Positions 1 through 64,000 of a stretch of DNA of 64,000 nt are shown one piece after another. The notes below the pieces were generated by a model. It was given only the letters and a program-made list of their open reading frames with translations. It made no database searches and was not told the DNA's origin. The position numbers and the translations under genes are program-made. The DNA is taken from NCBI RefSeq assembly GCF_002140915.1, contig NZ_NGKU01000001.1, positions 914,697-978,696 of the forward strand, written 5' to 3'. Source of the stretch: Candidatus Enterococcus testudinis (GTDB lineage Bacteria > Bacillota > Bacilli > Lactobacillales > Enterococcaceae). How positions within the stretch are numbered: position 1 is the first letter of the stretch; every line of letters starts with the position of its first letter.

Positions 1-90
1 TCAAGTGATATGAGCATAAATCGCCGAAAAATCATAATAATATGCTTACATTTAAAAACACTTACAAAAACATAGTTATAAGCAAGTTAA

Positions 91-119
91 TTGATAAAAA
101 AACATCCTGTTGTTAAACT
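91..119 (+). promoter_or_regulatory. Probable sigma-A promoter for the 153-1199 gene
   Basis: A TTGATA hexamer at 91-96 is followed by a 17-bp spacer and TAAACT at 114-119. Transcription would start near 126, just ahead of the Shine-Dalgarno AGGAGGAAGG at about 139-148. This argues against the upstream GTG at 120 as the start, because it would lie upstream of the transcript. Confidence 0.55.
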
Positions 120-152
120 GTGGGTATCATAAAGAAACAGGAGGAAGGAAAA

Positions 153-1199
153 ATGAAAAGAGGATTTAGAAATTATTTAGGCGCAGATGAGCGTGAGGCA
201 GGCTATAATTTGTCTTGGGGATCAATTTTTGCAGGGGTTGTTACATTTATTGCACTCTTTATGACATTGTCGTTGATTGGTTCCGCAATTGGCTTTGGGA
301 TGGTTGAACCAACGTCAAATGACCCATTGGATGGCGTCGGTACTGGATTGATCATTTGGACGATTGTGACCTTCGTATTGGCATTGTTTGGTGCCGGCTT
401 TGTGTCAGGTGTTTCAGCAAGACGGATCGGCTTGGTGCATGGGTTCTTAACATGGGCAACCAGTATGATCGTGATGGTAGTTATGTTGTCTTACTTAGCG
501 GTTGGGGCATTCTCATTGGTTGGTTCATTACTTGGAAACATCGGTTCAGCAGTTGGCAGCACAGTGGAAAACGTGGCCAGCGGTACCGCAGATGTCGCTT
601 CAAAAGCGTTTGATGAAATCACTGGCAATATGGGGGATATCAACACGGATGAGTTGCAAGCCAATGTCAATGATGTCTTAGAAGATACGGATGTAGCTGA
701 ATTGCAACCAGATTACTTACAAAATCAATTGTCAGATGCAACAGATGAGATCACAGAAGCTGGGAAGGAAATTGCAACGAATCCAGAAAATGCGGATCAA
801 ATTATTGAAGATTTAGGCACAAAATTACAAGATCGCGCAACAACGATTGGTGATTCTGTTGATGAAGAAGCCATTTCAAATGCAGTGGCCCAAAATACTG
901 ATTTGAGCCAACAAGAAGCAGATGAAGCGACAAAAAATATCGTAGATGGCTTGCAAAAAGCATCAGATGAAGCACAACAACAAATCGAAACAGCGCAACA
1001 AAATCTTGAAGATGCAAAACAAGAAATTGATCAAGCAATCGAAGATGCTCGTCAAACGGCTGATGAAGCCAGCGACACAACAGCACAAGCATCTATTTGG
1101 GGCTTTGTAGCTATGGTATTAGGTCTTGCTTTAACTTCACTTGGTGGCATGGTTGGTGCCAACTTAGTGAAAACAGCAGATCATGAAAACCGTATGTAA
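153..1199 (+). CDS. Membrane protein with N-terminal TM bundle and long coiled coil (unknown function)
   Basis: 348 residues. Three hydrophobic segments occupy roughly the first 120 residues (Gly/Ala-rich, with a short loop after the first). A long Gln/Asp/Glu/Ala-rich region of heptad character follows at about residues 130-300, and a fourth membrane segment lies close to the C terminus (about 310-340). The architecture suggests a membrane-anchored coiled-coil protein whose helical domain sits between two membrane anchors. The N-terminal part resembles membrane proteins often annotated 'PhnA-like' or YrzE-type, but I cannot assign a function. The ATG at 153 is chosen because AGGAGGAAGG lies 5-13 bases upstream; a GTG at 120 is in frame but would read through that site. 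The gene is monocistronic: it has its own promoter and a strong terminator. Confidence 0.75.
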   Translation: MKRGFRNYLGADEREAGYNLSWGSIFAGVVTFIALFMTLSLIGSAIGFGMVEPTSNDPLDGVGTGLIIWTIVTFVLALFGAGFVSGVSARRIGLVHGFLTWATSMIVMVVMLSYLAVGAFSLVGSLLGNIGSAVGSTVENVASGTADVASKAFDEITGNMGDINTDELQANVNDVLEDTDVAELQPDYLQNQLSDATDEITEAGKEIATNPENADQIIEDLGTKLQDRATTIGDSVDEEAISNAVAQNTDLSQQEADEATKNIVDGLQKASDEAQQQIETAQQNLEDAKQEIDQAIEDARQTADEASDTTAQASIWGFVAMVLGLALTSLGGMVGANLVKTADHENRM

Positions 1200-1241
1200 T
1201 TCATTGAAAATAACATTATAGTACGAATAAAGTTGATTCGA

Positions 1242-1291
1242 AACATCATCATGGGATGACATTGTTGTCATAGACATGATGATGTTTTTTT
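1242..1291 (+). terminator. Rho-independent terminator
   Basis: A perfect 12-bp stem (1242-1253 with 1275-1286) encloses an inner ATGACA/TGTCAT-like hairpin and runs into seven T residues. It ends the 153-1199 transcript. The ATGATGATG at 1276 lies inside the stem and is not a credible start for the next gene. Confidence 0.85.
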
Positions 1292-1311
1292 ACTTTAATA
1301 GAAATGTTTTA

Positions 1312-1340
1312 TTGACGGGTATGAACACACATGCTACACT
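1312..1340 (+). promoter_or_regulatory. Promoter of the beta-glucoside operon
   Basis: TTGACG at 1312-1317, 17-bp spacer, TACACT at 1335-1340. The predicted transcript starts about 7 bases later, so the RNA begins almost exactly with the first RAT element. Confidence 0.7.
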
Positions 1341-1348
1341 TGCTCTGA

Positions 1349-1413
1349 GGATTGTTACCGCTTTATGTGGGCTATACCTATTTTTTGTGTATAAATCTAA
1401 AAAAAAGAATAGG
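1349..1413 (+). promoter_or_regulatory. RAT (antiterminator target) upstream of the antiterminator gene
   Basis: The element at 1349-1380 begins GGATTGTTACCGCT and ends GGGCTATACCTA, matching the conserved ends of the ribonucleic antiterminator bound by LicT/BglG proteins. Its 3' end (CCTATTTTTT, 1377-1386) can pair with AAAAAA-g-AATAGG (1401-1413). That second arm contains the only Shine-Dalgarno-like bases (TAGGA, 1410-1414) before the ATG at 1423. No U-tract follows this hairpin. It is therefore not a classical RAT-terminator and may control translation instead (inference). Confidence 0.7.
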
Positions 1414-1422
1414 ATTGTAAGT

Positions 1423-2259
1423 ATGAATGTAACAAAAGTGATCAATAACAACATTGTGATCTCTGAGAATGATGACCATCAAGAATTGGTTGTCATGGGC
1501 AAAGGGCTAGGTTTTAAGAAAAAACCTGGGGATACGATCGATGAGGCCAAAATCGAAAAAGTGTATCTCAGTACACAAGAATGGAATGTCACAAAACTAA
1601 CGCAGTTACTTTCGTCAATACCGATCGAACACATTCAAGTTGCGAATGAAATCATTAGTTTCGCCAAAGTTTCTTTAGGGAAAAAATTGAGTGAAAACTT
1701 ATTTCTGACGTTGACCGACCATATCAACTATGCTATCGAGCGCTATCAGAATGGAATGGAAATCAAAAACGCGCTCTTATGGGAGATCAAACGATTTTAT
1801 AATCATGAATTCCTGATCGGAAAAGAAGCGTTATCGATCATTAATCATCGTTTACACATTGAATTACCGGAAGATGAAGCCGGATTCATTGCATTGCATA
1901 TCGTAAATGCAGAACTAGATATGGCACAAGTCAGTCAAGTCTCTGAAATGGCTAAGATTATTCAACATGTATTGAATATTGTGAAATACCATTTCTCAAT
2001 GGAACTTGATGAATATTCATTGAATTATGAGCGATTTGTGACACATCTTAAGTTTTTTGTTCAACGGCTTTTCAGTGGGACAAAACTGGATGATGCGGGA
2101 ACAAGCAGTTTTATTTTCATGTTAAAAGAAAGATATATGAAAGAATATGCTTGTGCTTTAAAAATCAGCGCATATATCAACAAAGAATTTGGTCGACCAT
2201 TAGAAGAAGATGAATTGATCTATCTAACGATTCATATCAAACGAATAACTAGTGAATAG
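1423..2259 (+). CDS. licT: BglG/LicT-family transcription antiterminator
   Basis: 278 residues in the order expected for the family: an N-terminal CAT RNA-binding domain (about 1-56, with the typical VINNNIVIS start and GKGLGFKKKPGD), then two PTS regulation domains (about 65-170 and 172-278). Candidate phosphorylatable histidines are seen in PRD1 (DHINYAIERY; ALHIVNAEL) and PRD2 (FVTHLKFF; LTIHIKRI). The family binds RAT RNA and prevents termination when the sugar is present, under control of EII-mediated phosphorylation. The in-frame ATG at 1276 would add 49 residues with no homology and begins inside a terminator, so 1423 is the start. The symbol is by family; the cognate sugar is inferred from the PTS and GH1 genes downstream. 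Confidence 0.9.
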   Translation: MNVTKVINNNIVISENDDHQELVVMGKGLGFKKKPGDTIDEAKIEKVYLSTQEWNVTKLTQLLSSIPIEHIQVANEIISFAKVSLGKKLSENLFLTLTDHINYAIERYQNGMEIKNALLWEIKRFYNHEFLIGKEALSIINHRLHIELPEDEAGFIALHIVNAELDMAQVSQVSEMAKIIQHVLNIVKYHFSMELDEYSLNYERFVTHLKFFVQRLFSGTKLDDAGTSSFIFMLKERYMKEYACALKISAYINKEFGRPLEEDELIYLTIHIKRITSE

Positions 2260-2326
2260 GATTGTTACTGGCTTGCCAGGCTATACCTAAACAAATGCCG
2301 ATAGGGGTTTGTTTAGGTATTTTTTT
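2259..2326 (+). promoter_or_regulatory. RAT overlapping a rho-independent terminator (LicT-controlled attenuator)
   Basis: The RAT at 2259-2290 starts GGATTGTTACTGGC on the last base of the licT stop codon and ends GGCTATACCTAA. Its 3' part is the left arm of a perfect 13-bp terminator stem (2283-2295 with 2308-2320) followed by six T residues. RAT and terminator are mutually exclusive, the classic BglG/LicT attenuator. Readthrough into the PTS gene requires active antiterminator. Confidence 0.92.
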
Positions 2327-2366
2327 ATGTTTATACAGATAATTTGAACAATAGGAGGAAGAAGAA

Positions 2367-4232
2367 ATGAATTACAAAGATTTGGCCCAAACGATTATCA
2401 ATCAAGTGGGAGGAGAAGAAAATATACAAGGATTGACACATTGCGCAACGAGATTACGGTTTAATTTGAAGGATGATCAAAAAACCTCTGAAGAAATCTT
2501 GAAAAGTACACCTGGTATTATGGGGGTTGTTAACAAAGGTGGACAATATCAAATTATTATCGGCAGTGATGTTGGAAATGTGTATAAGGAAATCACCAAC
2601 CAAACCAATTTAACAAATGAACAGCCATCAGAAGAGGATGATCGTGGTAGAGTGGCCAAAATCATAGATACGATCACTGGTATCTTTACACCAATTTTAC
2701 CTGCGATAACGGCAGCAGGAATGTTAAAGGCTGTCTTATCTTTGCTTGTCGTATTTAATGTATTAACGGCAGAGAGTCAAAGTTATCAGATTTTGAACTT
2801 TATGGCAGATGCTGCATTTTATTTCTTACCCATTTTACTTGCTGCTTCGTCCGCACAGAAATTCAAAACAAATATGTACCTAGCAATGATGTTGGGAGGA
2901 ATTTTACTGCATCCGAACTTTGTTGCAATGGTCACTGCTGTAAAAGAGAGTGGTGAAGGCATCTTTTTATTTGGTTTGCCAATTTCACCAGTAACGTATT
3001 CTTCTTCAGTTATTCCAATCATTTTAAGTGTTTGGTTCATGTCATATGTGGAACCAGTCGCTGATCGTATTTCACCGAAGGCAATCAAATTCTTTAGCAA
3101 ACCGTTGCTGACGATTTTCGTAGTTGGTGCAGTAGCGCTTGTTGCTTTAGGGCCTCTAGGCTATATCATCAGTGAAACGATCTCTACTGGGATCAAAGCA
3201 TTGGAAACAGTCAGCCCATGGATCGTTCCATTGTTGATAGGTGCATTTACACCTTTATTTGTTGCAACAGGTACCCATTATGGTTTGGTACCAATCGGCA
3301 TCAACAATCGTATGACAACAGGATATGATACAGTGATCTATCCCGGCATGCTTGCTTCTAATGTGAGTCAAGGTGCGGCTGCGATAGGTGTTGGAATTAA
3401 ATCCAAGGATTCGACTATCAAACAATTGGCTTTTTCAGCTGGATTAACAGGTTTGTTTGGTATCACTGAACCTGCGTTATATGGGGTTAACCTGCGATTC
3501 AAGACCCCTCTATACGCTGCAATGATCGGTGGCGGTTTCGGTGGTTTGTTTATGGGAATCATGCGTGTTAAAAACTTTTCAGGCGGATCGCCTGGTTTGT
3601 TAACTTTACCAAGTTATATTGGAGATGACACACTTTCTCATTTGATCAACGCGGGTATAGGGGCAGCAATTAGTATTGTGATCACGTTTGTTGTGACGCT
3701 TGTTTTATACAAAGACCCTGCAACGTCAACCATAGAAGAAAGTGCTGTAACTGAAGATAAATTAGCACATAATTTCAGCAGTGCAGAAATCAAAGCACCT
3801 TTAACAGGAGAGTTGAAAAGTTTGAAAAAAGTAAATGATGGGATGTTCTCTGAAGAAATTTTGGGTCACGGTATTGCCATTGAGCCAACAGAAGAGCATG
3901 TATTTGCGCCATTTGATGGAATCGTGACAGCAATCTTCGATACAAAACATGCAATTGGGTTGACCAGTAAAGATGGTATTGAATTATTGATTCATGTTGG
4001 CATCGACACAGTGAAGTTAAATGGTGAAGGTTATCAGTATCATGTTGTAAAAGGACAAGAAGTCCATACAGGAGAGCGGTTGATCACATTTGATCGGCAA
4101 TTTATTCAAGAGCAAGGGTATCAAGTCATCACACCAATCGTCATTACGAATAGTGCAGAAGTTGGTGATATTTTAATTGCCAATGAGGGACCAATCGTAA
4201 ACGGTGAACAAATCATAAAAATCATTGGTTAA
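2367..4232 (+). CDS. bglP: PTS beta-glucoside transporter EIIBCA
   Basis: 621 residues with domains in the order B-C-A. EIIB spans about 1-90 with the phospho-cysteine in LTHCATRLRF (Cys26). EIIC spans about 100-455 with many membrane segments and the GITEPALYGVNLR signature. A glucose-type EIIA lies at about 475-621 with the active histidine in LLIHVGIDTV (His543). It imports and phosphorylates aryl- or oligo-beta-glucosides and probably also phosphorylates the PRDs of the antiterminator. Full length for the family. The start is ATG 2367 behind AGGAGGAAG, downstream of the RAT-terminator. Confidence 0.93.
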   Translation: MNYKDLAQTIINQVGGEENIQGLTHCATRLRFNLKDDQKTSEEILKSTPGIMGVVNKGGQYQIIIGSDVGNVYKEITNQTNLTNEQPSEEDDRGRVAKIIDTITGIFTPILPAITAAGMLKAVLSLLVVFNVLTAESQSYQILNFMADAAFYFLPILLAASSAQKFKTNMYLAMMLGGILLHPNFVAMVTAVKESGEGIFLFGLPISPVTYSSSVIPIILSVWFMSYVEPVADRISPKAIKFFSKPLLTIFVVGAVALVALGPLGYIISETISTGIKALETVSPWIVPLLIGAFTPLFVATGTHYGLVPIGINNRMTTGYDTVIYPGMLASNVSQGAAAIGVGIKSKDSTIKQLAFSAGLTGLFGITEPALYGVNLRFKTPLYAAMIGGGFGGLFMGIMRVKNFSGGSPGLLTLPSYIGDDTLSHLINAGIGAAISIVITFVVTLVLYKDPATSTIEESAVTEDKLAHNFSSAEIKAPLTGELKSLKKVNDGMFSEEILGHGIAIEPTEEHVFAPFDGIVTAIFDTKHAIGLTSKDGIELLIHVGIDTVKLNGEGYQYHVVKGQEVHTGERLITFDRQFIQEQGYQVITPIVITNSAEVGDILIANEGPIVNGEQIIKIIG

Positions 4233-4248
4233 TAAAAAAGGAGTGTAG

Positions 4249-5691
<1,443 letters not shown>

Positions 5692-5706
5692 ATATAAAAT
5701 AGTGGA

Positions 5707-5741
5707 AAAACTCTCTCTACAAGATTCGTAGAGGGAGTTTT
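5707..5741. terminator. Bidirectional terminator between convergent genes
   Basis: A 14-bp stem (5707-5720 with 5728-5741, one G-T wobble) with a 7-base loop has A-runs on the left arm and T-runs on the right. It can serve both the GH1 gene on the plus strand and the histidine kinase gene on the minus strand. Confidence 0.85.
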
Positions 5742-5746
5742 ATCTG

Positions 5747-7477
5747 TTATTCAGCTTTTTTCTTATCAAAACTTTCAGAATCCGTCATCCGTGTGATTGG
5801 CAGCAGCAGAACAACTGTCGTGCCTTCATTCAAAGAAGAATGAACGGTCAGCCCAAAGCTAGGTCCGTATAATAATTTGATCCGTTGATCAATATTATCC
5901 AGTCCAATGCCAGAGTAATGATCGAACTGATGCTGTTTGTGCTGTGTATCCGCTTCGGTAAAGCCCACACCGTTATCGATGATCTCAATGACCAATCCGG
6001 CTTTGGTGATACGAGAGAAAATCTGGATATATCCCGTATCTTCGGCTGGAAAGGCGTGGAGATAGGCATTTTCGATAATCGGTTGCAAAATCATTTTCGG
6101 GACCAAGATTTCCTCGGTGCCTTCATCAGAGAAAATGGAAGACTGGATCCGTTCACCATACCGGACATTCATCAATATAAAGTATTCTGCCACAATCGCC
6201 AATTCATCGTTGAAAGGCACGATTTCTTCTCGTTTGAAGGTATGGCGCAGCAATTGGACAAAGCTATCGATGGCTTGCGTGGCCTTTTCTTGTTCGTTTT
6301 GCCAAATCAAGAACTTGATGGCGGTCAATGTGTTATAGACAAAATGGGGTTGTATCTGCATTTGCAGCGAGCGAATCTCAAATTTGCGTTTTTCGGCTTC
6401 TGTGACCATTAAATGATCGACATAAGACGCAAGGTCTTCTAGCATCAAATTATAGGCTCGTCCCAATTCACGGGTTTCATAAGTTCCAGAAAGGGTGACT
6501 TGTTCACTGAAATCACCTTGCGTGACCGCCGGGATTTTATCGATCAATTGGTAAATCGGATGGGTGATCTTGCGAATAAACCAAAAGGCAAATAAACTGA
6601 AGAGTAAAATACTAAACAACGAAATCAAAACAGCCGGTTGGATCAACCGCATATTCCGGACCAAATGACTCTCGTCCAATACGTCATATAAGGTAAATTG
6701 ATAGGAATATAAGGACAATTGATTGACACTGATGGCAGGTTTTTCAGCCACCAAAGATTGATTGAACGCTTCGCCAAGATAGTTCTTTTTTGACGTGGAC
6801 AAGATCTCGTTGTCACTATTGACGATATAGATCGAATGCAGACTGGTATCCAGCAATTGCTGATAAATCGATGCAAAATCAACTTCCTTAAGGAAAATCA
6901 ACGCATACCCAAAAATCGTATCATTCTTGATCAACTTTCTAACGTACATCAAGCCGGGATACTCTGCCGTTGATGTACTCATTCCTTGATCGAGAAAATA
7001 ATACTGACTAATGGCTGGATTGTCATTGATTTCTTGCGCAAAGCTGCTGGACAAAAAGGCATCCACTGATTGATTTCGTACCGCATCATTTTGGAAAAAT
7101 GTCCGGCCGTTGACACCAATCAAAACCAAATTTGAGGGAATATCTTGAAAGAGTGAACGGGTATCTTGCAGTTGCTCATTCAATTCCAAAATCGTTCGGC
7201 CTTGATTCAGCTCTCCTTTCAGGTAATTCTCGACGGCTTTGCTCTCGTCGACGATCTCAAAGATACGGTTGATATTGTCATTCAAGCGTTCGTAATCTTC
7301 TTGGATCTTTTCCAGAAGCAATGTATTAGAACTTTGATAGGAAGCAACATAGGCATCTTTTGAGCGACTGTAAATCACCAGCACCGTCAATAAACAGACA
7401 CTGATGACGCCCACCACAACAAAAAGAAAAATCCGACTAAACAGCTCATTTTTTTTGATCCAATTGGTCCATTTCAT
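5747..7477 (-). CDS. Sensor histidine kinase, YesM family
   Basis: 576 residues. A membrane segment lies near residues 15-37, followed by an extracellular sensor region to about 280, a second membrane segment (about 285-305), HAMP (about 305-355) and a His_kinase domain whose phospho-histidine sits in QIQPHFVYNTL. The C-terminal ATPase carries IIENAYLHAF (N box) and EIIDNGVGF (G box). YesM-type kinases pair with YesN-type AraC response regulators to control carbohydrate uptake. Here the kinase is encoded directly after, and overlaps by 4 bp, such a regulator, divergent from a sugar ABC importer. The ligand is probably the oligosaccharide handled by the 9.2-14.4 kb operon (inference). Confidence 0.9.
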   Translation of the reverse strand: MKWTNWIKKNELFSRIFLFVVVGVISVCLLTVLVIYSRSKDAYVASYQSSNTLLLEKIQEDYERLNDNINRIFEIVDESKAVENYLKGELNQGRTILELNEQLQDTRSLFQDIPSNLVLIGVNGRTFFQNDAVRNQSVDAFLSSSFAQEINDNPAISQYYFLDQGMSTSTAEYPGLMYVRKLIKNDTIFGYALIFLKEVDFASIYQQLLDTSLHSIYIVNSDNEILSTSKKNYLGEAFNQSLVAEKPAISVNQLSLYSYQFTLYDVLDESHLVRNMRLIQPAVLISLFSILLFSLFAFWFIRKITHPIYQLIDKIPAVTQGDFSEQVTLSGTYETRELGRAYNLMLEDLASYVDHLMVTEAEKRKFEIRSLQMQIQPHFVYNTLTAIKFLIWQNEQEKATQAIDSFVQLLRHTFKREEIVPFNDELAIVAEYFILMNVRYGERIQSSIFSDEGTEEILVPKMILQPIIENAYLHAFPAEDTGYIQIFSRITKAGLVIEIIDNGVGFTEADTQHKQHQFDHYSGIGLDNIDQRIKLLYGPSFGLTVHSSLNEGTTVVLLLPITRMTDSESFDKKKAE

Positions 7478-8997
7478 AATTGATTCATCCGCCGGTATTT
7501 AGAGGGAGTCACTTGGAATTCTTTCTTAAAGATTCTCGAAAAATAGCTGATATCAGAATAGCCCACTGCTTCACTGATCTCAGATAAATTAAAATCAGAT
7601 TGTACCAAGAGTTCCTTGGCTTTCTCTAGGCGAATATTCTTTAAATAGTCAGAAAAGCTCATTTTCAATTTGGCTGAAAGAAAGGCTGACAAATAGGTAT
7701 AGCTGAAATGGAAGGTGTCTGCCAATTCAGAAAGTGACAAGCTTTTTGTATAATTGTCTTGGATAAAGCGTTGGATCGCGACGAGCAAATCATCTTCATC
7801 CATCGGTGCCAAAGGTGTCAGTTGTTGCCGAATAGCCTCGATCGTCCCTAAGAGCAGATCCGAGAAGTCTTCTAAGTAACGCACAGCAGCAACGTCTCGT
7901 AAGAAAGTATGTTTGATCTGACTGAAGGCAGGCTCAGTCGGGAATTCTTCTTCTAGACGGGACAATAAGGTATAGAAAATACTACCGGCTTGTTGTTTCA
8001 AGAAGACTGGATCGACATTGGATAAAATCATTTCGTTGAAATAGTCTTCGATACGAGTGATGCCTAACAAAAAATTGTTATCTAATAACGCCCGCAAGAA
8101 CTTCTTGGTGTCAAAGCGCTCACTGGCAATATAAGGGAACAATTCTGGTTCCAAAACCAACCGTTGCCGCTTATAAAAGAAATGTTGGCCGCGGCTTTTT
8201 TCTTTCAACTGTAAGAAGCGTTCACGCAACTGCTCGATGTCTTGAAAGGCGCGACTCAAAGAAAAAAAAGCCTCAGCTTCAGTATAGGTCAAAGTGGTGA
8301 TACAGGCTCTTAGTTGAGGCAAAAAAAGGTGGTCCACCGGAAAAGCGATCAAGAGACCTGCATCATGGTTACTGGTTCGAAAAGGCAAGGCTGTCAATGC
8401 ATCATCGTCTTCTGTAAATTCTTTAAGCGCTTGGAAGAGTTGTTGATTGGTATGAAAGTAACGTAAATTTGTATACAACAGACAAAACCGGTGTGTACGT
8501 GTATTACGTGCAAAATAGGCGTCGATCGTTGCGAGATGTTCTTCGTAACCGGCTAAATAGCGGTTTAACGTTTCTTGTATATGCGCTTCTTCAGAGATCG
8601 TTCCTTGCCGATGACTGATTTTTTTTGATAGTTTATGTAAAGCTGCCAGCAAGGATGTCGGCGTTAACGTCGGTTTCAATAAATAATCAAGTGCCCCATT
8701 TTTGAAAGACTGACTGACGTAATCAAAGTCATCGTAGCTGCTCAATACCAAAAAATGAATGTCTGGATATTGTTGTTGAATAATATTCGTTAATTGAATG
8801 CCATCCATTTGTGGCATTTTCAAATCAGTAATGACGATATTTGGCCGTAATTGTTTGATTTTGTGCAAAGCTTCTTGCCCATTTGACGCTTCACCCAACA
8901 AGCGAAAACCCGCCTGCTCCCAACGGATCATATGTTTTAAGCCATCACGAATCGTTGCCTCATCATCCACCAATAAGACAGTATGTAGAATATCCAT
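7474..8997 (-). CDS. Response regulator with AraC-type output, YesN family
   Basis: 507 residues. An N-terminal receiver (about 5-120) has the acidic pocket DDE at 11-13 and phospho-acceptor Asp58 in ITDLKMPQMDG. A long central region (about 130-400) has no obvious signature. The C terminus holds two helix-turn-helix motifs of the AraC class (about 405-505, with SEISEAVGYSDISYFSRIFKKEF). First gene of the two-component operon, overlapping the kinase by 4 bp. Likely activates the divergent ABC/alpha-galactosidase operon. Start at 8997 with a GGGGGG Shine-Dalgarno upstream. Confidence 0.9.
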   Translation of the reverse strand: MDILHTVLLVDDEATIRDGLKHMIRWEQAGFRLLGEASNGQEALHKIKQLRPNIVITDLKMPQMDGIQLTNIIQQQYPDIHFLVLSSYDDFDYVSQSFKNGALDYLLKPTLTPTSLLAALHKLSKKISHRQGTISEEAHIQETLNRYLAGYEEHLATIDAYFARNTRTHRFCLLYTNLRYFHTNQQLFQALKEFTEDDDALTALPFRTSNHDAGLLIAFPVDHLFLPQLRACITTLTYTEAEAFFSLSRAFQDIEQLRERFLQLKEKSRGQHFFYKRQRLVLEPELFPYIASERFDTKKFLRALLDNNFLLGITRIEDYFNEMILSNVDPVFLKQQAGSIFYTLLSRLEEEFPTEPAFSQIKHTFLRDVAAVRYLEDFSDLLLGTIEAIRQQLTPLAPMDEDDLLVAIQRFIQDNYTKSLSLSELADTFHFSYTYLSAFLSAKLKMSFSDYLKNIRLEKAKELLVQSDFNLSEISEAVGYSDISYFSRIFKKEFQVTPSKYRRMNQL

Positions 8998-9025
8998 TGT
9001 ATTCCCCCCTATTCCTCTATTCTAA

Positions 9026-9039
9026 TATAAACGCTTTCA
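9026..9039. promoter_or_regulatory. Probable cre (CcpA) site
   Basis: On the minus strand the 14-mer TGAAAGCGTTTATA matches 13 of 14 positions of the catabolite-responsive consensus TGWAANCGNTNWCA. It lies just upstream of the two-component operon start, where CcpA would repress it. A weaker match (12/14, TGAATGCGGTTGCA, 9106-9119) overlaps the -35 of the divergent importer operon. Confidence 0.6.
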
Positions 9040-9104
9040 AAAAAGATAGCCATTGGTAAATTTTTTCTTTTTTTGGACAATTTTAGTAAGCTCTTTCAAG
9101 GTTA

Positions 9105-9134
9105 TTGAATGCGGTTGCAGATTCGATGTATAGT
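9105..9134 (+). promoter_or_regulatory. Promoter of the sugar ABC/GH36 operon
   Basis: TTGAAT at 9105-9110, 18-bp spacer, TATAGT at 9129-9134. Placed 34 bases before the lipoprotein ATG at 9168. Overlaps the weaker cre-like sequence at 9106-9119. Confidence 0.55.
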
Positions 9135-9167
9135 GAGCATGTAATAAATAAGGAAAGAGGGATAGAA

Positions 9168-10457
9168 ATGAAAAAATTGATAACTTCTATTGTAACGGCG
9201 GCAGCGCTTTTGACATTGGCAGCTTGTGGCAGCAGTTCATCCAGCTCCGGGGATTCAGATAGTGGTTCAGATAAAATCACCGTCTGGGCGTGGGACGAAA
9301 CCTTTAATATCAAGGCAGTCAATGAAGCGAAGAAAGTCTACGAGAACCAAGATGTCGATGTGGAAGTGGTAACGATGTCTCAAGATGATATCGTTCAAAA
9401 ATTAAATACTAGTTTGGCTTCAGGCAATACCGATGGCTTACCGAATATCGTCTTGATTGAAGACTATCGGATCCAAGGGTATCTGTCATCGTATCCAGAT
9501 GCGTTCAGTGATTTAACGGACATCGTCAATGAAGATGATTTCTCAAGTTACAAATTTGCAGTCAACAAAGTGGACGATGTCATTTATGGTGTACCATTTG
9601 ACAGTGGCGTTGCCGGGTTATTCTATCGCACGGATTACTTAGCAGATGCAGGCTATGAAGCAGCAGATCTTGAAGACATCACATGGGATGATTTCATCCA
9701 AATCGCCAAAGATGTCAAAGAAAAAACAGGGCACCCAATGATGTCATTAGACCCAAGTGATTTAGGTTTGGCCCGCATTATCATGCAATCAGCTGGTGAG
9801 TGGTATACCGGTGAAGATGGTACGACTGTGACCATCAAAGACAATGAATCCTTCAAAGCTGGTCTGAACGTTTTAGCGACATTGTTGAATGAAGGTTTGG
9901 TTGAGCAAGTGTCTGATTGGGACGGCGGCGTGAATGCAGTGCAATCAGGCAACACGGCATCCGCACCAACTGGCGCATGGTATTCAAGCACGATCCAAGG
10001 TGCCGAAGACCAAAGTGGCAACTGGGCGATTGCACCGATTCCATCAATTGCCGGCGACAGCAATTCAGTCAATGCATCAAGTATCGGTGGTGCTGGTTGG
10101 TATGTGATCAAAGGTGTTGACGGAGAAGACAATGCCAAAGACTTCTTATCGAATACATTTGCCACTAACAAAGAATTGATGGGGACATTGGCGACAGAAA
10201 TCGGCTTAGTCTCTACAATGAATGCAGCAGAAGAAACAGAAGAATATACATCAGGATTAGATTTCTACGGCGGTCAAAAAGTCTTCCAAGATTTCTCACA
10301 ATGGTCACAAGAAATTCCTGCTGTAAATTATGGCAACCATACCTATGCAATCGAATCTGTGTTGACAGAAAGCTTGCAACGGGTCATTAATGGCGAAGAT
10401 ATTGACAAAGTATTAGAAGATGCACAATCACAAGTCGAAGCACAGATTGCAAACTAA
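9168..10457 (+). CDS. Sugar ABC transporter substrate-binding lipoprotein
   Basis: 429 residues. The N terminus is a lipoprotein signal peptide (MKKLITSIV...LAAC) with the lipobox cysteine near residue 20, followed by a Ser/Gly linker. The rest is a family-1 extracellular solute-binding fold (ITVWAWDETFN start, then GVPFDSGVAGLFYRTDYL). It captures an oligosaccharide at the cell surface and delivers it to the two permeases encoded next. ATG 9168 follows GAAAGAGGG; the in-frame upstream start at 9105 would bury the signal peptide and coincides with the promoter. Downstream GH36 suggests an alpha-galactoside ligand (raffinose or melibiose type), but this is contextual. Confidence 0.9.
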   Translation: MKKLITSIVTAAALLTLAACGSSSSSSGDSDSGSDKITVWAWDETFNIKAVNEAKKVYENQDVDVEVVTMSQDDIVQKLNTSLASGNTDGLPNIVLIEDYRIQGYLSSYPDAFSDLTDIVNEDDFSSYKFAVNKVDDVIYGVPFDSGVAGLFYRTDYLADAGYEAADLEDITWDDFIQIAKDVKEKTGHPMMSLDPSDLGLARIIMQSAGEWYTGEDGTTVTIKDNESFKAGLNVLATLLNEGLVEQVSDWDGGVNAVQSGNTASAPTGAWYSSTIQGAEDQSGNWAIAPIPSIAGDSNSVNASSIGGAGWYVIKGVDGEDNAKDFLSNTFATNKELMGTLATEIGLVSTMNAAEETEEYTSGLDFYGGQKVFQDFSQWSQEIPAVNYGNHTYAIESVLTESLQRVINGEDIDKVLEDAQSQVEAQIAN

Positions 10458-10470
10458 TCGAACAACTTTG

Positions 10471-10500
10471 CAGAAACTCGTGAGAAATCGCGAGTTTCTG
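10471..10500 (+). other. Intercistronic hairpin between binding-protein and permease genes
   Basis: A perfect 10-bp stem (CAGAAACTCG with CGAGTTTCTG, 10-base loop) lies between the lipoprotein gene and the first permease, just ahead of its AAGGAGG. There is no T-run, so it is not a terminator in the strict sense. Such structures usually stabilise the upstream mRNA segment and give more binding protein than permease. Confidence 0.6.
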
Positions 10501-10518
10501 TGTTAAGGAGGAATCACA

Positions 10519-11394
10519 ATGAAAAATAAATCAAAAAATTGGTTTGCCAATGGCAATGCATTTATCACATTACCAGTGATTTTGATCACAGCATTGGTCT
10601 TTATCCCGATGATCTCAGCATTATTTACATCGTTCCAATCAGGTACGCCAACAGCGATGACCTTTAATGGTTTGGGAAATTATCAACGTATGATGAGCGA
10701 CTCAACCTTCAAAAAGGCCTTTGGCAATACCTTCCTATACTTATTGGTCCAAGTACCGATCATGCTGTTTTTGGCATTGGTCGTATCGAACATATTGAAC
10801 GACAAAAAGCTAAAATTCAAAGGCTTGTTCAGAACGGCATTGTTCTTGCCTTGTATCACATCTTTGGTTTCGTATTCTTTGATCATGAAAAGTTTGTTCT
10901 CGGCTAATGGTTTGGTGAATAATTTCTTGACCCAGATCAATGTCATCGACGCACCGATCCAATGGTTGACCGATCCTTTTTGGGCCAAAGTCTTGATCAT
11001 TTTCGCCATCACATGGCGTTGGACCGGCTACAATATGATTTTCTTCATTTCCGGCATGCAAAATATTGAACCTAGTATTTATGAAGCAGCAGAAATCGAC
11101 GGCGCAACAAAGTGGGATCAGTTTTTCAAAATCACGATTCCCAATTTGCGACCAATTATTCTTTTCACAACGATCACATCAACGATTGGTACATTGCAAT
11201 TATTTGATGAAGTCCAAAACATCACAGGCGGCGGTCCAGCAAATGCGACAACGACATTGTCTCAATATATCTATAACTTGAGCTATAAATTTACACCTAA
11301 CTTTGGTTATGCCGCAGCAGTTTCCTTTGTGATCGTGATTGCGATTGTTATCTTGTCTATCATTCAAACCAAAATAGGAGGGAAAGAAAATTGA
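10519..11394 (+). CDS. Sugar ABC transporter permease 1 (UgpA/MsmF type)
   Basis: 291 residues with about six membrane segments and the EAA loop that contacts the ATPase (EAAEIDGATKWDQFFKITIP, near residues 193-212). MalF/UgpA-like inner-membrane subunit of an oligosaccharide importer. Preceded by a good AAGGAGG. Its stop overlaps the TTG start of the second permease by 4 bp, indicating coupled translation. No ATPase gene accompanies the pair. Confidence 0.9.
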   Translation: MKNKSKNWFANGNAFITLPVILITALVFIPMISALFTSFQSGTPTAMTFNGLGNYQRMMSDSTFKKAFGNTFLYLLVQVPIMLFLALVVSNILNDKKLKFKGLFRTALFLPCITSLVSYSLIMKSLFSANGLVNNFLTQINVIDAPIQWLTDPFWAKVLIIFAITWRWTGYNMIFFISGMQNIEPSIYEAAEIDGATKWDQFFKITIPNLRPIILFTTITSTIGTLQLFDEVQNITGGGPANATTTLSQYIYNLSYKFTPNFGYAAAVSFVIVIAIVILSIIQTKIGGKEN

Positions 11395-12212
11395 AAACTT
11401 TATCGCTGACACTTAAATATCTCTTTTTGGCTATTTTGGCCTTCATTTCGATTTTTCCTTTTGTTTGGATGATCTTAGGGATGACCAACCAAACATTTGA
11501 TATTGTTGCTGGGAAAATAATGATTGGTGACCAATTGGTGATCAACTTCCAAAATCTCTTTGCATCAGATTTGAACTTTACTCGTGCTTTAGGCAACTCA
11601 GCCGTGATTGCGGTGATCACAACGGTCTTTGCGCTCTTGTTTTCTTCGATGGCAGGCTATGGGTTTGAGATCTATCGCACCAAGACCAAAGATCGAATCT
11701 TCAATATTTTATTACTATCTATGATGGTGCCATTCGCCGCATTGATGATTCCTTTGTATCGCATGTTCAGCAAATTAAGTGGGACACCGATCGGCATCAA
11801 TACGTTTGCAGTCGTGATCTTGCCTTCTGTTTGTACAGCATTCTTGATTTTCTTCTTCCGTCAGAATATCAAAGCATTTCCTAAAGAATTGGTGGAAGCA
11901 GCGAGAATCGATGGGTTGAATGAGCTGAATATTTTCTTGAGAGTCTATATGCCAACAGCCAAAAACACCTATGCAGCAGCTGCCATCATCACCTTTATGA
12001 ACAGCTGGAACAATTATTTATGGCCATTGGTGGCATTACAATCGCCAGATAAGCGGACGGTACCATTGGTGTTGTCAGCTATGGGTGCTTCTTATACACC
12101 TGACTATGGCATGATGATGTGCGGTATCGTGATTGCCACATTGCCGACAGCCATTATTTTCTTCGTCTTGCAAAAACAATTTGTTCAAGGCATGCTGGGT
12201 TCGGTGAAATAA
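11391..12212 (+). CDS. Sugar ABC transporter permease 2 (UgpE/MsmG type)
   Basis: 273 residues, about six membrane segments, EAA loop EAARIDGLNELNIFLRVYMP near residues 163-182. MalG-like partner of the preceding permease. Starts with TTG in a TTGA overlap with the upstream stop, with AGGAGGG about 8 bases before. The next gene is the GH36 enzyme, 27 bases downstream. Confidence 0.9.
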   Translation: MKTLSLTLKYLFLAILAFISIFPFVWMILGMTNQTFDIVAGKIMIGDQLVINFQNLFASDLNFTRALGNSAVIAVITTVFALLFSSMAGYGFEIYRTKTKDRIFNILLLSMMVPFAALMIPLYRMFSKLSGTPIGINTFAVVILPSVCTAFLIFFFRQNIKAFPKELVEAARIDGLNELNIFLRVYMPTAKNTYAAAAIITFMNSWNNYLWPLVALQSPDKRTVPLVLSAMGASYTPDYGMMMCGIVIATLPTAIIFFVLQKQFVQGMLGSVK

Positions 12213-12239
12213 ACAATAATCAATAAAAGAGGGAAAACG

Positions 12240-14423
12240 ATGATTACATTTGATCAAACAAAAGGTACCTTTCATTTAAGTAATGGACAGATCAGCTATG
12301 TGATGCAGATCGAAGATGGCGGCAACCTTGCCCATATCTATTATGGCAAACAATTGGCGGACTATTCAGGAGGCTATCGTTATCCACGCGTAGACCGATC
12401 ATTTTCACCCAATCCGCCTGATAGTACGGATCGCTTATTCTCGTTAGACACGTTGATGATGGAATTTCCGGGCAATGGTTTTGGCGACTTTCGTGAAGCA
12501 GCTTATGATATTCGACATAACGATGGCAGCCATGTCACACATTTTGTATATCAAGAGCATCAAATTATGCAAGGAAAGCCGTCCATAGCTGGTCTGCCGC
12601 AAACCCATGGTGAGGCAGAAGCGATTGAAACATTGTGTCTATCATTGGTGGATGAAACGGCTAAAGTAGAGTTGAAATTGTTTTACTCGATTTTTGCAGA
12701 TACTGCGGCCATCGTGCGCTCCAGCCAATTGATCAACCATCATGAAGCGCAAGTAAGCATCGAACAATTTGCCAGCCAGTCATTGGATTTTCCCAATCGT
12801 CCGTTAGACTTGATCCATCTCCACGGTGCATGGGCTAGAGAACGGCAAATCACCCGTGAACCTATCCAGATTGGCACCAAACGGTTAGACAGCAAGCGAG
12901 GCGCTAGTAGTCATCAGCAAAATCCATTTAGTATTGTGGCTGACCCGCAAACAACGGAAAACCAAGGAGAATGCTTTGGCTTCAGCCTCTTGTACAGCGG
13001 CAGTCACGAAACGATCATCCAGCGCGATCCCTACCAGCAGACCAGAGTCGTGATGGGGATCAATAGTTACCATTTCAATTGGCAACTCAATCATGGGGAA
13101 GTCTTTCAAGCACCTGAAGTTGTGATTGCTTATAGTGACCAAGGATTGAATCAACTCTCGCATGTCTATCACAATTTTTATGATCAGCATCTGATTCGTG
13201 GTACTTACAAAAATCAGGAACGGCCAATCTTGATCAACAATTGGGAAGCCACTTACTTTGATTTCAATGAAGACAAATTGGAGCAGCTAGTTTCAGAAGC
13301 CAAAGACTTAGGCATCGAATTATTTGTCCTTGATGATGGCTGGTTTGGCAAGCGAGAAGACGATCGGACTTCTCTTGGCGATTGGGTGGAAAATGAAGGA
13401 AAATTGGCTTCTGGTCTTGCCGGATTTGCCAACAAGGTCAAAGACAAAGGCATGCAATTCGGCTTGTGGCTTGAACCAGAAATGATGTCAGGCGACAGTG
13501 ATTTATACCGTGCCCATCCAGAGTGGCGCTTAGAAGTACCAAATCGACAACCGTCATTGAGCCGCAGTCAATACGTGCTAGATTTTTCACGACAAGATGT
13601 CCGCGATCATATCTATCGTCAATTACAGGACCTATTCGATCGTGTGCCAATCGATTACATCAAATGGGATATGAACCGCAATATGTCTGATGTCTATTCG
13701 CTGTTATTGGCGCCAGCACAGCAGGGAGAAGTCGCCCATCGCTATATGTTAGGGCTATACGACTTTTTGGAAACACTGACCACTACTTACCCACATATTT
13801 TATTTGAAGGCTGCTCTGGCGGGGGAGGACGTTTCGATGCAGGGTTCTTATACTATATGCCGCAAATCTGGACCAGCGACAATACCGATGCGATTGCACG
13901 GTTGAAGATCCAGTATGGTACTAGTTTGGTTTATCCACCATCGACCATGGGTTCTCATGTATCGGCAGTGCCCAACCATCAAACCCACCGCAATACCGAT
14001 CTTTCGATTAGAGGCCATGTGGCGATGTCTGGATTATTGGGCTACGAATTAGACTTGACACAATTGTCAACAGAGGAAAAAGCAGTGATTACAGAGCAAA
14101 TCAGTTTCTACAAAAAACACCGCAGATTACTGCAATTCGGTACATTTGTGCGTTTGCTCAGTCCTTTTGACGGCAATGATACGGCGTGGATGTACATCTC
14201 CAAAGACCAATCAGAAGCCTTAGTGTTTTATTTCCGTGTATTGGCTGAAGCCTCGGCACCATTTGTCACGTTGAAGCTGCAAGGATTGGCTGCTGAAAAG
14301 CAATATGAGTCTGACTATGGGGTGATTGGTGGCGATGAATTGATGCAAATGGGGATCTATATCGATCCGCATTTGGCAGGGGATTATGTGTCTCAGATGA
14401 TTCATTTTAAAGTGATTGAGTAA
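12240..14423 (+). CDS. Alpha-galactosidase (GH36)
   Basis: 727 residues, the usual size of bacterial GH36 enzymes. An N-terminal beta-sandwich domain precedes a TIM barrel containing FVLDDGWFGKR, the nucleophile in IKWDMNRN (Asp477) and the acid/base in WTSDNTDAI (Asp547), plus the CSGGGGRFDAG loop. It removes terminal alpha-galactosyl units from raffinose-family oligosaccharides or melibiose. No signal peptide, so it acts on substrate imported by the preceding ABC system. Last gene of the operon, closed by a terminator. Commonly named aga, rafA or melA; the exact one cannot be told. Confidence 0.93.
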   Translation: MITFDQTKGTFHLSNGQISYVMQIEDGGNLAHIYYGKQLADYSGGYRYPRVDRSFSPNPPDSTDRLFSLDTLMMEFPGNGFGDFREAAYDIRHNDGSHVTHFVYQEHQIMQGKPSIAGLPQTHGEAEAIETLCLSLVDETAKVELKLFYSIFADTAAIVRSSQLINHHEAQVSIEQFASQSLDFPNRPLDLIHLHGAWARERQITREPIQIGTKRLDSKRGASSHQQNPFSIVADPQTTENQGECFGFSLLYSGSHETIIQRDPYQQTRVVMGINSYHFNWQLNHGEVFQAPEVVIAYSDQGLNQLSHVYHNFYDQHLIRGTYKNQERPILINNWEATYFDFNEDKLEQLVSEAKDLGIELFVLDDGWFGKREDDRTSLGDWVENEGKLASGLAGFANKVKDKGMQFGLWLEPEMMSGDSDLYRAHPEWRLEVPNRQPSLSRSQYVLDFSRQDVRDHIYRQLQDLFDRVPIDYIKWDMNRNMSDVYSLLLAPAQQGEVAHRYMLGLYDFLETLTTTYPHILFEGCSGGGGRFDAGFLYYMPQIWTSDNTDAIARLKIQYGTSLVYPPSTMGSHVSAVPNHQTHRNTDLSIRGHVAMSGLLGYELDLTQLSTEEKAVITEQISFYKKHRRLLQFGTFVRLLSPFDGNDTAWMYISKDQSEALVFYFRVLAEASAPFVTLKLQGLAAEKQYESDYGVIGGDELMQMGIYIDPHLAGDYVSQMIHFKVIE

Positions 14424-14443
14424 AAGTTGGTTGAATGAAGTAA

Positions 14444-14497
14444 AAAAAAGAAAGACAAGATCAAAGGCAAAGCTTTTGGTGCTTGTTTTTCTTTTTT
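14444..14497. terminator. Bidirectional terminator
   Basis: A 16-bp A/T-flanked stem (14444-14459 with 14482-14497, one G-T wobble) encloses a 22-base loop region. It separates the GH36 gene from the convergent AraC regulator. Confidence 0.75.
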
Positions 14498-14512
14498 ATT
14501 TCTTGCGTTGAT

Positions 14513-15457
14513 TTACAAACTAGTAACATTACTAGGTCTCTTTCGATAGTCCGAAGGGGTCAGACTGGTCTCTTTTTTAAAGACAATTGTGAAATAATTC
14601 GCATCGTCAAATCCCGTTTCAAGAGCGATATCAATAATCTTTAAATGCGTATTCAATAAGAGATATTCAGCTTTTTTGATCCGCATCTGATTTAAGTATG
14701 TAAAAAATGAAACCCGGAAATTCTTTTTAAAGAATCGGCAAAAATGCTCTTTACTATAACCTATATGCATACTTATTTCCTCAAGTGTAATATGACTTTT
14801 ATAGTTTTCTTCTATATACAATAGCGTCTTTTTGCATTTATAGGAGTTTAGATAGCTTTTGCTATCTTGAATATTTTTATTCCCGCTTATTTGAGACGTA
14901 TTTGATAAAACTGCTTGAAAGAAAATATAGAGATTTGATTTTAAGGAAAGCTCGTATAAAGGCGCTTTAAGGGCAAACAAATCAATGATTTTGATCACGC
15001 TTCCTTGAATATCTTGATAAAATGCGTTCTTTTCATGAAAATACATGGCAGGTTGATTGATATTTTGAAAGAGCGGGTCAAAATAAGATTGTTGAATATG
15101 ATCAGTTACACGGCTTTCAATAAATGATTTATCAAATACAATCGCAAAAAAAGCACACGGACTTTCTTGATCATGCATTGCTTCATGAAGTAGATTCGAT
15201 GGAATGTATAGGATATCTCCGGCTTTTACTTTGAAAGATGTCTCTTCTATATTGACAATCATACGCCCTCGACAAATGTACAAAATTTCTAGTTCTCGAT
15301 GCCAATGCTTATGTATCATATTTTTTTGACCACTTTGATGATTGGTGAAATGAACAGCGATGGGAAATAGACTATCGCCATGTTCAGTTATCTCTTTCAA
15401 AGTGGTATCAATATCGTTTTCATTTGGATTTGGGGTGAAAATATATTTTTTTTGCAC
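14513..15457 (-). CDS. AraC-family transcriptional regulator with cupin sensor domain
   Basis: 314 residues. The N-terminal part (about 30-150) looks like an AraC-type cupin ligand-binding domain (HKHWHRELEILYICRGRM, then IPSNLLHEAMH). The C-terminal 100 residues contain two helix-turn-helix motifs (LEEISMHIGYSKEHFCRFFK and IDIALETGFDDANYFTIVFK). Divergently transcribed from the second sugar ABC operon, which it probably activates. A 13-bp direct repeat and a cre-like site lie in the 112-bp spacer between them. Confidence 0.9.
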   Translation of the reverse strand: MQKKYIFTPNPNENDIDTTLKEITEHGDSLFPIAVHFTNHQSGQKNMIHKHWHRELEILYICRGRMIVNIEETSFKVKAGDILYIPSNLLHEAMHDQESPCAFFAIVFDKSFIESRVTDHIQQSYFDPLFQNINQPAMYFHEKNAFYQDIQGSVIKIIDLFALKAPLYELSLKSNLYIFFQAVLSNTSQISGNKNIQDSKSYLNSYKCKKTLLYIEENYKSHITLEEISMHIGYSKEHFCRFFKKNFRVSFFTYLNQMRIKKAEYLLLNTHLKIIDIALETGFDDANYFTIVFKKETSLTPSDYRKRPSNVTSL

Positions 15458-15474
15458 ACGAATCTTCCTCTCTC

Positions 15475-15540
15475 ATATCAATATAATAAGGTATTATGAT
15501 TAAAATAGCGATTACATTTGGTATTAAATATCAATATAAT
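15475..15540. promoter_or_regulatory. Divergent control region: 13-bp direct repeat plus cre-like site
   Basis: ATATCAATATAAT occurs identically at 15475-15487 and 15528-15540, start-to-start distance 53 bp (about five helical turns). The second copy ends in TATAAT, a plausible -10 for the importer operon, with only a poor -35 (TTACAT, 15512-15517), as expected for an activator-dependent promoter. Between the repeats, 15503-15516 read on the minus strand (TGTAATCGCTATTT) matches 12 of 14 cre positions. AraC and CcpA control is inferred. Confidence 0.5.
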
Positions 15541-15569
15541 CTATTTGTAGTATAAACCAAAGGAGGAAA

Positions 15570-16856
15570 ATGATGAAAACGAAAATGGTGTTTAGATCAA
15601 TAGTTTTGTGTATGTCTTTGGGACTAATGAGTGGTTGTGGGAACAACGAGAATGATGCATCTGGTGATGGAGGTTTGACATTGGAAGTATTCAATATAAA
15701 AACCGAAACTGCAGAGCAAATGGATAATCTTGTGAAAAGCTTTGAAGAAAGTCATCCTGATATCAAAATTAACATGACTACTGTCGGTGGTGGGACGGAT
15801 GCGACTGCTGCTATGCAATCCAAATTTTCTTCAGGAGATGAGCCAGATATCTTTATGCTCGGCGGACTAGCGGATACGCAAACATGGGAACATAAATTAT
15901 ATGATCTAAGTGATACGGATCTAGCGAAAAATGCGATAGAAGGTACCCTTGAAGGGGCCACATTGAATGATATTCACTATGGGGTACCGATGAATATTGA
16001 AGGCTATGGATGGTTGATCAATAAAGACATATTTGAAGAAGCAAATATAGATAGTTCTACTTTGGATACTTATGAGGGTCTAAAGACTGCCGTTGAGGCA
16101 CTAGATCAAAAGAAAGAAGAATTAGGATTATCGGGTGTATTTGGGTTTAGTGGTGGTGAAACATGGGTAGACAGTCAATTTAGTTCGAATTTTTTTGCAC
16201 CTGAATTTAATGACAGTTTAGGTGAGACATATGAAGCAACAGAATTAAAATTGACTTATGCAGAAACGATGAAAAACTACCTTGATTTAGCCATCAAATA
16301 TAACGCTCAGCCCTTAGAATCAATGGACTATAGTACATCTGTTGAGGAACTATTTGCAGGTGGTAAAGTGGCAATCATTCATCAGGGAAATTGGATTGTA
16401 CCGACTTTGAATAGTTTAGATGAATCTTTTTCTAAAGAGAAGCTATCGATTGTTCCTATGACAGTTGAGTCAGAAGGGGAAAGCAAAATCGTTGCTGGTC
16501 CGGCTTGGTTTTGGGGTGTAAACAAAGACAAGGATCAAGAGGTTATTGATGCATCGATCGAATTTTTAACTTGGATGTATACAGATGAAGAGGCGATGGA
16601 TGCAATCATCAACGACTTCGAATTTATACCGGCCTATACGAATTTCTCAAGTGATGCAATAACGGATCCACTTTCAAAAGAAATTTATACGTATCTCAGT
16701 GATGGTCGCACAGTTCCTTGGGTACACAATTCTTATCCAGATGGATATGGTCAAAATGTGTTCGGCGTAAATCTTCAAGCCTATGCAGCAAATCAACTTT
16801 CATGGTCTGACTTTACAGATGTGTTAAAGACGAGCTGGGCAGAAGAACGAAAATAA
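15570..16856 (+). CDS. Sugar ABC transporter substrate-binding lipoprotein
   Basis: 428 residues with a lipoprotein signal peptide ending in the lipobox LMSGC and a family-1 solute-binding domain (LTLEVFNIKTETAEQM onwards; GAWFWGV-like GPAWFWGVNKD near residue 310). Collects an oligosaccharide for the permeases encoded next. Two adjacent ATGs (15570 and 15573) follow AGGAGG; the first is used here. The GH31 enzyme at the operon end points to alpha-xylosides or alpha-glucosides as ligand (inference). Confidence 0.9.
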   Translation: MMKTKMVFRSIVLCMSLGLMSGCGNNENDASGDGGLTLEVFNIKTETAEQMDNLVKSFEESHPDIKINMTTVGGGTDATAAMQSKFSSGDEPDIFMLGGLADTQTWEHKLYDLSDTDLAKNAIEGTLEGATLNDIHYGVPMNIEGYGWLINKDIFEEANIDSSTLDTYEGLKTAVEALDQKKEELGLSGVFGFSGGETWVDSQFSSNFFAPEFNDSLGETYEATELKLTYAETMKNYLDLAIKYNAQPLESMDYSTSVEELFAGGKVAIIHQGNWIVPTLNSLDESFSKEKLSIVPMTVESEGESKIVAGPAWFWGVNKDKDQEVIDASIEFLTWMYTDEEAMDAIINDFEFIPAYTNFSSDAITDPLSKEIYTYLSDGRTVPWVHNSYPDGYGQNVFGVNLQAYAANQLSWSDFTDVLKTSWAEERK

Positions 16857-16863
16857 TGGTATG

Positions 16864-16899
16864 TGGCTAGATAAGTATAAAGAACAACTTCTCTAGCCA
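16864..16899 (+). other. Intercistronic hairpin between binding-protein and permease genes
   Basis: TGGCTAGA (16864-16871) pairs with TCTAGCCA (16892-16899) around a 20-base loop. As in the first importer operon, the structure sits just after the binding-protein gene and has no T-tract, suggesting differential expression rather than full termination. Confidence 0.5.
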
Positions 16900-16932
16900 T
16901 ATTCTTCAGAAAAAAACATGAGGGGGATGCAC

Positions 16933-17799
16933 ATGTTAACAAATCGTTCAAAATCATTTTGGTTATTATTAACACCTGCATTGATTGGCTTGATCGTTGT
17001 ATTGTTTATACCATTAATTACAGGTGGCTATTATTCTTTAACTGATTGGAATGGCAATACGGTTGGCTCTTTTATCGGATTAGAAAATTATTTGCGGGCG
17101 TTTAAAGATAAAGCATTCATAGACAGTTTGCTGTTTACTGCTAAATTTTCAATTTATAGTGTCTTATTGATCAATATCATTGCCTTGTTACTTGCGACAT
17201 TAGTGACACAAAAACTAGGTAAGTGGACAACGTTGTTTCGAACTATTTTCTTTATGCCCAATTTAATTGGCGGAATCATTTTGGGTTTTATCTGGCAATT
17301 TATTTTTAATAAAGCATTCGAAAGTATTGCGGAAGTGACAGGGTTGACATTTTTCGAAGGCTGGTTAAATACGCCAGAGACTGGATTCTGGGGATTGGTT
17401 ATATTATTTGTTTGGCAAATGAGCGGGTATATGATGCTGATTTATATTTCTTTTCTGAACAATATTCCAGAAGAAATACTTGAAGCTGCGGATATGGACG
17501 GTGCCAACCCATTTCAAATTTTCTTTCGCATCAAACTACCTATGTTGATGCCTGCATTCACAGTCACATTGTTTTTAACGCTCTCAAATGCCTTCAAAAT
17601 TTATGATCAGAATTTAGCCTTAACGCAAGGGGGACCGTATAATTCAACACAAATGGCTGCGATGAATATATATAACGAGGCATTTTCTATGCGTAAGATG
17701 GGCTATGCTCAATCGAAGGCTGTTATTTTCTTAGTGATTATTGTCATTATTTCCATTGTTCAGATATCTATGACCAGGAGAAAGGAGATCAGTGCATGA
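16933..17799 (+). CDS. Sugar ABC transporter permease 1
   Basis: 288 residues, about six membrane segments, EAA loop EAADMDGANPFQIFFRIKLP near residues 187-206. MalF/UgpA type. Three in-frame ATGs occur (16918, 16927, 16933); 16933 is chosen because the GAGGGGG Shine-Dalgarno at 16920-16926 is correctly spaced only for it. Overlaps the next permease by 4 bp (ATGA). Confidence 0.88.
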   Translation: MLTNRSKSFWLLLTPALIGLIVVLFIPLITGGYYSLTDWNGNTVGSFIGLENYLRAFKDKAFIDSLLFTAKFSIYSVLLINIIALLLATLVTQKLGKWTTLFRTIFFMPNLIGGIILGFIWQFIFNKAFESIAEVTGLTFFEGWLNTPETGFWGLVILFVWQMSGYMMLIYISFLNNIPEEILEAADMDGANPFQIFFRIKLPMLMPAFTVTLFLTLSNAFKIYDQNLALTQGGPYNSTQMAAMNIYNEAFSMRKMGYAQSKAVIFLVIIVIISIVQISMTRRKEISA

Positions 17800-18677
17800 C
17801 GAATCAAACGATTGAACCCAAACATGCAGCAGTTCAAAAGAGAACAGGCGTGAATAGAAAAAGAAAAAACAGAAAAAAATGTATCATTATTTTGTCCGGC
17901 ATACTTATTGCACTTCTCTGGTTTTATCCTTTCTTTCTTATATTTATTAACTCGTTTAAGTCAAAAGCAGAAATTTTTCAAAATACATTGACTTTACCTA
18001 AGCAACTCTCATTTGTGAATTATGGTGAAGCGCTAGATAAGTTAGACTTTGTAAGAAGTGCTGCAAACTCATTGATCATAACAATAGGATCCTTGATACT
18101 CATTGTATTTGTTTCATCAATGGCAGCTTATGCACTTTCAAGAAATACTAGTCGAATCAGTAGTTTTATTTATTTCATTATCGCTATCGGTCTCTTGATA
18201 CCCTTTCAAGGAATAATGATTCCTTTGATATCGTTGTTTGGTAAGGTAAGTATGCTGAACAGACCAGGATTGATGATCATGTATTTAGGATTAGCGACAA
18301 GTATGTCCACATTTCTTTATTATGGTGCATTAAGAGGAATTCCAAAGTCATTAGATGAAGCAGCAGTAATCGACGGGGCGAATACGTTTCAGATTTATTG
18401 GAAAGTCATCTTTCCTTTGCTCTCACCAACGACAGTGACAGTCATTGTGTTGAATGCACTTTGGTTTTGGAATGATTATCTACTTCCTTCTTTAAGCGTA
18501 AACAAAGAAGGCATGTATACCATTCCCCTCAAAATGTTTTATTTCTTTGGAGAGTTCAACAAGCAATGGCATTTAGCTTTGGCCGCTTTGGTCATCGTTG
18601 TTCTACCAATTATCATCTTATTTATTATATTACAAAAATACGTAGTAAAAGGCATTTCTGACGGTGCTGTGAAGTAG
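17796..18677 (+). CDS. Sugar ABC transporter permease 2
   Basis: 293 residues. A basic N-terminal cytoplasmic stretch of about 30 residues (RKRKNRKK) precedes about six membrane segments, with EAA loop DEAAVIDGANTFQIYWKVIF near residues 187-206. MalG type, translationally coupled to the preceding permease. No ATPase gene follows; the operon continues directly with a glycoside hydrolase. Confidence 0.9.
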   Translation: MTNQTIEPKHAAVQKRTGVNRKRKNRKKCIIILSGILIALLWFYPFFLIFINSFKSKAEIFQNTLTLPKQLSFVNYGEALDKLDFVRSAANSLIITIGSLILIVFVSSMAAYALSRNTSRISSFIYFIIAIGLLIPFQGIMIPLISLFGKVSMLNRPGLMIMYLGLATSMSTFLYYGALRGIPKSLDEAAVIDGANTFQIYWKVIFPLLSPTTVTVIVLNALWFWNDYLLPSLSVNKEGMYTIPLKMFYFFGEFNKQWHLALAALVIVVLPIIILFIILQKYVVKGISDGAVK

Positions 18678-18687
18678 GAGGAAAAAA

Positions 18688-20958
18688 ATGAAGTTTACAA
18701 ATGGCTATTGGCTAGCAAAAGAAGGATATGATATTCAACATCCACAAAATATCTATGACGCGACTGTAAAAGATGAACAATTGAAAGTATATGCACCTTA
18801 CAAGAACATTCACAGAAGAGGCGACACATTAAATATTGGTTTATCAACAATCACGTTTGATTCACCAAGAAATGATGTGATACATGTTGAGATTGTCCAT
18901 CACGACAGAGAAAATAAAGGACCACATTTTTTTGTTGCATCAAGTGAAGTAGACCAGGAAGTATATATGAAAGACGAGGATACGTATTGCTTCAGAGCAG
19001 GAGATTTAGAGGCAAGAATGAGTATGAACGATCTTTTTCAGATTGACTTTTATGGGGAAGGAAATCTTTTAACGTCATCATTGCCAAAAGGTCAAGCGCT
19101 GATAACAGATCTAAATGGCAAGCATTATATGAGAGAGCAATTAACGCTGGATCCGTATGAATTTGTCTATGGTTTAGGAGAACGATTTACACCTTTTATC
19201 AAGAATGGCCAGTCCGTTGATATATGGAATCAAGACGGAGGAACTGGGAGTGAGCAAGCGTATAAAAATATTCCATTTTATTTAACAAATCATGGGTACG
19301 GAGTATTTGTAGATCATTCCGAAAAAGTTTCGTTTGAAATAGGCTCTGAAAATGTCTCTCGTACACAATTTAGTGTTGAGGGAGATCGTTTAAATTATTA
19401 TGTTATCTATGGACCTGATATGAAAAGCATATTAAACAAATATACGGACTTAACTGGGAAACCAGCTTTACCACCTGCGTGGTCTTTCGGGTTGTGGTTG
19501 TCCACCTCATTTACCACGGACTATAGTGAAGAAACAGTGCTATCTTTTATAGAAGAAATGCAAGCGCGAGATATTCCATTTGATGTATTTCATTTTGATT
19601 GTTTTTGGATGAAAGAATTTGAATGGTGTGGTTTTGAGTGGAACAAAGCGTTATTTCCAGATCCGAAAAGATTGATCGACAAAATTCATGAAAAAGGAAA
19701 AAAGGTTTGTCTATGGATAAACCCTTATATAGGACAAAAAGCTTCTGTTTTTCAAGAATGTAAAGAAAAAGGCTACTTCATCAAAGACAAACACCAAGAA
19801 GTATGGCAGTGGGATCTTTGGCAAGCTGGACAAGGCATCATAGACTTTACAAATCCAGAAGCAAGGGCATGGTATAAAGGAAAACTAGTTGAATTGATAG
19901 AATTGGGTGTAGATTCATTCAAAACAGATTTTGGTGAGCGGATACCTACCGATGCTGTTTATTATGACGGATCAGATCCAGAGAAGATGCATAACTACTA
20001 CGCCTATCTATATAATGAGCTGGTGTTTGAGGTGTTACAAGAATTACGGCCAAATGATGCTGTTGTCTTTGCACGGGCAGCTAGTGTTGGCTCGCAAAAA
20101 TTCCCTGTTCATTGGGGCGGAGATAATTTATCAGAATATCCTTCAATGGCTGAGTCTTTAAGGGGCGGATTGTCTTTTGTTTTATCGGGCTTTGGCTATT
20201 GGAGCCATGATATAGGCGGTTTTGAAGAGAGCGCTTCTCCGGATTTATACAAACGATGGACCCAATTTGGTTTATTGTCTACCCACAGTCGTTACCATGG
20301 CAATGTTGAATACCGTGTTCCTTGGCGATTTGGTGAGGAAGCAGCGTTAGTCAGTCAAACGTTTTCCAAACTAAAAAATGGCTTGATGCCTTATATTTAT
20401 CGCCAAGCTGTAGAAACGTCAAAAAGTGGTATACCATTGATGCGTCCAATCATGTTAGAATATCCCGAAGATTATACAACGTATATGATCGATAAACAGT
20501 ATATGTTTGGTGAGAACCTCTTAGTTGCACCTATTTTCAATGAAGAAGGAGATACACCATTCTATTTGCCAGAAGGAACCTGGACCAATTTTCTTGATAA
20601 TCAGGTGATTTCTGGGCCTAAGTGGGTCCGAAATCAATATGATTACTTTCATATGCCTTTATTTGCAAAACAAAATGTTCTGATTATCGAAGGATTGACG
20701 CAAAGCACGGCATCCTATAATTATGCCAAAGACCTACTTGTTCATGCATTTGAAATTACGAAACAAGTGACCGAAGAAGTGTATGACAAGCACGGGCATT
20801 ATGCTGGGGCCATTACCATATCTCCGAATGATCAAGGGTATGATATTTCTGTCGAACAGTTAGAAAACGTGCGTGTACTGTTTAGAAACAAAAAATTACC
20901 CGATGGTGAGCCACATGATTTAGGTACCGTAGTAACCATAAAATCATCCGAGAAGTAG
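18688..20958 (+). CDS. Alpha-xylosidase-like glycoside hydrolase (GH31, YicI type)
   Basis: 756 residues, close to YicI-type alpha-xylosidases. The GH31 nucleophile lies in FKTDFGERIP (Asp414) and the acid/base in VHWGGDNLSE (Asp479); FDVFHFDCFWMKEFEW also fits the YicI subgroup rather than alpha-glucosidases. No signal peptide, so it acts on imported substrate. AGGAGGAAAAAA lies 5 bases before ATG 18688. End of the AraC-regulated operon. Likely substrate is isoprimeverose or another alpha-xyloside from xyloglucan, but other alpha-glycosides are possible. Confidence 0.88.
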   Translation: MKFTNGYWLAKEGYDIQHPQNIYDATVKDEQLKVYAPYKNIHRRGDTLNIGLSTITFDSPRNDVIHVEIVHHDRENKGPHFFVASSEVDQEVYMKDEDTYCFRAGDLEARMSMNDLFQIDFYGEGNLLTSSLPKGQALITDLNGKHYMREQLTLDPYEFVYGLGERFTPFIKNGQSVDIWNQDGGTGSEQAYKNIPFYLTNHGYGVFVDHSEKVSFEIGSENVSRTQFSVEGDRLNYYVIYGPDMKSILNKYTDLTGKPALPPAWSFGLWLSTSFTTDYSEETVLSFIEEMQARDIPFDVFHFDCFWMKEFEWCGFEWNKALFPDPKRLIDKIHEKGKKVCLWINPYIGQKASVFQECKEKGYFIKDKHQEVWQWDLWQAGQGIIDFTNPEARAWYKGKLVELIELGVDSFKTDFGERIPTDAVYYDGSDPEKMHNYYAYLYNELVFEVLQELRPNDAVVFARAASVGSQKFPVHWGGDNLSEYPSMAESLRGGLSFVLSGFGYWSHDIGGFEESASPDLYKRWTQFGLLSTHSRYHGNVEYRVPWRFGEEAALVSQTFSKLKNGLMPYIYRQAVETSKSGIPLMRPIMLEYPEDYTTYMIDKQYMFGENLLVAPIFNEEGDTPFYLPEGTWTNFLDNQVISGPKWVRNQYDYFHMPLFAKQNVLIIEGLTQSTASYNYAKDLLVHAFEITKQVTEEVYDKHGHYAGAITISPNDQGYDISVEQLENVRVLFRNKKLPDGEPHDLGTVVTIKSSEK

Positions 20959-21219
20959 ATGCCAATGATGATAAATACCAATACCATGTGATAGATGTCA
21001 ACGACAAAATCGAATGGGCCAACCTTTGTTTTGTTTGCAGAGATCGTTTGCCGTTTTTAACAATGAGAAAAGAATCCATATTTGTACAGTAAATGCTGGT
21101 CTATACAACAGTTCAGGCATCCAAAAATAAAGAACATGTCAGGACGAAATAGGTCTTAACTTTCTGTCAGCCTATTCTAGATATTAGATCGAGACCAGTT
21201 CATCCATCCTAGGTCTTCT
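20959..21219. other. Intergenic stretch with a possible coding remnant
   Basis: The first 135 bases contain an open frame, shifted relative to the GH31 gene and ending with TAA at 21090-21092. Its translation has protein-like composition (includes KYQYHVIDVNDKIEWANL) but it has no start or ribosome site. It may be the 3' end of a lost gene. The remaining 130 bases show no clear gene or terminator. Confidence 0.25.
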
Positions 21220-21248
21220 TTGTTCTTTTGTCCATAAAGCGGTATGAT
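21220..21248 (+). promoter_or_regulatory. Promoter of the yjdI/yjdJ-like pair
   Basis: TTGTTC at 21220-21225, 17-bp spacer, TATGAT at 21243-21248. The start codon at 21294 lies about 40 bases downstream of the expected transcription start. Confidence 0.5.
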
Positions 21249-21293
21249 AGATGTAACGTATGTTCAGGTTTGAACAATAAAGGAGTGGAGAAG

Positions 21294-21569
21294 ATGGACG
21301 GACATTTATTAGCAGGTACCCCCGTCACAGAAGATACATTATTGGCAGGTGGATACCGGAAATATATTGGAGAAACAATCGATGTTTATTACAATAAGGA
21401 ACTTTGTATCCATAGCGGCAATTGTGTGAAAGGGAATGCGGCTGTATTTGAGGTAGGTCGTAGACCATGGGTCATACCGGACAACGGCGAAGCCCCACAA
21501 GTTGCTCAAGTCATCAACACCTGTCCCAGCGGCGCATTAAAATTCATTAAAAAGGAGCAAGCAGAATGA
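21294..21569 (+). CDS. yjdI: YjdI-family divergent 4Fe-4S mono-cluster protein
   Basis: 91 residues. Cysteines in ELCIHSGNC and INTCPSGALKF match the divergent ferredoxin fold of the YjdI family. ATG 21294 follows AAGGAGTGGAG; an in-frame ATG at 21228 lies between the promoter hexamers and is rejected. Overlaps the following acetyltransferase-like gene by 4 bp. The same two families are adjacent in E. coli (yjdI-yjdJ), supporting a joint but still unknown role. Confidence 0.8.
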   Translation: MDGHLLAGTPVTEDTLLAGGYRKYIGETIDVYYNKELCIHSGNCVKGNAAVFEVGRRPWVIPDNGEAPQVAQVINTCPSGALKFIKKEQAE

Positions 21570-21838
21570 ACATCATCGAAGAAAAAAATCGTTTTGTGTT
21601 AAAAGACGGCGACAAAGAAATTGGTGAAATGACCTGGTCTGATGCAGGAACACAGCGGATGATCATAGACCATACCTTTGTCGATCCAAGCTATCGCGGT
21701 CAAGGATTGGCCGAAAAACTTGTCGCCAAGGGCGTAGAGAAAGCGCGAACGGAAGGGAAAAAAATCATTCCCTTATGCCCATTCGCAAAGAAAGAGTTTG
21801 ATCGCAAACCAGCATATGCAGATGTATTGAATCAATAA
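21566..21838 (+). CDS. yjdJ: YjdJ-like small GNAT-fold N-acetyltransferase
   Basis: 90 residues, a single minimal GNAT domain with the acetyl-CoA-binding signature YRGQGLAEKLVAKGVEKA and a conserved CPFAKKEFDR near the C terminus (COG2388 type). Translationally coupled by ATGA to the YjdI-like gene. Substrate unknown. Confidence 0.8.
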   Translation: MNIIEEKNRFVLKDGDKEIGEMTWSDAGTQRMIIDHTFVDPSYRGQGLAEKLVAKGVEKARTEGKKIIPLCPFAKKEFDRKPAYADVLNQ

Positions 21839-21850
21839 TCAATGAATAAA

Positions 21851-21887
21851 CAAAACAGCCTTCCAGTGTCTTAGGAAGGCTGTTTTG
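21851..21887. terminator. Bidirectional terminator
   Basis: A perfect 14-bp stem (CAAAACAGCCTTCC with GGAAGGCTGTTTTG) and 9-base loop lie between convergent genes. The A- and T-flanks make it usable from both sides. Confidence 0.85.
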
Positions 21888-21893
21888 CGATTT

Positions 21894-23893
<2,000 letters not shown>

Positions 23894-23895
23894 TC

Positions 23896-23963
23896 AGTAT
23901 AACGGTTGTGACGGGTGATTCAATACTGACGATTTTGTCACTATCGACAAAACATGATATAGT
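23896..23963. promoter_or_regulatory. Divergent promoters with a 20-bp inverted repeat (probable regulator operator)
   Basis: Plus strand: TTGTCA (23935-23940), 17-bp spacer, TATAGT (23958-23963) for the HxlR-type gene. Minus strand: TTGAAT (complement of 23918-23923), 16-bp spacer, TATACT (complement of 23896-23901) for frmA. A perfect TTTTGTC-N6-GACAAAA inverted repeat at 23933-23952 covers the plus-strand -35 and lies 10 bases upstream of the minus-strand -35. That placement suits a regulator that represses itself and activates frmAB. Confidence 0.6.
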
Positions 23964-24013
23964 ACCTATCATTGAAGAAACATCAATCATATAGATAGGA
24001 GAGGTGAGAAGGA

Positions 24014-24388
24014 TTGTATCATTATAACGAGAAAGAATTTGTTCATACCAAAGATCTCGCCATGTATGTGATTGGCGGTAAATATAAGATTGCCTTGATT
24101 TGGGCGTTGCTGCAGCAACCTGTTTTGCGTTTGAGCGAGATCCATCGTTTGTTGCCGGCGATCAACCAGCGTATGATCATTCGCCAGTTAAGAGAACTTG
24201 AACGAGATCAGATTATCACCCGACACGTCTACCCGGTCGTTCCGCCAAAAGTCGACTATCGTTTGACTGATATCGGTTTATCTTTACGACCGATTGTCGA
24301 GCAGATTTGCCAGTGGGGCGATCAGTATTGGGAAACGATAGCAGCAAGTCCCTCTGCTTCCACTTTACCAGAGGAAGCAAGAGATTAA
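24014..24388 (+). CDS. HxlR-family winged-helix regulator
   Basis: 124 residues with the HxlR signature: an N-terminal helix, VIGGKYKIALIWALL, then INQRMIIRQLRELERDQII and the conserved VYPVVPPKVDYRLT wing. The start is TTG at 24014 behind GAGGTGAGAAGG; the next ATG would remove the first helix. Divergent from the formaldehyde-detoxification operon, so it is probably its regulator. In B. subtilis HxlR the formaldehyde-sensing cysteine lies in this N-terminal helix (from memory, FNCEK); here the aligned segment is FVHTK, so the cysteine is replaced by His while the Lys is kept. The only cysteine is near residue 97 (EQICQWG). Confidence 0.85.
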   Translation: MYHYNEKEFVHTKDLAMYVIGGKYKIALIWALLQQPVLRLSEIHRLLPAINQRMIIRQLRELERDQIITRHVYPVVPPKVDYRLTDIGLSLRPIVEQICQWGDQYWETIAASPSASTLPEEARD

Positions 24389-24410
24389 AAATATCCTGCG
24401 CCTGCTGACA

Positions 24411-24449
24411 AAAAAATCACTCTCCGCTGCTTGCGGAAAGTGATTTTTT
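24411..24449. terminator. Bidirectional terminator
   Basis: A 17-bp stem with one mismatch (24411-24427 with 24433-24449), 5-base loop, A-run left and T-run right. It lies between the HxlR gene and the convergent ABC exporter operon, and the exporter stop codon lies on its edge. Confidence 0.8.
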
Positions 24450-26203
24450 TAGTGTTGAAATTGTGCGTGATACAAGCGATAGTAATAACCCTTTAATGCC
24501 AATAACGCATCATGCGTGCCTTGTTCGACGATTTGTCCAGCATCCATGACCAAAATCTTGTCAGCTGCCCGAATCGTGGATAGGCGATGGGCAATAACAA
24601 AGCTGGTTTTGCCTTGCATCATTCGCAAGAAGGCATCTTGGATTTTTTTCTCTGTCAATGTATCAACAGAACTGGTGGCTTCATCTAGAATCAGCATCGG
24701 TGGATTAGAGATCATCGTTCGAGCAATCGTCAATAATTGCCGTTGACCGTCAGATATCTTGATCCCTTGGTGACCGATCGGTGTATCCAATTTGTCAGGC
24801 AGACGCATGACATATTCATACATATAGGCACTTTTCAGCGCATCATAGATTTCCTCATCTGTGGCATCGCCATTGCCGTATTGCAGGTTTTCTCGTAATG
24901 AGGCATCAAAGAGCCAAGTGTCTTGCAGCACCATACCAAAACTTTGGCGCAAGTCTTCTCGTTTTACCTGACGAATATCTACACCGTCAATACGGATCGA
25001 CCCTTCATCAACATCATAGAATCGCATCAATAAATTGACCAACGTCGATTTCCCTGCACCGGTTTTCCCGACGATTGCGACGGTTTCTCCTGGCTGGGCA
25101 GTGAAAGTAAAGCCCTCAATCAATGTTTGATCTGGATCATAGGCGAATGCGACATCTTCAAAATCAATTTGACCCTTGATTGTATCTATGGCTTGAGATG
25201 CTTGATCGTCTGCGGTTTCTGGTTCTTGATCCAATAAGTCAAAGGTCCGAGACAGCCCAGCCAGTGCTGTTTGGATTTGGGTGGTAATACCAGACAATTC
25301 AATAAATGGTTTCGAAAATTGGGTCGAATAAATCGTAAAGCTTGAGATGACACCAATCGTGACAGAACCTGTGCCTGAAAAGAACAACCAGCCACCGACA
25401 AAGCCCACAGATAAGTAAGCCAAATGGTCAACAAAACGTGAAAGGGGATTGGTCAATGAGGAAGAAAACTGGGCTTTTTGCCCCCGCACATTCAAGTCCT
25501 GATTGATGGTTTCAAACTGGGTTTGGTTGATGGTTTCTCGGTCGAAGGCTTTGACGATTTTTTGATTGCCAATCATTTCTGTTACAAAGCCCGAAATCTC
25601 ACCGACGATTTCTTGTTGTCTTGCAAAATGGGATTGCGACGTTTTTGTCACTACCCAATTGACCAAGAAAATGATTGGGGTCGAGACCAAGACCACCAAT
25701 GTCAAAGGAACACTCATCTGGAACATCACGATCAAGGCAATCAAGACTACCGATATGCCGGAAAAGAGTTGGTTGAAGACAGCCGAGACAGCAATTGAAA
25801 TGTTGTCCATATCATTGGTAAAACGACTGACGATATTGCCATGAGAATTTTGATCGTAATAGCGCAAAGGCAATGTGTTCAGATGGGCAAAGCCTTGTTT
25901 GCGCAAATCGGCGACTGAAAGATAGGCGACACGATTGCCCAAGCGCTGAATCAACCATTGACTGACGACGGTCACCAGCATGACGCCGCCAAATAGCATC
26001 AGAATACGGTAAAGATCGCTAAATTGGACTTGATCCGCACCAAGCAGCTGATCCACCCCCTGACCGATCAAATAAGTCATGTAGACACTTGAGACACCAG
26101 CGGCGATGCCGAGGATCACAGCAGCCCATGTTTCTTTGTGGTAGGCACCTAAGTAAGGAAGGTAGCGGCCAAAAGCCGACCAATCGATAGATTTCTTTTT
26201 CAT
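24449..26203 (-). CDS. Heterodimeric ABC exporter subunit (EfrD/LmrD type)
   Basis: 584 residues: a six-helix transmembrane domain (about 1-330) fused to an ATPase (about 345-584). Walker A is GKTGAGKST, and Walker B ends with the catalytic Glu (MLILDEATSS); the switch His is present (FVIAHRLST). The signature loop is altered to ISDGQRQ instead of LSGGQ. This is the canonical-Glu partner of a heterodimeric exporter, whose altered signature would face the degenerate site of the other subunit. Overlaps its partner by 4 bp. Such pumps export drugs or lipids; substrate unknown. Confidence 0.88.
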   Translation of the reverse strand: MKKKSIDWSAFGRYLPYLGAYHKETWAAVILGIAAGVSSVYMTYLIGQGVDQLLGADQVQFSDLYRILMLFGGVMLVTVVSQWLIQRLGNRVAYLSVADLRKQGFAHLNTLPLRYYDQNSHGNIVSRFTNDMDNISIAVSAVFNQLFSGISVVLIALIVMFQMSVPLTLVVLVSTPIIFLVNWVVTKTSQSHFARQQEIVGEISGFVTEMIGNQKIVKAFDRETINQTQFETINQDLNVRGQKAQFSSSLTNPLSRFVDHLAYLSVGFVGGWLFFSGTGSVTIGVISSFTIYSTQFSKPFIELSGITTQIQTALAGLSRTFDLLDQEPETADDQASQAIDTIKGQIDFEDVAFAYDPDQTLIEGFTFTAQPGETVAIVGKTGAGKSTLVNLLMRFYDVDEGSIRIDGVDIRQVKREDLRQSFGMVLQDTWLFDASLRENLQYGNGDATDEEIYDALKSAYMYEYVMRLPDKLDTPIGHQGIKISDGQRQLLTIARTMISNPPMLILDEATSSVDTLTEKKIQDAFLRMMQGKTSFVIAHRLSTIRAADKILVMDAGQIVEQGTHDALLALKGYYYRLYHAQFQH

Positions 26204-27930
26204 TTGTCTTCCTCCTCTGCCTGAGATGCCACGATTTCTTGGTAGGCTTTTGATTCAGCCAACAAGGCATCATGAGTGCCTTTGCCGACAAGTTTGCCTT
26301 GGTCCAAAACAAGAATCTGCTGCGCATCTTGGATTGAGCGGACCCGTTGGGAAATAATGATCACAGTGCCCCGCAAGTGTTCTTTCAACGCCATCCGCAA
26401 ATCAAGATCTGTTTGATAATCCAATGCACTCAAAGAATCATCAAGAATCAAGATATCTGGTCTGGCGATCAATGCTCTGGCAATCGTTAATCGTTGTTTT
26501 TGACCACCGGAGAAGTTCTTGCCCCCTTCAAAAATCGGCGTATCCAATTGCTTCGGTAATGCTTCCACAAAGTCACGACTTTGAGCGATCGTTAACGCCC
26601 GCCAACAGTCTTCATCGGTAGCATCAGGTTTGCCCCATTGCAAATTCTCACGAATCGTTCCTGTAAAGAGGACAGCAGTTTGCGGCACCATCGCAATTTT
26701 TTGGCGTAATTGCTGCAACGGCCATTTCCGAACATCTTGTCCATCGACGATAACTTTGCCTGCAGCCACATCATAAAAGCGGGGAATCAATTGGGTCAAT
26801 GCCGATTTCCCACTACCTGTCGGGCCTGTGATCCCCAATGTCGAACCAGGTGCGACTTGGAAGTCAATGTTTTGAAGCGCCAATCCATAGTCTGCCGAGA
26901 AACGAAAATCAACATGTTCGAAGCGAATCCCGCCAACATTGTTCTTTGGTTGATCCAGAAAAACTTCAGAAAGTTGATCATTGATCGATGGTTCAGCAGC
27001 CAATACCTCGTTGATCCGAGAAGCAGAAGCCGCCGCCCGGGTAAAGATGATGACTAGATTCGACACCACGATCAATGCCAGCAGCATTTGGTTCATATAA
27101 TTGACTAAGGCCAACACCTGTCCTTGCTGCAAGTGGCCAACATTGACTTTAAAGCCACCGATATAAAACAAACCAATAATCGCGATATTCATAATAAACG
27201 TCGTCGCTGGTGTCAAAAGGGCGGACAAATTGGTGACCCGTAAATAAATATCCCCCAGATCATCCGTCGCTTCATCAAAGCGCTTGGTTTCCGTTTTTGT
27301 ACGGGCAAACGCACGAATCACACGGATCCCGCTGAGGTTTTGGCTAACCAGTTCATTCAATTGATCCAAGCGGACTTGGACTTTTTGGTACAAAGGGACT
27401 GTCTTTGAGATGATCCAAAACAGTACAATACAAAATATTGGCAACACCAATAAGAAAGTCAGGCCCGCTTGCCAGTCAATCACAAAGGCCATCACCACAG
27501 AACCGATACTCAGGAAAGGTGCCCGAACCACCAAACGAATCAACATCGCCAAGGCAATCTGCATTTGATTGATGTCATTGGTCATTCGCGTGATCAGTGT
27601 ATCTGTACCAAATAAGTTCAATTCATTGTGAGACAAACTGTTGATTTTGGCCATTAGGCGATTCCGCAATTCGGTACCAAAGCCTTGAGAGGCCACCGAG
27701 GCATAATACTGACAAATCACTGCACAAATCATACCAATCACTGACATCGCGATCATCCAAAGCGTCATCTCCACGACTTTGGACCAATTGTTCTGCCGTA
27801 AGCCTTGATCGACGAGCGTTGCCATCTGCAGCGGCAAAACCAGCTCGAAAACAGCTTCTAAAAACTTAAAAAATGGGCCGAGGATGATCTGTTTGCGATA
27901 ATCCTTGGCATAACGTAATAAACCTAGCAT
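26200..27930 (-). CDS. Heterodimeric ABC exporter subunit with degenerate ATPase site (EfrC/LmrC type)
   Basis: 576 residues, transmembrane domain (about 1-320) plus ATPase. Walker A GPTGSGKSA and a normal signature NFSGGQKQ are present, but the catalytic Glu after Walker B is Asp (ILILDDSLSA) and the switch His is Gln (IIISQRVRS). This pattern defines the degenerate-site subunit of heterodimeric exporters such as LmrCD and EfrCD. First gene of the pair, RBS AGGAGGC before 27930. The complementary defect in the partner signature (ISDGQ) supports one asymmetric pump. Confidence 0.88.
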   Translation of the reverse strand: MLGLLRYAKDYRKQIILGPFFKFLEAVFELVLPLQMATLVDQGLRQNNWSKVVEMTLWMIAMSVIGMICAVICQYYASVASQGFGTELRNRLMAKINSLSHNELNLFGTDTLITRMTNDINQMQIALAMLIRLVVRAPFLSIGSVVMAFVIDWQAGLTFLLVLPIFCIVLFWIISKTVPLYQKVQVRLDQLNELVSQNLSGIRVIRAFARTKTETKRFDEATDDLGDIYLRVTNLSALLTPATTFIMNIAIIGLFYIGGFKVNVGHLQQGQVLALVNYMNQMLLALIVVSNLVIIFTRAAASASRINEVLAAEPSINDQLSEVFLDQPKNNVGGIRFEHVDFRFSADYGLALQNIDFQVAPGSTLGITGPTGSGKSALTQLIPRFYDVAAGKVIVDGQDVRKWPLQQLRQKIAMVPQTAVLFTGTIRENLQWGKPDATDEDCWRALTIAQSRDFVEALPKQLDTPIFEGGKNFSGGQKQRLTIARALIARPDILILDDSLSALDYQTDLDLRMALKEHLRGTVIIISQRVRSIQDAQQILVLDQGKLVGKGTHDALLAESKAYQEIVASQAEEEDK

Positions 27931-28081
27931 AAAAGCCTCCTATATAACCTGTGATAATAAATCTATAAACAAGTGCATCACACACCATCTTTCATCCCGT
28001 TAGTGCTATCTTACCATAGTCCAAACAAGGCGAAAACAAGTCTGGCAAAAGCAAGCGCTTCAGTGAACCAATTGGTACATT

Positions 28082-28444
28082 TCAACCCAATAATCCGTCG
28101 CAACGGGAGAAAAACACAGATTGCCAGTTGCCTAACGTCAAAATGGTCAAAGGTAATTGGAAGCGATAGCCTTGATTCCCATGGGTAAAATGTAAAGTAG
28201 CCACCGATAGATGGCGCTTGAAGCGAACTTCTTCTAATGCTGTCAGCTGGATCGATTGCGCATACAGTACTTTTGTACAAAAAAGATTCAATGACAAAAT
28301 CTGCAAGCACTGATCATCCAATAGAAGCAAACAACGGCTTGATGGTGCATTGAAGGACTGCCACTTACCATAAGCCATGGCGGTACCTGCAGTCATGTAA
28401 GGGGCCGCAAGATGCTGCAACCCTCTTTTGGTCAAAACAAACAT
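28082..28444 (-). CDS. Small conserved-looking protein of unknown function
   Basis: 120 residues, not recognised. Mostly beta-type sequence (alternating hydrophobic residues, LLLLDDQCLQILSLN, VATLHFTHGNQGYRFQLP), reminiscent of a small PH-like barrel, with no signal peptide or membrane segment. Supported as real by a good AAGGAG 9 bases before ATG 28444 and by the long frame. Orientation follows the ABC exporter, but about 150 bp separate them. Confidence 0.55.
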   Translation of the reverse strand: MFVLTKRGLQHLAAPYMTAGTAMAYGKWQSFNAPSSRCLLLLDDQCLQILSLNLFCTKVLYAQSIQLTALEEVRFKRHLSVATLHFTHGNQGYRFQLPLTILTLGNWQSVFFSRCDGLLG

Positions 28445-28759
28445 GCAATTTCTCTCCTTATCATTCTAAAACAATTGTAGTTGAAACAAAGGTACTTTGA
28501 TGATAGCAAGAAATAGCAAAACCAACAAATCTAAAAACTGTAGTGAAAGCATTTTTCACCTCGCTTTCCATCAACAATACACGTATGCTGCTTGTATAAG
28601 AGAAAGAAAAACCAGCATGCGAAGGATAAGGTTCGTTATTTATTACACCCATTTCAAAAATACATCGTTAAAATGATAAAACTTCTTAAAAAAATAGGCG
28701 TTTGCAAAATTTTCTGGTACAATCGTGGAGAGCAATTGAGGAGATTTGAAGGAGGCACT
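28445..28759. other. Intergenic region upstream of the LCP gene
   Basis: AT-rich, no gene seen. An extended -10 (TGGTACAAT, 28715-28723) without a good -35 lies about 35 bases before the LCP start and is the best promoter candidate. I see no terminator or known riboswitch. Confidence 0.35.
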
Positions 28760-29851
28760 ATGGATAGAAAGACGAAATACAGCCGAAAGCGAGCAACTAA
28801 AAAGCGAGACAAAAGACGCATTATTATTGGCGTCCTACTTTTTGCGTTAGCAGGAGTCTTTTTATTTGCAGGCTATACTTATTATGCAGCCAAAAATTCT
28901 GTAGACAAAATGTACAAAGAATCTGCAGTGATCACATCGAATAAGGAAAGTGAAGACAAAAGTCTGCAAGCATCCGATGTCGATGGCAAGTTCGGTATTT
29001 TGCTGATGGGTGTCGACAATGACGCGGAGCGTGAGAAGACAGAACATTTAGACAGCACGCGCGCGGATAGCTTGATCTACATGGTCTATGATGGTGAAAA
29101 CAAGAAAATCGATATGGTCAGTATTCCCCGCGATGTCTGGACCAGTATTTATGACGGTACCGGGAATGGTACAATCGTCAGCACTGCCAAAATCAACAGC
29201 GCATTTGCGATTGGTGAAGAAGATGCTACGATTGAAACCGTCCAAAATTATTTGCAATTACCGATCAATTATTACGTCAATATCAACTTCACCAGTTTCG
29301 AAAAAATCATTGATGCCATTGGCGGCGTAACCGTTGATGTGCCTTATGACATTAACAAAAAATATACATCTGACAATACAGGAGAAACGTTGATTCCTGA
29401 AGGACGCCAGTTGCTAAATGGGGAACAAGCCTTGATTTTTGCCAGAATCCGTAAAATGGATACCGATGTTGATCGGGGCAATCGTCAACAAGAAGTGATC
29501 GAAGCGGCGATCAGCCAAGCGCTGAAAATCAATAATGTTACCAAATACCAACAGATCCTTGATTCAGTCAGCGAAGATGTCAATACCAACTTCAAATTTG
29601 AAGATTTGGTGTCGTTGGCTGGCAATATGTTGTCTGGATTCGATATCGAAAAACACACCTTTGAATGGTACGATGGCACATCTTATGACGGCCAATCTGT
29701 GGTTTATATTCAAGACTATTCCTACACGGCCATTCGCAACGATATGCTGCAAGCACTGGGTCAGTTGTCAGAAACAGAGACAACAGATACCGGCACCGAC
29801 CAAGGCTGGGATACTGAGACGACAGATTCAGATACGGATTACAACTATTAA
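28760..29851 (+). CDS. LytR-CpsA-Psr (LCP) family protein
   Basis: 363 residues. A short, very basic cytoplasmic N terminus precedes one membrane helix (about 20-42) and an extracellular LCP domain, with GILLMGVDN, SIPRDVWTSI, INSAFAIG, and the phosphate-binding ARIRKMDTDVDRGNRQQEV. LCP proteins transfer polyprenyl-linked glycopolymers to peptidoglycan. The last 25 residues are an acidic Thr/Asp tail ending in Tyr. ATG 28760 follows GAAGGAGG; the longer in-frame ATG at 28592 lies upstream of the likely promoter. Monogenic, with a strong terminator. Confidence 0.9.
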   Translation: MDRKTKYSRKRATKKRDKRRIIIGVLLFALAGVFLFAGYTYYAAKNSVDKMYKESAVITSNKESEDKSLQASDVDGKFGILLMGVDNDAEREKTEHLDSTRADSLIYMVYDGENKKIDMVSIPRDVWTSIYDGTGNGTIVSTAKINSAFAIGEEDATIETVQNYLQLPINYYVNINFTSFEKIIDAIGGVTVDVPYDINKKYTSDNTGETLIPEGRQLLNGEQALIFARIRKMDTDVDRGNRQQEVIEAAISQALKINNVTKYQQILDSVSEDVNTNFKFEDLVSLAGNMLSGFDIEKHTFEWYDGTSYDGQSVVYIQDYSYTAIRNDMLQALGQLSETETTDTGTDQGWDTETTDSDTDYNY

Positions 29852-29852
29852 A

Positions 29853-29904
29853 CAAAGCGTCGCGACAGGCTATAACAGCCTGTTGCGGCGCTTTGAATTT
29901 TTTT
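29853..29904 (+). terminator. Rho-independent terminator
   Basis: A 19-bp near-perfect stem (29853-29871 with 29877-29895), 5-base loop, followed by a T-rich tract. Ends the LCP transcript. Confidence 0.88.
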
Positions 29905-29989
29905 AATAAGGAAGATTACTTGGGATTTGTGATTCACGATGATAAATTAGGTACAACAAGAAATAGTCGCAGTTTGATATCATAGGAGG

Positions 29990-30316
29990 TTTAGGCGCAC
30001 AATAGGCAAAACGAAGTGAGTCAGTAAAGAATGGTGGCACCGTAAAAGAAGTCATAGATCAAGCCTCGGAAGATCATATGCGGGAATCATTAACGAATTA
30101 TCGGCAAGTGTTTATAATCGAGTGTTAAATTATGTTTTGAATCTTGAACTAGATATTAAAAATACTCGGTTATTAGAAGTAAATCTTTTAAATCAATTAG
30201 AAGTGGCCCAAGAAGTTGATTTATTTCAACAATCACTCCAAGAATTTCAAGCAATCACTCAGATGTTACAAAACATGCACCCCCCGACACCACCAGTTAC
30301 AAAACAGTCTAAATGA
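29990..30316 (+). pseudogene. Probable decayed gene of unknown function
   Basis: An AGGAGG at about 29983 is followed by no usable start. One frame (about 30006-30120) encodes a plausible segment (NGGTVKEVIDQASEDHMRES) and ends in TAA. A second frame then encodes a helical Leu/Gln/Glu-rich segment from about 30080 to 30316 (NELSASVYNRVLNYVLNLEL and on to QNMHPPTPP). The switch of protein-like composition between frames near 30100 suggests an old frameshift. The GTG at 30122 has no ribosome site. Low confidence. Confidence 0.3.
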
Positions 30317-30409
30317 CCGGATTCATCATATAAAACAGGTCGCCTTCGATTACCCAAGACGATCTTTTATTTCACTCACTTATACAGCAAACTTGCAAAG
30401 CAGACTGCT

Positions 30410-31849
30410 TCATTCCACTTTTGCGTAGATCAATCCCTCAATCGCTTGTTCGATTCGAGAAAGATCACAGGCAGAAAGCGCAGTGTCAATCATCACTATT
30501 CGCTGCTGGTGATTGGTGCTTGCGTTAATTTTGTGGGTACCAATGATCAAATCCGCTTCTTCTATACGTTGGGTGAAACGGATCTTACACCGATCAAAGA
30601 AACGACCTTTGATTCGCTCTTCTACATAATGATTCGTCGTAACAGTGAGGTGAGAGTGATTGTAGACACGAATTTCCGGTAAAACCTTTTGGATTGGAAA
30701 GAGATAGACACAAAGGAACAAATTCGTTTGTCGTGCATAACGCGTATCAAATTCAGGATGTTGGGCCACAAAAGATGTCCAAGCACCGTCAAATGTTTTG
30801 GTATATGCGGGATACAATTGTTGGATATTTTGAGAATCATAGAAGTGAAACAAGTCAAATAACGCATCATCTAAACGAAAAAAAAGATTTGCCAATAATT
30901 GTCTATTGATTTGAGCAATCCCGCGGTTCCTATCCGTTTCGATGTCCCCAAAAACCGTTTCAAATGAATGGAGCCAGTCTTGACTCGCAGAAGTATTCAC
31001 CCCGTTGATGGTCTTTGGCAAGTCCAAATCAAGGTCGAAGCCAACCCAATCGGCAGATAGAACGGCCACAAATAAAAAGGACCAATCATCAAGCTGCCAA
31101 TGCTCTAAAAAGGTCGGCTTGTCAGGAATCATCAAGTCTTGGTAATACAGTTGCTGCTGCACCGGCAAGACGACATGTACGCCAGCGCATATCGCAGGAT
31201 CGGACACAAATAGCAGCATGGACAAAATCGTTTGCTGATGGCTGTTGGTCTGTAAATGCAGCTGCTGACTTACCTGTTGTGCCAAAGTATGGTACTTCTC
31301 CATCTCCACTGAGAAGGGCAAACCAGCTAATGATCGATGAATATAAAAAATCAAACTAAAGGCCAATATTCTGATTTGATGCTCTGGGCCCTGCAACCGG
31401 ATCGTTTTTGAAAAGGTGATCCGCAAATCATAAAATGACATTTGCTGGTTGATTTCTTTGATCCGTCTGCGCAATGAGGATTCACTGATAAATAGGCTGT
31501 CGCAAAGTTCACTAGTCGGGACGTTTCTTTTGTGCAACATGGTGATCAGAATCAAATAACCCATATCTTTTGATATAATCATATTGAGTGCATCGTAGAG
31601 ATTACCGTCACGGCTATACAAATGAACCCCGCGATGCTTATTGATCTTTAATGACAACTCATTGGGATCAAAGGTATCGCGAATCTCTTCAAAAAGTTCA
31701 TTCAGTGCTTTCTTGACAACATATTGATTTGCATAACCAATCTGCGCAACCAAAAGTTGTGTTGGGACAAAGTCGTGGTGATTATTCAAAAGTAACAGCA
31801 GGTCTTTTTTTACGCGTGTGTGCAAGTGCAATCCAAGTATAGTTATCAA
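30410..31849 (-). CDS. Mga-family (PRD-like) transcriptional regulator
   Basis: 479 residues. N-terminal helix-turn-helix motifs (TQLLVAQIGYANQYVVKKAL near 33-52; TSELCDSLFISESSLRRRIK near 112-131) are followed by a long helical region and a C-terminal EIIB-like fold, the layout of Mga/AtxA-type regulators. These often respond to PTS phosphorylation. No neighbouring gene clearly identifies the target; it is divergent from a CDF transporter. A second member of the family is at 49095-50567 on the same strand. Confidence 0.8.
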   Translation of the reverse strand: MITILGLHLHTRVKKDLLLLLNNHHDFVPTQLLVAQIGYANQYVVKKALNELFEEIRDTFDPNELSLKINKHRGVHLYSRDGNLYDALNMIISKDMGYLILITMLHKRNVPTSELCDSLFISESSLRRRIKEINQQMSFYDLRITFSKTIRLQGPEHQIRILAFSLIFYIHRSLAGLPFSVEMEKYHTLAQQVSQQLHLQTNSHQQTILSMLLFVSDPAICAGVHVVLPVQQQLYYQDLMIPDKPTFLEHWQLDDWSFLFVAVLSADWVGFDLDLDLPKTINGVNTSASQDWLHSFETVFGDIETDRNRGIAQINRQLLANLFFRLDDALFDLFHFYDSQNIQQLYPAYTKTFDGAWTSFVAQHPEFDTRYARQTNLFLCVYLFPIQKVLPEIRVYNHSHLTVTTNHYVEERIKGRFFDRCKIRFTQRIEEADLIIGTHKINASTNHQQRIVMIDTALSACDLSRIEQAIEGLIYAKVE

Positions 31850-31873
31850 CTCCTTAAAAAAATACAGTATGAC

Positions 31874-31890
31874 ATAATAGGCCTATTATA
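31874..31890 (-). promoter_or_regulatory. Promoter -10 embedded in a 16-bp perfect palindrome
   Basis: ATAATAGGCCTATTAT (31874-31889) is a perfect palindrome that overlaps a TATAAT (complement of 31885-31890) directed toward the Mga-family gene. A TTTTCA-like -35 lies 16 bases upstream. Plausible operator or autoregulatory site. Confidence 0.4.
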
Positions 31891-32178
31891 AACCAAATCA
31901 GTGAATGAAAATGGTTTGACGAAACCAGAACAATGGTCAGAAATCGGATAAATGAAACCACTTATCTGAACACTCTTTACGCCCCGGCGTTGATTAGTTG
32001 GTATATAGATTATCGGACAAAACAGTCAGAAGATAAGAGGGTCAAAGGTATTTCCGATGAAAAACAGCCGTTTTGTTATGTTGAGCGGGCAAAATACATG
32101 CACCATAGTACCGCAAACAAATGTGCGGTGGCATGCTTTAGTTATCGAAGCAAAAAAGTGTCGAGAGGAAGTTTCCTA
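31891..32178. other. Leader region upstream of the CDF transporter
   Basis: An open frame runs from 31933 into the CDF gene but has no ribosome site at its start, and its translation is unlike any CDF N terminus. I read it as non-coding leader. Contains ACAAAAC/GTTTTGT complementary segments (about 32017 and 32072) that could fold. No known metal riboswitch recognised. Confidence 0.3.
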
Positions 32179-33087
32179 ATGGAAGAACAACAAACGCAAC
32201 AAGCCCGCAGTATCGTCTTTCTGACGCATCTGCTAGGCTGTATCATCAAAGTGATCGGCTTTCTATTCAGCGGTAGTGCCGTACTAATGAATGAAAGTAT
32301 CCATAGTATGATTGATTGCCTCAACCAAGGGTTGTTGGTGATCGGTGAAAAACGTGCTCAAAAAGGCCGCAGTGAATTGCATCAATTCGGTGAAGGCCGC
32401 GCCACCTATTTCTTCAGCACAGTGGTAGCGATGACCGCGTTCTTTGGCGGTGGCTTGCTGGCAGTCATCGAAGCAGGTCGCGATTTGTTGGATCCCAGTC
32501 ATGAAGTTGAACACATCCAGTTTGTCGTCGCCATCTTATTTATCAGCTTGTACATTGAAGTGACCGCCGTGCAAAGCGGCTATCAAGAAATCAAAAGCGA
32601 AAACACGCAACGTTTGCCATTGTTGCGCTTTTTGACAGATAGTCGTGACGCAGATCTACTGCTGGGCTTCACTGAAAATCTGTTTGCGTTAGCCAGTGTT
32701 GTCATTGCATTAGCCGGCATCTTGCTAACGGCAGTAACGGACAATGCTATCTTTGATTCCATTGGCGGCATTCTGGGCGGGATCCTATTGTTGCTGGCTG
32801 CCGTCTTTTTGGCAAGAGAGTTTTATAGTTTATTGATGGGGGAAAGTGCGTCGCAACAAGATTTAGCCAAAATCAACACATGCTTCGCACGCCCAGAGAT
32901 CATCAAAGTCAATGACCTGCGGACGTTGCACTTAAGTACCGATGAATTACTGATCGTCGCCGATGTCATTGTTCAATTAGAAGCACCAGCAGAACCCCAT
33001 GAGTTGATCGATGACATCGAATCCGCCATACGGGCAGCGATCCCACAGTTGAAGATTTATTGTTACATTGAAACGGAAGAGCTGTAA
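32179..33087 (+). CDS. Cation diffusion facilitator (CDF) family transporter
   Basis: 302 residues, about five to six membrane segments and a C-terminal cytoplasmic domain (about 210-302). Conserved features include NESIHSMIDCLNQGLL in the second helix region and the FGEGRATYFFSTVVA segment. Exports a divalent cation (Zn2+, Mn2+ or similar) by proton antiport. In helix 5 the motif reads FTENLFALASVV, the variant subgroup lacking a full HxxxD site, so the metal cannot be named. ATG 32179 follows GAGAGGAAG. Confidence 0.85.
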   Translation: MEEQQTQQARSIVFLTHLLGCIIKVIGFLFSGSAVLMNESIHSMIDCLNQGLLVIGEKRAQKGRSELHQFGEGRATYFFSTVVAMTAFFGGGLLAVIEAGRDLLDPSHEVEHIQFVVAILFISLYIEVTAVQSGYQEIKSENTQRLPLLRFLTDSRDADLLLGFTENLFALASVVIALAGILLTAVTDNAIFDSIGGILGGILLLLAAVFLAREFYSLLMGESASQQDLAKINTCFARPEIIKVNDLRTLHLSTDELLIVADVIVQLEAPAEPHELIDDIESAIRAAIPQLKIYCYIETEEL

Positions 33088-33123
33088 GGTATGTACATTT
33101 ATTTTCATAGATGATGTCAAATG

Positions 33124-33153
33124 AAAACGTCTTGATTGATGAGGCGTTTTTTT
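33124..33153 (+). terminator. Rho-independent terminator
   Basis: AAAACGTC pairs with GGCGTTTT (one wobble) around a short loop and runs into seven T residues, 35 bases after the CDF stop codon. Confidence 0.7.
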
Positions 33154-33205
33154 CTATGTAAAGAGTCAAAATAAAAACAAGCCACTTTTTCACCTCCGAA
33201 AATGA

Positions 33206-33211
33206 TATACT
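33206..33211 (+). promoter_or_regulatory. Extended -10 promoter for the nucleoside hydrolase operon
   Basis: TGATATACT carries an extended -10 (TATACT, 33206-33211). The -35 region is poor. The leader of about 90 bases includes a small CAAGACA-TTG-TCTTG hairpin at about 33230-33246. Confidence 0.45.
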
Positions 33212-33309
33212 ATCAACGTGCATTTAAATCAAGACATTGTCTTGGACTGGTTCGAAAACTTCCCAGGTAAAAAAACTAAGTATCTCTCAAAGATTGGAGG
33301 TTGGAAATA

Positions 33310-34284
33310 ATGCGGAAAGTAATGATCGATTGTGATCCTGGTATTGATGATACGCTGGCATTACTGTTGGCGATCAAAGCGCCAGAGATCGAAGTCGTGG
33401 CCATCACGACTGTCTGCGGCAATGCCCCGGTAGACATCGGTACCCAAAATGTTATCAAATGTCTGGAACGTTTGGATCGCTTGGATATTCCGATTTATCA
33501 AGGGGCGAAACAACCCTTGAAGCAACCATTTATCAGTGCCCAAGATACCCACGGCATGGATGGCTTAGGCGAAACGAACATTCAAATCACCAGCAACAAA
33601 ACCAGTGAAGCCCAAGATGCGGCAACGTTTTTGGCACACACTTTTGCCCAAAAAAACGACGTATCCGTGATTGCCTTGGGACCGTTGACCAATATTGCCT
33701 TAGCGCTGCAAATAAATCCTGACATGGGACAACACATGGACCGCTTCGTCAGCATGGGCGGCACCTATAAAAGTCACGGCAACTGCTCGCCAGTTGCTGA
33801 ATATAATTATTGGTGTGATCCGGATGCAGCTGCCTTCGTTTTTGACAAACTAGGCAAGCAGATCGAAATGGTAGGACTGGACGTGACGAGGGAAATCGTC
33901 TTAACCCCTACGATGATCGAGTATTGTTGTCAAATGGATCCTGATACAGGCGGCTTTCTAAGGGACATCACGCGATTTTATGTTGATTTTCATTGGCAAC
34001 AGGAACGAATCTTGGGTTGTGTCATCAACGATCCTTTGCCCATCGCCTATTTTATCGATGATGACCTTTGTCAAGGGTTCACCAGCTATACAGCCGTTGA
34101 AACCCAAGGAATCAGTCGTGGGCAAACAGTGGTAGATCGCTATGATTTTTGGCAAAATGCTGCCAATAGCACCATCATGACTGACGTTGATGCGCGTCAG
34201 TTTTTCAAGAAGTTTTTGACCGTTCTCTTAAATGCACAAAAAGAAACGATCGAAACAGATCTAGAAAAACTTCAGATGGGATGA
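33310..34284 (+). CDS. Ribonucleoside hydrolase (IunH/Rih family)
   Basis: 324 residues. The diagnostic N-terminal DCDPGIDDTLAL binds the catalytic Ca2+, and the downstream GLDVTREIVLTP and VINDPLPIAYFID are also family features. Hydrolyses nucleosides to base and ribose in the cytoplasm. ATG 33310 lies 9 bases after GGAGG; the TTG at 33301 abuts it and is rejected. Followed 3 bases later by an ECF S component, suggesting uptake and salvage of a nucleoside as one unit. Base specificity cannot be read. Confidence 0.9.
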   Translation: MRKVMIDCDPGIDDTLALLLAIKAPEIEVVAITTVCGNAPVDIGTQNVIKCLERLDRLDIPIYQGAKQPLKQPFISAQDTHGMDGLGETNIQITSNKTSEAQDAATFLAHTFAQKNDVSVIALGPLTNIALALQINPDMGQHMDRFVSMGGTYKSHGNCSPVAEYNYWCDPDAAAFVFDKLGKQIEMVGLDVTREIVLTPTMIEYCCQMDPDTGGFLRDITRFYVDFHWQQERILGCVINDPLPIAYFIDDDLCQGFTSYTAVETQGISRGQTVVDRYDFWQNAANSTIMTDVDARQFFKKFLTVLLNAQKETIETDLEKLQMG

Positions 34285-34287
34285 TCA

Positions 34288-34869
34288 ATGATGAAACAAA
34301 ACAAACGCAACACACCCTTCAACGTACGGATACTAACCTTAATGGCCCTATCGATCGCAATCAATTTCTTAGGGGGAACTATTGCCCTCTGGCTAAGGTT
34401 GCCAATCTATCTGGATAGCATCGGCACGATTTTTGCCGGTGCTTTAGGTGGACCAATCATCGGCCTGCTAACGGGACTAGGCAGTGGGGTCCTAAGTGGT
34501 GTCACAACGGATATTTTTTCTCTCTATTATTCACCAGTCCAAATCGTGACCGGAGTGATGGCAGGGTTATTATTAAAAGGCAAATTGATCAAAAAAGGCT
34601 CGTGGAAATTACCAGGATTGGCATTGCTGCTCTCGCTGCCTGGTACCTTGGTGGCTTCGGTGATTACTGTTCGGCTATTTGGCGGGATCACCTCTTCCGG
34701 CTCAAGTATGATCGTACAAGTGCTGCACGGATTAGGTTTGAACCAAACTATTAGCGTGATTTTGGTTCAAGTGGGAACAGATTATCTGGATCGCTTCTTG
34801 TCGATGGCCGTTGTTGCTGCTGTCGTGTTGTTGTTGCCAAAACGCAGTGCGTTCTTCACCCGCACATAG
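34288..34869 (+). CDS. ECF transporter S component (predicted nucleoside/base uptake)
   Basis: 193 residues, about six hydrophobic segments, Gly-rich (AGALGGPIIGLLTGLGSGVL) in the manner of ECF substrate-binding S proteins. It would dock on a shared EcfAA'T module encoded elsewhere. The only functional clue is the preceding nucleoside hydrolase gene, with 3-bp spacing. Two ATGs at the start (34288, 34291). Confidence 0.8.
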   Translation: MMKQNKRNTPFNVRILTLMALSIAINFLGGTIALWLRLPIYLDSIGTIFAGALGGPIIGLLTGLGSGVLSGVTTDIFSLYYSPVQIVTGVMAGLLLKGKLIKKGSWKLPGLALLLSLPGTLVASVITVRLFGGITSSGSSMIVQVLHGLGLNQTISVILVQVGTDYLDRFLSMAVVAAVVLLLPKRSAFFTRT

Positions 34870-34880
34870 AACCAAAGTAG

Positions 34881-34916
34881 AAACAACGTATTCTTAAATG
34901 GATACGTTGTTTTTTT
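34881..34916 (+). terminator. Rho-independent terminator
   Basis: AAACAACGTAT pairs perfectly with ATACGTTGTTT (34902-34912), followed by T residues. Ends the nucleoside operon. Confidence 0.85.
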
Positions 34917-35004
34917 GCATATAGTCAAAGTATTGACGGCCAAATGCACAAATACCCTTCAAAAAAGTCAAAGAAAGAAAATATTTTTGACGTTTTTTAT
35001 CTGC

Positions 35005-35454
35005 TATACTAAAGGTAACTTCATTGATTCGTCGGTGAAGTCAACGATTCTGACAGATGTAATCTTGTAAATCACAAGATGCCTGATAAAACAAGAAATC
35101 TTAGGTACGATAGAGGATAGGTGGCAGATGATGGCATTGAATTGAATGCGCTTGCTTTTTAGAAAGAGAGTATCGCTCGTTAGCCAAACACCTGTTTTTT
35201 AACTTGATTTGTGAAGCAAAATTATTTACCCGTCCCCTTGATCCATGTTAGGTTAAATATAAGCCAAATGGTTTTTTCACAAGCTGATCTCGTTGGTTTA
35301 GTGGAACAGATATGTGTTGTTCCTGTTGTAGATGAGGATGCCCGTATGACTGTTATGACTCCAAGCACAAGTCCGTCACTTTACTTGAAGCCATTATTTG
35401 TTGTGCCTAAAATCAACGATCGATCGGTTCAGATAAACCATGCCAAAAAATAAA
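35005..35454 (+). promoter_or_regulatory. Extended -10 promoter and ~450-nt leader of the P-type ATPase gene
   Basis: TGCTATACT (extended -10, TATACT at 35005-35010) predicts a transcript with a leader of about 450 nt before ATG 35467. Hairpins are visible at 35018-35041 (ACTTCA/TGAAGT) and 35062-35080 (ATCTTGT/ACAAGAT). The Mn2+ (yybP-ykoY) riboswitch, known on related ATPase genes, was sought, but its conserved core is not evident. Within the leader, 35211-35453 is open and encodes a protein-like stretch (ICVVPVVDEDARMTVM) that may be a gene remnant. Function unproven. Confidence 0.4.
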
Positions 35455-35466
35455 AGGAGGAATTTG

Positions 35467-38124
35467 ATGGAGAAATTTTACCAGCAAACGACCGAAGACA
35501 CGTTACAGCACTTTGAAAGTGACCGTCAACAAGGCTTAAGCAGCAAAACAGCCAGCCAACGATTAGAAAAATATGGAGAAAACACGATCCAGCAACAAGA
35601 GTCCCATAGTGTATGGGCATTGCTGTGGGACAATGTCAACAACTTGATTGTTTACTTGTTGATCGCAGCCGCGTTACTCTCTTTTGCGATGGGGGAAACA
35701 ATTGAAGGAGTTGCCGTACTGATCGCCGTCGTGATTGCCGTGATGACTGGTTTTATCACAGAATTGCGGGCACAAAAGTCGATCGACTCCTTGCAAGACA
35801 TGATTTACACTACCGCAAAAGTGATTCGTGATGGAGAAGTGACCGAGATCGAATCGGCCCAAATCGTTCCTGGCGATATTTTGGTCTTAGAAGAAGGCGA
35901 TGCGATTGCTGCGGATGCCAGATTATTAGAAAGCAGCAATTTCGCTTCTATTGAATCTGCATTGACGGGCGAATCAGAAGCAGTTGACAAAGACGCCAAT
36001 GAAACCTACGACGAGGATATACCATTAGGCGACCGCCGCAATGTGGTGTATGCCGGAACGGCAGCCACCCGGGGGAACGCCTATGCCGTCGTCACTGAAA
36101 CAGCGATGGAAACAGAAGTCGGCAAAATCAGTGATATGCTGACTGGCGACAAGAAGCGCCGCACACCGTTGGATATTGAATTAGACAAACTAGGCAAAGC
36201 CATTATTATCGCGGCACTGTTTGCGGCACTAGCTGTCTTGATCGCTGGTGTGTTGACGGATCAGCCCTTTGTAGAAATGATCCATATCTCGATCATTCTC
36301 GCAGTTGCCGCAATTCCTGAAGCGATGCCCGCCGTCTCGACCATCACATTGTCCCGCGGTATGCGGATCATGGCGGAACACAAAGCGTTAGTCAAATCTT
36401 TATCCGCTGTTGAAACACTAGGGGCAACTAGTATCATTGCCAGTGACAAAACAGGTACATTGACCGAAAACCAAATGACAGTTGCCGAGCTGATTTTAGC
36501 CGATGGTGCTACTTATAAGGTTTCAGGAAATGGCTATGAACCAACGGGCAAGTTTTACGATACCGATGAAAATGAAATCAACGTCAAAGAAGAATCAGCC
36601 CTCCATGAGATGATCCGCAATGGTGCATGGTGTACCACGGCATCTCTTCGAGAAAATGAGGGGCAATTTGAGATCTTAGGCGATCCAACCGATGGTGCCT
36701 TTGTCGTTTTAGGCAAAAAAGAAGGCATTGATCGCCAAAGTGCGGAAGCAGAAGGCTTGAAAAAAATTGCCGAAATGCCTTTCGATTCCGATAATAAATT
36801 TATGGTGACCGTCTACGAAGGAGACAGCCGCACGCTGATCATCAAAGGCGCACCAGATGTCTTGATCGATTTGGCCAGTCCAGATGAACAGACCGCTGAG
36901 CAGTTGGCATCTTATAATAGTACTTTAGCCAGCCATGGCCAACGGGTGATTGCCGTCGGCCGTATCAATGACTACCAAGGTGGTACGGAAGAAGCCGATT
37001 TACGGGAAGCATTGCAAGACATCGAGATCCAAGGGTTTGCAGGTATCGTTGATCCGCCAAGAACGGATGTCAAGGAAGCCGTCAAAGTCGCACAAGAAGC
37101 CGGTATTCGGGTCAAGATGATCACCGGTGACCATCCGCAAACCGCTTCGATGATTGCCAAAGAGATCGGGTTGAAAGACTATGACAAAACAATGACCGGG
37201 AAAGAAATCGATGATGCTGTCGGTCAAGAAGGCTTCAACGAGCGCATTGAAGAAGTGGCAGTCTTTGCCCGCGTATCCCCTGAAAATAAATTACAACTGG
37301 TGGAAGCATTAAGGGAAGAAGGAGACATCGTCTCCATGACCGGTGACGGTGTCAATGATGCGCCGGCATTGAACGGCGCTGATATTGGGATCGCTATGGG
37401 CATCCGTGGTACAGAAGTTGCCAAAGAATCCTCAGATATGATCCTAACGGATGACCGCTTCGGCACAATCGTCGATGCCATCAAAGAAGGCCGGATCATT
37501 TTTGACAATATCAAAAAATATGTCTCTTTCTTGTTCTCTTGTAATATGGTAGAGATCGTCACTATATTCCTCAGTGTCATCTTCTTGATGCCGATCCCGA
37601 TCCAACCCTTGCATATCTTGTTCTTGAACTTGGTGATCGATATCGCACCAGCTATGGCATTGGCATTTGAGCCAGCGGAAGATGATATTATGAAACGTCA
37701 ACCACGTTCAAAAGAAGACAGTCTGGTCAATAAGCGTTTCTTAGGTCGAATCATCCTTAGTGGTGTCGTGATTGGTTTGGTAGCCTTCGGGTTCTTCAGT
37801 TATTTGATGCACACCAACCATGAATTGCAATATGCGCAAACAGCGACATTCACCTTTATGGCGGTGGCCCAATTGATGCATATCTTCAATGTCCGTAAGA
37901 GCAGTGGCTTTGGCTTAGACAAGTCATTCTTGAAAAACAAAGTCTTAGTCGGTGCGATGCTATTGTCAGTTGGCTTACAATTGTCAGCTGTCTACGTGCC
38001 ATTTATGAATGACATCTTAGGGACCATGCCGATCCAATCGGGGACATGGGGCATCATCTTTGTTGCCGCAGCGATTTCCACACTTATCGTCATGGGTCTA
38101 AAAAAAGCATTCCAACTGAAATAA
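35467..38124 (+). CDS. Cation-transporting P-type ATPase (type IIA, Ca2+ type)
   Basis: 885 residues, full length. Contains the actuator TGESEAVDK, the phosphorylation site SDKTGTLTENQM (Asp327), MITGDHPQTA and the hinge GDGVNDAPAL, with membrane helices at about 55-105, 240-290 and from 680 onward. M4 carries AAIPEAMPA, the cation-binding PEAxP of PacL/SERCA-like pumps. Exports Ca2+ or a related cation such as Mn2+. ATG 35467 follows AAAAGGAGGAA; the longer frame from 35440 adds nine residues and crosses the ribosome site. Confidence 0.92.
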   Translation: MEKFYQQTTEDTLQHFESDRQQGLSSKTASQRLEKYGENTIQQQESHSVWALLWDNVNNLIVYLLIAAALLSFAMGETIEGVAVLIAVVIAVMTGFITELRAQKSIDSLQDMIYTTAKVIRDGEVTEIESAQIVPGDILVLEEGDAIAADARLLESSNFASIESALTGESEAVDKDANETYDEDIPLGDRRNVVYAGTAATRGNAYAVVTETAMETEVGKISDMLTGDKKRRTPLDIELDKLGKAIIIAALFAALAVLIAGVLTDQPFVEMIHISIILAVAAIPEAMPAVSTITLSRGMRIMAEHKALVKSLSAVETLGATSIIASDKTGTLTENQMTVAELILADGATYKVSGNGYEPTGKFYDTDENEINVKEESALHEMIRNGAWCTTASLRENEGQFEILGDPTDGAFVVLGKKEGIDRQSAEAEGLKKIAEMPFDSDNKFMVTVYEGDSRTLIIKGAPDVLIDLASPDEQTAEQLASYNSTLASHGQRVIAVGRINDYQGGTEEADLREALQDIEIQGFAGIVDPPRTDVKEAVKVAQEAGIRVKMITGDHPQTASMIAKEIGLKDYDKTMTGKEIDDAVGQEGFNERIEEVAVFARVSPENKLQLVEALREEGDIVSMTGDGVNDAPALNGADIGIAMGIRGTEVAKESSDMILTDDRFGTIVDAIKEGRIIFDNIKKYVSFLFSCNMVEIVTIFLSVIFLMPIPIQPLHILFLNLVIDIAPAMALAFEPAEDDIMKRQPRSKEDSLVNKRFLGRIILSGVVIGLVAFGFFSYLMHTNHELQYAQTATFTFMAVAQLMHIFNVRKSSGFGLDKSFLKNKVLVGAMLLSVGLQLSAVYVPFMNDILGTMPIQSGTWGIIFVAAAISTLIVMGLKKAFQLK

Positions 38125-38152
38125 GCTACAAGCTGATCGAACAACAGTAGCT

Positions 38153-38197
38153 AAAACAAAGCTGTCTCAACGTGAATCGTTGCGGCAGCTTTGTTTT
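38153..38197 (+). terminator. Rho-independent terminator
   Basis: A perfect 12-bp stem (AAAACAAAGCTG with CAGCTTTGTTTT) and a 21-base loop that itself contains CAACG/CGTTG. Ends the ATPase transcript. Confidence 0.8.
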
Positions 38198-38221
38198 GTT
38201 CCAAAAATTGAATGCAACCTC

Positions 38222-38276
38222 TTTACAAATGTTCCTGAAAGGTTTATTATTGACGAGTCAACTGTTGACGAGTCAA
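38222..38276 (+). promoter_or_regulatory. Promoter followed by tandem palindromic operators of the MarR operon
   Basis: TTTACA (38222-38227), 17-bp spacer, TATTAT (38245-38250). Immediately after, TTGACGAGTCAA occurs twice (38250-38261 and 38265-38276) with a 15-bp period; each copy is a TTGAC-N2-GTCAA inverted repeat. The two sites cover the transcription start, so a bound repressor would block the promoter. Very probably the autoregulatory operator of the MarR protein encoded next. Confidence 0.75.
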
Positions 38277-38296
38277 TAATGGAAGGAGCATCCCAG

Positions 38297-38704
38297 ATGG
38301 AGTTGTCTACTTTAAGCAATATTTTGTATAAATTGAAGATAGCCAACCAAGAACTGACAGCCGCCTTTGAGAGAGAAACTGGCTTTAGTTTGACCCGCTA
38401 TCAACTCTTACATATTTTGCAAACCCAGACACGCTGCACCCAGAATCAGCTGCAAACAGAACTACTGATCGATAGCGCAGCGGTGACGCGGCACTTGAAG
38501 ATTCTAGAAGACAAAGGATTTGTGAACCGTACCCGCAACAAAGACAATAACCGCGAAATATTTGTCGAATTGACAGAAAAAGCGCGCCAAGATTTGGCTT
38601 CTTGTGCCGACAAACATGACCAAGACCAAGCAAGCTTAGGCATCCATTTGACCACAGCAGAAGCAACGCAATTGGTTTCGTTACTAACCAAACTCATTCA
38701 ATGA
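38297..38704 (+). CDS. MarR-family transcriptional regulator
   Basis: 135 residues, winged helix with the recognition region LLIDSAAVTRHLKILEDKGF and wing NRTRNKDNNREIFVELT. Two cysteines (about residues 42 and 97) could allow redox or electrophile sensing. ATG 38297 is preceded by GGAAGGAG; an in-frame frame from 38180 runs through the promoter and is rejected. Probably represses itself and the following nitroreductase and monooxygenase genes, in the manner of MhqR-type quinone/electrophile regulators (inference). Confidence 0.88.
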   Translation: MELSTLSNILYKLKIANQELTAAFERETGFSLTRYQLLHILQTQTRCTQNQLQTELLIDSAAVTRHLKILEDKGFVNRTRNKDNNREIFVELTEKARQDLASCADKHDQDQASLGIHLTTAEATQLVSLLTKLIQ

Positions 38705-38720
38705 AAGAAGGACATTATCT

Positions 38721-39356
38721 ATGACAGAATATAGCAATAACAACTTCGCAGACCTCATTTTTGGACGGAAATCCGTTCGCGTATACGACGAAAACTACAA
38801 AATCCCACATGAAGAAATGTTGACCATGATCCAAGAATCAACCACAGCACCTTCATCTGTCAACATGCAGCCATGGCGCTTTGTCGTTGTCGAAAGCGAT
38901 GAACAAAAAGCCAAATTGAAACCATTGATCCGCTTCAACGTGCGTCAAAACGACACGTCATCGGCAATGGTCTTGATCTTTGGCGATCTGCAATGCCATG
39001 AATTAGGGGAAGAAATCTATGACAAAGCTGTAGCAGCAGGCAAAATGCCCGCCGAAGTCAGAGATCAGCAATTAGCAGCAATCATTCCGCATTATCAACA
39101 GCTAACCAAAGCACAAATGAACGATGTTGTGAAAATCGATGCCAGCTTAGCTGCGATGCAATTCATGTTGGTGGCGCGTGCCCATGGCTACGAAACCAAT
39201 CCGATCGGCGGCTTCGAAGCAGATCAATTGGCTGAAGCATTTGGGTTAGACAAAGAACGGTATGTCCCAGTAATGATACTGTCTGTAGGGAAAGCCAAAG
39301 AACTAGGGTATGAATCTGTTCGATTAGATGCAGCACAAATCACGACATTTTTATAA
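38721..39356 (+). CDS. Nitroreductase-family FMN oxidoreductase
   Basis: 211 residues with nitroreductase features: IFGRKSVRVYDENYKI-like N terminus (FGRKSVRVYD), SSVNMQPWRFVVV for FMN binding, and NPIGGFEADQLAEAFG near the C terminus. Reduces nitro-aromatics or quinones using NAD(P)H. Sits 16 bases after the MarR gene in the same operon, which supports a detoxification role. Full length for the family. Confidence 0.9.
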   Translation: MTEYSNNNFADLIFGRKSVRVYDENYKIPHEEMLTMIQESTTAPSSVNMQPWRFVVVESDEQKAKLKPLIRFNVRQNDTSSAMVLIFGDLQCHELGEEIYDKAVAAGKMPAEVRDQQLAAIIPHYQQLTKAQMNDVVKIDASLAAMQFMLVARAHGYETNPIGGFEADQLAEAFGLDKERYVPVMILSVGKAKELGYESVRLDAAQITTFL

Positions 39357-39381
39357 AAAAAACACATCGGAGGCAACTATC

Positions 39382-39669
39382 ATGGAAATCATCAATGCCG
39401 TTTTTTATATCAAAGAGGACCAACGGGCAGCCTTTATGGAGGCGGTCCAACCATTACTGGCCTCTGCCAGAGCCGAAGCTGGTTGTCATGGCTACCATCT
39501 CTATGAGTCCATCGAAGAAGCCAATCGCTTCGTCATGGTAGAAAAATGGGCGGACCAAGCAGCAATCGAAGCCCATAATCAAACACCGGAATTGCAACAT
39601 CTATTCAAGAACATGCCAGAATTTGCAGCCAAACCGACAGAAATCACAGTGACCCATAAAGGAGAATGA
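39382..39669 (+). CDS. Antibiotic biosynthesis monooxygenase (ABM) domain protein
   Basis: 95 residues, a single ferredoxin-like ABM fold (YgiN/quinol-monooxygenase group) with CHGYHLYESIEEANRFVMVE and the conserved EKWADQAAIEAHNQT. Such proteins act on quinols or small aromatic compounds. ATG 39382 follows ATCGGAGG. Its stop overlaps the next start by 4 bp. Confidence 0.85.
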   Translation: MEIINAVFYIKEDQRAAFMEAVQPLLASARAEAGCHGYHLYESIEEANRFVMVEKWADQAAIEAHNQTPELQHLFKNMPEFAAKPTEITVTHKGE

Positions 39670-40031
39670 AGATGCGCTTACTTAGTATCGTATTGATTAT
39701 TTTAGTCGCCTTCGAGTTTTTCTATATTTGGTATTTAGAGACCATTATGACCAAATCAGACAGCACGGCTAGGGTGTTTCATCTAAAAGAAAGCGATCAG
39801 ACACAGCCCGTGGTGCAAACCTTATTCAAAAACCAAGGTGTCTATAACGGCTTGATCGGCATCGGACTGATTTACAGTGTGACCTTTGCTCAAGCCACGT
39901 TAGAGATCGCCCGTCTTTTACTGATAGGCATTATCCTTGTGGCAGCCTATGGCAGTTGGACCAGCGACAAGAAAATCATCCTGACCCAAGGTGGCTTAGC
40001 GATCATCGCATTGATCACAACCTTTTTCTAA
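39666..40031 (+). CDS. DUF1304 family small membrane protein
   Basis: 121 residues with four hydrophobic segments and the family pattern (VAFEFFYIWYLE near the first helix; FKNQGVYNGLIGIGLIYSV). Function unknown. Starts in an ATGA overlap with the ABM gene; an ATG 6 bases later is the alternative. Part of the MarR operon. Confidence 0.82.
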   Translation: MKMRLLSIVLIILVAFEFFYIWYLETIMTKSDSTARVFHLKESDQTQPVVQTLFKNQGVYNGLIGIGLIYSVTFAQATLEIARLLLIGIILVAAYGSWTSDKKIILTQGGLAIIALITTFF

Positions 40032-40068
40032 TAGTCGAGAAAAATCAATAGCTAAGAAAAGAGGAATC

Positions 40069-40386
40069 ATGATGGACATCAATACATTCAATGCGCGTGC
40101 CCAAGCAATCCGCGAGCGTTATCACGCACTAGAAATAAAACAAAATGGCCAACCATGGTCAGTCGAACAAGATGCATTGGCTTTTCTGACGGATGCGGCA
40201 CTTGTGGGTCGACTTGTGATGGACAAAGAAGAAAGTTGGCCTACCAGTCAAACAGAAACCAGTTTGGCCTACAAAATGGGCGAAACCATCTGGTGGTTAG
40301 CCAGTATCGCCGAGGCAGAATCCATCGATTTGGCCACTGCAATGGAGGACTTCCTGCGCAGTCGGGAAGAACATCTAGGGTTGTAA
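40069..40386 (+). CDS. MazG-like helical protein
   Basis: 105 residues, all-helical, resembling the small MazG-like proteins of lactic acid bacteria (EQDALAFLTDAALVGRLVMD; KMGETIWWLASIAEAESID). The family belongs to the NTP pyrophosphohydrolase superfamily, but the usual EExxE metal site is not complete here, so activity is uncertain. RBS AGAGGA, 37 bases after the DUF1304 gene. Confidence 0.7.
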   Translation: MMDINTFNARAQAIRERYHALEIKQNGQPWSVEQDALAFLTDAALVGRLVMDKEESWPTSQTETSLAYKMGETIWWLASIAEAESIDLATAMEDFLRSREEHLGL

Positions 40387-40464
40387 GAAAATAGGGCTGA
40401 TAGACGCGAATGCAGCAATTTTAGTAACTGCTACTTTTCTTTGAAGATGAATAAGAGGTGACCC

Positions 40465-40998
40465 TTGCTCCAAATCAAACAAATCACAGAAGCCAATCAA
40501 AGAGACATCCGCATCAAAAACGAACCCTTCAAGTTGTGGGGCAAAATGATCCCATTATACACTGATCAAACTTGGCGCCATCAGATTGAGACCTTTCCCG
40601 CTGAGACAATCAGTCAGATGTGTTTTCCTGATGAGAAGTATGACTTTCAGCAAATGAAAGACAACACCGTCTTCTTCGGTGCCTATGATCAGGACACGTG
40701 TATCGGATTGGCGGTTGTCCAAAAAGGTTTTTTTCGCTATGACTATTTGTATGATCTGAAAGTCAATCAAGCCTATCGGCAACAAGGGGTTGCCCATCGC
40801 TTGATCGAAGCAGCAGCCAAATGGGCGCAGAATCAAGGGCATCGAGGAATCTACACGATTGGTCAAAACAACAATCTATCGGCATGTTTGTTCTATCTAA
40901 AGGCAGGCTTTCGCATCGGCGGACTGGATACAGAAGTGTACAACGGTACCCAACAAGAAGGCAAACACGATATTCTGTTCTATCTTGACGCACCATAA
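40465..40998 (+). CDS. GNAT-family N-acetyltransferase
   Basis: 177 residues. Acetyl-CoA-binding segment YRQQGVAHRLIEAAAKWAQN near 100-119, then NNNLSACLFYLKAGF, the typical GNAT C-terminal motif, and a final YNGTQQEGKHDILFYL. Substrate unknown; the overall layout resembles aminoglycoside or streptothricin-type acetyltransferases, but the motif is too generic to claim resistance. Starts with TTG at 40465 behind AGAGGTG. Confidence 0.82.
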   Translation: MLQIKQITEANQRDIRIKNEPFKLWGKMIPLYTDQTWRHQIETFPAETISQMCFPDEKYDFQQMKDNTVFFGAYDQDTCIGLAVVQKGFFRYDYLYDLKVNQAYRQQGVAHRLIEAAAKWAQNQGHRGIYTIGQNNNLSACLFYLKAGFRIGGLDTEVYNGTQQEGKHDILFYLDAP

Positions 40999-41000
40999 GC

Positions 41001-41032
41001 AAAAAAAATAAGCGTAAAGCTTATTTTTTTTT
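41001..41032. terminator. Bidirectional terminator
   Basis: AATAAGC (41007-41013) pairs with GCTTATT (41019-41025), extended by A-runs and T-runs on either side of a 5-base loop. It lies between the GNAT gene and the convergent 58-residue membrane protein gene, whose stop codon falls within it. Confidence 0.8.
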
Positions 41033-41197
41033 GCGAAATAGTTCTTGATCAGGATCCGTGTAGTAGTCTGGATTCAACTCATCATCGATCGACACACCGA
41101 ATAGAGAAACAAGACTCGGTGCAATCCCGAGGACACCAAGGACGATTGTAATAGGGATATAGACTTTCTTCTGTTTGTACCAAGGGTCTTTCGCCAT
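41021..41197 (-). CDS. Small single-span membrane protein (58 residues)
   Basis: 58 residues. A basic N terminus (MAKDPWYKQKK) precedes one hydrophobic segment (about 12-35, with two Gly-rich turns) and an acidic tail ending in three Lys. AAAGGAG lies 8 bases before ATG 41197, and the stop sits inside the terminator stem, both typical of a real short gene. Not recognised. Followed on the same strand by two more small membrane-protein genes upstream, possibly one transcript. Confidence 0.6.
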   Translation of the reverse strand: MAKDPWYKQKKVYIPITIVLGVLGIAPSLVSLFGVSIDDELNPDYYTDPDQELFRKKK

Positions 41198-41233
41198 CTA
41201 ACACACTCCTTTATTCGTGCATGATATACGGAA

Positions 41234-41443
41234 TCAGTGATCTGTCTTTTTGTTACGCTGATTATGATAACACTTGATCAATAAATCAATCGCAAAGAAT
41301 ATAGCCAGTACAATCATAAATTGATTGACCATCTGGATGATTGGTAATGCGTCAATTGAATAAGACCCCATCAGGACTTCGACACCGTAATAGAGAGTGA
41401 TAAAGAACAAGGCAGTAAGTATGTTGCGTAAGAGTAGTTTCAT
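41234..41443 (-). CDS. Small membrane protein (69 residues)
   Basis: 69 residues with two hydrophobic helices (about 4-26 and 38-58) and a basic C-terminal tail (KCYHNQRNKKTDH). GGGAGGA lies 6 bases before ATG 41443. No recognised family. Lies between two other small membrane-protein genes on the same strand. Confidence 0.6.
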   Translation of the reverse strand: MKLLLRNILTALFFITLYYGVEVLMGSYSIDALPIIQMVNQFMIVLAIFFAIDLLIKCYHNQRNKKTDH

Positions 41444-41502
41444 GGAATCCTCCCAAAATGTATGGCTTCAACAAACGAGATGAACAAGGTTGACCATTGC
41501 TG

Positions 41503-41793
41503 CTATCCTAATAGAAACAGCCAAACGGCAACGCTGATTGCTATAGCAACAAGTTCACACAGAAATTCAATGAAGAGACTGCCATCGTTGAAAAACACCG
41601 TATAGGTTGTCTTTCCGCTAAGCAATTGGATGCCACCGTAATCAGGTGGATACATTGAATTGAATAAAGTGCTAATCATGCCCAACGCAATACCTTGATA
41701 AAATCGATCGTCTACCGCTAAATACACCGCGAAAGACAAAACCAGAATGTGAGTGATCCGCATATACCGTACATTCTTCAATGTGATCGCCAA
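41503..41793 (-). CDS. Small membrane protein of unknown function
   Basis: 96 residues if started at TTG 41793, which has a perfect AGGAGG 7 bases upstream. The frame stays open to 41922, but the ATG there has no ribosome site and abuts a terminator of the upstream gene. Contains about three hydrophobic segments separated by a polar Tyr/Pro/Gly-rich loop (MYPPDYGGIQLLSGKTTYTV). Not recognised. Confidence 0.5.
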   Translation of the reverse strand: MAITLKNVRYMRITHILVLSFAVYLAVDDRFYQGIALGMISTLFNSMYPPDYGGIQLLSGKTTYTVFFNDGSLFIEFLCELVAIAISVAVWLFLLG

Positions 41794-41920
41794 CAAACAA
41801 CCTCCTATATGCATCAAATTGAAAACACAAAAAAATATTCTTAAGATTATAAAATAATGATACCACATCCAATCAGATTTACCATGCATATCTATATCAT
41901 GTGACAAGAATGATAGATGC

Positions 41921-41949
41921 AAAAAACGACCCAGTCCACAGACGGGTCG
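41921..41949 (-). terminator. Rho-independent terminator on the minus strand
   Basis: CGACCC (41927-41932) pairs with GGGTCG (41944-41949); on the minus strand the stem is followed by six T residues. Ends the ECF S-component transcript. Confidence 0.75.
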
Positions 41950-42012
41950 CTATAAAAAGAATCAAGCTAGTCAAGGTACCTTTTCACCTAGAAAAATGAT
42001 AGGATAGACGTA

Positions 42013-42615
42013 TCAGCGATTATCTGGTCGCAAGCTCGTAGCTGCAAACAATGCTTTGACCAAAATAGGTGTCAAGATGGCTGCAGTAATGACTTCAGAA
42101 ACACCATTTGTCAAGGCAATCCCGCCTAATGTCACAAATAGCGCCGAGGTATCGACACCATAGGTAGTGGCTACTAACCCAGTGTACAAAAGTCCCATTA
42201 GCGACAAGACCAGCACTGTATTGGTGATCGTGCCGAAGATGGCAGCTACAATAGATGCAGCGACAACTTTCTTGGTTTTCTTATAGATAAGAGTAAAGAG
42301 CAGACCAGCGACCAATCCCACTAAGACACGAGGCACGACAGAAATGATTGGATTGGTGAAAACAGCGATATCCAAAGGCGTCGTAGGCGAAGTAAAGGCT
42401 CTAAAAATCGTGAACAAGCCCCAAATCAAGCCGATGAACATGCCGTCTTTTGTCCCTAGCACAATGGCCGCAACGATGACCGTGACATGGATAATGGTCA
42501 AACTAGTAATGCCTATGGGAATATAGCCGAGGAAAGGCACCATGGTTTGTAAAATAATAATTGCAGTGAGAATGGCACGAATCACCAAACGGTAGGTTTT
42601 GCTTTTTGTATTCAT
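42013..42615 (-). CDS. ECF transporter S component (vitamin type)
   Basis: 200 residues, five to six hydrophobic segments. The segment GTKDGMFIGLIWGLFTIFRA followed by PLDIAVFTNPIISVVPR resembles S components for pantothenate and related vitamins, but I cannot fix the ligand. Needs the shared EcfAA'T module. Divergent from a TetR regulator, with two palindromic operators in between, so likely repressed by it. ATG 42615 with AAGGAG upstream. Confidence 0.82.
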   Translation of the reverse strand: MNTKSKTYRLVIRAILTAIIILQTMVPFLGYIPIGITSLTIIHVTVIVAAIVLGTKDGMFIGLIWGLFTIFRAFTSPTTPLDIAVFTNPIISVVPRVLVGLVAGLLFTLIYKKTKKVVAASIVAAIFGTITNTVLVLSLMGLLYTGLVATTYGVDTSALFVTLGGIALTNGVSEVITAAILTPILVKALFAATSLRPDNR

Positions 42616-42634
42616 AGGAACACTCCTTTTATAA

Positions 42635-42696
42635 AAATGACATGCGTGTCATTTAGTAGTAAACTGATTATACAACAGAATGACACACGTGTCATT
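42635..42696. promoter_or_regulatory. Two palindromic TetR-type operators in the divergent promoter region
   Basis: AAATGACATGCGTGTCATTT (42635-42654) and AATGACACACGTGTCATT (42679-42696) are inverted repeats with at most one mismatched pair each; their centres are 43 bp apart. A minus-strand promoter for the ECF gene, ATGACA (complement of 42690-42695), 17-bp spacer, TATAAT (complement of 42667-42672), has its -35 inside the second site. Size and symmetry suit TetR-family dimers. Confidence 0.75.
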
Positions 42697-42725
42697 AATA
42701 AAGTCGCGAAAGGAGACATCAGTGG

Positions 42726-43334
42726 ATGACACATGCCGAACGATCGAAACCCAAAGATAAGAAACAACAAAAGCGCGAGGCTATCATCGAAAGTGCCAAG
42801 ATCGTCTTTAGTAAGAAAGGCTTGATCGATGCCACTATGAAAGACATTATCGAGGAATGCGGCATTAGTCGCGGTGGTATTTACCTCTATTTTCAATCCG
42901 TTGATGAAATTTTCTTGGCGGTGATAGAGCAGCGGTCGCAACGCAAGTTTGATGATGTGCGTGAAATGATCACGGACCAAGTGCCTTTCGACACGATTTT
43001 GGACAAATATTTCGCGGATCATCGCGGACGCTTGCTGCACAGTATAGCCGACAGTATGCTGCGGGCGATGTATGAATACTACTATACCCACAAAACAGCT
43101 GCCTCGCGTTCGTTGCAAGAAGCCCAACTGACAGAAACCAAACGGACGATCCACGAGATTTTCCAAGTAGGCGTTGCACAAGGTGTATTGCGAGATGAAG
43201 ATTTAGAAGTGATTGCCGAAAATTATATGTTCGTGATTGAAGGACTCGGCATCCTCGCACTGACTGGTCATCTCAGTCCAACCACCATCGATAACCAAAT
43301 CCTCATGATGCGGCGCTTGCTGCCGTATCGCTAA
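42726..43334 (+). CDS. TetR-family transcriptional regulator
   Basis: 202 residues. The N-terminal helix-turn-helix (KREAIIESAKIVFSKKGLID through GISRGGIYLYFQSVDEIFLA) is of the TetR/AcrR type, followed by a helical ligand-binding domain. Divergent from the ECF S component; the two palindromes between them are its probable operators. AGGAG lies 10 bases before ATG 42726. Confidence 0.88.
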   Translation: MTHAERSKPKDKKQQKREAIIESAKIVFSKKGLIDATMKDIIEECGISRGGIYLYFQSVDEIFLAVIEQRSQRKFDDVREMITDQVPFDTILDKYFADHRGRLLHSIADSMLRAMYEYYYTHKTAASRSLQEAQLTETKRTIHEIFQVGVAQGVLRDEDLEVIAENYMFVIEGLGILALTGHLSPTTIDNQILMMRRLLPYR

Positions 43335-43344
43335 ATGAACCCAA

Positions 43345-43387
43345 AGCCGACAAGCGCTGTCTCTGACAGATCTTGCCGGCTTCTTTT
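43345..43387 (+). terminator. Rho-independent terminator
   Basis: AGCCGACAAG (43345-43354) pairs with CTTGCCGGCT (43372-43381), one mismatch, with an inner CTGTC/GACAG hairpin, followed by TCTTTT. Ends the TetR gene. Confidence 0.7.
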
Positions 43388-43555
43388 GCGATTGGTTTTG
43401 TCATCTTGATGAAATCTAGAACGCAAATTATTTATTGGCTAGACAACCGGGTGAAAAGACAAGGCAGTGATCAAAGGTTGATAAAACAAGGAACCAAGAT
43501 GAATGTTCCCCTAAGAAAAACCTATGGTCGATTTAAAATAACGATAAAATGCCGA

Positions 43556-43617
43556 TGTAATCAAATTGTTAATCAGAGACGATTGGGTTTGGAGAAAATC
43601 TATGGTAAACTTATAAA
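43556..43617 (+). promoter_or_regulatory. WalR-like box and promoter of the SagA-like gene
   Basis: TGTAAT-CAAAT-TGTTAA (43556-43572) fits the WalR consensus TGTWAH-N5-TGTWAH exactly. It ends 16 bases before TTGGAG (43589-43594), followed by a 17-bp spacer and TATAAA (43612-43617). This is a typical activator position centred near -60. The preceding stretch from 43388 shows no gene. Confidence 0.6.
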
Positions 43618-43666
43618 TGTCAAATTCATTTAAAAAAAAGGTTTTATTTGAATTAAAGGAGGAAAA

Positions 43667-45040
43667 ATGAAAAGAAAACTTATCACTTCATTCTGTTTGT
43701 GTGGTTTGACGATCTCGCTTTTTGCAGTGCCTGCACAGGTATCAGCGACTGATTATGATCAAATGATTCAACATAAAAATAACGAGATCAATCAATTGCG
43801 CTCGCAGCGTCAAGCGGTTCAGCAACGGATCAGCCATTTGAATCAGGAAATCGGCTCGATCAATCAAGAAGCGCAGGCGTTATTGCAAGCGCAAGATAAC
43901 TTGTATGCAGTCATCGATCAGCTTGAAGAAGACATCGAGCAATTGCAGACCAGGATCGATAAACGCGCAGCCAATATTGAAGAACAAGCAAGGGAAACAC
44001 AAGTCAATGGCAAAAGCGATCAACTGATGCATGTTGTATTAGAAGCAGATTCTATCAGTGATTTTGTCGGACGGCTCCATGCCATGACCACGATTATACG
44101 GGCGAACAATCAGATGATCACACAGCAAAAGACCGATCAAGAAGCGCTTGCCAGCAAACGCGTCGAATCACAAGAGAAAATGCAAGATCTGCATGACACA
44201 CAAAGCCGTTTAGAAGCGCAAAAAGGTGAACTTGAAAGCAAACAAGCCGACTTGAATGTGGAAGTCAGCACCTTAGCGTATCAAGAATCATCAAAAGAAG
44301 ATGAGAAACAGCAATTGAAAGCCGAGAAAGATGCTTACGAAGCGGAACAAGCACGCATCCGCGAAGAAGCAGCGCGGGCCGCAGCAATGCAAGCGCAAAT
44401 CGAAGCAGAACGCGCAGCCCAAGAAGCGATCGTTGTGGCTGTCCCTGACAATGAAGCGGAAGCTGAAGCAAACACAGCGGAAGATGCAACTGAAACAGTC
44501 AGCGACGTACCTGCAGCAACGCCTGAAGCAGAGCAACCTTTGACACCAGTCGACACACCGGCTGTTACTGTCCCTGTCGAAGAAGCGCCGTCTACGCCAT
44601 CAACGCCGTCTATTCCAACGCCAGCACCAGTAGAGCAAACACCAGTGCCAGCGCCAAAACCTACGCCGGCACCTGCACCGGCATCGAATGGCTCAGCAAT
44701 CGTTGCCGAAGCCTATAACCATATCGGCAAGCCTTATGTATGGGGTGGGAAAGGACCGGATGTCTTCGATTGTTCTGGATTTACCCGCTATGTCTACCTG
44801 CAAGTGACAGGTCGTGATATCGGCGGATGGACAGTACCGCAAGAATCTGCAGGAACAGTGATTGCTGTAAGTGAAGCCCAAGCAGGCGATCTCTTATTCT
44901 GGGGAAGTGCCGGGAGTACCCACCATGTAGCAATCGCACTAGGCGGTGGACAATACATTCATGCCCCAAGACCAGGCAAAACAATCTCAGTCGGCTCAAA
45001 CAGCAGTTGGGCACCAAGTTTTGCAGTTCGGGTCAACTAG
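43667..45040 (+). CDS. sagA: SagA-like secreted peptidoglycan hydrolase (NlpC/P60)
   Basis: 457 residues. A signal peptide (about 1-27, ending near VSATDY) precedes a long coiled coil of PcsB type (about 28-245), a Pro/Thr/Ala-rich linker (about 255-340) and a C-terminal NlpC/P60 domain. The catalytic cysteine is in DVFDCSGFTRYVY (Cys369), with His420 in THHVAIALGGG and a third polar residue (His432, YIHAPRPG). SagA-type enzymes are D,L-endopeptidases that cut muropeptides for cell separation. Follows a strong AAAGGAGG and a WalR-like box. The symbol is by family resemblance to E. faecium SagA. Confidence 0.9.
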   Translation: MKRKLITSFCLCGLTISLFAVPAQVSATDYDQMIQHKNNEINQLRSQRQAVQQRISHLNQEIGSINQEAQALLQAQDNLYAVIDQLEEDIEQLQTRIDKRAANIEEQARETQVNGKSDQLMHVVLEADSISDFVGRLHAMTTIIRANNQMITQQKTDQEALASKRVESQEKMQDLHDTQSRLEAQKGELESKQADLNVEVSTLAYQESSKEDEKQQLKAEKDAYEAEQARIREEAARAAAMQAQIEAERAAQEAIVVAVPDNEAEAEANTAEDATETVSDVPAATPEAEQPLTPVDTPAVTVPVEEAPSTPSTPSIPTPAPVEQTPVPAPKPTPAPAPASNGSAIVAEAYNHIGKPYVWGGKGPDVFDCSGFTRYVYLQVTGRDIGGWTVPQESAGTVIAVSEAQAGDLLFWGSAGSTHHVAIALGGGQYIHAPRPGKTISVGSNSSWAPSFAVRVN

Positions 45041-45046
45041 AACCAT

Positions 45047-45084
45047 AAAAAAACGATAACGGGCAAATAGGTTATCGTTTTTTT
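45047..45084 (+). terminator. Rho-independent terminator
   Basis: A perfect 14-bp stem (AAAAAAACGATAAC with GTTATCGTTTTTTT) and 10-base loop. Separates the SagA-like and GH73 genes, so the latter needs readthrough or its own weak promoter. Confidence 0.88.
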
Positions 45085-45116
45085 TCAAGTCAAAACATAC
45101 AAATAAGGAGCAAAAA

Positions 45117-46676
45117 ATGGAGAGCAGAAAAACAATTAGAAGACGACTCAAGCGTCAGCAAAGCAATGCGTTATGCAAAAAAGGAATCGCATTGACGACG
45201 ATTTGTGCGTCCACCATGCCGATGATGCCACTGACGGTTTTGGCCAATGATGACACGGAAGAGACACATCGCGTTCATGTGGTAGATAACACTGAAGACC
45301 AGCATGATCTGCAAACGGAAGAAACAGTGCAAAGTCACCCTGAAGAAATGCCTTCAGACACAGTGAGGGAAGATGGGCAAGAAGAACTCACTGTGGTGGA
45401 TGATCAGTCGTCTACAGAAGATACAGCTGTGGCAGAATCTGACATTACACCAGAAGACTTCCCACAATTAGTGGAAGAGGATCCATCCCAGGGTGAAGCG
45501 CAGCCGGCGATCGTTGACGAAGGACAGGTATTGCCTTATGAAGATTTGACAAATGCACGTTCCGCCAATCCGCAAGCCTTTATTCAACAGGTGGGACCAA
45601 TGGCGCAACAAGTAGCCGGTGCCAATGATTTATATGCATCGATCATGATTGCGCAAGCAATTCTTGAGTCGGGATGGGGTCAATCCCTTTTGACACGCCA
45701 AGCGAACAACATGTTCGGAATCAAAGGCAGCTACAATGGGCAATTTGTCGAAATGAAGACATTAGAAGATGACGGCAAAGGCAATTTGTACGAAGTCGTT
45801 GCCCGTTTCCGCAAATATCCCTCATTGCAGGAATCCTTTGCGGACAATGCCCATGTATTGCGGACGACCTCCTTTACACCAGGCGTTTTCTTCTACTCAG
45901 GTGCGTGGCGCTCGAATACCAACTCCTATCGCGATGCGGCTCACTGGTTGCAAGGGCGCTATGCCACAGATACCACCTATGCGAGCAAGTTGATCAATCT
46001 GATCGAGACCTACAATTTGACGCAATATGACAGCGGCACAAGTGGCGGCAGCAATCCTGGCAGCAACAATACCCAAGAAACAGCCATCAATCAACAATTC
46101 CGGACGACTGCTGCTTTAAATATCCGCCGCGATGCGTCAACAAGTGCCAGCATCACCGGCACACTTGCCAACAACGCGACATTCCAGGCAGTGGCCAGCA
46201 AAACCGGCACCAGTGTCAATGGCAACACGACGTGGTACCGTATCAACGGCCGCGGTTGGGTCAGTGCAGCCTATGTAACGAGTGTGAACAATAATACCAA
46301 CAATCAAGAAACAGCCATCAATCAGCAATTCCGTACGACAGCGGCATTGAATGTTCGGGCAGATGCCTCAACATCCGCACGGATCACAGGATCTTTGGCA
46401 CGACAAGCGACGATTCAAGCAACCGCCAGCAAAACCGGCACCAGTGTCAATGGCAATAATACATGGTACCGCATCAACAATGGCTGGGTCAGCGGGGCTT
46501 ACTTGCAGTCTGTATCAGCTAGCAATACCAGTAGCAAAACCCATACCGTCAAATCAGGCGACACCTTGTGGCAGATTGCCCAGACAAATGGTGTGTCAGT
46601 CAATCAATTGATGTCATGGAACAATCTGAACAGTTCGATGATCCTGGTCGGTCAGCGATTGATCGTGGCCAGATAA
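45117..46676 (+). CDS. Secreted autolysin: GH73 glucosaminidase with two SH3 repeats and LysM
   Basis: 519 residues. A long basic N terminus with a signal-like hydrophobic stretch (about 20-43, cut likely near VLAND) is followed by an acidic low-complexity region to about 145. The GH73 domain (about 150-305) has catalytic Glu184 in QAILESGWGQS and a YATDTTYASKL motif. Two SH3-like cell-wall-binding repeats (about 325-395 and 400-465) and a C-terminal LysM (about 473-519, HTVKSGDTLWQIAQ) follow. Cleaves the glycan strand at N-acetylglucosamine. RBS AAGGAG. Confidence 0.92.
   Translation: MESRKTIRRRLKRQQSNALCKKGIALTTICASTMPMMPLTVLANDDTEETHRVHVVDNTEDQHDLQTEETVQSHPEEMPSDTVREDGQEELTVVDDQSSTEDTAVAESDITPEDFPQLVEEDPSQGEAQPAIVDEGQVLPYEDLTNARSANPQAFIQQVGPMAQQVAGANDLYASIMIAQAILESGWGQSLLTRQANNMFGIKGSYNGQFVEMKTLEDDGKGNLYEVVARFRKYPSLQESFADNAHVLRTTSFTPGVFFYSGAWRSNTNSYRDAAHWLQGRYATDTTYASKLINLIETYNLTQYDSGTSGGSNPGSNNTQETAINQQFRTTAALNIRRDASTSASITGTLANNATFQAVASKTGTSVNGNTTWYRINGRGWVSAAYVTSVNNNTNNQETAINQQFRTTAALNVRADASTSARITGSLARQATIQATASKTGTSVNGNNTWYRINNGWVSGAYLQSVSASNTSSKTHTVKSGDTLWQIAQTNGVSVNQLMSWNNLNSSMILVGQRLIVAR
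46074..46520 (+). repeat. Tandem SH3-domain repeat inside the GH73 autolysin gene
   Basis: Two DNA-level copies begin with CAAGAAACAGCCATCAATCA at 46074 and 46305, start-to-start 231 bp (77 codons). They encode near-identical SH3-like modules (QETAINQQFRTTAALN). The repeats are diverged at scattered sites but in frame, pointing to internal duplication. Confidence 0.8.
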
Positions 46677-46718
46677 CGGTCTTTGATCTGAAGAAACGAA
46701 TATACCAGCGATTCGCAC

Positions 46719-46757
46719 AAAAAAGGCAGCGCCAGAATATCTGGGCATGCCTTTTTT
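46719..46757 (+). terminator. Rho-independent terminator
   Basis: AAAAAAGGCA (46719-46728) pairs with TGCCTTTTTT (46748-46757) around GCGCCAGAATATCTGGGCA-type inner pairing. Follows the GH73 gene. A further CCACTAT-AGA-ATAGTGG hairpin (46778-46794) lies ahead of the next gene. Confidence 0.8.
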
Positions 46758-46863
46758 GCGTCAACGGCTGTCAGATTCCACTATAGAATAGTGGGCGGAA
46801 GAGGTATACTTATCCTATATCCATCTGTGACAGCACAGATAACTATCTATACAGGAGGAAACA

Positions 46864-47637
46864 ATGACAACCTTCAATGTGATCGTCTTACTATTCTTTA
46901 TGTACAGCTTTATCGGCTGGCTCTGGGAGACCATTTACTGCTCCTTCAATGCCGGTCATTTTGTGTACCGTGGGTTTTTGATCGGTCCTATCACGCCGAT
47001 CTATGGCTTCGGGATCCTCGGTGTCGTGTATTTGCTCAAGCCAATCCATGGGTCAACAGGTACATTGTTCCTCGCAGCCGCTTTATTAGTGACGCTCTTA
47101 GAATATGTGACTAGTTTTCTATTGGAAAAATGGTTCCATGCATCATGGTGGGACTATCAGGACGTTTGGCTCAATATCAATGGGCGCGTGGCACTACCAA
47201 TCTCGGTCTTTTGGGGCGCTTGTTGTGTGGTGATTGTGCGAGTGGTGCATCCGTGGCTGTTGTCGTTCGCAACTTGCCTGTCTGCCACCATCGGCTTTCT
47301 GCTGCCAGTTGCCCTATTGATGATCCTGTCCTTTGATTTGGGGGTAACGCTGGCGAATATGGCCGGCTTCCAACGGGCGGTCAAACGACTCGAACAAGAA
47401 CTCGAACACCAAAAAGCCTCAGCGGACCACTATATCGAAGCCATTGCCGACAAACGGCAAACCTGGCAAGAACGCCTGCAGAAAGTGCCTGTTGAATGGC
47501 GAGAGCTGAAAGAATCCTTACCAAAACTCAATTTCCAACAAAGAAGACTCCTAAAAAACTTCCAACGACTCAAAGTAGACAATATTACAAACCTACAAGA
47601 ATTGAAAAGTTTTATAGAGGAATTACGCAAGAAATAA
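46864..47637 (+). CDS. Putative ABC-transporter type IV membrane protein (CmpB-like, PF06541 type)
   Basis: 257 residues with about five membrane helices in the first 160. The N-terminal SFIGWLWETIYCSFNAGHFVYRG-like pattern (IGWLWETIYCS) and FLIGPITPIYGFG are typical of the family labelled 'putative ABC transporter permease'. The C-terminal 90 residues form a charged coiled coil. Function not established. Starts ATG 46864 after ACAGGAGG; probably its own promoter (TATACT near 46804). Confidence 0.75.
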   Translation: MTTFNVIVLLFFMYSFIGWLWETIYCSFNAGHFVYRGFLIGPITPIYGFGILGVVYLLKPIHGSTGTLFLAAALLVTLLEYVTSFLLEKWFHASWWDYQDVWLNINGRVALPISVFWGACCVVIVRVVHPWLLSFATCLSATIGFLLPVALLMILSFDLGVTLANMAGFQRAVKRLEQELEHQKASADHYIEAIADKRQTWQERLQKVPVEWRELKESLPKLNFQQRRLLKNFQRLKVDNITNLQELKSFIEELRKK

Positions 47638-47644
47638 GCAGATT

Positions 47645-47661
47645 GTTACATTCATGTTACA
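47645..47661 (-). promoter_or_regulatory. WalR-like box upstream of the 3D-domain gene
   Basis: Read on the minus strand, TGTAAC-N5-TGTAAC matches the WalR consensus TGTWAH-N5-TGTWAH exactly. It lies about 140 bases before a TATAAT (47799-47804) serving the gene at 47844. A second, imperfectly spaced pair (TGTAAT-N4-TGTAAA, 47751-47766) lies nearer the promoter. Confidence 0.5.
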
Positions 47662-47843
47662 ATGTGGCAGTCCAAATGAGAGCGATGAGGTTCAGCTTTA
47701 TCCCCAGTTTTTATAAAAATTTTACATTTTTGCCCTTTCTACGCATGATTTGTAATAAATTGTAAAATCTCTGCAACAAAACTCCCTTGCTTAATTTGTA
47801 TAATAGAAGCGTTGGAAACCAAAGTGAAAAGTGAGGGAATTTT

Positions 47844-49043
47844 TTGAAAGCCAAAAAAATAAGAACAATGCTCGTTGCCATCGTGGCAGCTGGAACCGTT
47901 GCTCCGATTTTTGCGCAGGCTGAATCGCTTGAATCATTGCAAGAACAAGAAAGTAGTGTCTTGCAACAAAGCCAAGCAATCAGTGCCGAAGTACAAATCG
48001 CTTTAACTGATGTCAATAATACTTACAGTGAAGTAGAATCTCTGAAAGCGCAAATCGCAGAAAACGAAGAGACGCTGGAACAAACGAAAGCAGACATCGC
48101 CACCGCGCAAGATACAATTGAAAAGCGTGAAGCAGTCGTCGCTGAACGAATGAAAGATATCCAAGTCAACGGGGGTGCAACACGTGACTGGACCGTCTTA
48201 CTCGAATCAGCAAATATCCAAGATTTCATCAATCGAGCCTATGCGATGACAATGCTTCAAAATCTTGAAAAAGAGAAAATCGATTCTTTGACTAGCGAGA
48301 AGGAAAAACTTGAAACATTGCAAGACAAAGCCGAAGCAACCCAAACCAGCTTGACTGCTGATCAACAATCTTTGGAAGAACAAGCCAAAGCATTAGACAG
48401 CAAGATCAGCAATTTGCAAACACAATTGAAAGACAACGAATCAACCTTGGCCAAAATCGCATCCAGCAAAGAAGCCGAAGAATCTCGTTTAGCTGCTGAA
48501 AAAGCCGCAGAAGAAAAAGCGGCCAAAGAAGCAGAACAACGAGCCAAAGATGAAGCTGCCGCCGCAGCCAAAGCAGAAGCAGAGGCCCAAAGCCAAGCCG
48601 CAGCCAAAGAAACAGGTGCCAGCAGTTCAGCTTCTGACAGCGCATCGTCATCAAGCAGCAGTTCATCATCAAGCAATTCAAGCAGCAACACATCAACGAG
48701 TACCAACGATTCATCCAGCAGTAGCAGCAATGATACCAGCAACTCAGGGTCAACCAGCGGCAAGACCATGATGATGGAATCAACGGCTTATTCTTATGCC
48801 GAAGCCGGTGCCAGCTATTTCACAGCCAGCGGCACAGACTTGCGGAATAACCCAATGGCCGTCGCCGTTGATCCAAGCGTGATCCCGTTAGGCACACTCG
48901 TCAATGTTGAAGGCTACGGTGTTGCATTGGCACTTGATACAGGCGGAGCAATCAAAGGAAACATCATTGATGTCCATTTTGATAATGAACCAGAATGTCT
49001 TAGATGGGGCCGTCGTCAAGTCAAAGTGACAATATTAGAGTAA
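47844..49043 (+). CDS. Secreted coiled-coil protein with C-terminal 3D domain (peptidoglycan lytic type)
   Basis: 399 residues. Signal peptide (about 1-28, ends near FAQAES), PcsB-like coiled coil (about 30-235), Ser/Asn-rich linker (about 250-305), then a 3D domain named for three conserved Asp: AVDPSVIPLGTLVNV, LALDTGGAIKGNIIDVHF. Related domains occur in YocH, YabE and MltA-like lytic enzymes, so it probably remodels the wall. TTG start at 47844 after GAGGGAA; the first ATG, seven codons later, would shorten the signal peptide. Own terminator downstream. Confidence 0.85.
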   Translation: MKAKKIRTMLVAIVAAGTVAPIFAQAESLESLQEQESSVLQQSQAISAEVQIALTDVNNTYSEVESLKAQIAENEETLEQTKADIATAQDTIEKREAVVAERMKDIQVNGGATRDWTVLLESANIQDFINRAYAMTMLQNLEKEKIDSLTSEKEKLETLQDKAEATQTSLTADQQSLEEQAKALDSKISNLQTQLKDNESTLAKIASSKEAEESRLAAEKAAEEKAAKEAEQRAKDEAAAAAKAEAEAQSQAAAKETGASSSASDSASSSSSSSSSSNSSSNTSTSTNDSSSSSSNDTSNSGSTSGKTMMMESTAYSYAEAGASYFTASGTDLRNNPMAVAVDPSVIPLGTLVNVEGYGVALALDTGGAIKGNIIDVHFDNEPECLRWGRRQVKVTILE

Positions 49044-49050
49044 AGAGTAG

Positions 49051-49078
49051 AAGACCTTTTCGCAAAGGTCTTTTTTTT
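49051..49078. terminator. Terminator between convergent genes
   Basis: AAGACCTTT pairs perfectly with AAAGGTCTT around a 4-base TCGC loop, followed by T residues. Serves the 3D-domain gene; A/T flanks could also act for the minus-strand regulator. Confidence 0.85.
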
Positions 49079-49094
49079 ACGAAAAAAATCCGCA

Positions 49095-50567
49095 TCAACT
49101 CGGTTCAGCCAATAGCGGATCTAGTTTTTGTTCTAAAGACTCCCAGTCCTGTTTGTCAGGATACGGGCGAAATAGCAGACATTCGATCGACCCATACTCT
49201 GCTGCATATTCAGCGTAGTTGGTCACGATCAAGTCAATTTGATTGCGTTGGAAATACTCAGGAGACAATTCATTTGAATCAGGAAAGAAAAATTGACGGG
49301 ATCTGCGAATATAGCGGGTAGCAGAACTCTTCAGAAATTGACAGACAAAGTGAGAGCCCTCAAAGAGAAAGACGACATTCTTGTGACTTTGCCAATACAG
49401 AGATTGGATCGAACAAGCATACAAGGTCAAGCTGGACATGATATGGGTCAAGCTTTTGGCATCCCACATATACGCATATTCACTCTTTGCGCGAAAGAAT
49501 GCTTGCACACGACGCCACTCATCGGGGAAGGATTCTTTCACGAATGTATTGACTTCGGGCGTGTTGTGATTGAGCAAAGGCGTCATCAATTGCTTCATAT
49601 AAACAACCGTAAAGAAAGACTCAAGCAAGATCCGCTCGCGACCGGCATTTCTCGTGTCAGTAAGAAACGTCTCCACCAAGTCATGGACCAACGGCTTGAT
49701 TTTCGGATATTGGTTGTATTTGCGGCAAAAATTCTTCTCACCCCTCAGATCATTGATCGACCGTCGGCCAAAGACCAAAACAAACAGATGAACCAATTCA
49801 TCCTCAGGCAACACTTCTTGATAATGTTGGTCAATAATCTGGTTGATTTGGGCAAAGGCAATGAAATCAGATTGCTTCGTGACTAATGCAGCCAACTTCG
49901 GTGCTTGTTCAACCTGATGACCACTACAGAAGCGCTCCAACGTGATGTACAGGTAGTAGTTAAATTCACCAAATGAACAGGATTGATTCAAATACTGTTG
50001 GCAATCAGCAAAAAGGGTCAGTGTCACGTCGTGAACAGCGATCGGCGGAAAAATCGTGTGGGCAGTAATCTCCGATTCATAATAAAAATCATGAAAAAAC
50101 TTGCGAATATGACTTTCTTTGCCCACCAAGCTCACAGGAGAATACTGCATCTTCAATTGATACATCCGCAAGACAGGATGGATTTTCTTCAAATAGCGCA
50201 AGACAGTACTTTCTGAAATATGATAGGCTTCCGCCCACTCCAACGAACTGCGCAAATCATTTTGAAAAATACTTTCTATTATATGGAAGAGCAATTCGTC
50301 GGCGATCAGTGCGCGTTTGGCTGTTAAATATTGTTGCGGATGGAGAATGTCAAAGACGTAGCCGCGATGAGACGATTCAATCGAAACAGCATCATCAAAG
50401 TGTGCCTTCAGATCATTGATATCTGTCACGATCGTACGTGACGTACTGTTAGAGACGTGCGCCAGAGATTTCGTGGAGCAGACAGGATTTTCTTCGAAAG
50501 CGGCTAAGATACGCAACCAGCGCAAGGTAGCGGCATTGGTGACAAAGTGGGTCTGAATGGTTTTCAA
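49095..50567 (-). CDS. Mga-family transcriptional regulator
   Basis: 490 residues with two N-terminal helix-turn-helix regions (KSLAHVSNSTSRTIVTDIND near 34-53; WAEAYHISESTVLRYLKKIH near 104-123), a PRD-like central region and a C-terminal EIIB-like part. Same family as the regulator at 30410-31849 but clearly diverged. It sits between the wall-hydrolase genes and the capsule cluster, transcribed away from the capsule, and could regulate either (inference). Confidence 0.8.
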   Translation of the reverse strand: MKTIQTHFVTNAATLRWLRILAAFEENPVCSTKSLAHVSNSTSRTIVTDINDLKAHFDDAVSIESSHRGYVFDILHPQQYLTAKRALIADELLFHIIESIFQNDLRSSLEWAEAYHISESTVLRYLKKIHPVLRMYQLKMQYSPVSLVGKESHIRKFFHDFYYESEITAHTIFPPIAVHDVTLTLFADCQQYLNQSCSFGEFNYYLYITLERFCSGHQVEQAPKLAALVTKQSDFIAFAQINQIIDQHYQEVLPEDELVHLFVLVFGRRSINDLRGEKNFCRKYNQYPKIKPLVHDLVETFLTDTRNAGRERILLESFFTVVYMKQLMTPLLNHNTPEVNTFVKESFPDEWRRVQAFFRAKSEYAYMWDAKSLTHIMSSLTLYACSIQSLYWQSHKNVVFLFEGSHFVCQFLKSSATRYIRRSRQFFFPDSNELSPEYFQRNQIDLIVTNYAEYAAEYGSIECLLFRPYPDKQDWESLEQKLDPLLAEPS

Positions 50568-51200
50568 GATGCTGCTCCTTTCTCGATCGACACAAGTGGT
50601 TTCTACTAACTATTCATCTATATACCTATATTAATGAAAATAATCATGTAAAAACAAATCACCAATTTCCTCGGATGAGGAAAAAAATGAAGTTTTGTGA
50701 AAAAAGAGCCGAGAAAGCCAACATCAAAGACCAACTCTCCACTGTTCCAATGGTCCTGTGAGGCAAGAGGGATCAACAAGCAAGAAGGGGATATAAGCCA
50801 TGTCGGAACAATTTCATAGTCATCTGCAAATATGTGGAAAAACATATTGATGGTTAAATGTATAAGCATAGCAGCCGTGAGAGCGGATACAAAAATGAGG
50901 AAAAGAATGTACAAAGGTGGGAATTGACATTTATTTCTGTACGATGTCAACCAAAAAACAATTGACTTATAGCGCAGAACATTTTAATATTCACTATGTT
51001 ATAGTTGGAAAATAATTTCAATAACTAAAATTATACTCTCGAAATATTTTATTGCGCATATATTTTTTATTTTATCATCACAGAAATAAAAGTTATGCAA
51101 AAGGGGAAGGAATGGCGTTAAGATGTTCTTGCGCTTGAATTCTTCGAAGGATAAAAAAATAGCGCGGGATTATTTTATTGATTTCAAATAACAAATGTAA
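50568..51200. other. AT-rich intergenic region upstream of the capsule cluster
   Basis: No well-supported gene. A minus-strand frame at 50618-50950 encodes 110 residues with hydrophobic stretches but begins with TTG lacking any ribosome site; it may be a decayed membrane-protein gene. The rest is AT-rich spacer, as is common at the boundary of capsule loci. Confidence 0.4.
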
Positions 51201-51229
51201 TTGACTTTTAGGCGTGAAAACCATACACT
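51201..51229 (+). promoter_or_regulatory. Probable main promoter of the capsule cluster
   Basis: TTGACT (51201-51206), 17-bp spacer, TACACT (51224-51229). Predicts a leader of about 295 nt before ATG 51532. A second TATAAT at 51445-51450 lacks a good -35. Confidence 0.55.
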
Positions 51230-51531
51230 TTACTTGCTGTAAAAAAATAATACAAAGAATTTATTTGATTTGAATGGATAAAAAAATATTTTGAAACAAC
51301 TATTTGCGCTTAAGATCATTATCCATCCAGTTCCTACGCTTAAATAATAACAGTGTCTGAATCCTACAGCTGCCGTTTATTCATTTAACATGCGATTTTA
51401 ATAGAAATATCACAAATTACCTTTTCTTAGAGGCACTTTTCTTTTATAATTAGTTAGAATTGCCTTATTTATTTCTAAGAGAATACAGGCAAATTTTTTG
51501 TTTCAGCACAATTGAATTAGGGAGTGTGTTC

Positions 51532-52413
51532 ATGGGAAAGCCTTTAATTAAGACTTTGGCCGTTCTGTTCGTTGCTATTGGCGCGATAGCTATCTGTTTA
51601 TTAGGGTACAGACAGAACAATCAAAAGCAATATGAACAGCGAGTGGCCTACGCAAAGACAGCCATTTCAGCTGAGAAAGACAGTTTGGCATCGATAGAAG
51701 AAGAGATTGGCAAACTCTACAATAGTGATGACCGAACAATCTTGCAGAAAGACGTGAGCCAAGAGGATGTAACGAAGCTAGTTGCAAAATTGGCTTCAGT
51801 CAAAGTTTCCGCAGATGACTATGGTATCGAGGAAGATGCGTTGCCAAGTGATTCCAAAGAGATCCAAGCGCAAAAAGCAGCGTTGGATGATGAACTAAAA
51901 GACGCAGAAGCCAAAATCAAGATCCAGACTGGCACCGACGCATTGTTCACAAAAGGTGTCTCCAATTGGCAGAAAGCCGAGAATGATGTCATCATCATAG
52001 CAGACTTGAAAGATACCGATGTCGGCAACGTCAGAGAGAACTTGAATTTCTTCGATGACAGTGCCTGGAAAGACTTAGTCAAAGAATACCTTGGTTATGC
52101 AGATGCGCAATTGGACCGTATTGCCAAACTAGACGAAAGCTTCAAAAGCATGCTGAAAGATGACGTGGTCACCAGTGAAGTTACGCTAGACAAATACCTT
52201 TCAGTGGTTGACAGTATCAGCCAAGTCCGTAATGAAGAGTTGAAAGAGAAGTATGCAAAACTTGCTGACTCGATTTCAACCCAAATGGGATACGGGTACT
52301 ATGGCACGACCACTACTACGACAGAAACATATTCAGATAATGTCATCGATACGACTGCTCAAGATGAAAGCAGCTGGACAGATACAGAAACAGATACTGA
52401 TTCAGGCTATTAG
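51532..52413 (+). CDS. Membrane-anchored extracellular helical protein, first gene of the capsule cluster
   Basis: 293 residues. One N-terminal membrane helix (about 6-25), then a Lys/Glu/Asp-rich helical region (about 35-255), and a Thr-rich, acidic C-terminal tail ending in Tyr, similar in style to the tail of the LCP protein at 28760-29851. Not recognised. ATG 51532 follows GGGAG; the upstream ATG-like frame from 51460 lacks a ribosome site. Placed just before an LCP gene, so it may act in glycopolymer attachment (inference). Confidence 0.7.
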   Translation: MGKPLIKTLAVLFVAIGAIAICLLGYRQNNQKQYEQRVAYAKTAISAEKDSLASIEEEIGKLYNSDDRTILQKDVSQEDVTKLVAKLASVKVSADDYGIEEDALPSDSKEIQAQKAALDDELKDAEAKIKIQTGTDALFTKGVSNWQKAENDVIIIADLKDTDVGNVRENLNFFDDSAWKDLVKEYLGYADAQLDRIAKLDESFKSMLKDDVVTSEVTLDKYLSVVDSISQVRNEELKEKYAKLADSISTQMGYGYYGTTTTTTETYSDNVIDTTAQDESSWTDTETDTDSGY

Positions 52414-52441
52414 ATGATACGTATTTACTGGAGGAAAAAAC

Positions 52442-53374
52442 ATGTCTAAAGGAAAAAAGATTTTTTTGATTATTTTTGGAATCGTGGCAGTCGTGGTGAT
52501 CGGTATCGTCGGTGTAGGAGCGAAATTGTATATGGATCTTTCAGGCTCGATACAAAAGACGTATGAATCGGTGGAACGGGATCAAGATGAAACCAAACGA
52601 GAAACAAAAGTAGATTTGTCGAAAGATGAATCATTTTCAGTGTTGTTGATGGGGATCGATACAGGAGACTTAGGCCGTGTAGATCAAGGTCGCTCAGATA
52701 CTATGATGGTGGCAACGGTGAGCCCAGAAGACAAACAAACGACTATCGTTAGTATTGCCCGCGACACATACGTGGATATTGTAGGCTATGGAACCAAAGA
52801 CAAAATCAATCATGCCTATGCATTCGGTGGACCTGCGATGTCAATGAATACCGTTGAAAATTACTTGGATATTCCAATCGATCATTATATTTCCATCAAT
52901 ATGGCAGGATTGAAAGAATTAGTCGATGCTGTTGGCGGCATTGAAGTAAATAATGATTTAACTTTCACGCAGAATGGCTATGATTTTACGATCGGCAAAA
53001 TCACCCTTGATGGTGACCAGGCCTTAGCTTATTCTAGAATGCGTCATGAGGATCCAAATGGCGATTATGGTCGTCAGGAAAGACAACGAAAAATTGTGGA
53101 AGGCGTTGCCCGCAAAGTGCTAAGCTTTGATGGTGTGAGCAAATACCAAGGTATCTTAACAGCAGTTGAGAGCAATATGAAAACAGATATGAGCTTTGAT
53201 GACATGCGTACAATCGCATTAAACTATCGCGATGCTTTCAACACAGTTGAACAAGATCAATTAAAAGGTGAAGGATTCATGCAAGACGGAATCTCATACC
53301 AACGAGTCAGTGAGGATGAATTAACGCGTGTTCAAACAGAATTAAAAGCGCAACTGAACATCGACAACGAGTAA
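52442..53374 (+). CDS. LytR-CpsA-Psr (LCP) family glycopolymer transferase
   Basis: 310 residues: N-terminal membrane helix (about 6-28) and extracellular LCP domain with VLLMGIDTGD, GRSDTMMVATV, IARDTYVDIVG, INHAYAFGG and AYSRMRHEDPNGDYGRQERQ, which carry the conserved Arg/Asp that bind the pyrophosphate. Attaches the polysaccharide made by this cluster to peptidoglycan (CpsA/Psr role). RBS GGAGG at about 52430. Second LCP gene of the window. Confidence 0.92.
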   Translation: MSKGKKIFLIIFGIVAVVVIGIVGVGAKLYMDLSGSIQKTYESVERDQDETKRETKVDLSKDESFSVLLMGIDTGDLGRVDQGRSDTMMVATVSPEDKQTTIVSIARDTYVDIVGYGTKDKINHAYAFGGPAMSMNTVENYLDIPIDHYISINMAGLKELVDAVGGIEVNNDLTFTQNGYDFTIGKITLDGDQALAYSRMRHEDPNGDYGRQERQRKIVEGVARKVLSFDGVSKYQGILTAVESNMKTDMSFDDMRTIALNYRDAFNTVEQDQLKGEGFMQDGISYQRVSEDELTRVQTELKAQLNIDNE

Positions 53375-53389
53375 GAAAGTGGAGAAAAA

Positions 53390-54169
53390 ATGGAAGAGAC
53401 GATTAGCTTAAAAGAAATATTTGAAATACTACGGAAACACTTAGCAACAATCTTTATTTCACTATTTGCCGGTTTGGCGCTTGCAGGGATCTTTACATTC
53501 TTTGTGATCACCCCTACGTATCGATCGCAAGCGCAGTTGATTGTGACTTTACCCCAATCAGAAACGACGAATGCCAATGATGTCAATACAAATTTGCAAA
53601 TGATCAATACGTATAAAGATATGATTGTCAGTGACTTAGTGATCAACGAAGTCAAAGATCGCTTAGAGAACGAAAATGATGTCAAAATGACTGCTGGCCA
53701 AATCAGTGACGCAATTACAGTTAATCAATCACAAAACTCACAAATGTTCTCAATCCAAGCAACAAGTGACAATGCAGTTAGAGCACAGCAAATTGCCAAC
53801 ACAACCGCGTTGGTTTTTCAAGAAAATGCCAAAGATGTTATGAGTGTGGATAAAATCTCGATTGTGTCCAGTGCAGTCGCAAGTTCATCACCTGTATCCC
53901 CAAATAATCAATTAAACTTGGCTATCGGCTTGGTATTGGGTGTGATGGTTGGTATTGGATTGGCATTCTTATTAGAATTATTAGATCGAACAGTCAAAGA
54001 TGATAAGTTCGTTACAGATAATTTAGGCTTCACTGTTCTTGGAACTGTTCCTCAAATGACACAGAAAGAACTAAATGCCACCATCCAGAAAAAACCAGCA
54101 ACACCACTAATCAAAAAGCCAACAAATGACAAGTCAGCTGAATCTAGACGAAGTCGTTCTAGGGTTTAG
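53390..54169 (+). CDS. Wzz/CpsC-type capsule chain-length determinant and kinase adaptor
   Basis: 259 residues. Wzz domain with two membrane helices (about 20-42 and 173-195) bracketing an extracellular helical region; the family Pro-rich motif is SSPVSPNNQLN before the second helix. The C-terminal cytoplasmic part activates the tyrosine kinase encoded next. Equivalent to CpsC/CapA/YveK. Its last codons overlap an open frame leading into the kinase, but the kinase start lies downstream. Confidence 0.9.
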   Translation: MEETISLKEIFEILRKHLATIFISLFAGLALAGIFTFFVITPTYRSQAQLIVTLPQSETTNANDVNTNLQMINTYKDMIVSDLVINEVKDRLENENDVKMTAGQISDAITVNQSQNSQMFSIQATSDNAVRAQQIANTTALVFQENAKDVMSVDKISIVSSAVASSSPVSPNNQLNLAIGLVLGVMVGIGLAFLLELLDRTVKDDKFVTDNLGFTVLGTVPQMTQKELNATIQKKPATPLIKKPTNDKSAESRRSRSRV

Positions 54170-54182
54170 GAGGAAAGAACAA

Positions 54183-54887
54183 ATGGCAAAACAACAGGAA
54201 AGAAAAGGAACACAAACCCATGCGGTTAGTTTAATTACATTAATCGATCCTTCTTCACCAATCTCAGAACAATATCGTACCATCCGAACCAATATTCAAT
54301 TTGCTTCTTCCGCTGATCGTCGCATCCAGACAATTGTTATCACTTCATCAGGTCCGGGAGAAGGCAAGTCAACGACCTCAGCCAATCTCGCAGTTGTTTT
54401 TGCAACATCTGGTCAACGGGTATTGCTGGTGGATGCGGATATGCGGAAACCTACTGTTTACAAAACGTTCAATTTGAATAATACGGCCGGATTAAGCACC
54501 GTACTAAGTACCTCAACTAGCGTATTAGAAGCAGCACAAAAAACAGTTGTTGATAACTTATCTGTATTGACAAGCGGTCCAAAACCACCAAATCCTTCTG
54601 AATTACTAGGATCAACCAGAATGAATCAAGTAATTGAAGAAGCGAAGAATTTATATGATGTTGTCATCTTCGACATGCCACCAGTTGTGGCTGTAACGGA
54701 TGCACAGATTATGGCATCAAAAGCCGACGGTACGATTGTTGTGGTAAGAGAAAATGTATCGAGAAAAGAGTCTTTAAGCAAAGCCAAAGATCTTCTCAAT
54801 ATGGTGCAAGCACGCGTCTTAGGTGTTGTATATAATGGGGCAGAGCACAGCAAAGATTCTGGTTATTATTATTATTACGGAAATTAA
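54183..54887 (+). CDS. Capsular tyrosine-protein kinase (BY-kinase, CpsD/CapB type)
   Basis: 234 residues. Walker A SSGPGEGKSTTSANL, Walker A' VLLVDADMRKP and Walker B VVIFDMPPV define a bacterial tyrosine kinase; the C terminus ends in a Tyr cluster (GYYYYYGN) for autophosphorylation. Acts with the preceding Wzz-type protein to control chain length and export. ATG 54183 follows TAGGAGGAAAG; a longer frame from 54126 overlaps the upstream gene and is rejected. Confidence 0.92.
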   Translation: MAKQQERKGTQTHAVSLITLIDPSSPISEQYRTIRTNIQFASSADRRIQTIVITSSGPGEGKSTTSANLAVVFATSGQRVLLVDADMRKPTVYKTFNLNNTAGLSTVLSTSTSVLEAAQKTVVDNLSVLTSGPKPPNPSELLGSTRMNQVIEEAKNLYDVVIFDMPPVVAVTDAQIMASKADGTIVVVRENVSRKESLSKAKDLLNMVQARVLGVVYNGAEHSKDSGYYYYYGN

Positions 54888-54906
54888 CTGATTGGAGACG
54901 AGAGAA

Positions 54907-55671
54907 ATGATTGATTTACATTGTCATATACTTCCTGGTATCGATGACGGGGCAGAAGATTTAGCTGCAAGTATCGCAATGGCTGAGAAAGCCATCAGTC
55001 AAGGAATTACCCATATTTTATGTACGCCTCATCACAATAACGGGAAGTATAGCAATCCAAAATCGTCCGTCATTTCTCTTGTTTCTTCTTTACAATCAGA
55101 GTTAGATCAGCGCAATTTACCACTGACTGTCTTGGAAGGTCAAGAAGTTCGAATTACAGGAGGTTTGATTGAGGATATACGTAGCGATGACATTCTCTTT
55201 ACAGATTTGGATGATACGTATATTTTGATAGAATTTCCTACCATGGAAGTGCCTACCTATGCAGAACGCACATTCTTTGAGTTGAAAAGTTTAGGAATTA
55301 CACCAGTTATTGTGCATCCTGAAAGGAATGCCCATTTCAGAAAGGATCCCAATCATTTGATTCCATTTTTAGAAATGGGGTGTTTGGCCCAATTGACAGC
55401 GCCAAGTTACGTGGGGACGTTTGGCAAAGATATTCAAAAAACGGCAAAGGTCATGGTTGAACACAATTTGGTTCAATTGATGGCTTCCGATGCACATGGA
55501 GTAAAAAAACGTACTTTTTATATGAAAGAAGCGTACGAACAGATTCAAAAAGACTTTGGTGAAGATAAAGTGACAAACATGCAACAAGTTGCGAAGGATT
55601 TGTTGAATGGAGATCAAATTTCGTATCCAGAGTACACAGAAGTAAAAAAGAAAAAGTTTGGTATATTTTAG
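54907..55671 (+). CDS. PHP-family tyrosine-protein phosphatase (CpsB/YwqE type)
   Basis: 254 residues. Metal-binding motifs DLHCHILPGIDDGA at the N terminus, CTPHHN, PERN and ASDAHG near residue 195 define the PHP phosphatase that dephosphorylates the capsular kinase. ATG 54907 lies 9 bases after GGAG; a TTG at 54892 is within that ribosome site. Completes the CpsB/C/D regulatory block. Confidence 0.92.
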   Translation: MIDLHCHILPGIDDGAEDLAASIAMAEKAISQGITHILCTPHHNNGKYSNPKSSVISLVSSLQSELDQRNLPLTVLEGQEVRITGGLIEDIRSDDILFTDLDDTYILIEFPTMEVPTYAERTFFELKSLGITPVIVHPERNAHFRKDPNHLIPFLEMGCLAQLTAPSYVGTFGKDIQKTAKVMVEHNLVQLMASDAHGVKKRTFYMKEAYEQIQKDFGEDKVTNMQQVAKDLLNGDQISYPEYTEVKKKKFGIF

Positions 55672-55683
55672 GGGGCTTTTGGG

Positions 55684-57501
55684 TTGTTTGATTTAACAAG
55701 ACGAAAAAAAGTAGCTACACTGATTTTGATTGATAGTTTGCTGATCGTAATAGCCAATATGGCTTCATTTTATTTTATGAAACCATTTGTAGCTATACCA
55801 TTGAACTTTATGCGACTATCCATTATCTTATCTATCATTTTTTATTTGTTTTTCGGCTTTATTTTCCGTGTATTTTCCAGAATCAACCGCTATACGAATT
55901 TGAGTGAGATGATTGCCATCTTTATGGCATTAACGCTCAGTTCAATTTTGAGTATCGTAGCATTCTTTTTTAGTAGAGAAAATTATAGTTTGCGCATGAC
56001 GATTTTCACCTATTTCTTATCCATATTCTTCATTATTTCTAGCCGTTTAATCTGGCGCCTTTATGTCGAAAAAAAGAACAGTCGCTATGTAACTAGCGAG
56101 CATATCAAAAATACTTTGATTGTTGGCGCTGGTGAAGGGGGCAGAATCCTTTATAATAGCTTTTTAGGATCAAAAACGGCTAGTGAAATAAATGTGATAG
56201 GCTTCGTGGATGATGATCCCAACAAAAAGAATACATATCTATCGGGTAAGAAAGTATTTGGTAATATCAGTCAACTACCAGAACTGATTGAAAAATATGA
56301 TATAAAAATGATTACGATTGCCATTCCTTCTCTTTCTAGAAAAAAACTAAGAGAAATCTTCGAAGCAATTGAACCTTTGCATGTTAAAGTCAATACGATG
56401 CCATCGATGGAAGAGATGGCTTCTGGCAAGATAAGTATGTCTCGGTTAAAAAAGATAGATGTCGTTGATTTGCTAGGTAGAGATGAAGTTCAATTGGATA
56501 TTGATTCGATTAAAGATCAAATCACTGATAAAACTATTCTTGTTACAGGAGCAGGTGGATCGATTGGTTCTGAAATATGTCGACAAGTGATTGAATTTAA
56601 TCCGCGCAGATTAATTTTAGTAGGGCATGGAGAAAATTCCATTTATCTTATTGACCGGGAACTAAGAAATAAATTTAAGTTAAGTACAACGGAAATTGTT
56701 CCTGTTATTGCGGATGTTCAAGATCGTGACAAAATTTTTGAAATTATGACTACTTATCGTCCTGATATCGTCTATCATGCTGCGGCCCATAAACATGTAC
56801 CGTTGATGGAATATAATCCAAGAGAAGCTGTAAAAAATAATATTTTCGGATCAAAAAATGTTGCAGAAGCAGCTAAATCAGCACAAGTGAAAAATTTTGT
56901 AATGGTATCTACTGACAAAGCGAATAATCCTCCTAATGTCATGGGTGCCACTAAACGAATTGCTGAGATGATTGTTACAGGATTAAATGAAGATGGCTGT
57001 ACAAAATTCTCTGCTGTGCGATTCGGTAATGTGTTGGGATCTCGTGGTAGTGTCATTCCGGTCTTTAGAGAACAAATTGCCAAAGGCGGGCCAATCACGG
57101 TGACGGATTTCCGCATGACCAGATACTTTATGACGATACCAGAAGCTAGTCGATTGGTTATTCAATCAGGCGCATTGGCAAAAGGGGGCGAAATCTTTAT
57201 TTTAGATATGAGCGAACCTGTCAAGATTGTCGATCTAGCCAAAAATATGATTCGTTTAAGCGGCTATAGTGAAGATGAAATTGAAATCGTTGAAACGGGC
57301 ATACGCCCAGGCGAAAAGTTATATGAAGAGTTACTTCTGGACAAAGAGCGCAATGATGAGGCAGTATTTGAGAAAATTTTTGTTGGAAATATCAAAGGTT
57401 ATGCCATCAATGAAGTAATGGAAGTTGTTGAAAATTTACCTAGAGATGAAAAACAATTAGCAAAAGCAGTTGTTTCATTTGCTAATGCTTCAAATAAATA
57501 G
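55684..57501 (+). CDS. Membrane-bound nucleotide-sugar 4,6-dehydratase (EpsC/WbpM type)
   Basis: 605 residues. Four membrane helices (about 10-115) precede a first Rossmann-like domain (LIVGAGEGGRIL near 142) and a catalytic SDR domain (LVTGAGGSIGSE near 283). The usual SDR Tyr is replaced by Met in NPPNVMGATKR, as in long FlaA1/WbpM dehydratases. Converts UDP-GlcNAc to the 4-keto-6-deoxy sugar. Starts with TTG 55684 behind AGGGGG. Its product probably feeds the reductase at 58125 and the initiating transferase at 57514. Confidence 0.9.
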   Translation: MFDLTRRKKVATLILIDSLLIVIANMASFYFMKPFVAIPLNFMRLSIILSIIFYLFFGFIFRVFSRINRYTNLSEMIAIFMALTLSSILSIVAFFFSRENYSLRMTIFTYFLSIFFIISSRLIWRLYVEKKNSRYVTSEHIKNTLIVGAGEGGRILYNSFLGSKTASEINVIGFVDDDPNKKNTYLSGKKVFGNISQLPELIEKYDIKMITIAIPSLSRKKLREIFEAIEPLHVKVNTMPSMEEMASGKISMSRLKKIDVVDLLGRDEVQLDIDSIKDQITDKTILVTGAGGSIGSEICRQVIEFNPRRLILVGHGENSIYLIDRELRNKFKLSTTEIVPVIADVQDRDKIFEIMTTYRPDIVYHAAAHKHVPLMEYNPREAVKNNIFGSKNVAEAAKSAQVKNFVMVSTDKANNPPNVMGATKRIAEMIVTGLNEDGCTKFSAVRFGNVLGSRGSVIPVFREQIAKGGPITVTDFRMTRYFMTIPEASRLVIQSGALAKGGEIFILDMSEPVKIVDLAKNMIRLSGYSEDEIEIVETGIRPGEKLYEELLLDKERNDEAVFEKIFVGNIKGYAINEVMEVVENLPRDEKQLAKAVVSFANASNK

Positions 57502-57513
57502 GAGTGTATATGG

Positions 57514-58128
57514 ATGTATAAAGAAGGTTTGAAACGGGTAATCGATTTTTTTATGGCCTTAGCAGGGGTAATCATACTTTCACCTGTATTTTTGATAATT
57601 TGCTTGGCTATTAAACTTGATTCAAGAGGACCAATTATCTTTAAGCAAAAGCGAGTAGGTAAATATAAATCACACTTTTATATTTACAAATTCAGAACAA
57701 TGAAAGTTGAAACACCAAAAGAAATGCCGACACATTTATTAGAAGATCCTGATTTCTTTATTACAAAAGTTGGTAAAATTTTGAGAAAAACAAGTTTGGA
57801 TGAATTACCACAACTATGTAATATACTTAAAGGTGACATGTCAGTAATTGGACCACGTCCTGCACTGTGGAACCAATATGATTTGATTGAGGAAAGAGAT
57901 AAATATAAGGCAAATGATATACGTCCAGGACTATCTGGCTTGGCCCAAATTAGTGGACGTGATGAATTAGCAATTGAATCAAAAGCTAAATTAGATGGGA
58001 TTTATACAAATAATCTAACTTTATTAATGGATATAAAATGCTTTATAGGGACAATCATATCTGTATTTAAGAGTGATGGCGTTGTTGAAGGAAGCAGAAA
58101 TCCTTCTAAGAAGGAGGGCAATTTGTGA
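57514..58128 (+). CDS. Initiating undecaprenyl-phosphate sugar-1-phosphate transferase
   Basis: 204 residues, the short form of the polyprenyl-phosphate hexose-1-P transferases: one N-terminal hairpin helix (about 11-35), then FKQKRVGKYKSHFYIYKFRTM, RKTSLDELPQLCNILKGDMS and the conserved VIGPRPA. Puts the first sugar-phosphate onto undecaprenyl phosphate. With a 4,6-dehydratase and a reductase beside it, the first sugar may be D-FucNAc or D-QuiNAc (inference). Overlaps the next gene by 4 bp. Confidence 0.9.
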   Translation: MYKEGLKRVIDFFMALAGVIILSPVFLIICLAIKLDSRGPIIFKQKRVGKYKSHFYIYKFRTMKVETPKEMPTHLLEDPDFFITKVGKILRKTSLDELPQLCNILKGDMSVIGPRPALWNQYDLIEERDKYKANDIRPGLSGLAQISGRDELAIESKAKLDGIYTNNLTLLMDIKCFIGTIISVFKSDGVVEGSRNPSKKEGNL

Positions 58129-58991
58129 GAAGAATATTGATTACTGGCGAAAACAGTTATATTGGTACCTCGTTGGTAAAATGGATGTCTGATTTCAAAG
58201 ATGAATATCAGTTTGATACAATTAGTGTCAAAGGTAATTCATGGAGGTCTTTAGATTTTTCAGAATTTGATGCAATAATTCATTTGGCTGCGATAGTTCA
58301 TGTAAAAGAAAAGAATGATGATTTATATTTTAAAGTGAATAGAGACTTAGCAGTTGAGATTGCAAACAAAGCTAGAGAATACAGAGTCGAACAATTTATT
58401 TTTCTTAGTACGATGTCAGTATTTGGAATGGAGAAAGGCAAAGTGTCCTCCAAAACCAATATAAATCCTAAGACTGCCTATGGTAAATCAAAATATGAGG
58501 CGGAAAATGAAATTTTAAAATTAGAAAATGAACATTTCAAGGTAGCGATACTACGCCCCCCTATGATTTATGGGCCAAATTCAGTAGGAAATTATAGTAA
58601 ATTATCTAAACTTGCAAAAAGACTTCCAATTTTCCCAAAAATAAATAATAAAAGAAGTATGTTATATATCAATAATTTATGCTGTTTTATCAAGTTGATT
58701 TTGGATTACCAACTTCATGGAACATTCCATCCGCAAAATAGATATTTGGTAAATACCTCTGACTTAGTAAAGGAAATCAGATTATCAAATGGTAAAAAAG
58801 TTGTGATGGTGCATGGCATGGATATGTTAATTAAGTGGTCTTCCAACCTTTTTAGTATACTTAATAAAATATTTGGTGATCTCTATTATGATAAGTCAAC
58901 TTTAGGTTATCCTGATACGGAGTATAATGGGATTAGATTTGACTATCAAGAACGAAATTTTGCTAAAAGTATTGAGGAGAGTGAGAAATGA
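58125..58991 (+). CDS. NAD-dependent epimerase/reductase (4-keto-sugar reductase candidate)
   Basis: 288 residues, SDR fold: N-terminal ILITGENSYIGTSL, active-site Ser in FLSTMSVFG, and TAYGKSKYEAE with the YxxxK pair. Resembles the WbpV/WreQ group that reduces UDP-4-keto-6-deoxy-GlcNAc to UDP-D-FucNAc or UDP-D-QuiNAc, and sits next to a small initiating transferase as those do. Product not certain. GTG start in a GTGA overlap with the preceding gene; visibly AT-rich from here on. Confidence 0.82.
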   Translation: MRRILITGENSYIGTSLVKWMSDFKDEYQFDTISVKGNSWRSLDFSEFDAIIHLAAIVHVKEKNDDLYFKVNRDLAVEIANKAREYRVEQFIFLSTMSVFGMEKGKVSSKTNINPKTAYGKSKYEAENEILKLENEHFKVAILRPPMIYGPNSVGNYSKLSKLAKRLPIFPKINNKRSMLYINNLCCFIKLILDYQLHGTFHPQNRYLVNTSDLVKEIRLSNGKKVVMVHGMDMLIKWSSNLFSILNKIFGDLYYDKSTLGYPDTEYNGIRFDYQERNFAKSIEESEK

Positions 58992-59857
58992 AGAGAGACA
59001 TATTGTTTATGTGTCAATTTTTTTACCCAGAGTATGTTTCTTCTGCGCTCTTACCATATCAAACAGCGTTGGGTTTGAGAAAAAAAAAAATGACTGTTGA
59101 TGTTCTCTGTGGATTTCCTAAAGAATATGTAAATCAAGGAGAAGAAGTAGCTAAAAAAGAGATATTTAATGGAATAAATATCATTAGGAAAAAATACATA
59201 CAGTTAGGTAGAAAAAATTTTTTTAGTCGGTTAATCAATTATTTTTCTTTTACCTTTGTGATGATGATGAATCTGTACAAATGTAGAAGCTATAAAGTTA
59301 TTGTCGTATATTCAAATCCTCCTATTTTACCAATTGTTTCTATAGTTGCAAAGATTATATTTGATTGTAAAATAGTATTCATTGCATATGATCTTTATCC
59401 TGAAATTGCTGAGAAAACAAAAACAATAAGTAAAAATAGTTCGATATCGAAAATCATGCAAATTATAAATAAACAATTATTTAGACGAGTTGACAAAGTT
59501 GTAGCTCTATCAAATGAGATGAAGAAATTTATTGTTTCCGAAAGACAGATCTCTGAAAATAAAGTAGAAGTTATTGCAAATTGGGCAACAGAAGACGAAC
59601 ATATATGCAGTAGTCTTTCACATGAATTTAATCAAATAAGGAAAGAATATGATTTAATTGTTTCTTATTTTGGAAACATGGGAACAGCTCAGGACATAGA
59701 TACAATTTTACAAACAATTGCAAATAAAAAAATTCCCAAAGATAGAATAGCTTTTCTTTTTGCTGGACATGGTAATAAAAGAGGTCAAATTAGAAATGTG
59801 ATAGAAAAAAACAGTCTATCTAATTGTTATTTATTTGAATATTCTAGATGTGTATAA
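58988..59857 (+). pseudogene. Glycosyltransferase (GT4, WbuB-like), 5' part, artificially truncated
   Basis: N-terminal part of a GT4 glycosyltransferase: ILFMCQFFYPEYVSSALLPY start, then FIAYDLYPEIAE and a first Rossmann domain followed by the start of the second (VSYFGNMGTAQDID). Genuine sequence ends at 59843; the last codons (SRCV) and the TAA at 59855-59857 come from a 19-bp Nextera mosaic end. Deleting 125 bp (59844-59968) joins it in frame to the downstream part, giving 407 residues, normal for the family. Next to UDP-L-FucNAc genes, it is a good candidate L-FucNAc transferase as for WbuB. The gene is probably intact in the organism. Confidence 0.88.
59740..59843 (+). repeat. 104-bp direct duplication, copy 1
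   Basis: Identical to 59865-59968. The two copies flank 21 bases, of which 19 are the Tn5 mosaic end. Coding sequence inside the glycosyltransferase gene. Reads as a chimeric read or contig join, not a biological repeat. Confidence 0.95.
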
Positions 59858-59864
59858 GAGACAG
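59846..59864 (+). other. Nextera/Tn5 mosaic-end adapter sequence (library artefact)
   Basis: AGATGTGTATAAGAGACAG is exactly the 19-bp engineered Tn5 mosaic end present in Nextera-type libraries. It is preceded by two extra bases (CT) and followed directly by the second copy of the 104-bp duplication. Its translation yields the tell-tale MCIRDR start seen in contaminated predictions. Confidence 0.97.
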
Positions 59865-60336
59865 AGATAGAATAGCTTTTCTTTTTGCTGGACATGGTAA
59901 TAAAAGAGGTCAAATTAGAAATGTGATAGAAAAAAACAGTCTATCTAATTGTTATTTATTTGAATATTTAAGAGAAAATGAATTCAATAATGCATTATCG
60001 ATTACAGATTATTTTATTGTTTCTCTTGAAAGTGACTTATCAGGATTAGCCGTACCAAGCAAGACTTATAGTTATTATCAGGCAGGAAAGCCGGTAATTG
60101 CTATTATGAATAGAGAATCTGATATCTACAAAGAAATCTCTGATAACTACGCAGGGCTCTCTGTTGAAAACGGTGAATCTGAGAAAATTGTTGAACATCT
60201 TTTAGAAGTTTTGAATGAACCTAAAAAATTAGAGACTATGAGCTATAATATGAAGGAGAAAATTAAACCAATATATACAAGAAGTAATCAAATTGAAAAG
60301 TATCGGAAGATGCTTTCTAATCTATTGGAGGATTAA
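59848..60336 (+). pseudogene. Glycosyltransferase (GT4, WbuB-like), 3' part with false adapter-derived start
   Basis: C-terminal part of the split glycosyltransferase. The apparent ATG at 59848 and the first six residues (MCIRDR) are encoded by the mosaic end; there is no ribosome site. Genuine coding is 59865-60336, containing the GT4 nucleotide-sugar region (GLAVPSKTYSYYQAGKPVIA, with the acidic residue in SLESDLSG). Should be merged with 58988-59843 after removing the duplication. Stop is 2 bases before the next gene. Confidence 0.9.
59865..59968 (+). repeat. 104-bp direct duplication, copy 2
   Basis: Identical to 59740-59843. From 59969 the sequence continues normally with the rest of the glycosyltransferase gene. 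Confidence 0.95.
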
Positions 60337-60338
60337 AC

Positions 60339-61361
60339 ATGTTTGAAAACAAAACTTTACTGATAACAGGTGGAACGGGTTCTTTTGGAAATGCTGTAAT
60401 GAATAGATTTCTTGATTCTAATATTAAAGAAATACGAATTTTTTCACGTGATGAAAAAAAACAAGATGATATGCGAAAGAAATACAACAATGATAAGTTG
60501 AAGTTTTACATTGGAGACGTTAGAGATATTAACAGTGTGAAGAATGCCATGTATGGGGTTGATTACATTTTCCATGCTGCAGCTTTAAAGCAAGTTCCTT
60601 CATGTGAGTTCTTTCCAATGGAAGCTGTTAAAACAAATGTTCTAGGAACTGATAATGTGGTTACCGCTGCAGTTGAGATGGGTGTGAAGAAGGTGATTTG
60701 TCTTTCAACTGACAAAGCTGCATACCCTATTAACGCAATGGGTATTTCAAAAGCGATGATGGAAAAAGTTTTTGTTGCGAAGGCAAAAACAGTTTCCGAT
60801 GAAAATACCATGATTTGTGGAACTAGATACGGTAATGTGATGGCTTCAAGAGGATCAGTCATTCCGTTATTTATCGAACAAATCAAGACAGGCAAACCAT
60901 TAACAGTTACTGATCCAGGAATGACAAGATTTTTAATGAGTCTAGAAGAAGCTGTAGAACTAGTTATATTTGCTTTTCAAAATGCTAAAGCAGGAGATAT
61001 TATGGTTCAAAAATCACCCGCTTCTACAGTAGGTGATTTAGCCCAAGCAGTGAAGGAACTGTTCGATGCCAAAAATGAAATTCATGTTATTGGCACTAGA
61101 CATGGTGAGAAAAGATATGAAACACTATTAACAAAAGAAGAGTATCATGTTGCTAAGGATATGGGTGATTTTTATCGTGTACCGGCTGATACACGCGACT
61201 TGAACTATGATAAATATTTTGTTGAAGGTAGTGAACAATTAACAAAAGAAGGCGAGTATAACTCTGATAACACGCAAAGATTATCAGTTGAACAAATTAA
61301 AGAAAAGCTTTTAGCCCTAGACTATGTTCAAGAAGAATTGGAAGTGTGGAATCGAAAATGA
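60339..61361 (+). CDS. capE: UDP-N-acetylglucosamine 4,6-dehydratase / 5-epimerase (CapE/FnlA)
   Basis: 340 residues. SDR with LLITGGTGSFGNAVMNRF, AAALKQVPSCEFFPMEAVKTN, and active site STDKAAYPINAMGISK in which Met replaces the usual Tyr, as in CapE. First enzyme of UDP-L-FucNAc synthesis. Followed by capF in an ATGA overlap and then capG. ATG 60339 with GGAGG upstream. Confidence 0.92.
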   Translation: MFENKTLLITGGTGSFGNAVMNRFLDSNIKEIRIFSRDEKKQDDMRKKYNNDKLKFYIGDVRDINSVKNAMYGVDYIFHAAALKQVPSCEFFPMEAVKTNVLGTDNVVTAAVEMGVKKVICLSTDKAAYPINAMGISKAMMEKVFVAKAKTVSDENTMICGTRYGNVMASRGSVIPLFIEQIKTGKPLTVTDPGMTRFLMSLEEAVELVIFAFQNAKAGDIMVQKSPASTVGDLAQAVKELFDAKNEIHVIGTRHGEKRYETLLTKEEYHVAKDMGDFYRVPADTRDLNYDKYFVEGSEQLTKEGEYNSDNTQRLSVEQIKEKLLALDYVQEELEVWNRK

Positions 61362-62467
61362 ATATTCTAGTGACCGGCGCTAATGGATTTGTTGGGAAAA
61401 ACTTAATATCAGAATTAAAAAATCAAGGATATGAAGATATTTTGGAATATGATATTGATACACCAAAATATATGTTGGATGAATATTGTTTAAAAGCTGA
61501 TTTTGTCTTCCATCTAGCAGGCGTGAATCGCCCAAAAGATGAAAAAGATTTCATGAAAGGAAATTATGGCTTTACATCTGAGCTGTTATCTAAGCTAAAA
61601 GAGTATAATAATACTTGTCCAGTCATGATCTCTTCATCAATCCAAGCAGCATTAGATAATTCATATGGCAAAAGTAAACAAGCCGGTGAAGAACTTCTTT
61701 TTGAGTATCAAAAAGAGACAGGTGCGAAAGTCTATATTTATCGCTTTTCAAATTTATATGGAAAATGGTCAAGACCCAATTATAATACAGTTGTAGCTAC
61801 GTTCTGTTATAAAGTAGCAAGAAATGAAGAAATAACTGTAAATGATGAAAATGCACAGATTGAATTATGCTATATAGATGATGTTGTAAATGAATTAATC
61901 CAATGTTTAATTGGAAAACCAACAAAAAGTGATCAATTTTGTATTGTAAATCAGATCGATAAAATTACTGTAGGAGCATTGCGAGATCTTATTGTTTCTT
62001 TTAAAGAGAGCAGAACTAAACTTGATATTCCAAATTTGAAAAATCGTTTAGAAAAAAATTTGTATAGTACTTATTTAAGCTTTTTACCTGAAGATAATTT
62101 TTCGTACCCATTGAAAATGAATATTGATGACAGGGGTTCTTTTACAGAATTTATACGCACAGAAGATCGCGGGCAAGTTTCTGTAAATATTTCAAAGCCT
62201 GGAATAACGAAAGGTAATCATTGGCATCATACAAAAAACGAAAAGTTTCTTGTTGTTAGTGGCAAAGGTATCATCCGTTTTAGAAATATCTACACAGAGG
62301 AAGTACTAGAGTACTTTGTTTCTGGAGAGAAACTTGAAGTCGTAGATATACCGGTAGGATATACGCATAATATTGAAAATTTAGGGAAAAGTGATATGGT
62401 TACAATTATGTGGGTCAATGAATTGTTTGATCCTCAAAATCCTGACACATTTTATTTGGAGGTATAA
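61358..62467 (+). CDS. capF: Bifunctional UDP-sugar epimerase/reductase with cupin domain (CapF/FnlB)
   Basis: 369 residues. N-terminal SDR (ILVTGANGFVGKNLI; YGKSKQAGEE) and C-terminal cupin (about 255-369, GNHWHHTKNEKFLVVSGKG with the metal-binding histidines), the two-domain layout unique to CapF. Performs the C-3 epimerisation and C-4 reduction in UDP-L-FucNAc synthesis. Starts at ATG 61358 overlapping the capE stop; the frame from 61346 is an extension without a ribosome site. Confidence 0.92.
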   Translation: MNILVTGANGFVGKNLISELKNQGYEDILEYDIDTPKYMLDEYCLKADFVFHLAGVNRPKDEKDFMKGNYGFTSELLSKLKEYNNTCPVMISSSIQAALDNSYGKSKQAGEELLFEYQKETGAKVYIYRFSNLYGKWSRPNYNTVVATFCYKVARNEEITVNDENAQIELCYIDDVVNELIQCLIGKPTKSDQFCIVNQIDKITVGALRDLIVSFKESRTKLDIPNLKNRLEKNLYSTYLSFLPEDNFSYPLKMNIDDRGSFTEFIRTEDRGQVSVNISKPGITKGNHWHHTKNEKFLVVSGKGIIRFRNIYTEEVLEYFVSGEKLEVVDIPVGYTHNIENLGKSDMVTIMWVNELFDPQNPDTFYLEV

Positions 62468-62470
62468 ATT

Positions 62471-63595
62471 TTGAAAAAATTAAAAGTTATGACAGTGGTA
62501 GGTACGCGACCGGAAATCATTCGATTATCCGCTGTTATTAATCGTTTAGAGGGTTCTGAAGCGATTGACCATGTACTTGTACATACTGGTCAAAACTATG
62601 ATTATGAACTCAATGAAGTCTTCTTTGAGGACTTTAAATTAAAGAAACCTGATTATTTCCTAAACGCAGCAACAGGAACTGCGATAGAAACTGTGGGGAA
62701 TATTTTAATTAAGATTGATCCTATATTGGAAGAAGTAAAACCTGATGCATTTTTAGTGTTAGGGGATACGAACAGTTGTCTGTGTGCAATTGCTGCCAAA
62801 AGAAGACATATTCCGATTTTTCATATGGAAGCGGGAAATCGATGCTTTGATCAACGCGTGCCTGAGGAAACAAATCGTAAAATTGTGGATCACACTGCGG
62901 ACATTAATTTAACTTATAGTGATATTGCTCGGGAGTATCTTTTAAGAGAAGGACTTCCGGCTGATCGTATTATTAAGACTGGCAGTCCAATGTTTGAAGT
63001 TTTAAATTCTAGAATGGTAGACATTGAAAAATCGACCATTATTGATGAACTTAGTTTAAGCGCCGGTAAATATTTCTTAGTATCAGCCCATCGGGAAGAA
63101 AATATTAGCTCTGAACTGAGATTTATGAATCTTGTAGATAGCTTGAATACAGTCGCAGAAACTTACGACTTGCCAATTATTATTAGCACCCATCCTCGGA
63201 CAATGAAGATGATTGAAGAAAAAGGAATAGAGTTCAATAGTTTAATCAAAACCATGAAACCAATGGGTTTTAACGATTATAACAAATTACAAATGAAAGC
63301 CAAAGCTGTATTAAGTGATAGCGGAACAATTAGTGAAGAATCATCTATTCTTAATTTTAGAGCATTAAACATTCGTGAAGCCCATGAACGTCCTGAGGCG
63401 ATTGAAGAAGCTAGCGTGATGATGGTCGGATTGGAAAAGATGAGAATTCTTCAAGGTTTAGAAGTTTTAGAAACTCAAGAAAAAAATACCTTGAGAAAAG
63501 TTTATGATTATTCAATGCCTAATGTTTCTGAAAAAGTTTTGAGAATTATTTTGAGTTATACGGATTATGTGAATCGCGTGGTGTGGGATAAATGA
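62471..63595 (+). CDS. capG: UDP-N-acetylglucosamine 2-epimerase family (CapG/FnlC)
   Basis: 374 residues, non-hydrolysing 2-epimerase fold: MTVVGTRPEIIRLSAVI, VHTGQNYDYELN, FHMEAGNRCFDQRVPEETNR, and LSDSGTISEES. Catalyses the last step to UDP-L-FucNAc. TTG start at 62471, with GGAGG ending 9 bases upstream. Overlaps the next gene by 4 bp. Confidence 0.92.
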   Translation: MKKLKVMTVVGTRPEIIRLSAVINRLEGSEAIDHVLVHTGQNYDYELNEVFFEDFKLKKPDYFLNAATGTAIETVGNILIKIDPILEEVKPDAFLVLGDTNSCLCAIAAKRRHIPIFHMEAGNRCFDQRVPEETNRKIVDHTADINLTYSDIAREYLLREGLPADRIIKTGSPMFEVLNSRMVDIEKSTIIDELSLSAGKYFLVSAHREENISSELRFMNLVDSLNTVAETYDLPIIISTHPRTMKMIEEKGIEFNSLIKTMKPMGFNDYNKLQMKAKAVLSDSGTISEESSILNFRALNIREAHERPEAIEEASVMMVGLEKMRILQGLEVLETQEKNTLRKVYDYSMPNVSEKVLRIILSYTDYVNRVVWDK

Positions 63596-64000
63596 GTGAC
63601 GTATTAATCGTTTCAATGAATAATATATATTTGACTCCTTATATATCAAATTACTTGAATATTTGTCAAAATAAGCGACTTGAAGTGGACATTATTTATT
63701 GGAATCGCCATTCGATTAAGGAAAAAAGTTGTTATGGGAACATGAAACCATTTGATTATACGATGGAAGAAAAAACAAGTAAGATAATAAAGTTATTAGG
63801 ATATTATAAGTTTAGTAGATTTGTGAATAAAGAATTAAAAAAAAACAAGTATAAAAAAGTGATATTTTTACAGACTATTGGTGCAATTTTACAGACATTT
63901 CTTCTTAGGAGCTTATATAATCATCAATATTTAGTAGATATCAGAGATTATACGTATGAAAGAAACGTATTATTCTTTGAAATTGAAAAGGTATTGTTAA
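63592..64000 (+). CDS. Glycosyltransferase, N-terminal part (runs off the window)
   Basis: 136 codons visible, open to the window end. Starts with ATG 63592 in an ATGA overlap with capG. The N terminus (SDVLIVSMNNIYLTPYISNY; VDIIYWNRHSI) looks like the first Rossmann domain of a GT4-type glycosyltransferase. Very AT-rich with frequent AAA/ATA codons. Next step of capsule repeat-unit assembly (inference). Confidence 0.7.
   Translation, partial: MSDVLIVSMNNIYLTPYISNYLNICQNKRLEVDIIYWNRHSIKEKSCYGNMKPFDYTMEEKTSKIIKLLGYYKFSRFVNKELKKNKYKKVIFLQTIGAILQTFLLRSLYNHQYLVDIRDYTYERNVLFFEIEKVLL

What the first reader, a model, noticed from the sequence alone, without database searches (positions are those of the whole stretch)
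59740..59968. Nextera mosaic end and 104-bp duplication split a capsule glycosyltransferase: an assembly artefact
59846-59864 is exactly AGATGTGTATAAGAGACAG, the engineered 19-bp Tn5 mosaic end of Nextera libraries. It is flanked by identical 104-bp copies (59740-59843 and 59865-59968). Deleting 125 bp (59844-59968) puts the two glycosyltransferase frames back in register and yields one 407-residue GT4 protein. The predicted protein beginning MCIRDR is therefore adapter-derived. Anyone reading this locus as a pseudogene, a phase-variable repeat or a gene fission would be misled.
Basis: partly seen in the sequence, partly recalled or inferred. Interest (0 to 1): 0.9.

Follow-up and report, generated by a model that had tools for sequence, protein, structure and literature searches.

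The report
Mate-pair adapter left in genome assembly
A leftover piece of laboratory sequencing adapter sits between two copies of the same stretch of a sugar-transferase gene in this assembly, so the apparent broken gene is most likely a computer assembly error and not biology.

Summary
In detail: 59846-59864 is exactly the 19-bp Tn5 mosaic end (ME), between identical 104-bp copies, splitting a GT4 glycosyltransferase in a capsule/EPS-like locus of an Enterococcus-like genome. It is an artefact. The same genome holds 42 exact ME copies in 27 blocks; 15 of 27 are the complete 38-bp palindrome printed in the literature as a circularisation ("ring") adapter. None of the 42 has six or more bases of an ordinary Nextera paired-end tail; 34 of 42 are joined to their mirror image. 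ME copies sampled from public contigs show the opposite: 203 of 260 with tails, 0 of 260 mirrored. Nine of 27 blocks have exact flanking repeats, as expected when overlapping ends or a circularised fragment are joined through adapter. In three relatives both gene pieces lie in one open frame (406-408 aa); the five other same-genus genomes searched lack ME; another genome of the family has 206 copies. Which software step made the join cannot be told without reads. The value is data quality; biological interest is low.

The parts
59740..59843 (+). first copy of the 104-bp direct repeat (sequence of the glycosyltransferase gene)
59844..59845 (+). CT: read as what is left of the mirror half of the 38-bp junction (that half both begins and ends with CT, so which end it comes from is open)
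   Evidence: graded truncation of the half at other blocks of the genome; inference
59846..59864 (+). 19-bp engineered Tn5 mosaic end, exact
59865..59968 (+). second, identical copy of the 104-bp repeat
58988..59857 (+). open frame holding the N-terminal part of a GT4 glycosyltransferase; its last residues are adapter-coded
59848..60336 (+). open frame beginning MCIRDR: its start codon lies in the adapter; the rest is the C-terminal part of the same glycosyltransferase

Best explanation
This is an assembly artefact. DNA for the genome was prepared with a mate-pair type kit in which fragments are closed into circles through a 38-bp palindromic junction made of two mosaic ends. Reads that still held part of the junction entered assembly or gap closing. 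At this place the ends of two neighbouring pieces of sequence overlapped by 104 bp, or a short circularised 104-bp fragment was walked round once. The adapter stood between the two copies, so the overlap was not merged. The result is repeat, remnant of the junction (CT plus 19 bp), repeat, which breaks the reading frame and gives a false gene start in the adapter. Shown: the adapter sequence, the exact repeats, the genome-wide spread and the junction form at other blocks. Inferred: the library type, the origin of the CT and the software step.
For: Own genome: 42 exact ME copies, 45 with up to 2 mismatches, 0 for the reversed control pattern. 27 blocks, 15 of 27 the full 38-bp junction, the other 12 of 19-37 bp; exact flanking repeats of 9 bp or more at 9 of 27 (68, 42, 42, 27, 103, 86, 95, 35 and 9 bp), and at one more a 767-bp repeat displaced by 3 bases. 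The 38-mer is printed as a 'biotin labeled ring adapter' in PMC7357533 (passage); biotinylated junction adapters, circularisation and NxTrim trimming in Nextera Mate Pair work are described in PMC6298255 (passages). Control: copies with six or more bases of paired-end tail (tail letters recalled) are 0 of 42 here, 0 of 35 in stretches of the related genome G102, 97 of 133 in genome contigs and 106 of 127 in viral contigs; mirror-joined copies are 34 of 42, 30 of 35, 0 of 133 and 0 of 127. Same-genus genomes: 0 of 5 others with ME. The two gene pieces, searched apart, fall next to each other in one open frame in G019 (408 aa), G041 (406 aa) and G002 (407 aa). N runs as scaffolders leave them, four of exactly 100, lie in 5 of the 13 twenty-kb stretches taken round blocks.
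Against: 18 of 27 blocks have no exact repeat abutting them (one of the 18 is the block with the displaced 767-bp repeat), so duplication is not a constant companion. A pure model of walking round a short local circle does not explain those; gap closing through adapter-tailed ends could. At this site only about 21 of 38 junction bases remain, so the junction reading of this one block rests on the other blocks; 8 of 42 ME copies are not mirror-joined by the six-base test. 8 of the 13 twenty-kb stretches show no N run. No reads were seen. One ME copy each also occurs in G096, G107, G123 and G146; I did not check their form.
Confidence: 0.95

Rival explanations
1. Ordinary Nextera paired-end adapter read-through, left by incomplete trimming, was assembled into the contig.
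For: The ME is the same 19-mer; this is the common form in the sampled public contigs (97 of 133 and 106 of 127 copies with tails), where 121 of 133 and 125 of 127 copies lie within 100 bases of an end of the fetched locus.
Against: No paired-end tail of six or more bases beside any of 42 copies here, 34 of 42 mirror-joined, 15 of 27 blocks exactly the 38-bp junction. Paired-end read-through is not expected to give mirror-joined MEs (inference; 0 of 260 in the samples).
Confidence: 0.04
2. A real insertion of an engineered Tn5 transposon, or a natural Tn5/IS50-like element, in the strain.
For: The ME is a transposase end; one of 27 blocks has 9-bp flanking repeats, the size of a Tn5 target duplication (9-bp rule recalled).
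Against: No match to the Tn5 transposase DNA-binding family in the genome (PF14706, 0 of 1; of 14 control genomes it rings in E. coli alone). No natural outside end with up to 2 mismatches (letters recalled). Nothing lies between the two halves of the full junctions; repeats of 27-103 bp are not target duplications.
Confidence: 0.005
3. A true tandem duplication or phase-variable repeat of 104 bp in the gene, with the adapter placed between real copies by the assembler.
For: The copies are identical and adjacent; surface polysaccharide loci do vary (recalled).
Against: Eight other blocks elsewhere in the genome show the same repeat-adapter-repeat shape with other lengths. The relative's locus L276 has 1 repeated 14-mer against 91 in the own locus L275, and three relatives have both pieces in one open frame.
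Confidence: 0.01

Closest known systems
Nextera Mate Pair type junction (ring) adapter, 38 bp
   Same: 15 of 27 blocks in this genome are letter for letter the sequence printed in PMC7357533
   Different: at the finding's own site only CT plus one 19-bp half is left
Nextera paired-end adapter contamination of public contigs
   Same: same 19-bp mosaic end
   Different: that form mostly carries kit tails (203 of 260 sampled copies) and lies within 100 bases of an end of the fetched locus (246 of 260); this one has no tails and is internal, and most copies in this genome are mirror-joined
GT4 glycosyltransferase, WcaI/WbuB-like
   Same: the N piece matches PF13439 and the C piece PF00534, both over the Pfam cut-off; both pieces match NF007640 (WcaI family) in consecutive parts, 61-251 and 260-406 of 411
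   Different: both NF007640 scores are far below its curated cut-off (40.1 and 44.6 against 276 bits), so the finer name is not established

Membership tests
Mate-pair junction adapter contamination | two mosaic ends joined head to head in 38 bp | tested here: inconclusive
   met at 15 of 27 blocks of the genome; at 59844-59864 only 21 bases remain
Mate-pair junction adapter contamination | no paired-end kit tail beside the mosaic end | tested here: met
   0 of 42 copies with six or more tail bases (tail letters recalled)
Mate-pair junction adapter contamination | present in reads of a mate-pair library of this strain | not testable with these tools
   no reads or library records on hand
Nextera paired-end adapter contamination | kit tail beside the mosaic end | tested here: not met
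   0 of 42
Tn5/IS50 element or engineered Tn5 transposon | transposase or cargo between inverted ends | tested here: not met
   no PF14706 match in the genome; nothing between the halves of the full junctions
Tn5/IS50 element or engineered Tn5 transposon | 9-bp target duplication | tested here: not met
   104 bp here; 9 bp at 1 of 27 blocks
GT4 glycosyltransferase | N-terminal Glyco_transf_4 and C-terminal Glycos_transf_1 domains in one chain | tested here: inconclusive
   each domain found in its own piece; both pieces in one open frame in relatives G019, G041 and G002

The most novel reading that the evidence does not exclude
The strain has a real, recent 104-bp tandem duplication inside this glycosyltransferase gene (a reversible off-switch for surface sugar), and the adapter merely marks where the assembler stumbled on it.
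Probability: 0.01. Interest if true: 0.3.

Novelty: not a real feature. Interest (0 to 1): 0.12.

Why it matters
The assembly is the one held for its species in the genome collection used here, and its 27 adapter blocks can mimic pseudogenes, duplications and new short proteins. One other genome of the family carries 206 copies. Screens for gene fission, phase variation or new small proteins that use these records may pick up false positives; the 38-bp junction is a simple filter.

Tried and rejected
Rejected: natural Tn5 element, ordinary paired-end read-through, chance. A fixed overlap length left by a k-mer assembler was considered and rejected, since the repeats have many lengths: 9, 27, 35, 42, 42, 68, 86, 95, 103.

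Led nowhere: PDB sequence searches with both gene pieces gave 0 matches each. Paper searches for adapter-coded peptides: MCIRDR 0 papers; MCIRDS, DVYKRQ and two tail peptides together 4 papers, all four for DVYKRQ alone, none on adapter contamination by title; seen as listing only, two of the abstract beginnings describe transposon-based insertion methods. Searches were seen as listings, apart from the passages of three papers read; of the 25 papers, 12 were listed and none was opened. The first 16S search used the wrong stretch, mostly flank, and was repeated with the right one. The 38-mer in viral contigs gave 7 stretches of 6 contigs, 0 of 7 with an abutting repeat of 6 bp or more.

Full report
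What is there. Window 59846-59864 is AGATGTGTATAAGAGACAG with no mismatch, the only match in 64 kb with up to three mismatches. It is flanked by two identical 104-bp copies, 59740-59843 and 59865-59968, with CT at 59844-59845. Two open frames meet there: 58988-59857 and 59848-60336; the second begins MCIRDR inside the adapter.

Where it lies. The window is part of a 3,199,475-bp contig of a three-contig, 3.2-Mb genome. Its 16S gene is 99.7% identical to one in a record named Enterococcus gallinarum and 96.2% to one named E. faecalis in the plasmid collection, so an Enterococcus-like organism; the species is not fixed by this. The neighbouring genes look like a capsule or exopolysaccharide locus (my reading of the translations; no family search was made on them).

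Genome scale. The 19-mer occurs 42 times exactly in this genome and 45 times with up to two mismatches; the reversed control pattern occurs 0 times. The 42 exact copies lie in 21 loci and form 27 blocks. 15 of 27 are the full 38-bp palindrome CTGTCTCTTATACACATCTAGATGTGTATAAGAGACAG, 4 are a bare 19 bp and 8 lie between. The finding's block counts as 22 bases, or 21 if its first T is given to the genome. At other blocks the half beside the genome lacks one to three bases (1051403, 1878189, 2157943), so trimming is graded.

Which adapter. The 38-mer is printed in PMC7357533 as the 'biotin labeled ring adapter' used to circularise fragments (passage). PMC6298255 describes tagmentation with biotinylated junction adapters, circularisation and trimming in Nextera Mate Pair libraries (passages), and PMC6256694 the trimming of junction adapters for bacterial mate-pair assemblies (passage). 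As control I classed the ME copies of two public collections. With at least six bases of a paired-end kit tail (tail letters recalled): 0 of 42 in the own genome, 0 of 35 in the G102 stretches, 97 of 133 in genome contigs, 106 of 127 in viral contigs. With at least six bases of the mirrored end: 34 of 42, 30 of 35, 0 of 133 and 0 of 127. In the last two sets 27 and 17 copies had fewer than six outer bases and no tail of six. The junction itself is not absent elsewhere: 7 stretches of 6 viral contigs hold it.

Repeats. 9 of 27 blocks have an exact direct repeat abutting both sides: 68, 42, 42, 27, 103 (the finding; 104 with the ambiguous base), 86, 95, 35 and 9 bp. The other 18 of 27 have none abutting; one of these has a 767-bp repeat displaced by three bases, and at some the short pieces between junctions are copies of sequence nearby. 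The rate at random window positions is 2 of 20,000. N runs, four of exactly 100, occur in 5 of the 13 twenty-kb stretches. I infer scaffolding and gap closing with mate-pair reads that still held junction. Whether the 104 bp are overlapping ends or one short circularised fragment cannot be told without reads.

Relatives. Of 196 genomes searched (own included), 6 have the exact 19-mer: the own genome 42, G102 206, and G096, G107, G123 and G146 one each (form not checked); the five other same-genus genomes have none. In G102, 16 stretches with 35 of its 206 copies gave 23 blocks, 11 of 23 full junctions, 4 of 23 with flanking repeats (75, 17, 210, 20 bp). The same kind of contamination therefore sits in another genome of the family.

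The gene. I searched the pieces apart. The N piece has Glyco_transf_4 and the C piece Glycos_transf_1, both over the Pfam cut-off. They match consecutive parts of the WcaI family model, 61-251 and 260-406 of 411, both below its cut-off. The N piece is found in 9 of 59 genomes and the C piece in 6 of 59, own genome included. In G019, G041 and G002 both pieces lie side by side in one open frame of 408, 406 and 407 aa. Intact copies therefore exist. The closest, G019, is 61% and 48% identical to the two pieces; G002, of the same genus, only 28% and 25%.

Verdict. It is not a biological feature; the interest lies in cleaning public data.

Noticed in passing
genome G102 (same family), e.g. L312-L327: 206 exact mosaic ends in one 3.4-Mb genome; 30 of the 35 copies examined are mirror-joined: the same contamination in a related species.
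   Followed up: partly
G000:C1:1618670-1618841 (L262) and 984728-984842 (L273): Short fragments (31, 46 and 57 bp) between junctions, about 34 bp from N runs; several are copies of sequence nearby.
   Followed up: partly
G000:C1:181760-183005 and 601183-601563: 16S rRNA matches in pieces, beside two full-length ones elsewhere, which suggests badly assembled rRNA operons.
   Followed up: no
L030, L062, L083, L099: Streptomyces and Actinoplanes scaffolds (titles with Doro1_scaffold) in which a mosaic end lies within four bases of an N run.
   Followed up: no
plasmid record NZ_CP116511.1: A 484-kb E. gallinarum record filed as plasmid carries a full-length 16S match, 99.7% to the window's genome; perhaps a chromosomal piece.
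   Followed up: no
L329, L331 (one contig), L332: The full 38-bp junction also lies inside viral contigs, without abutting repeats.
   Followed up: partly
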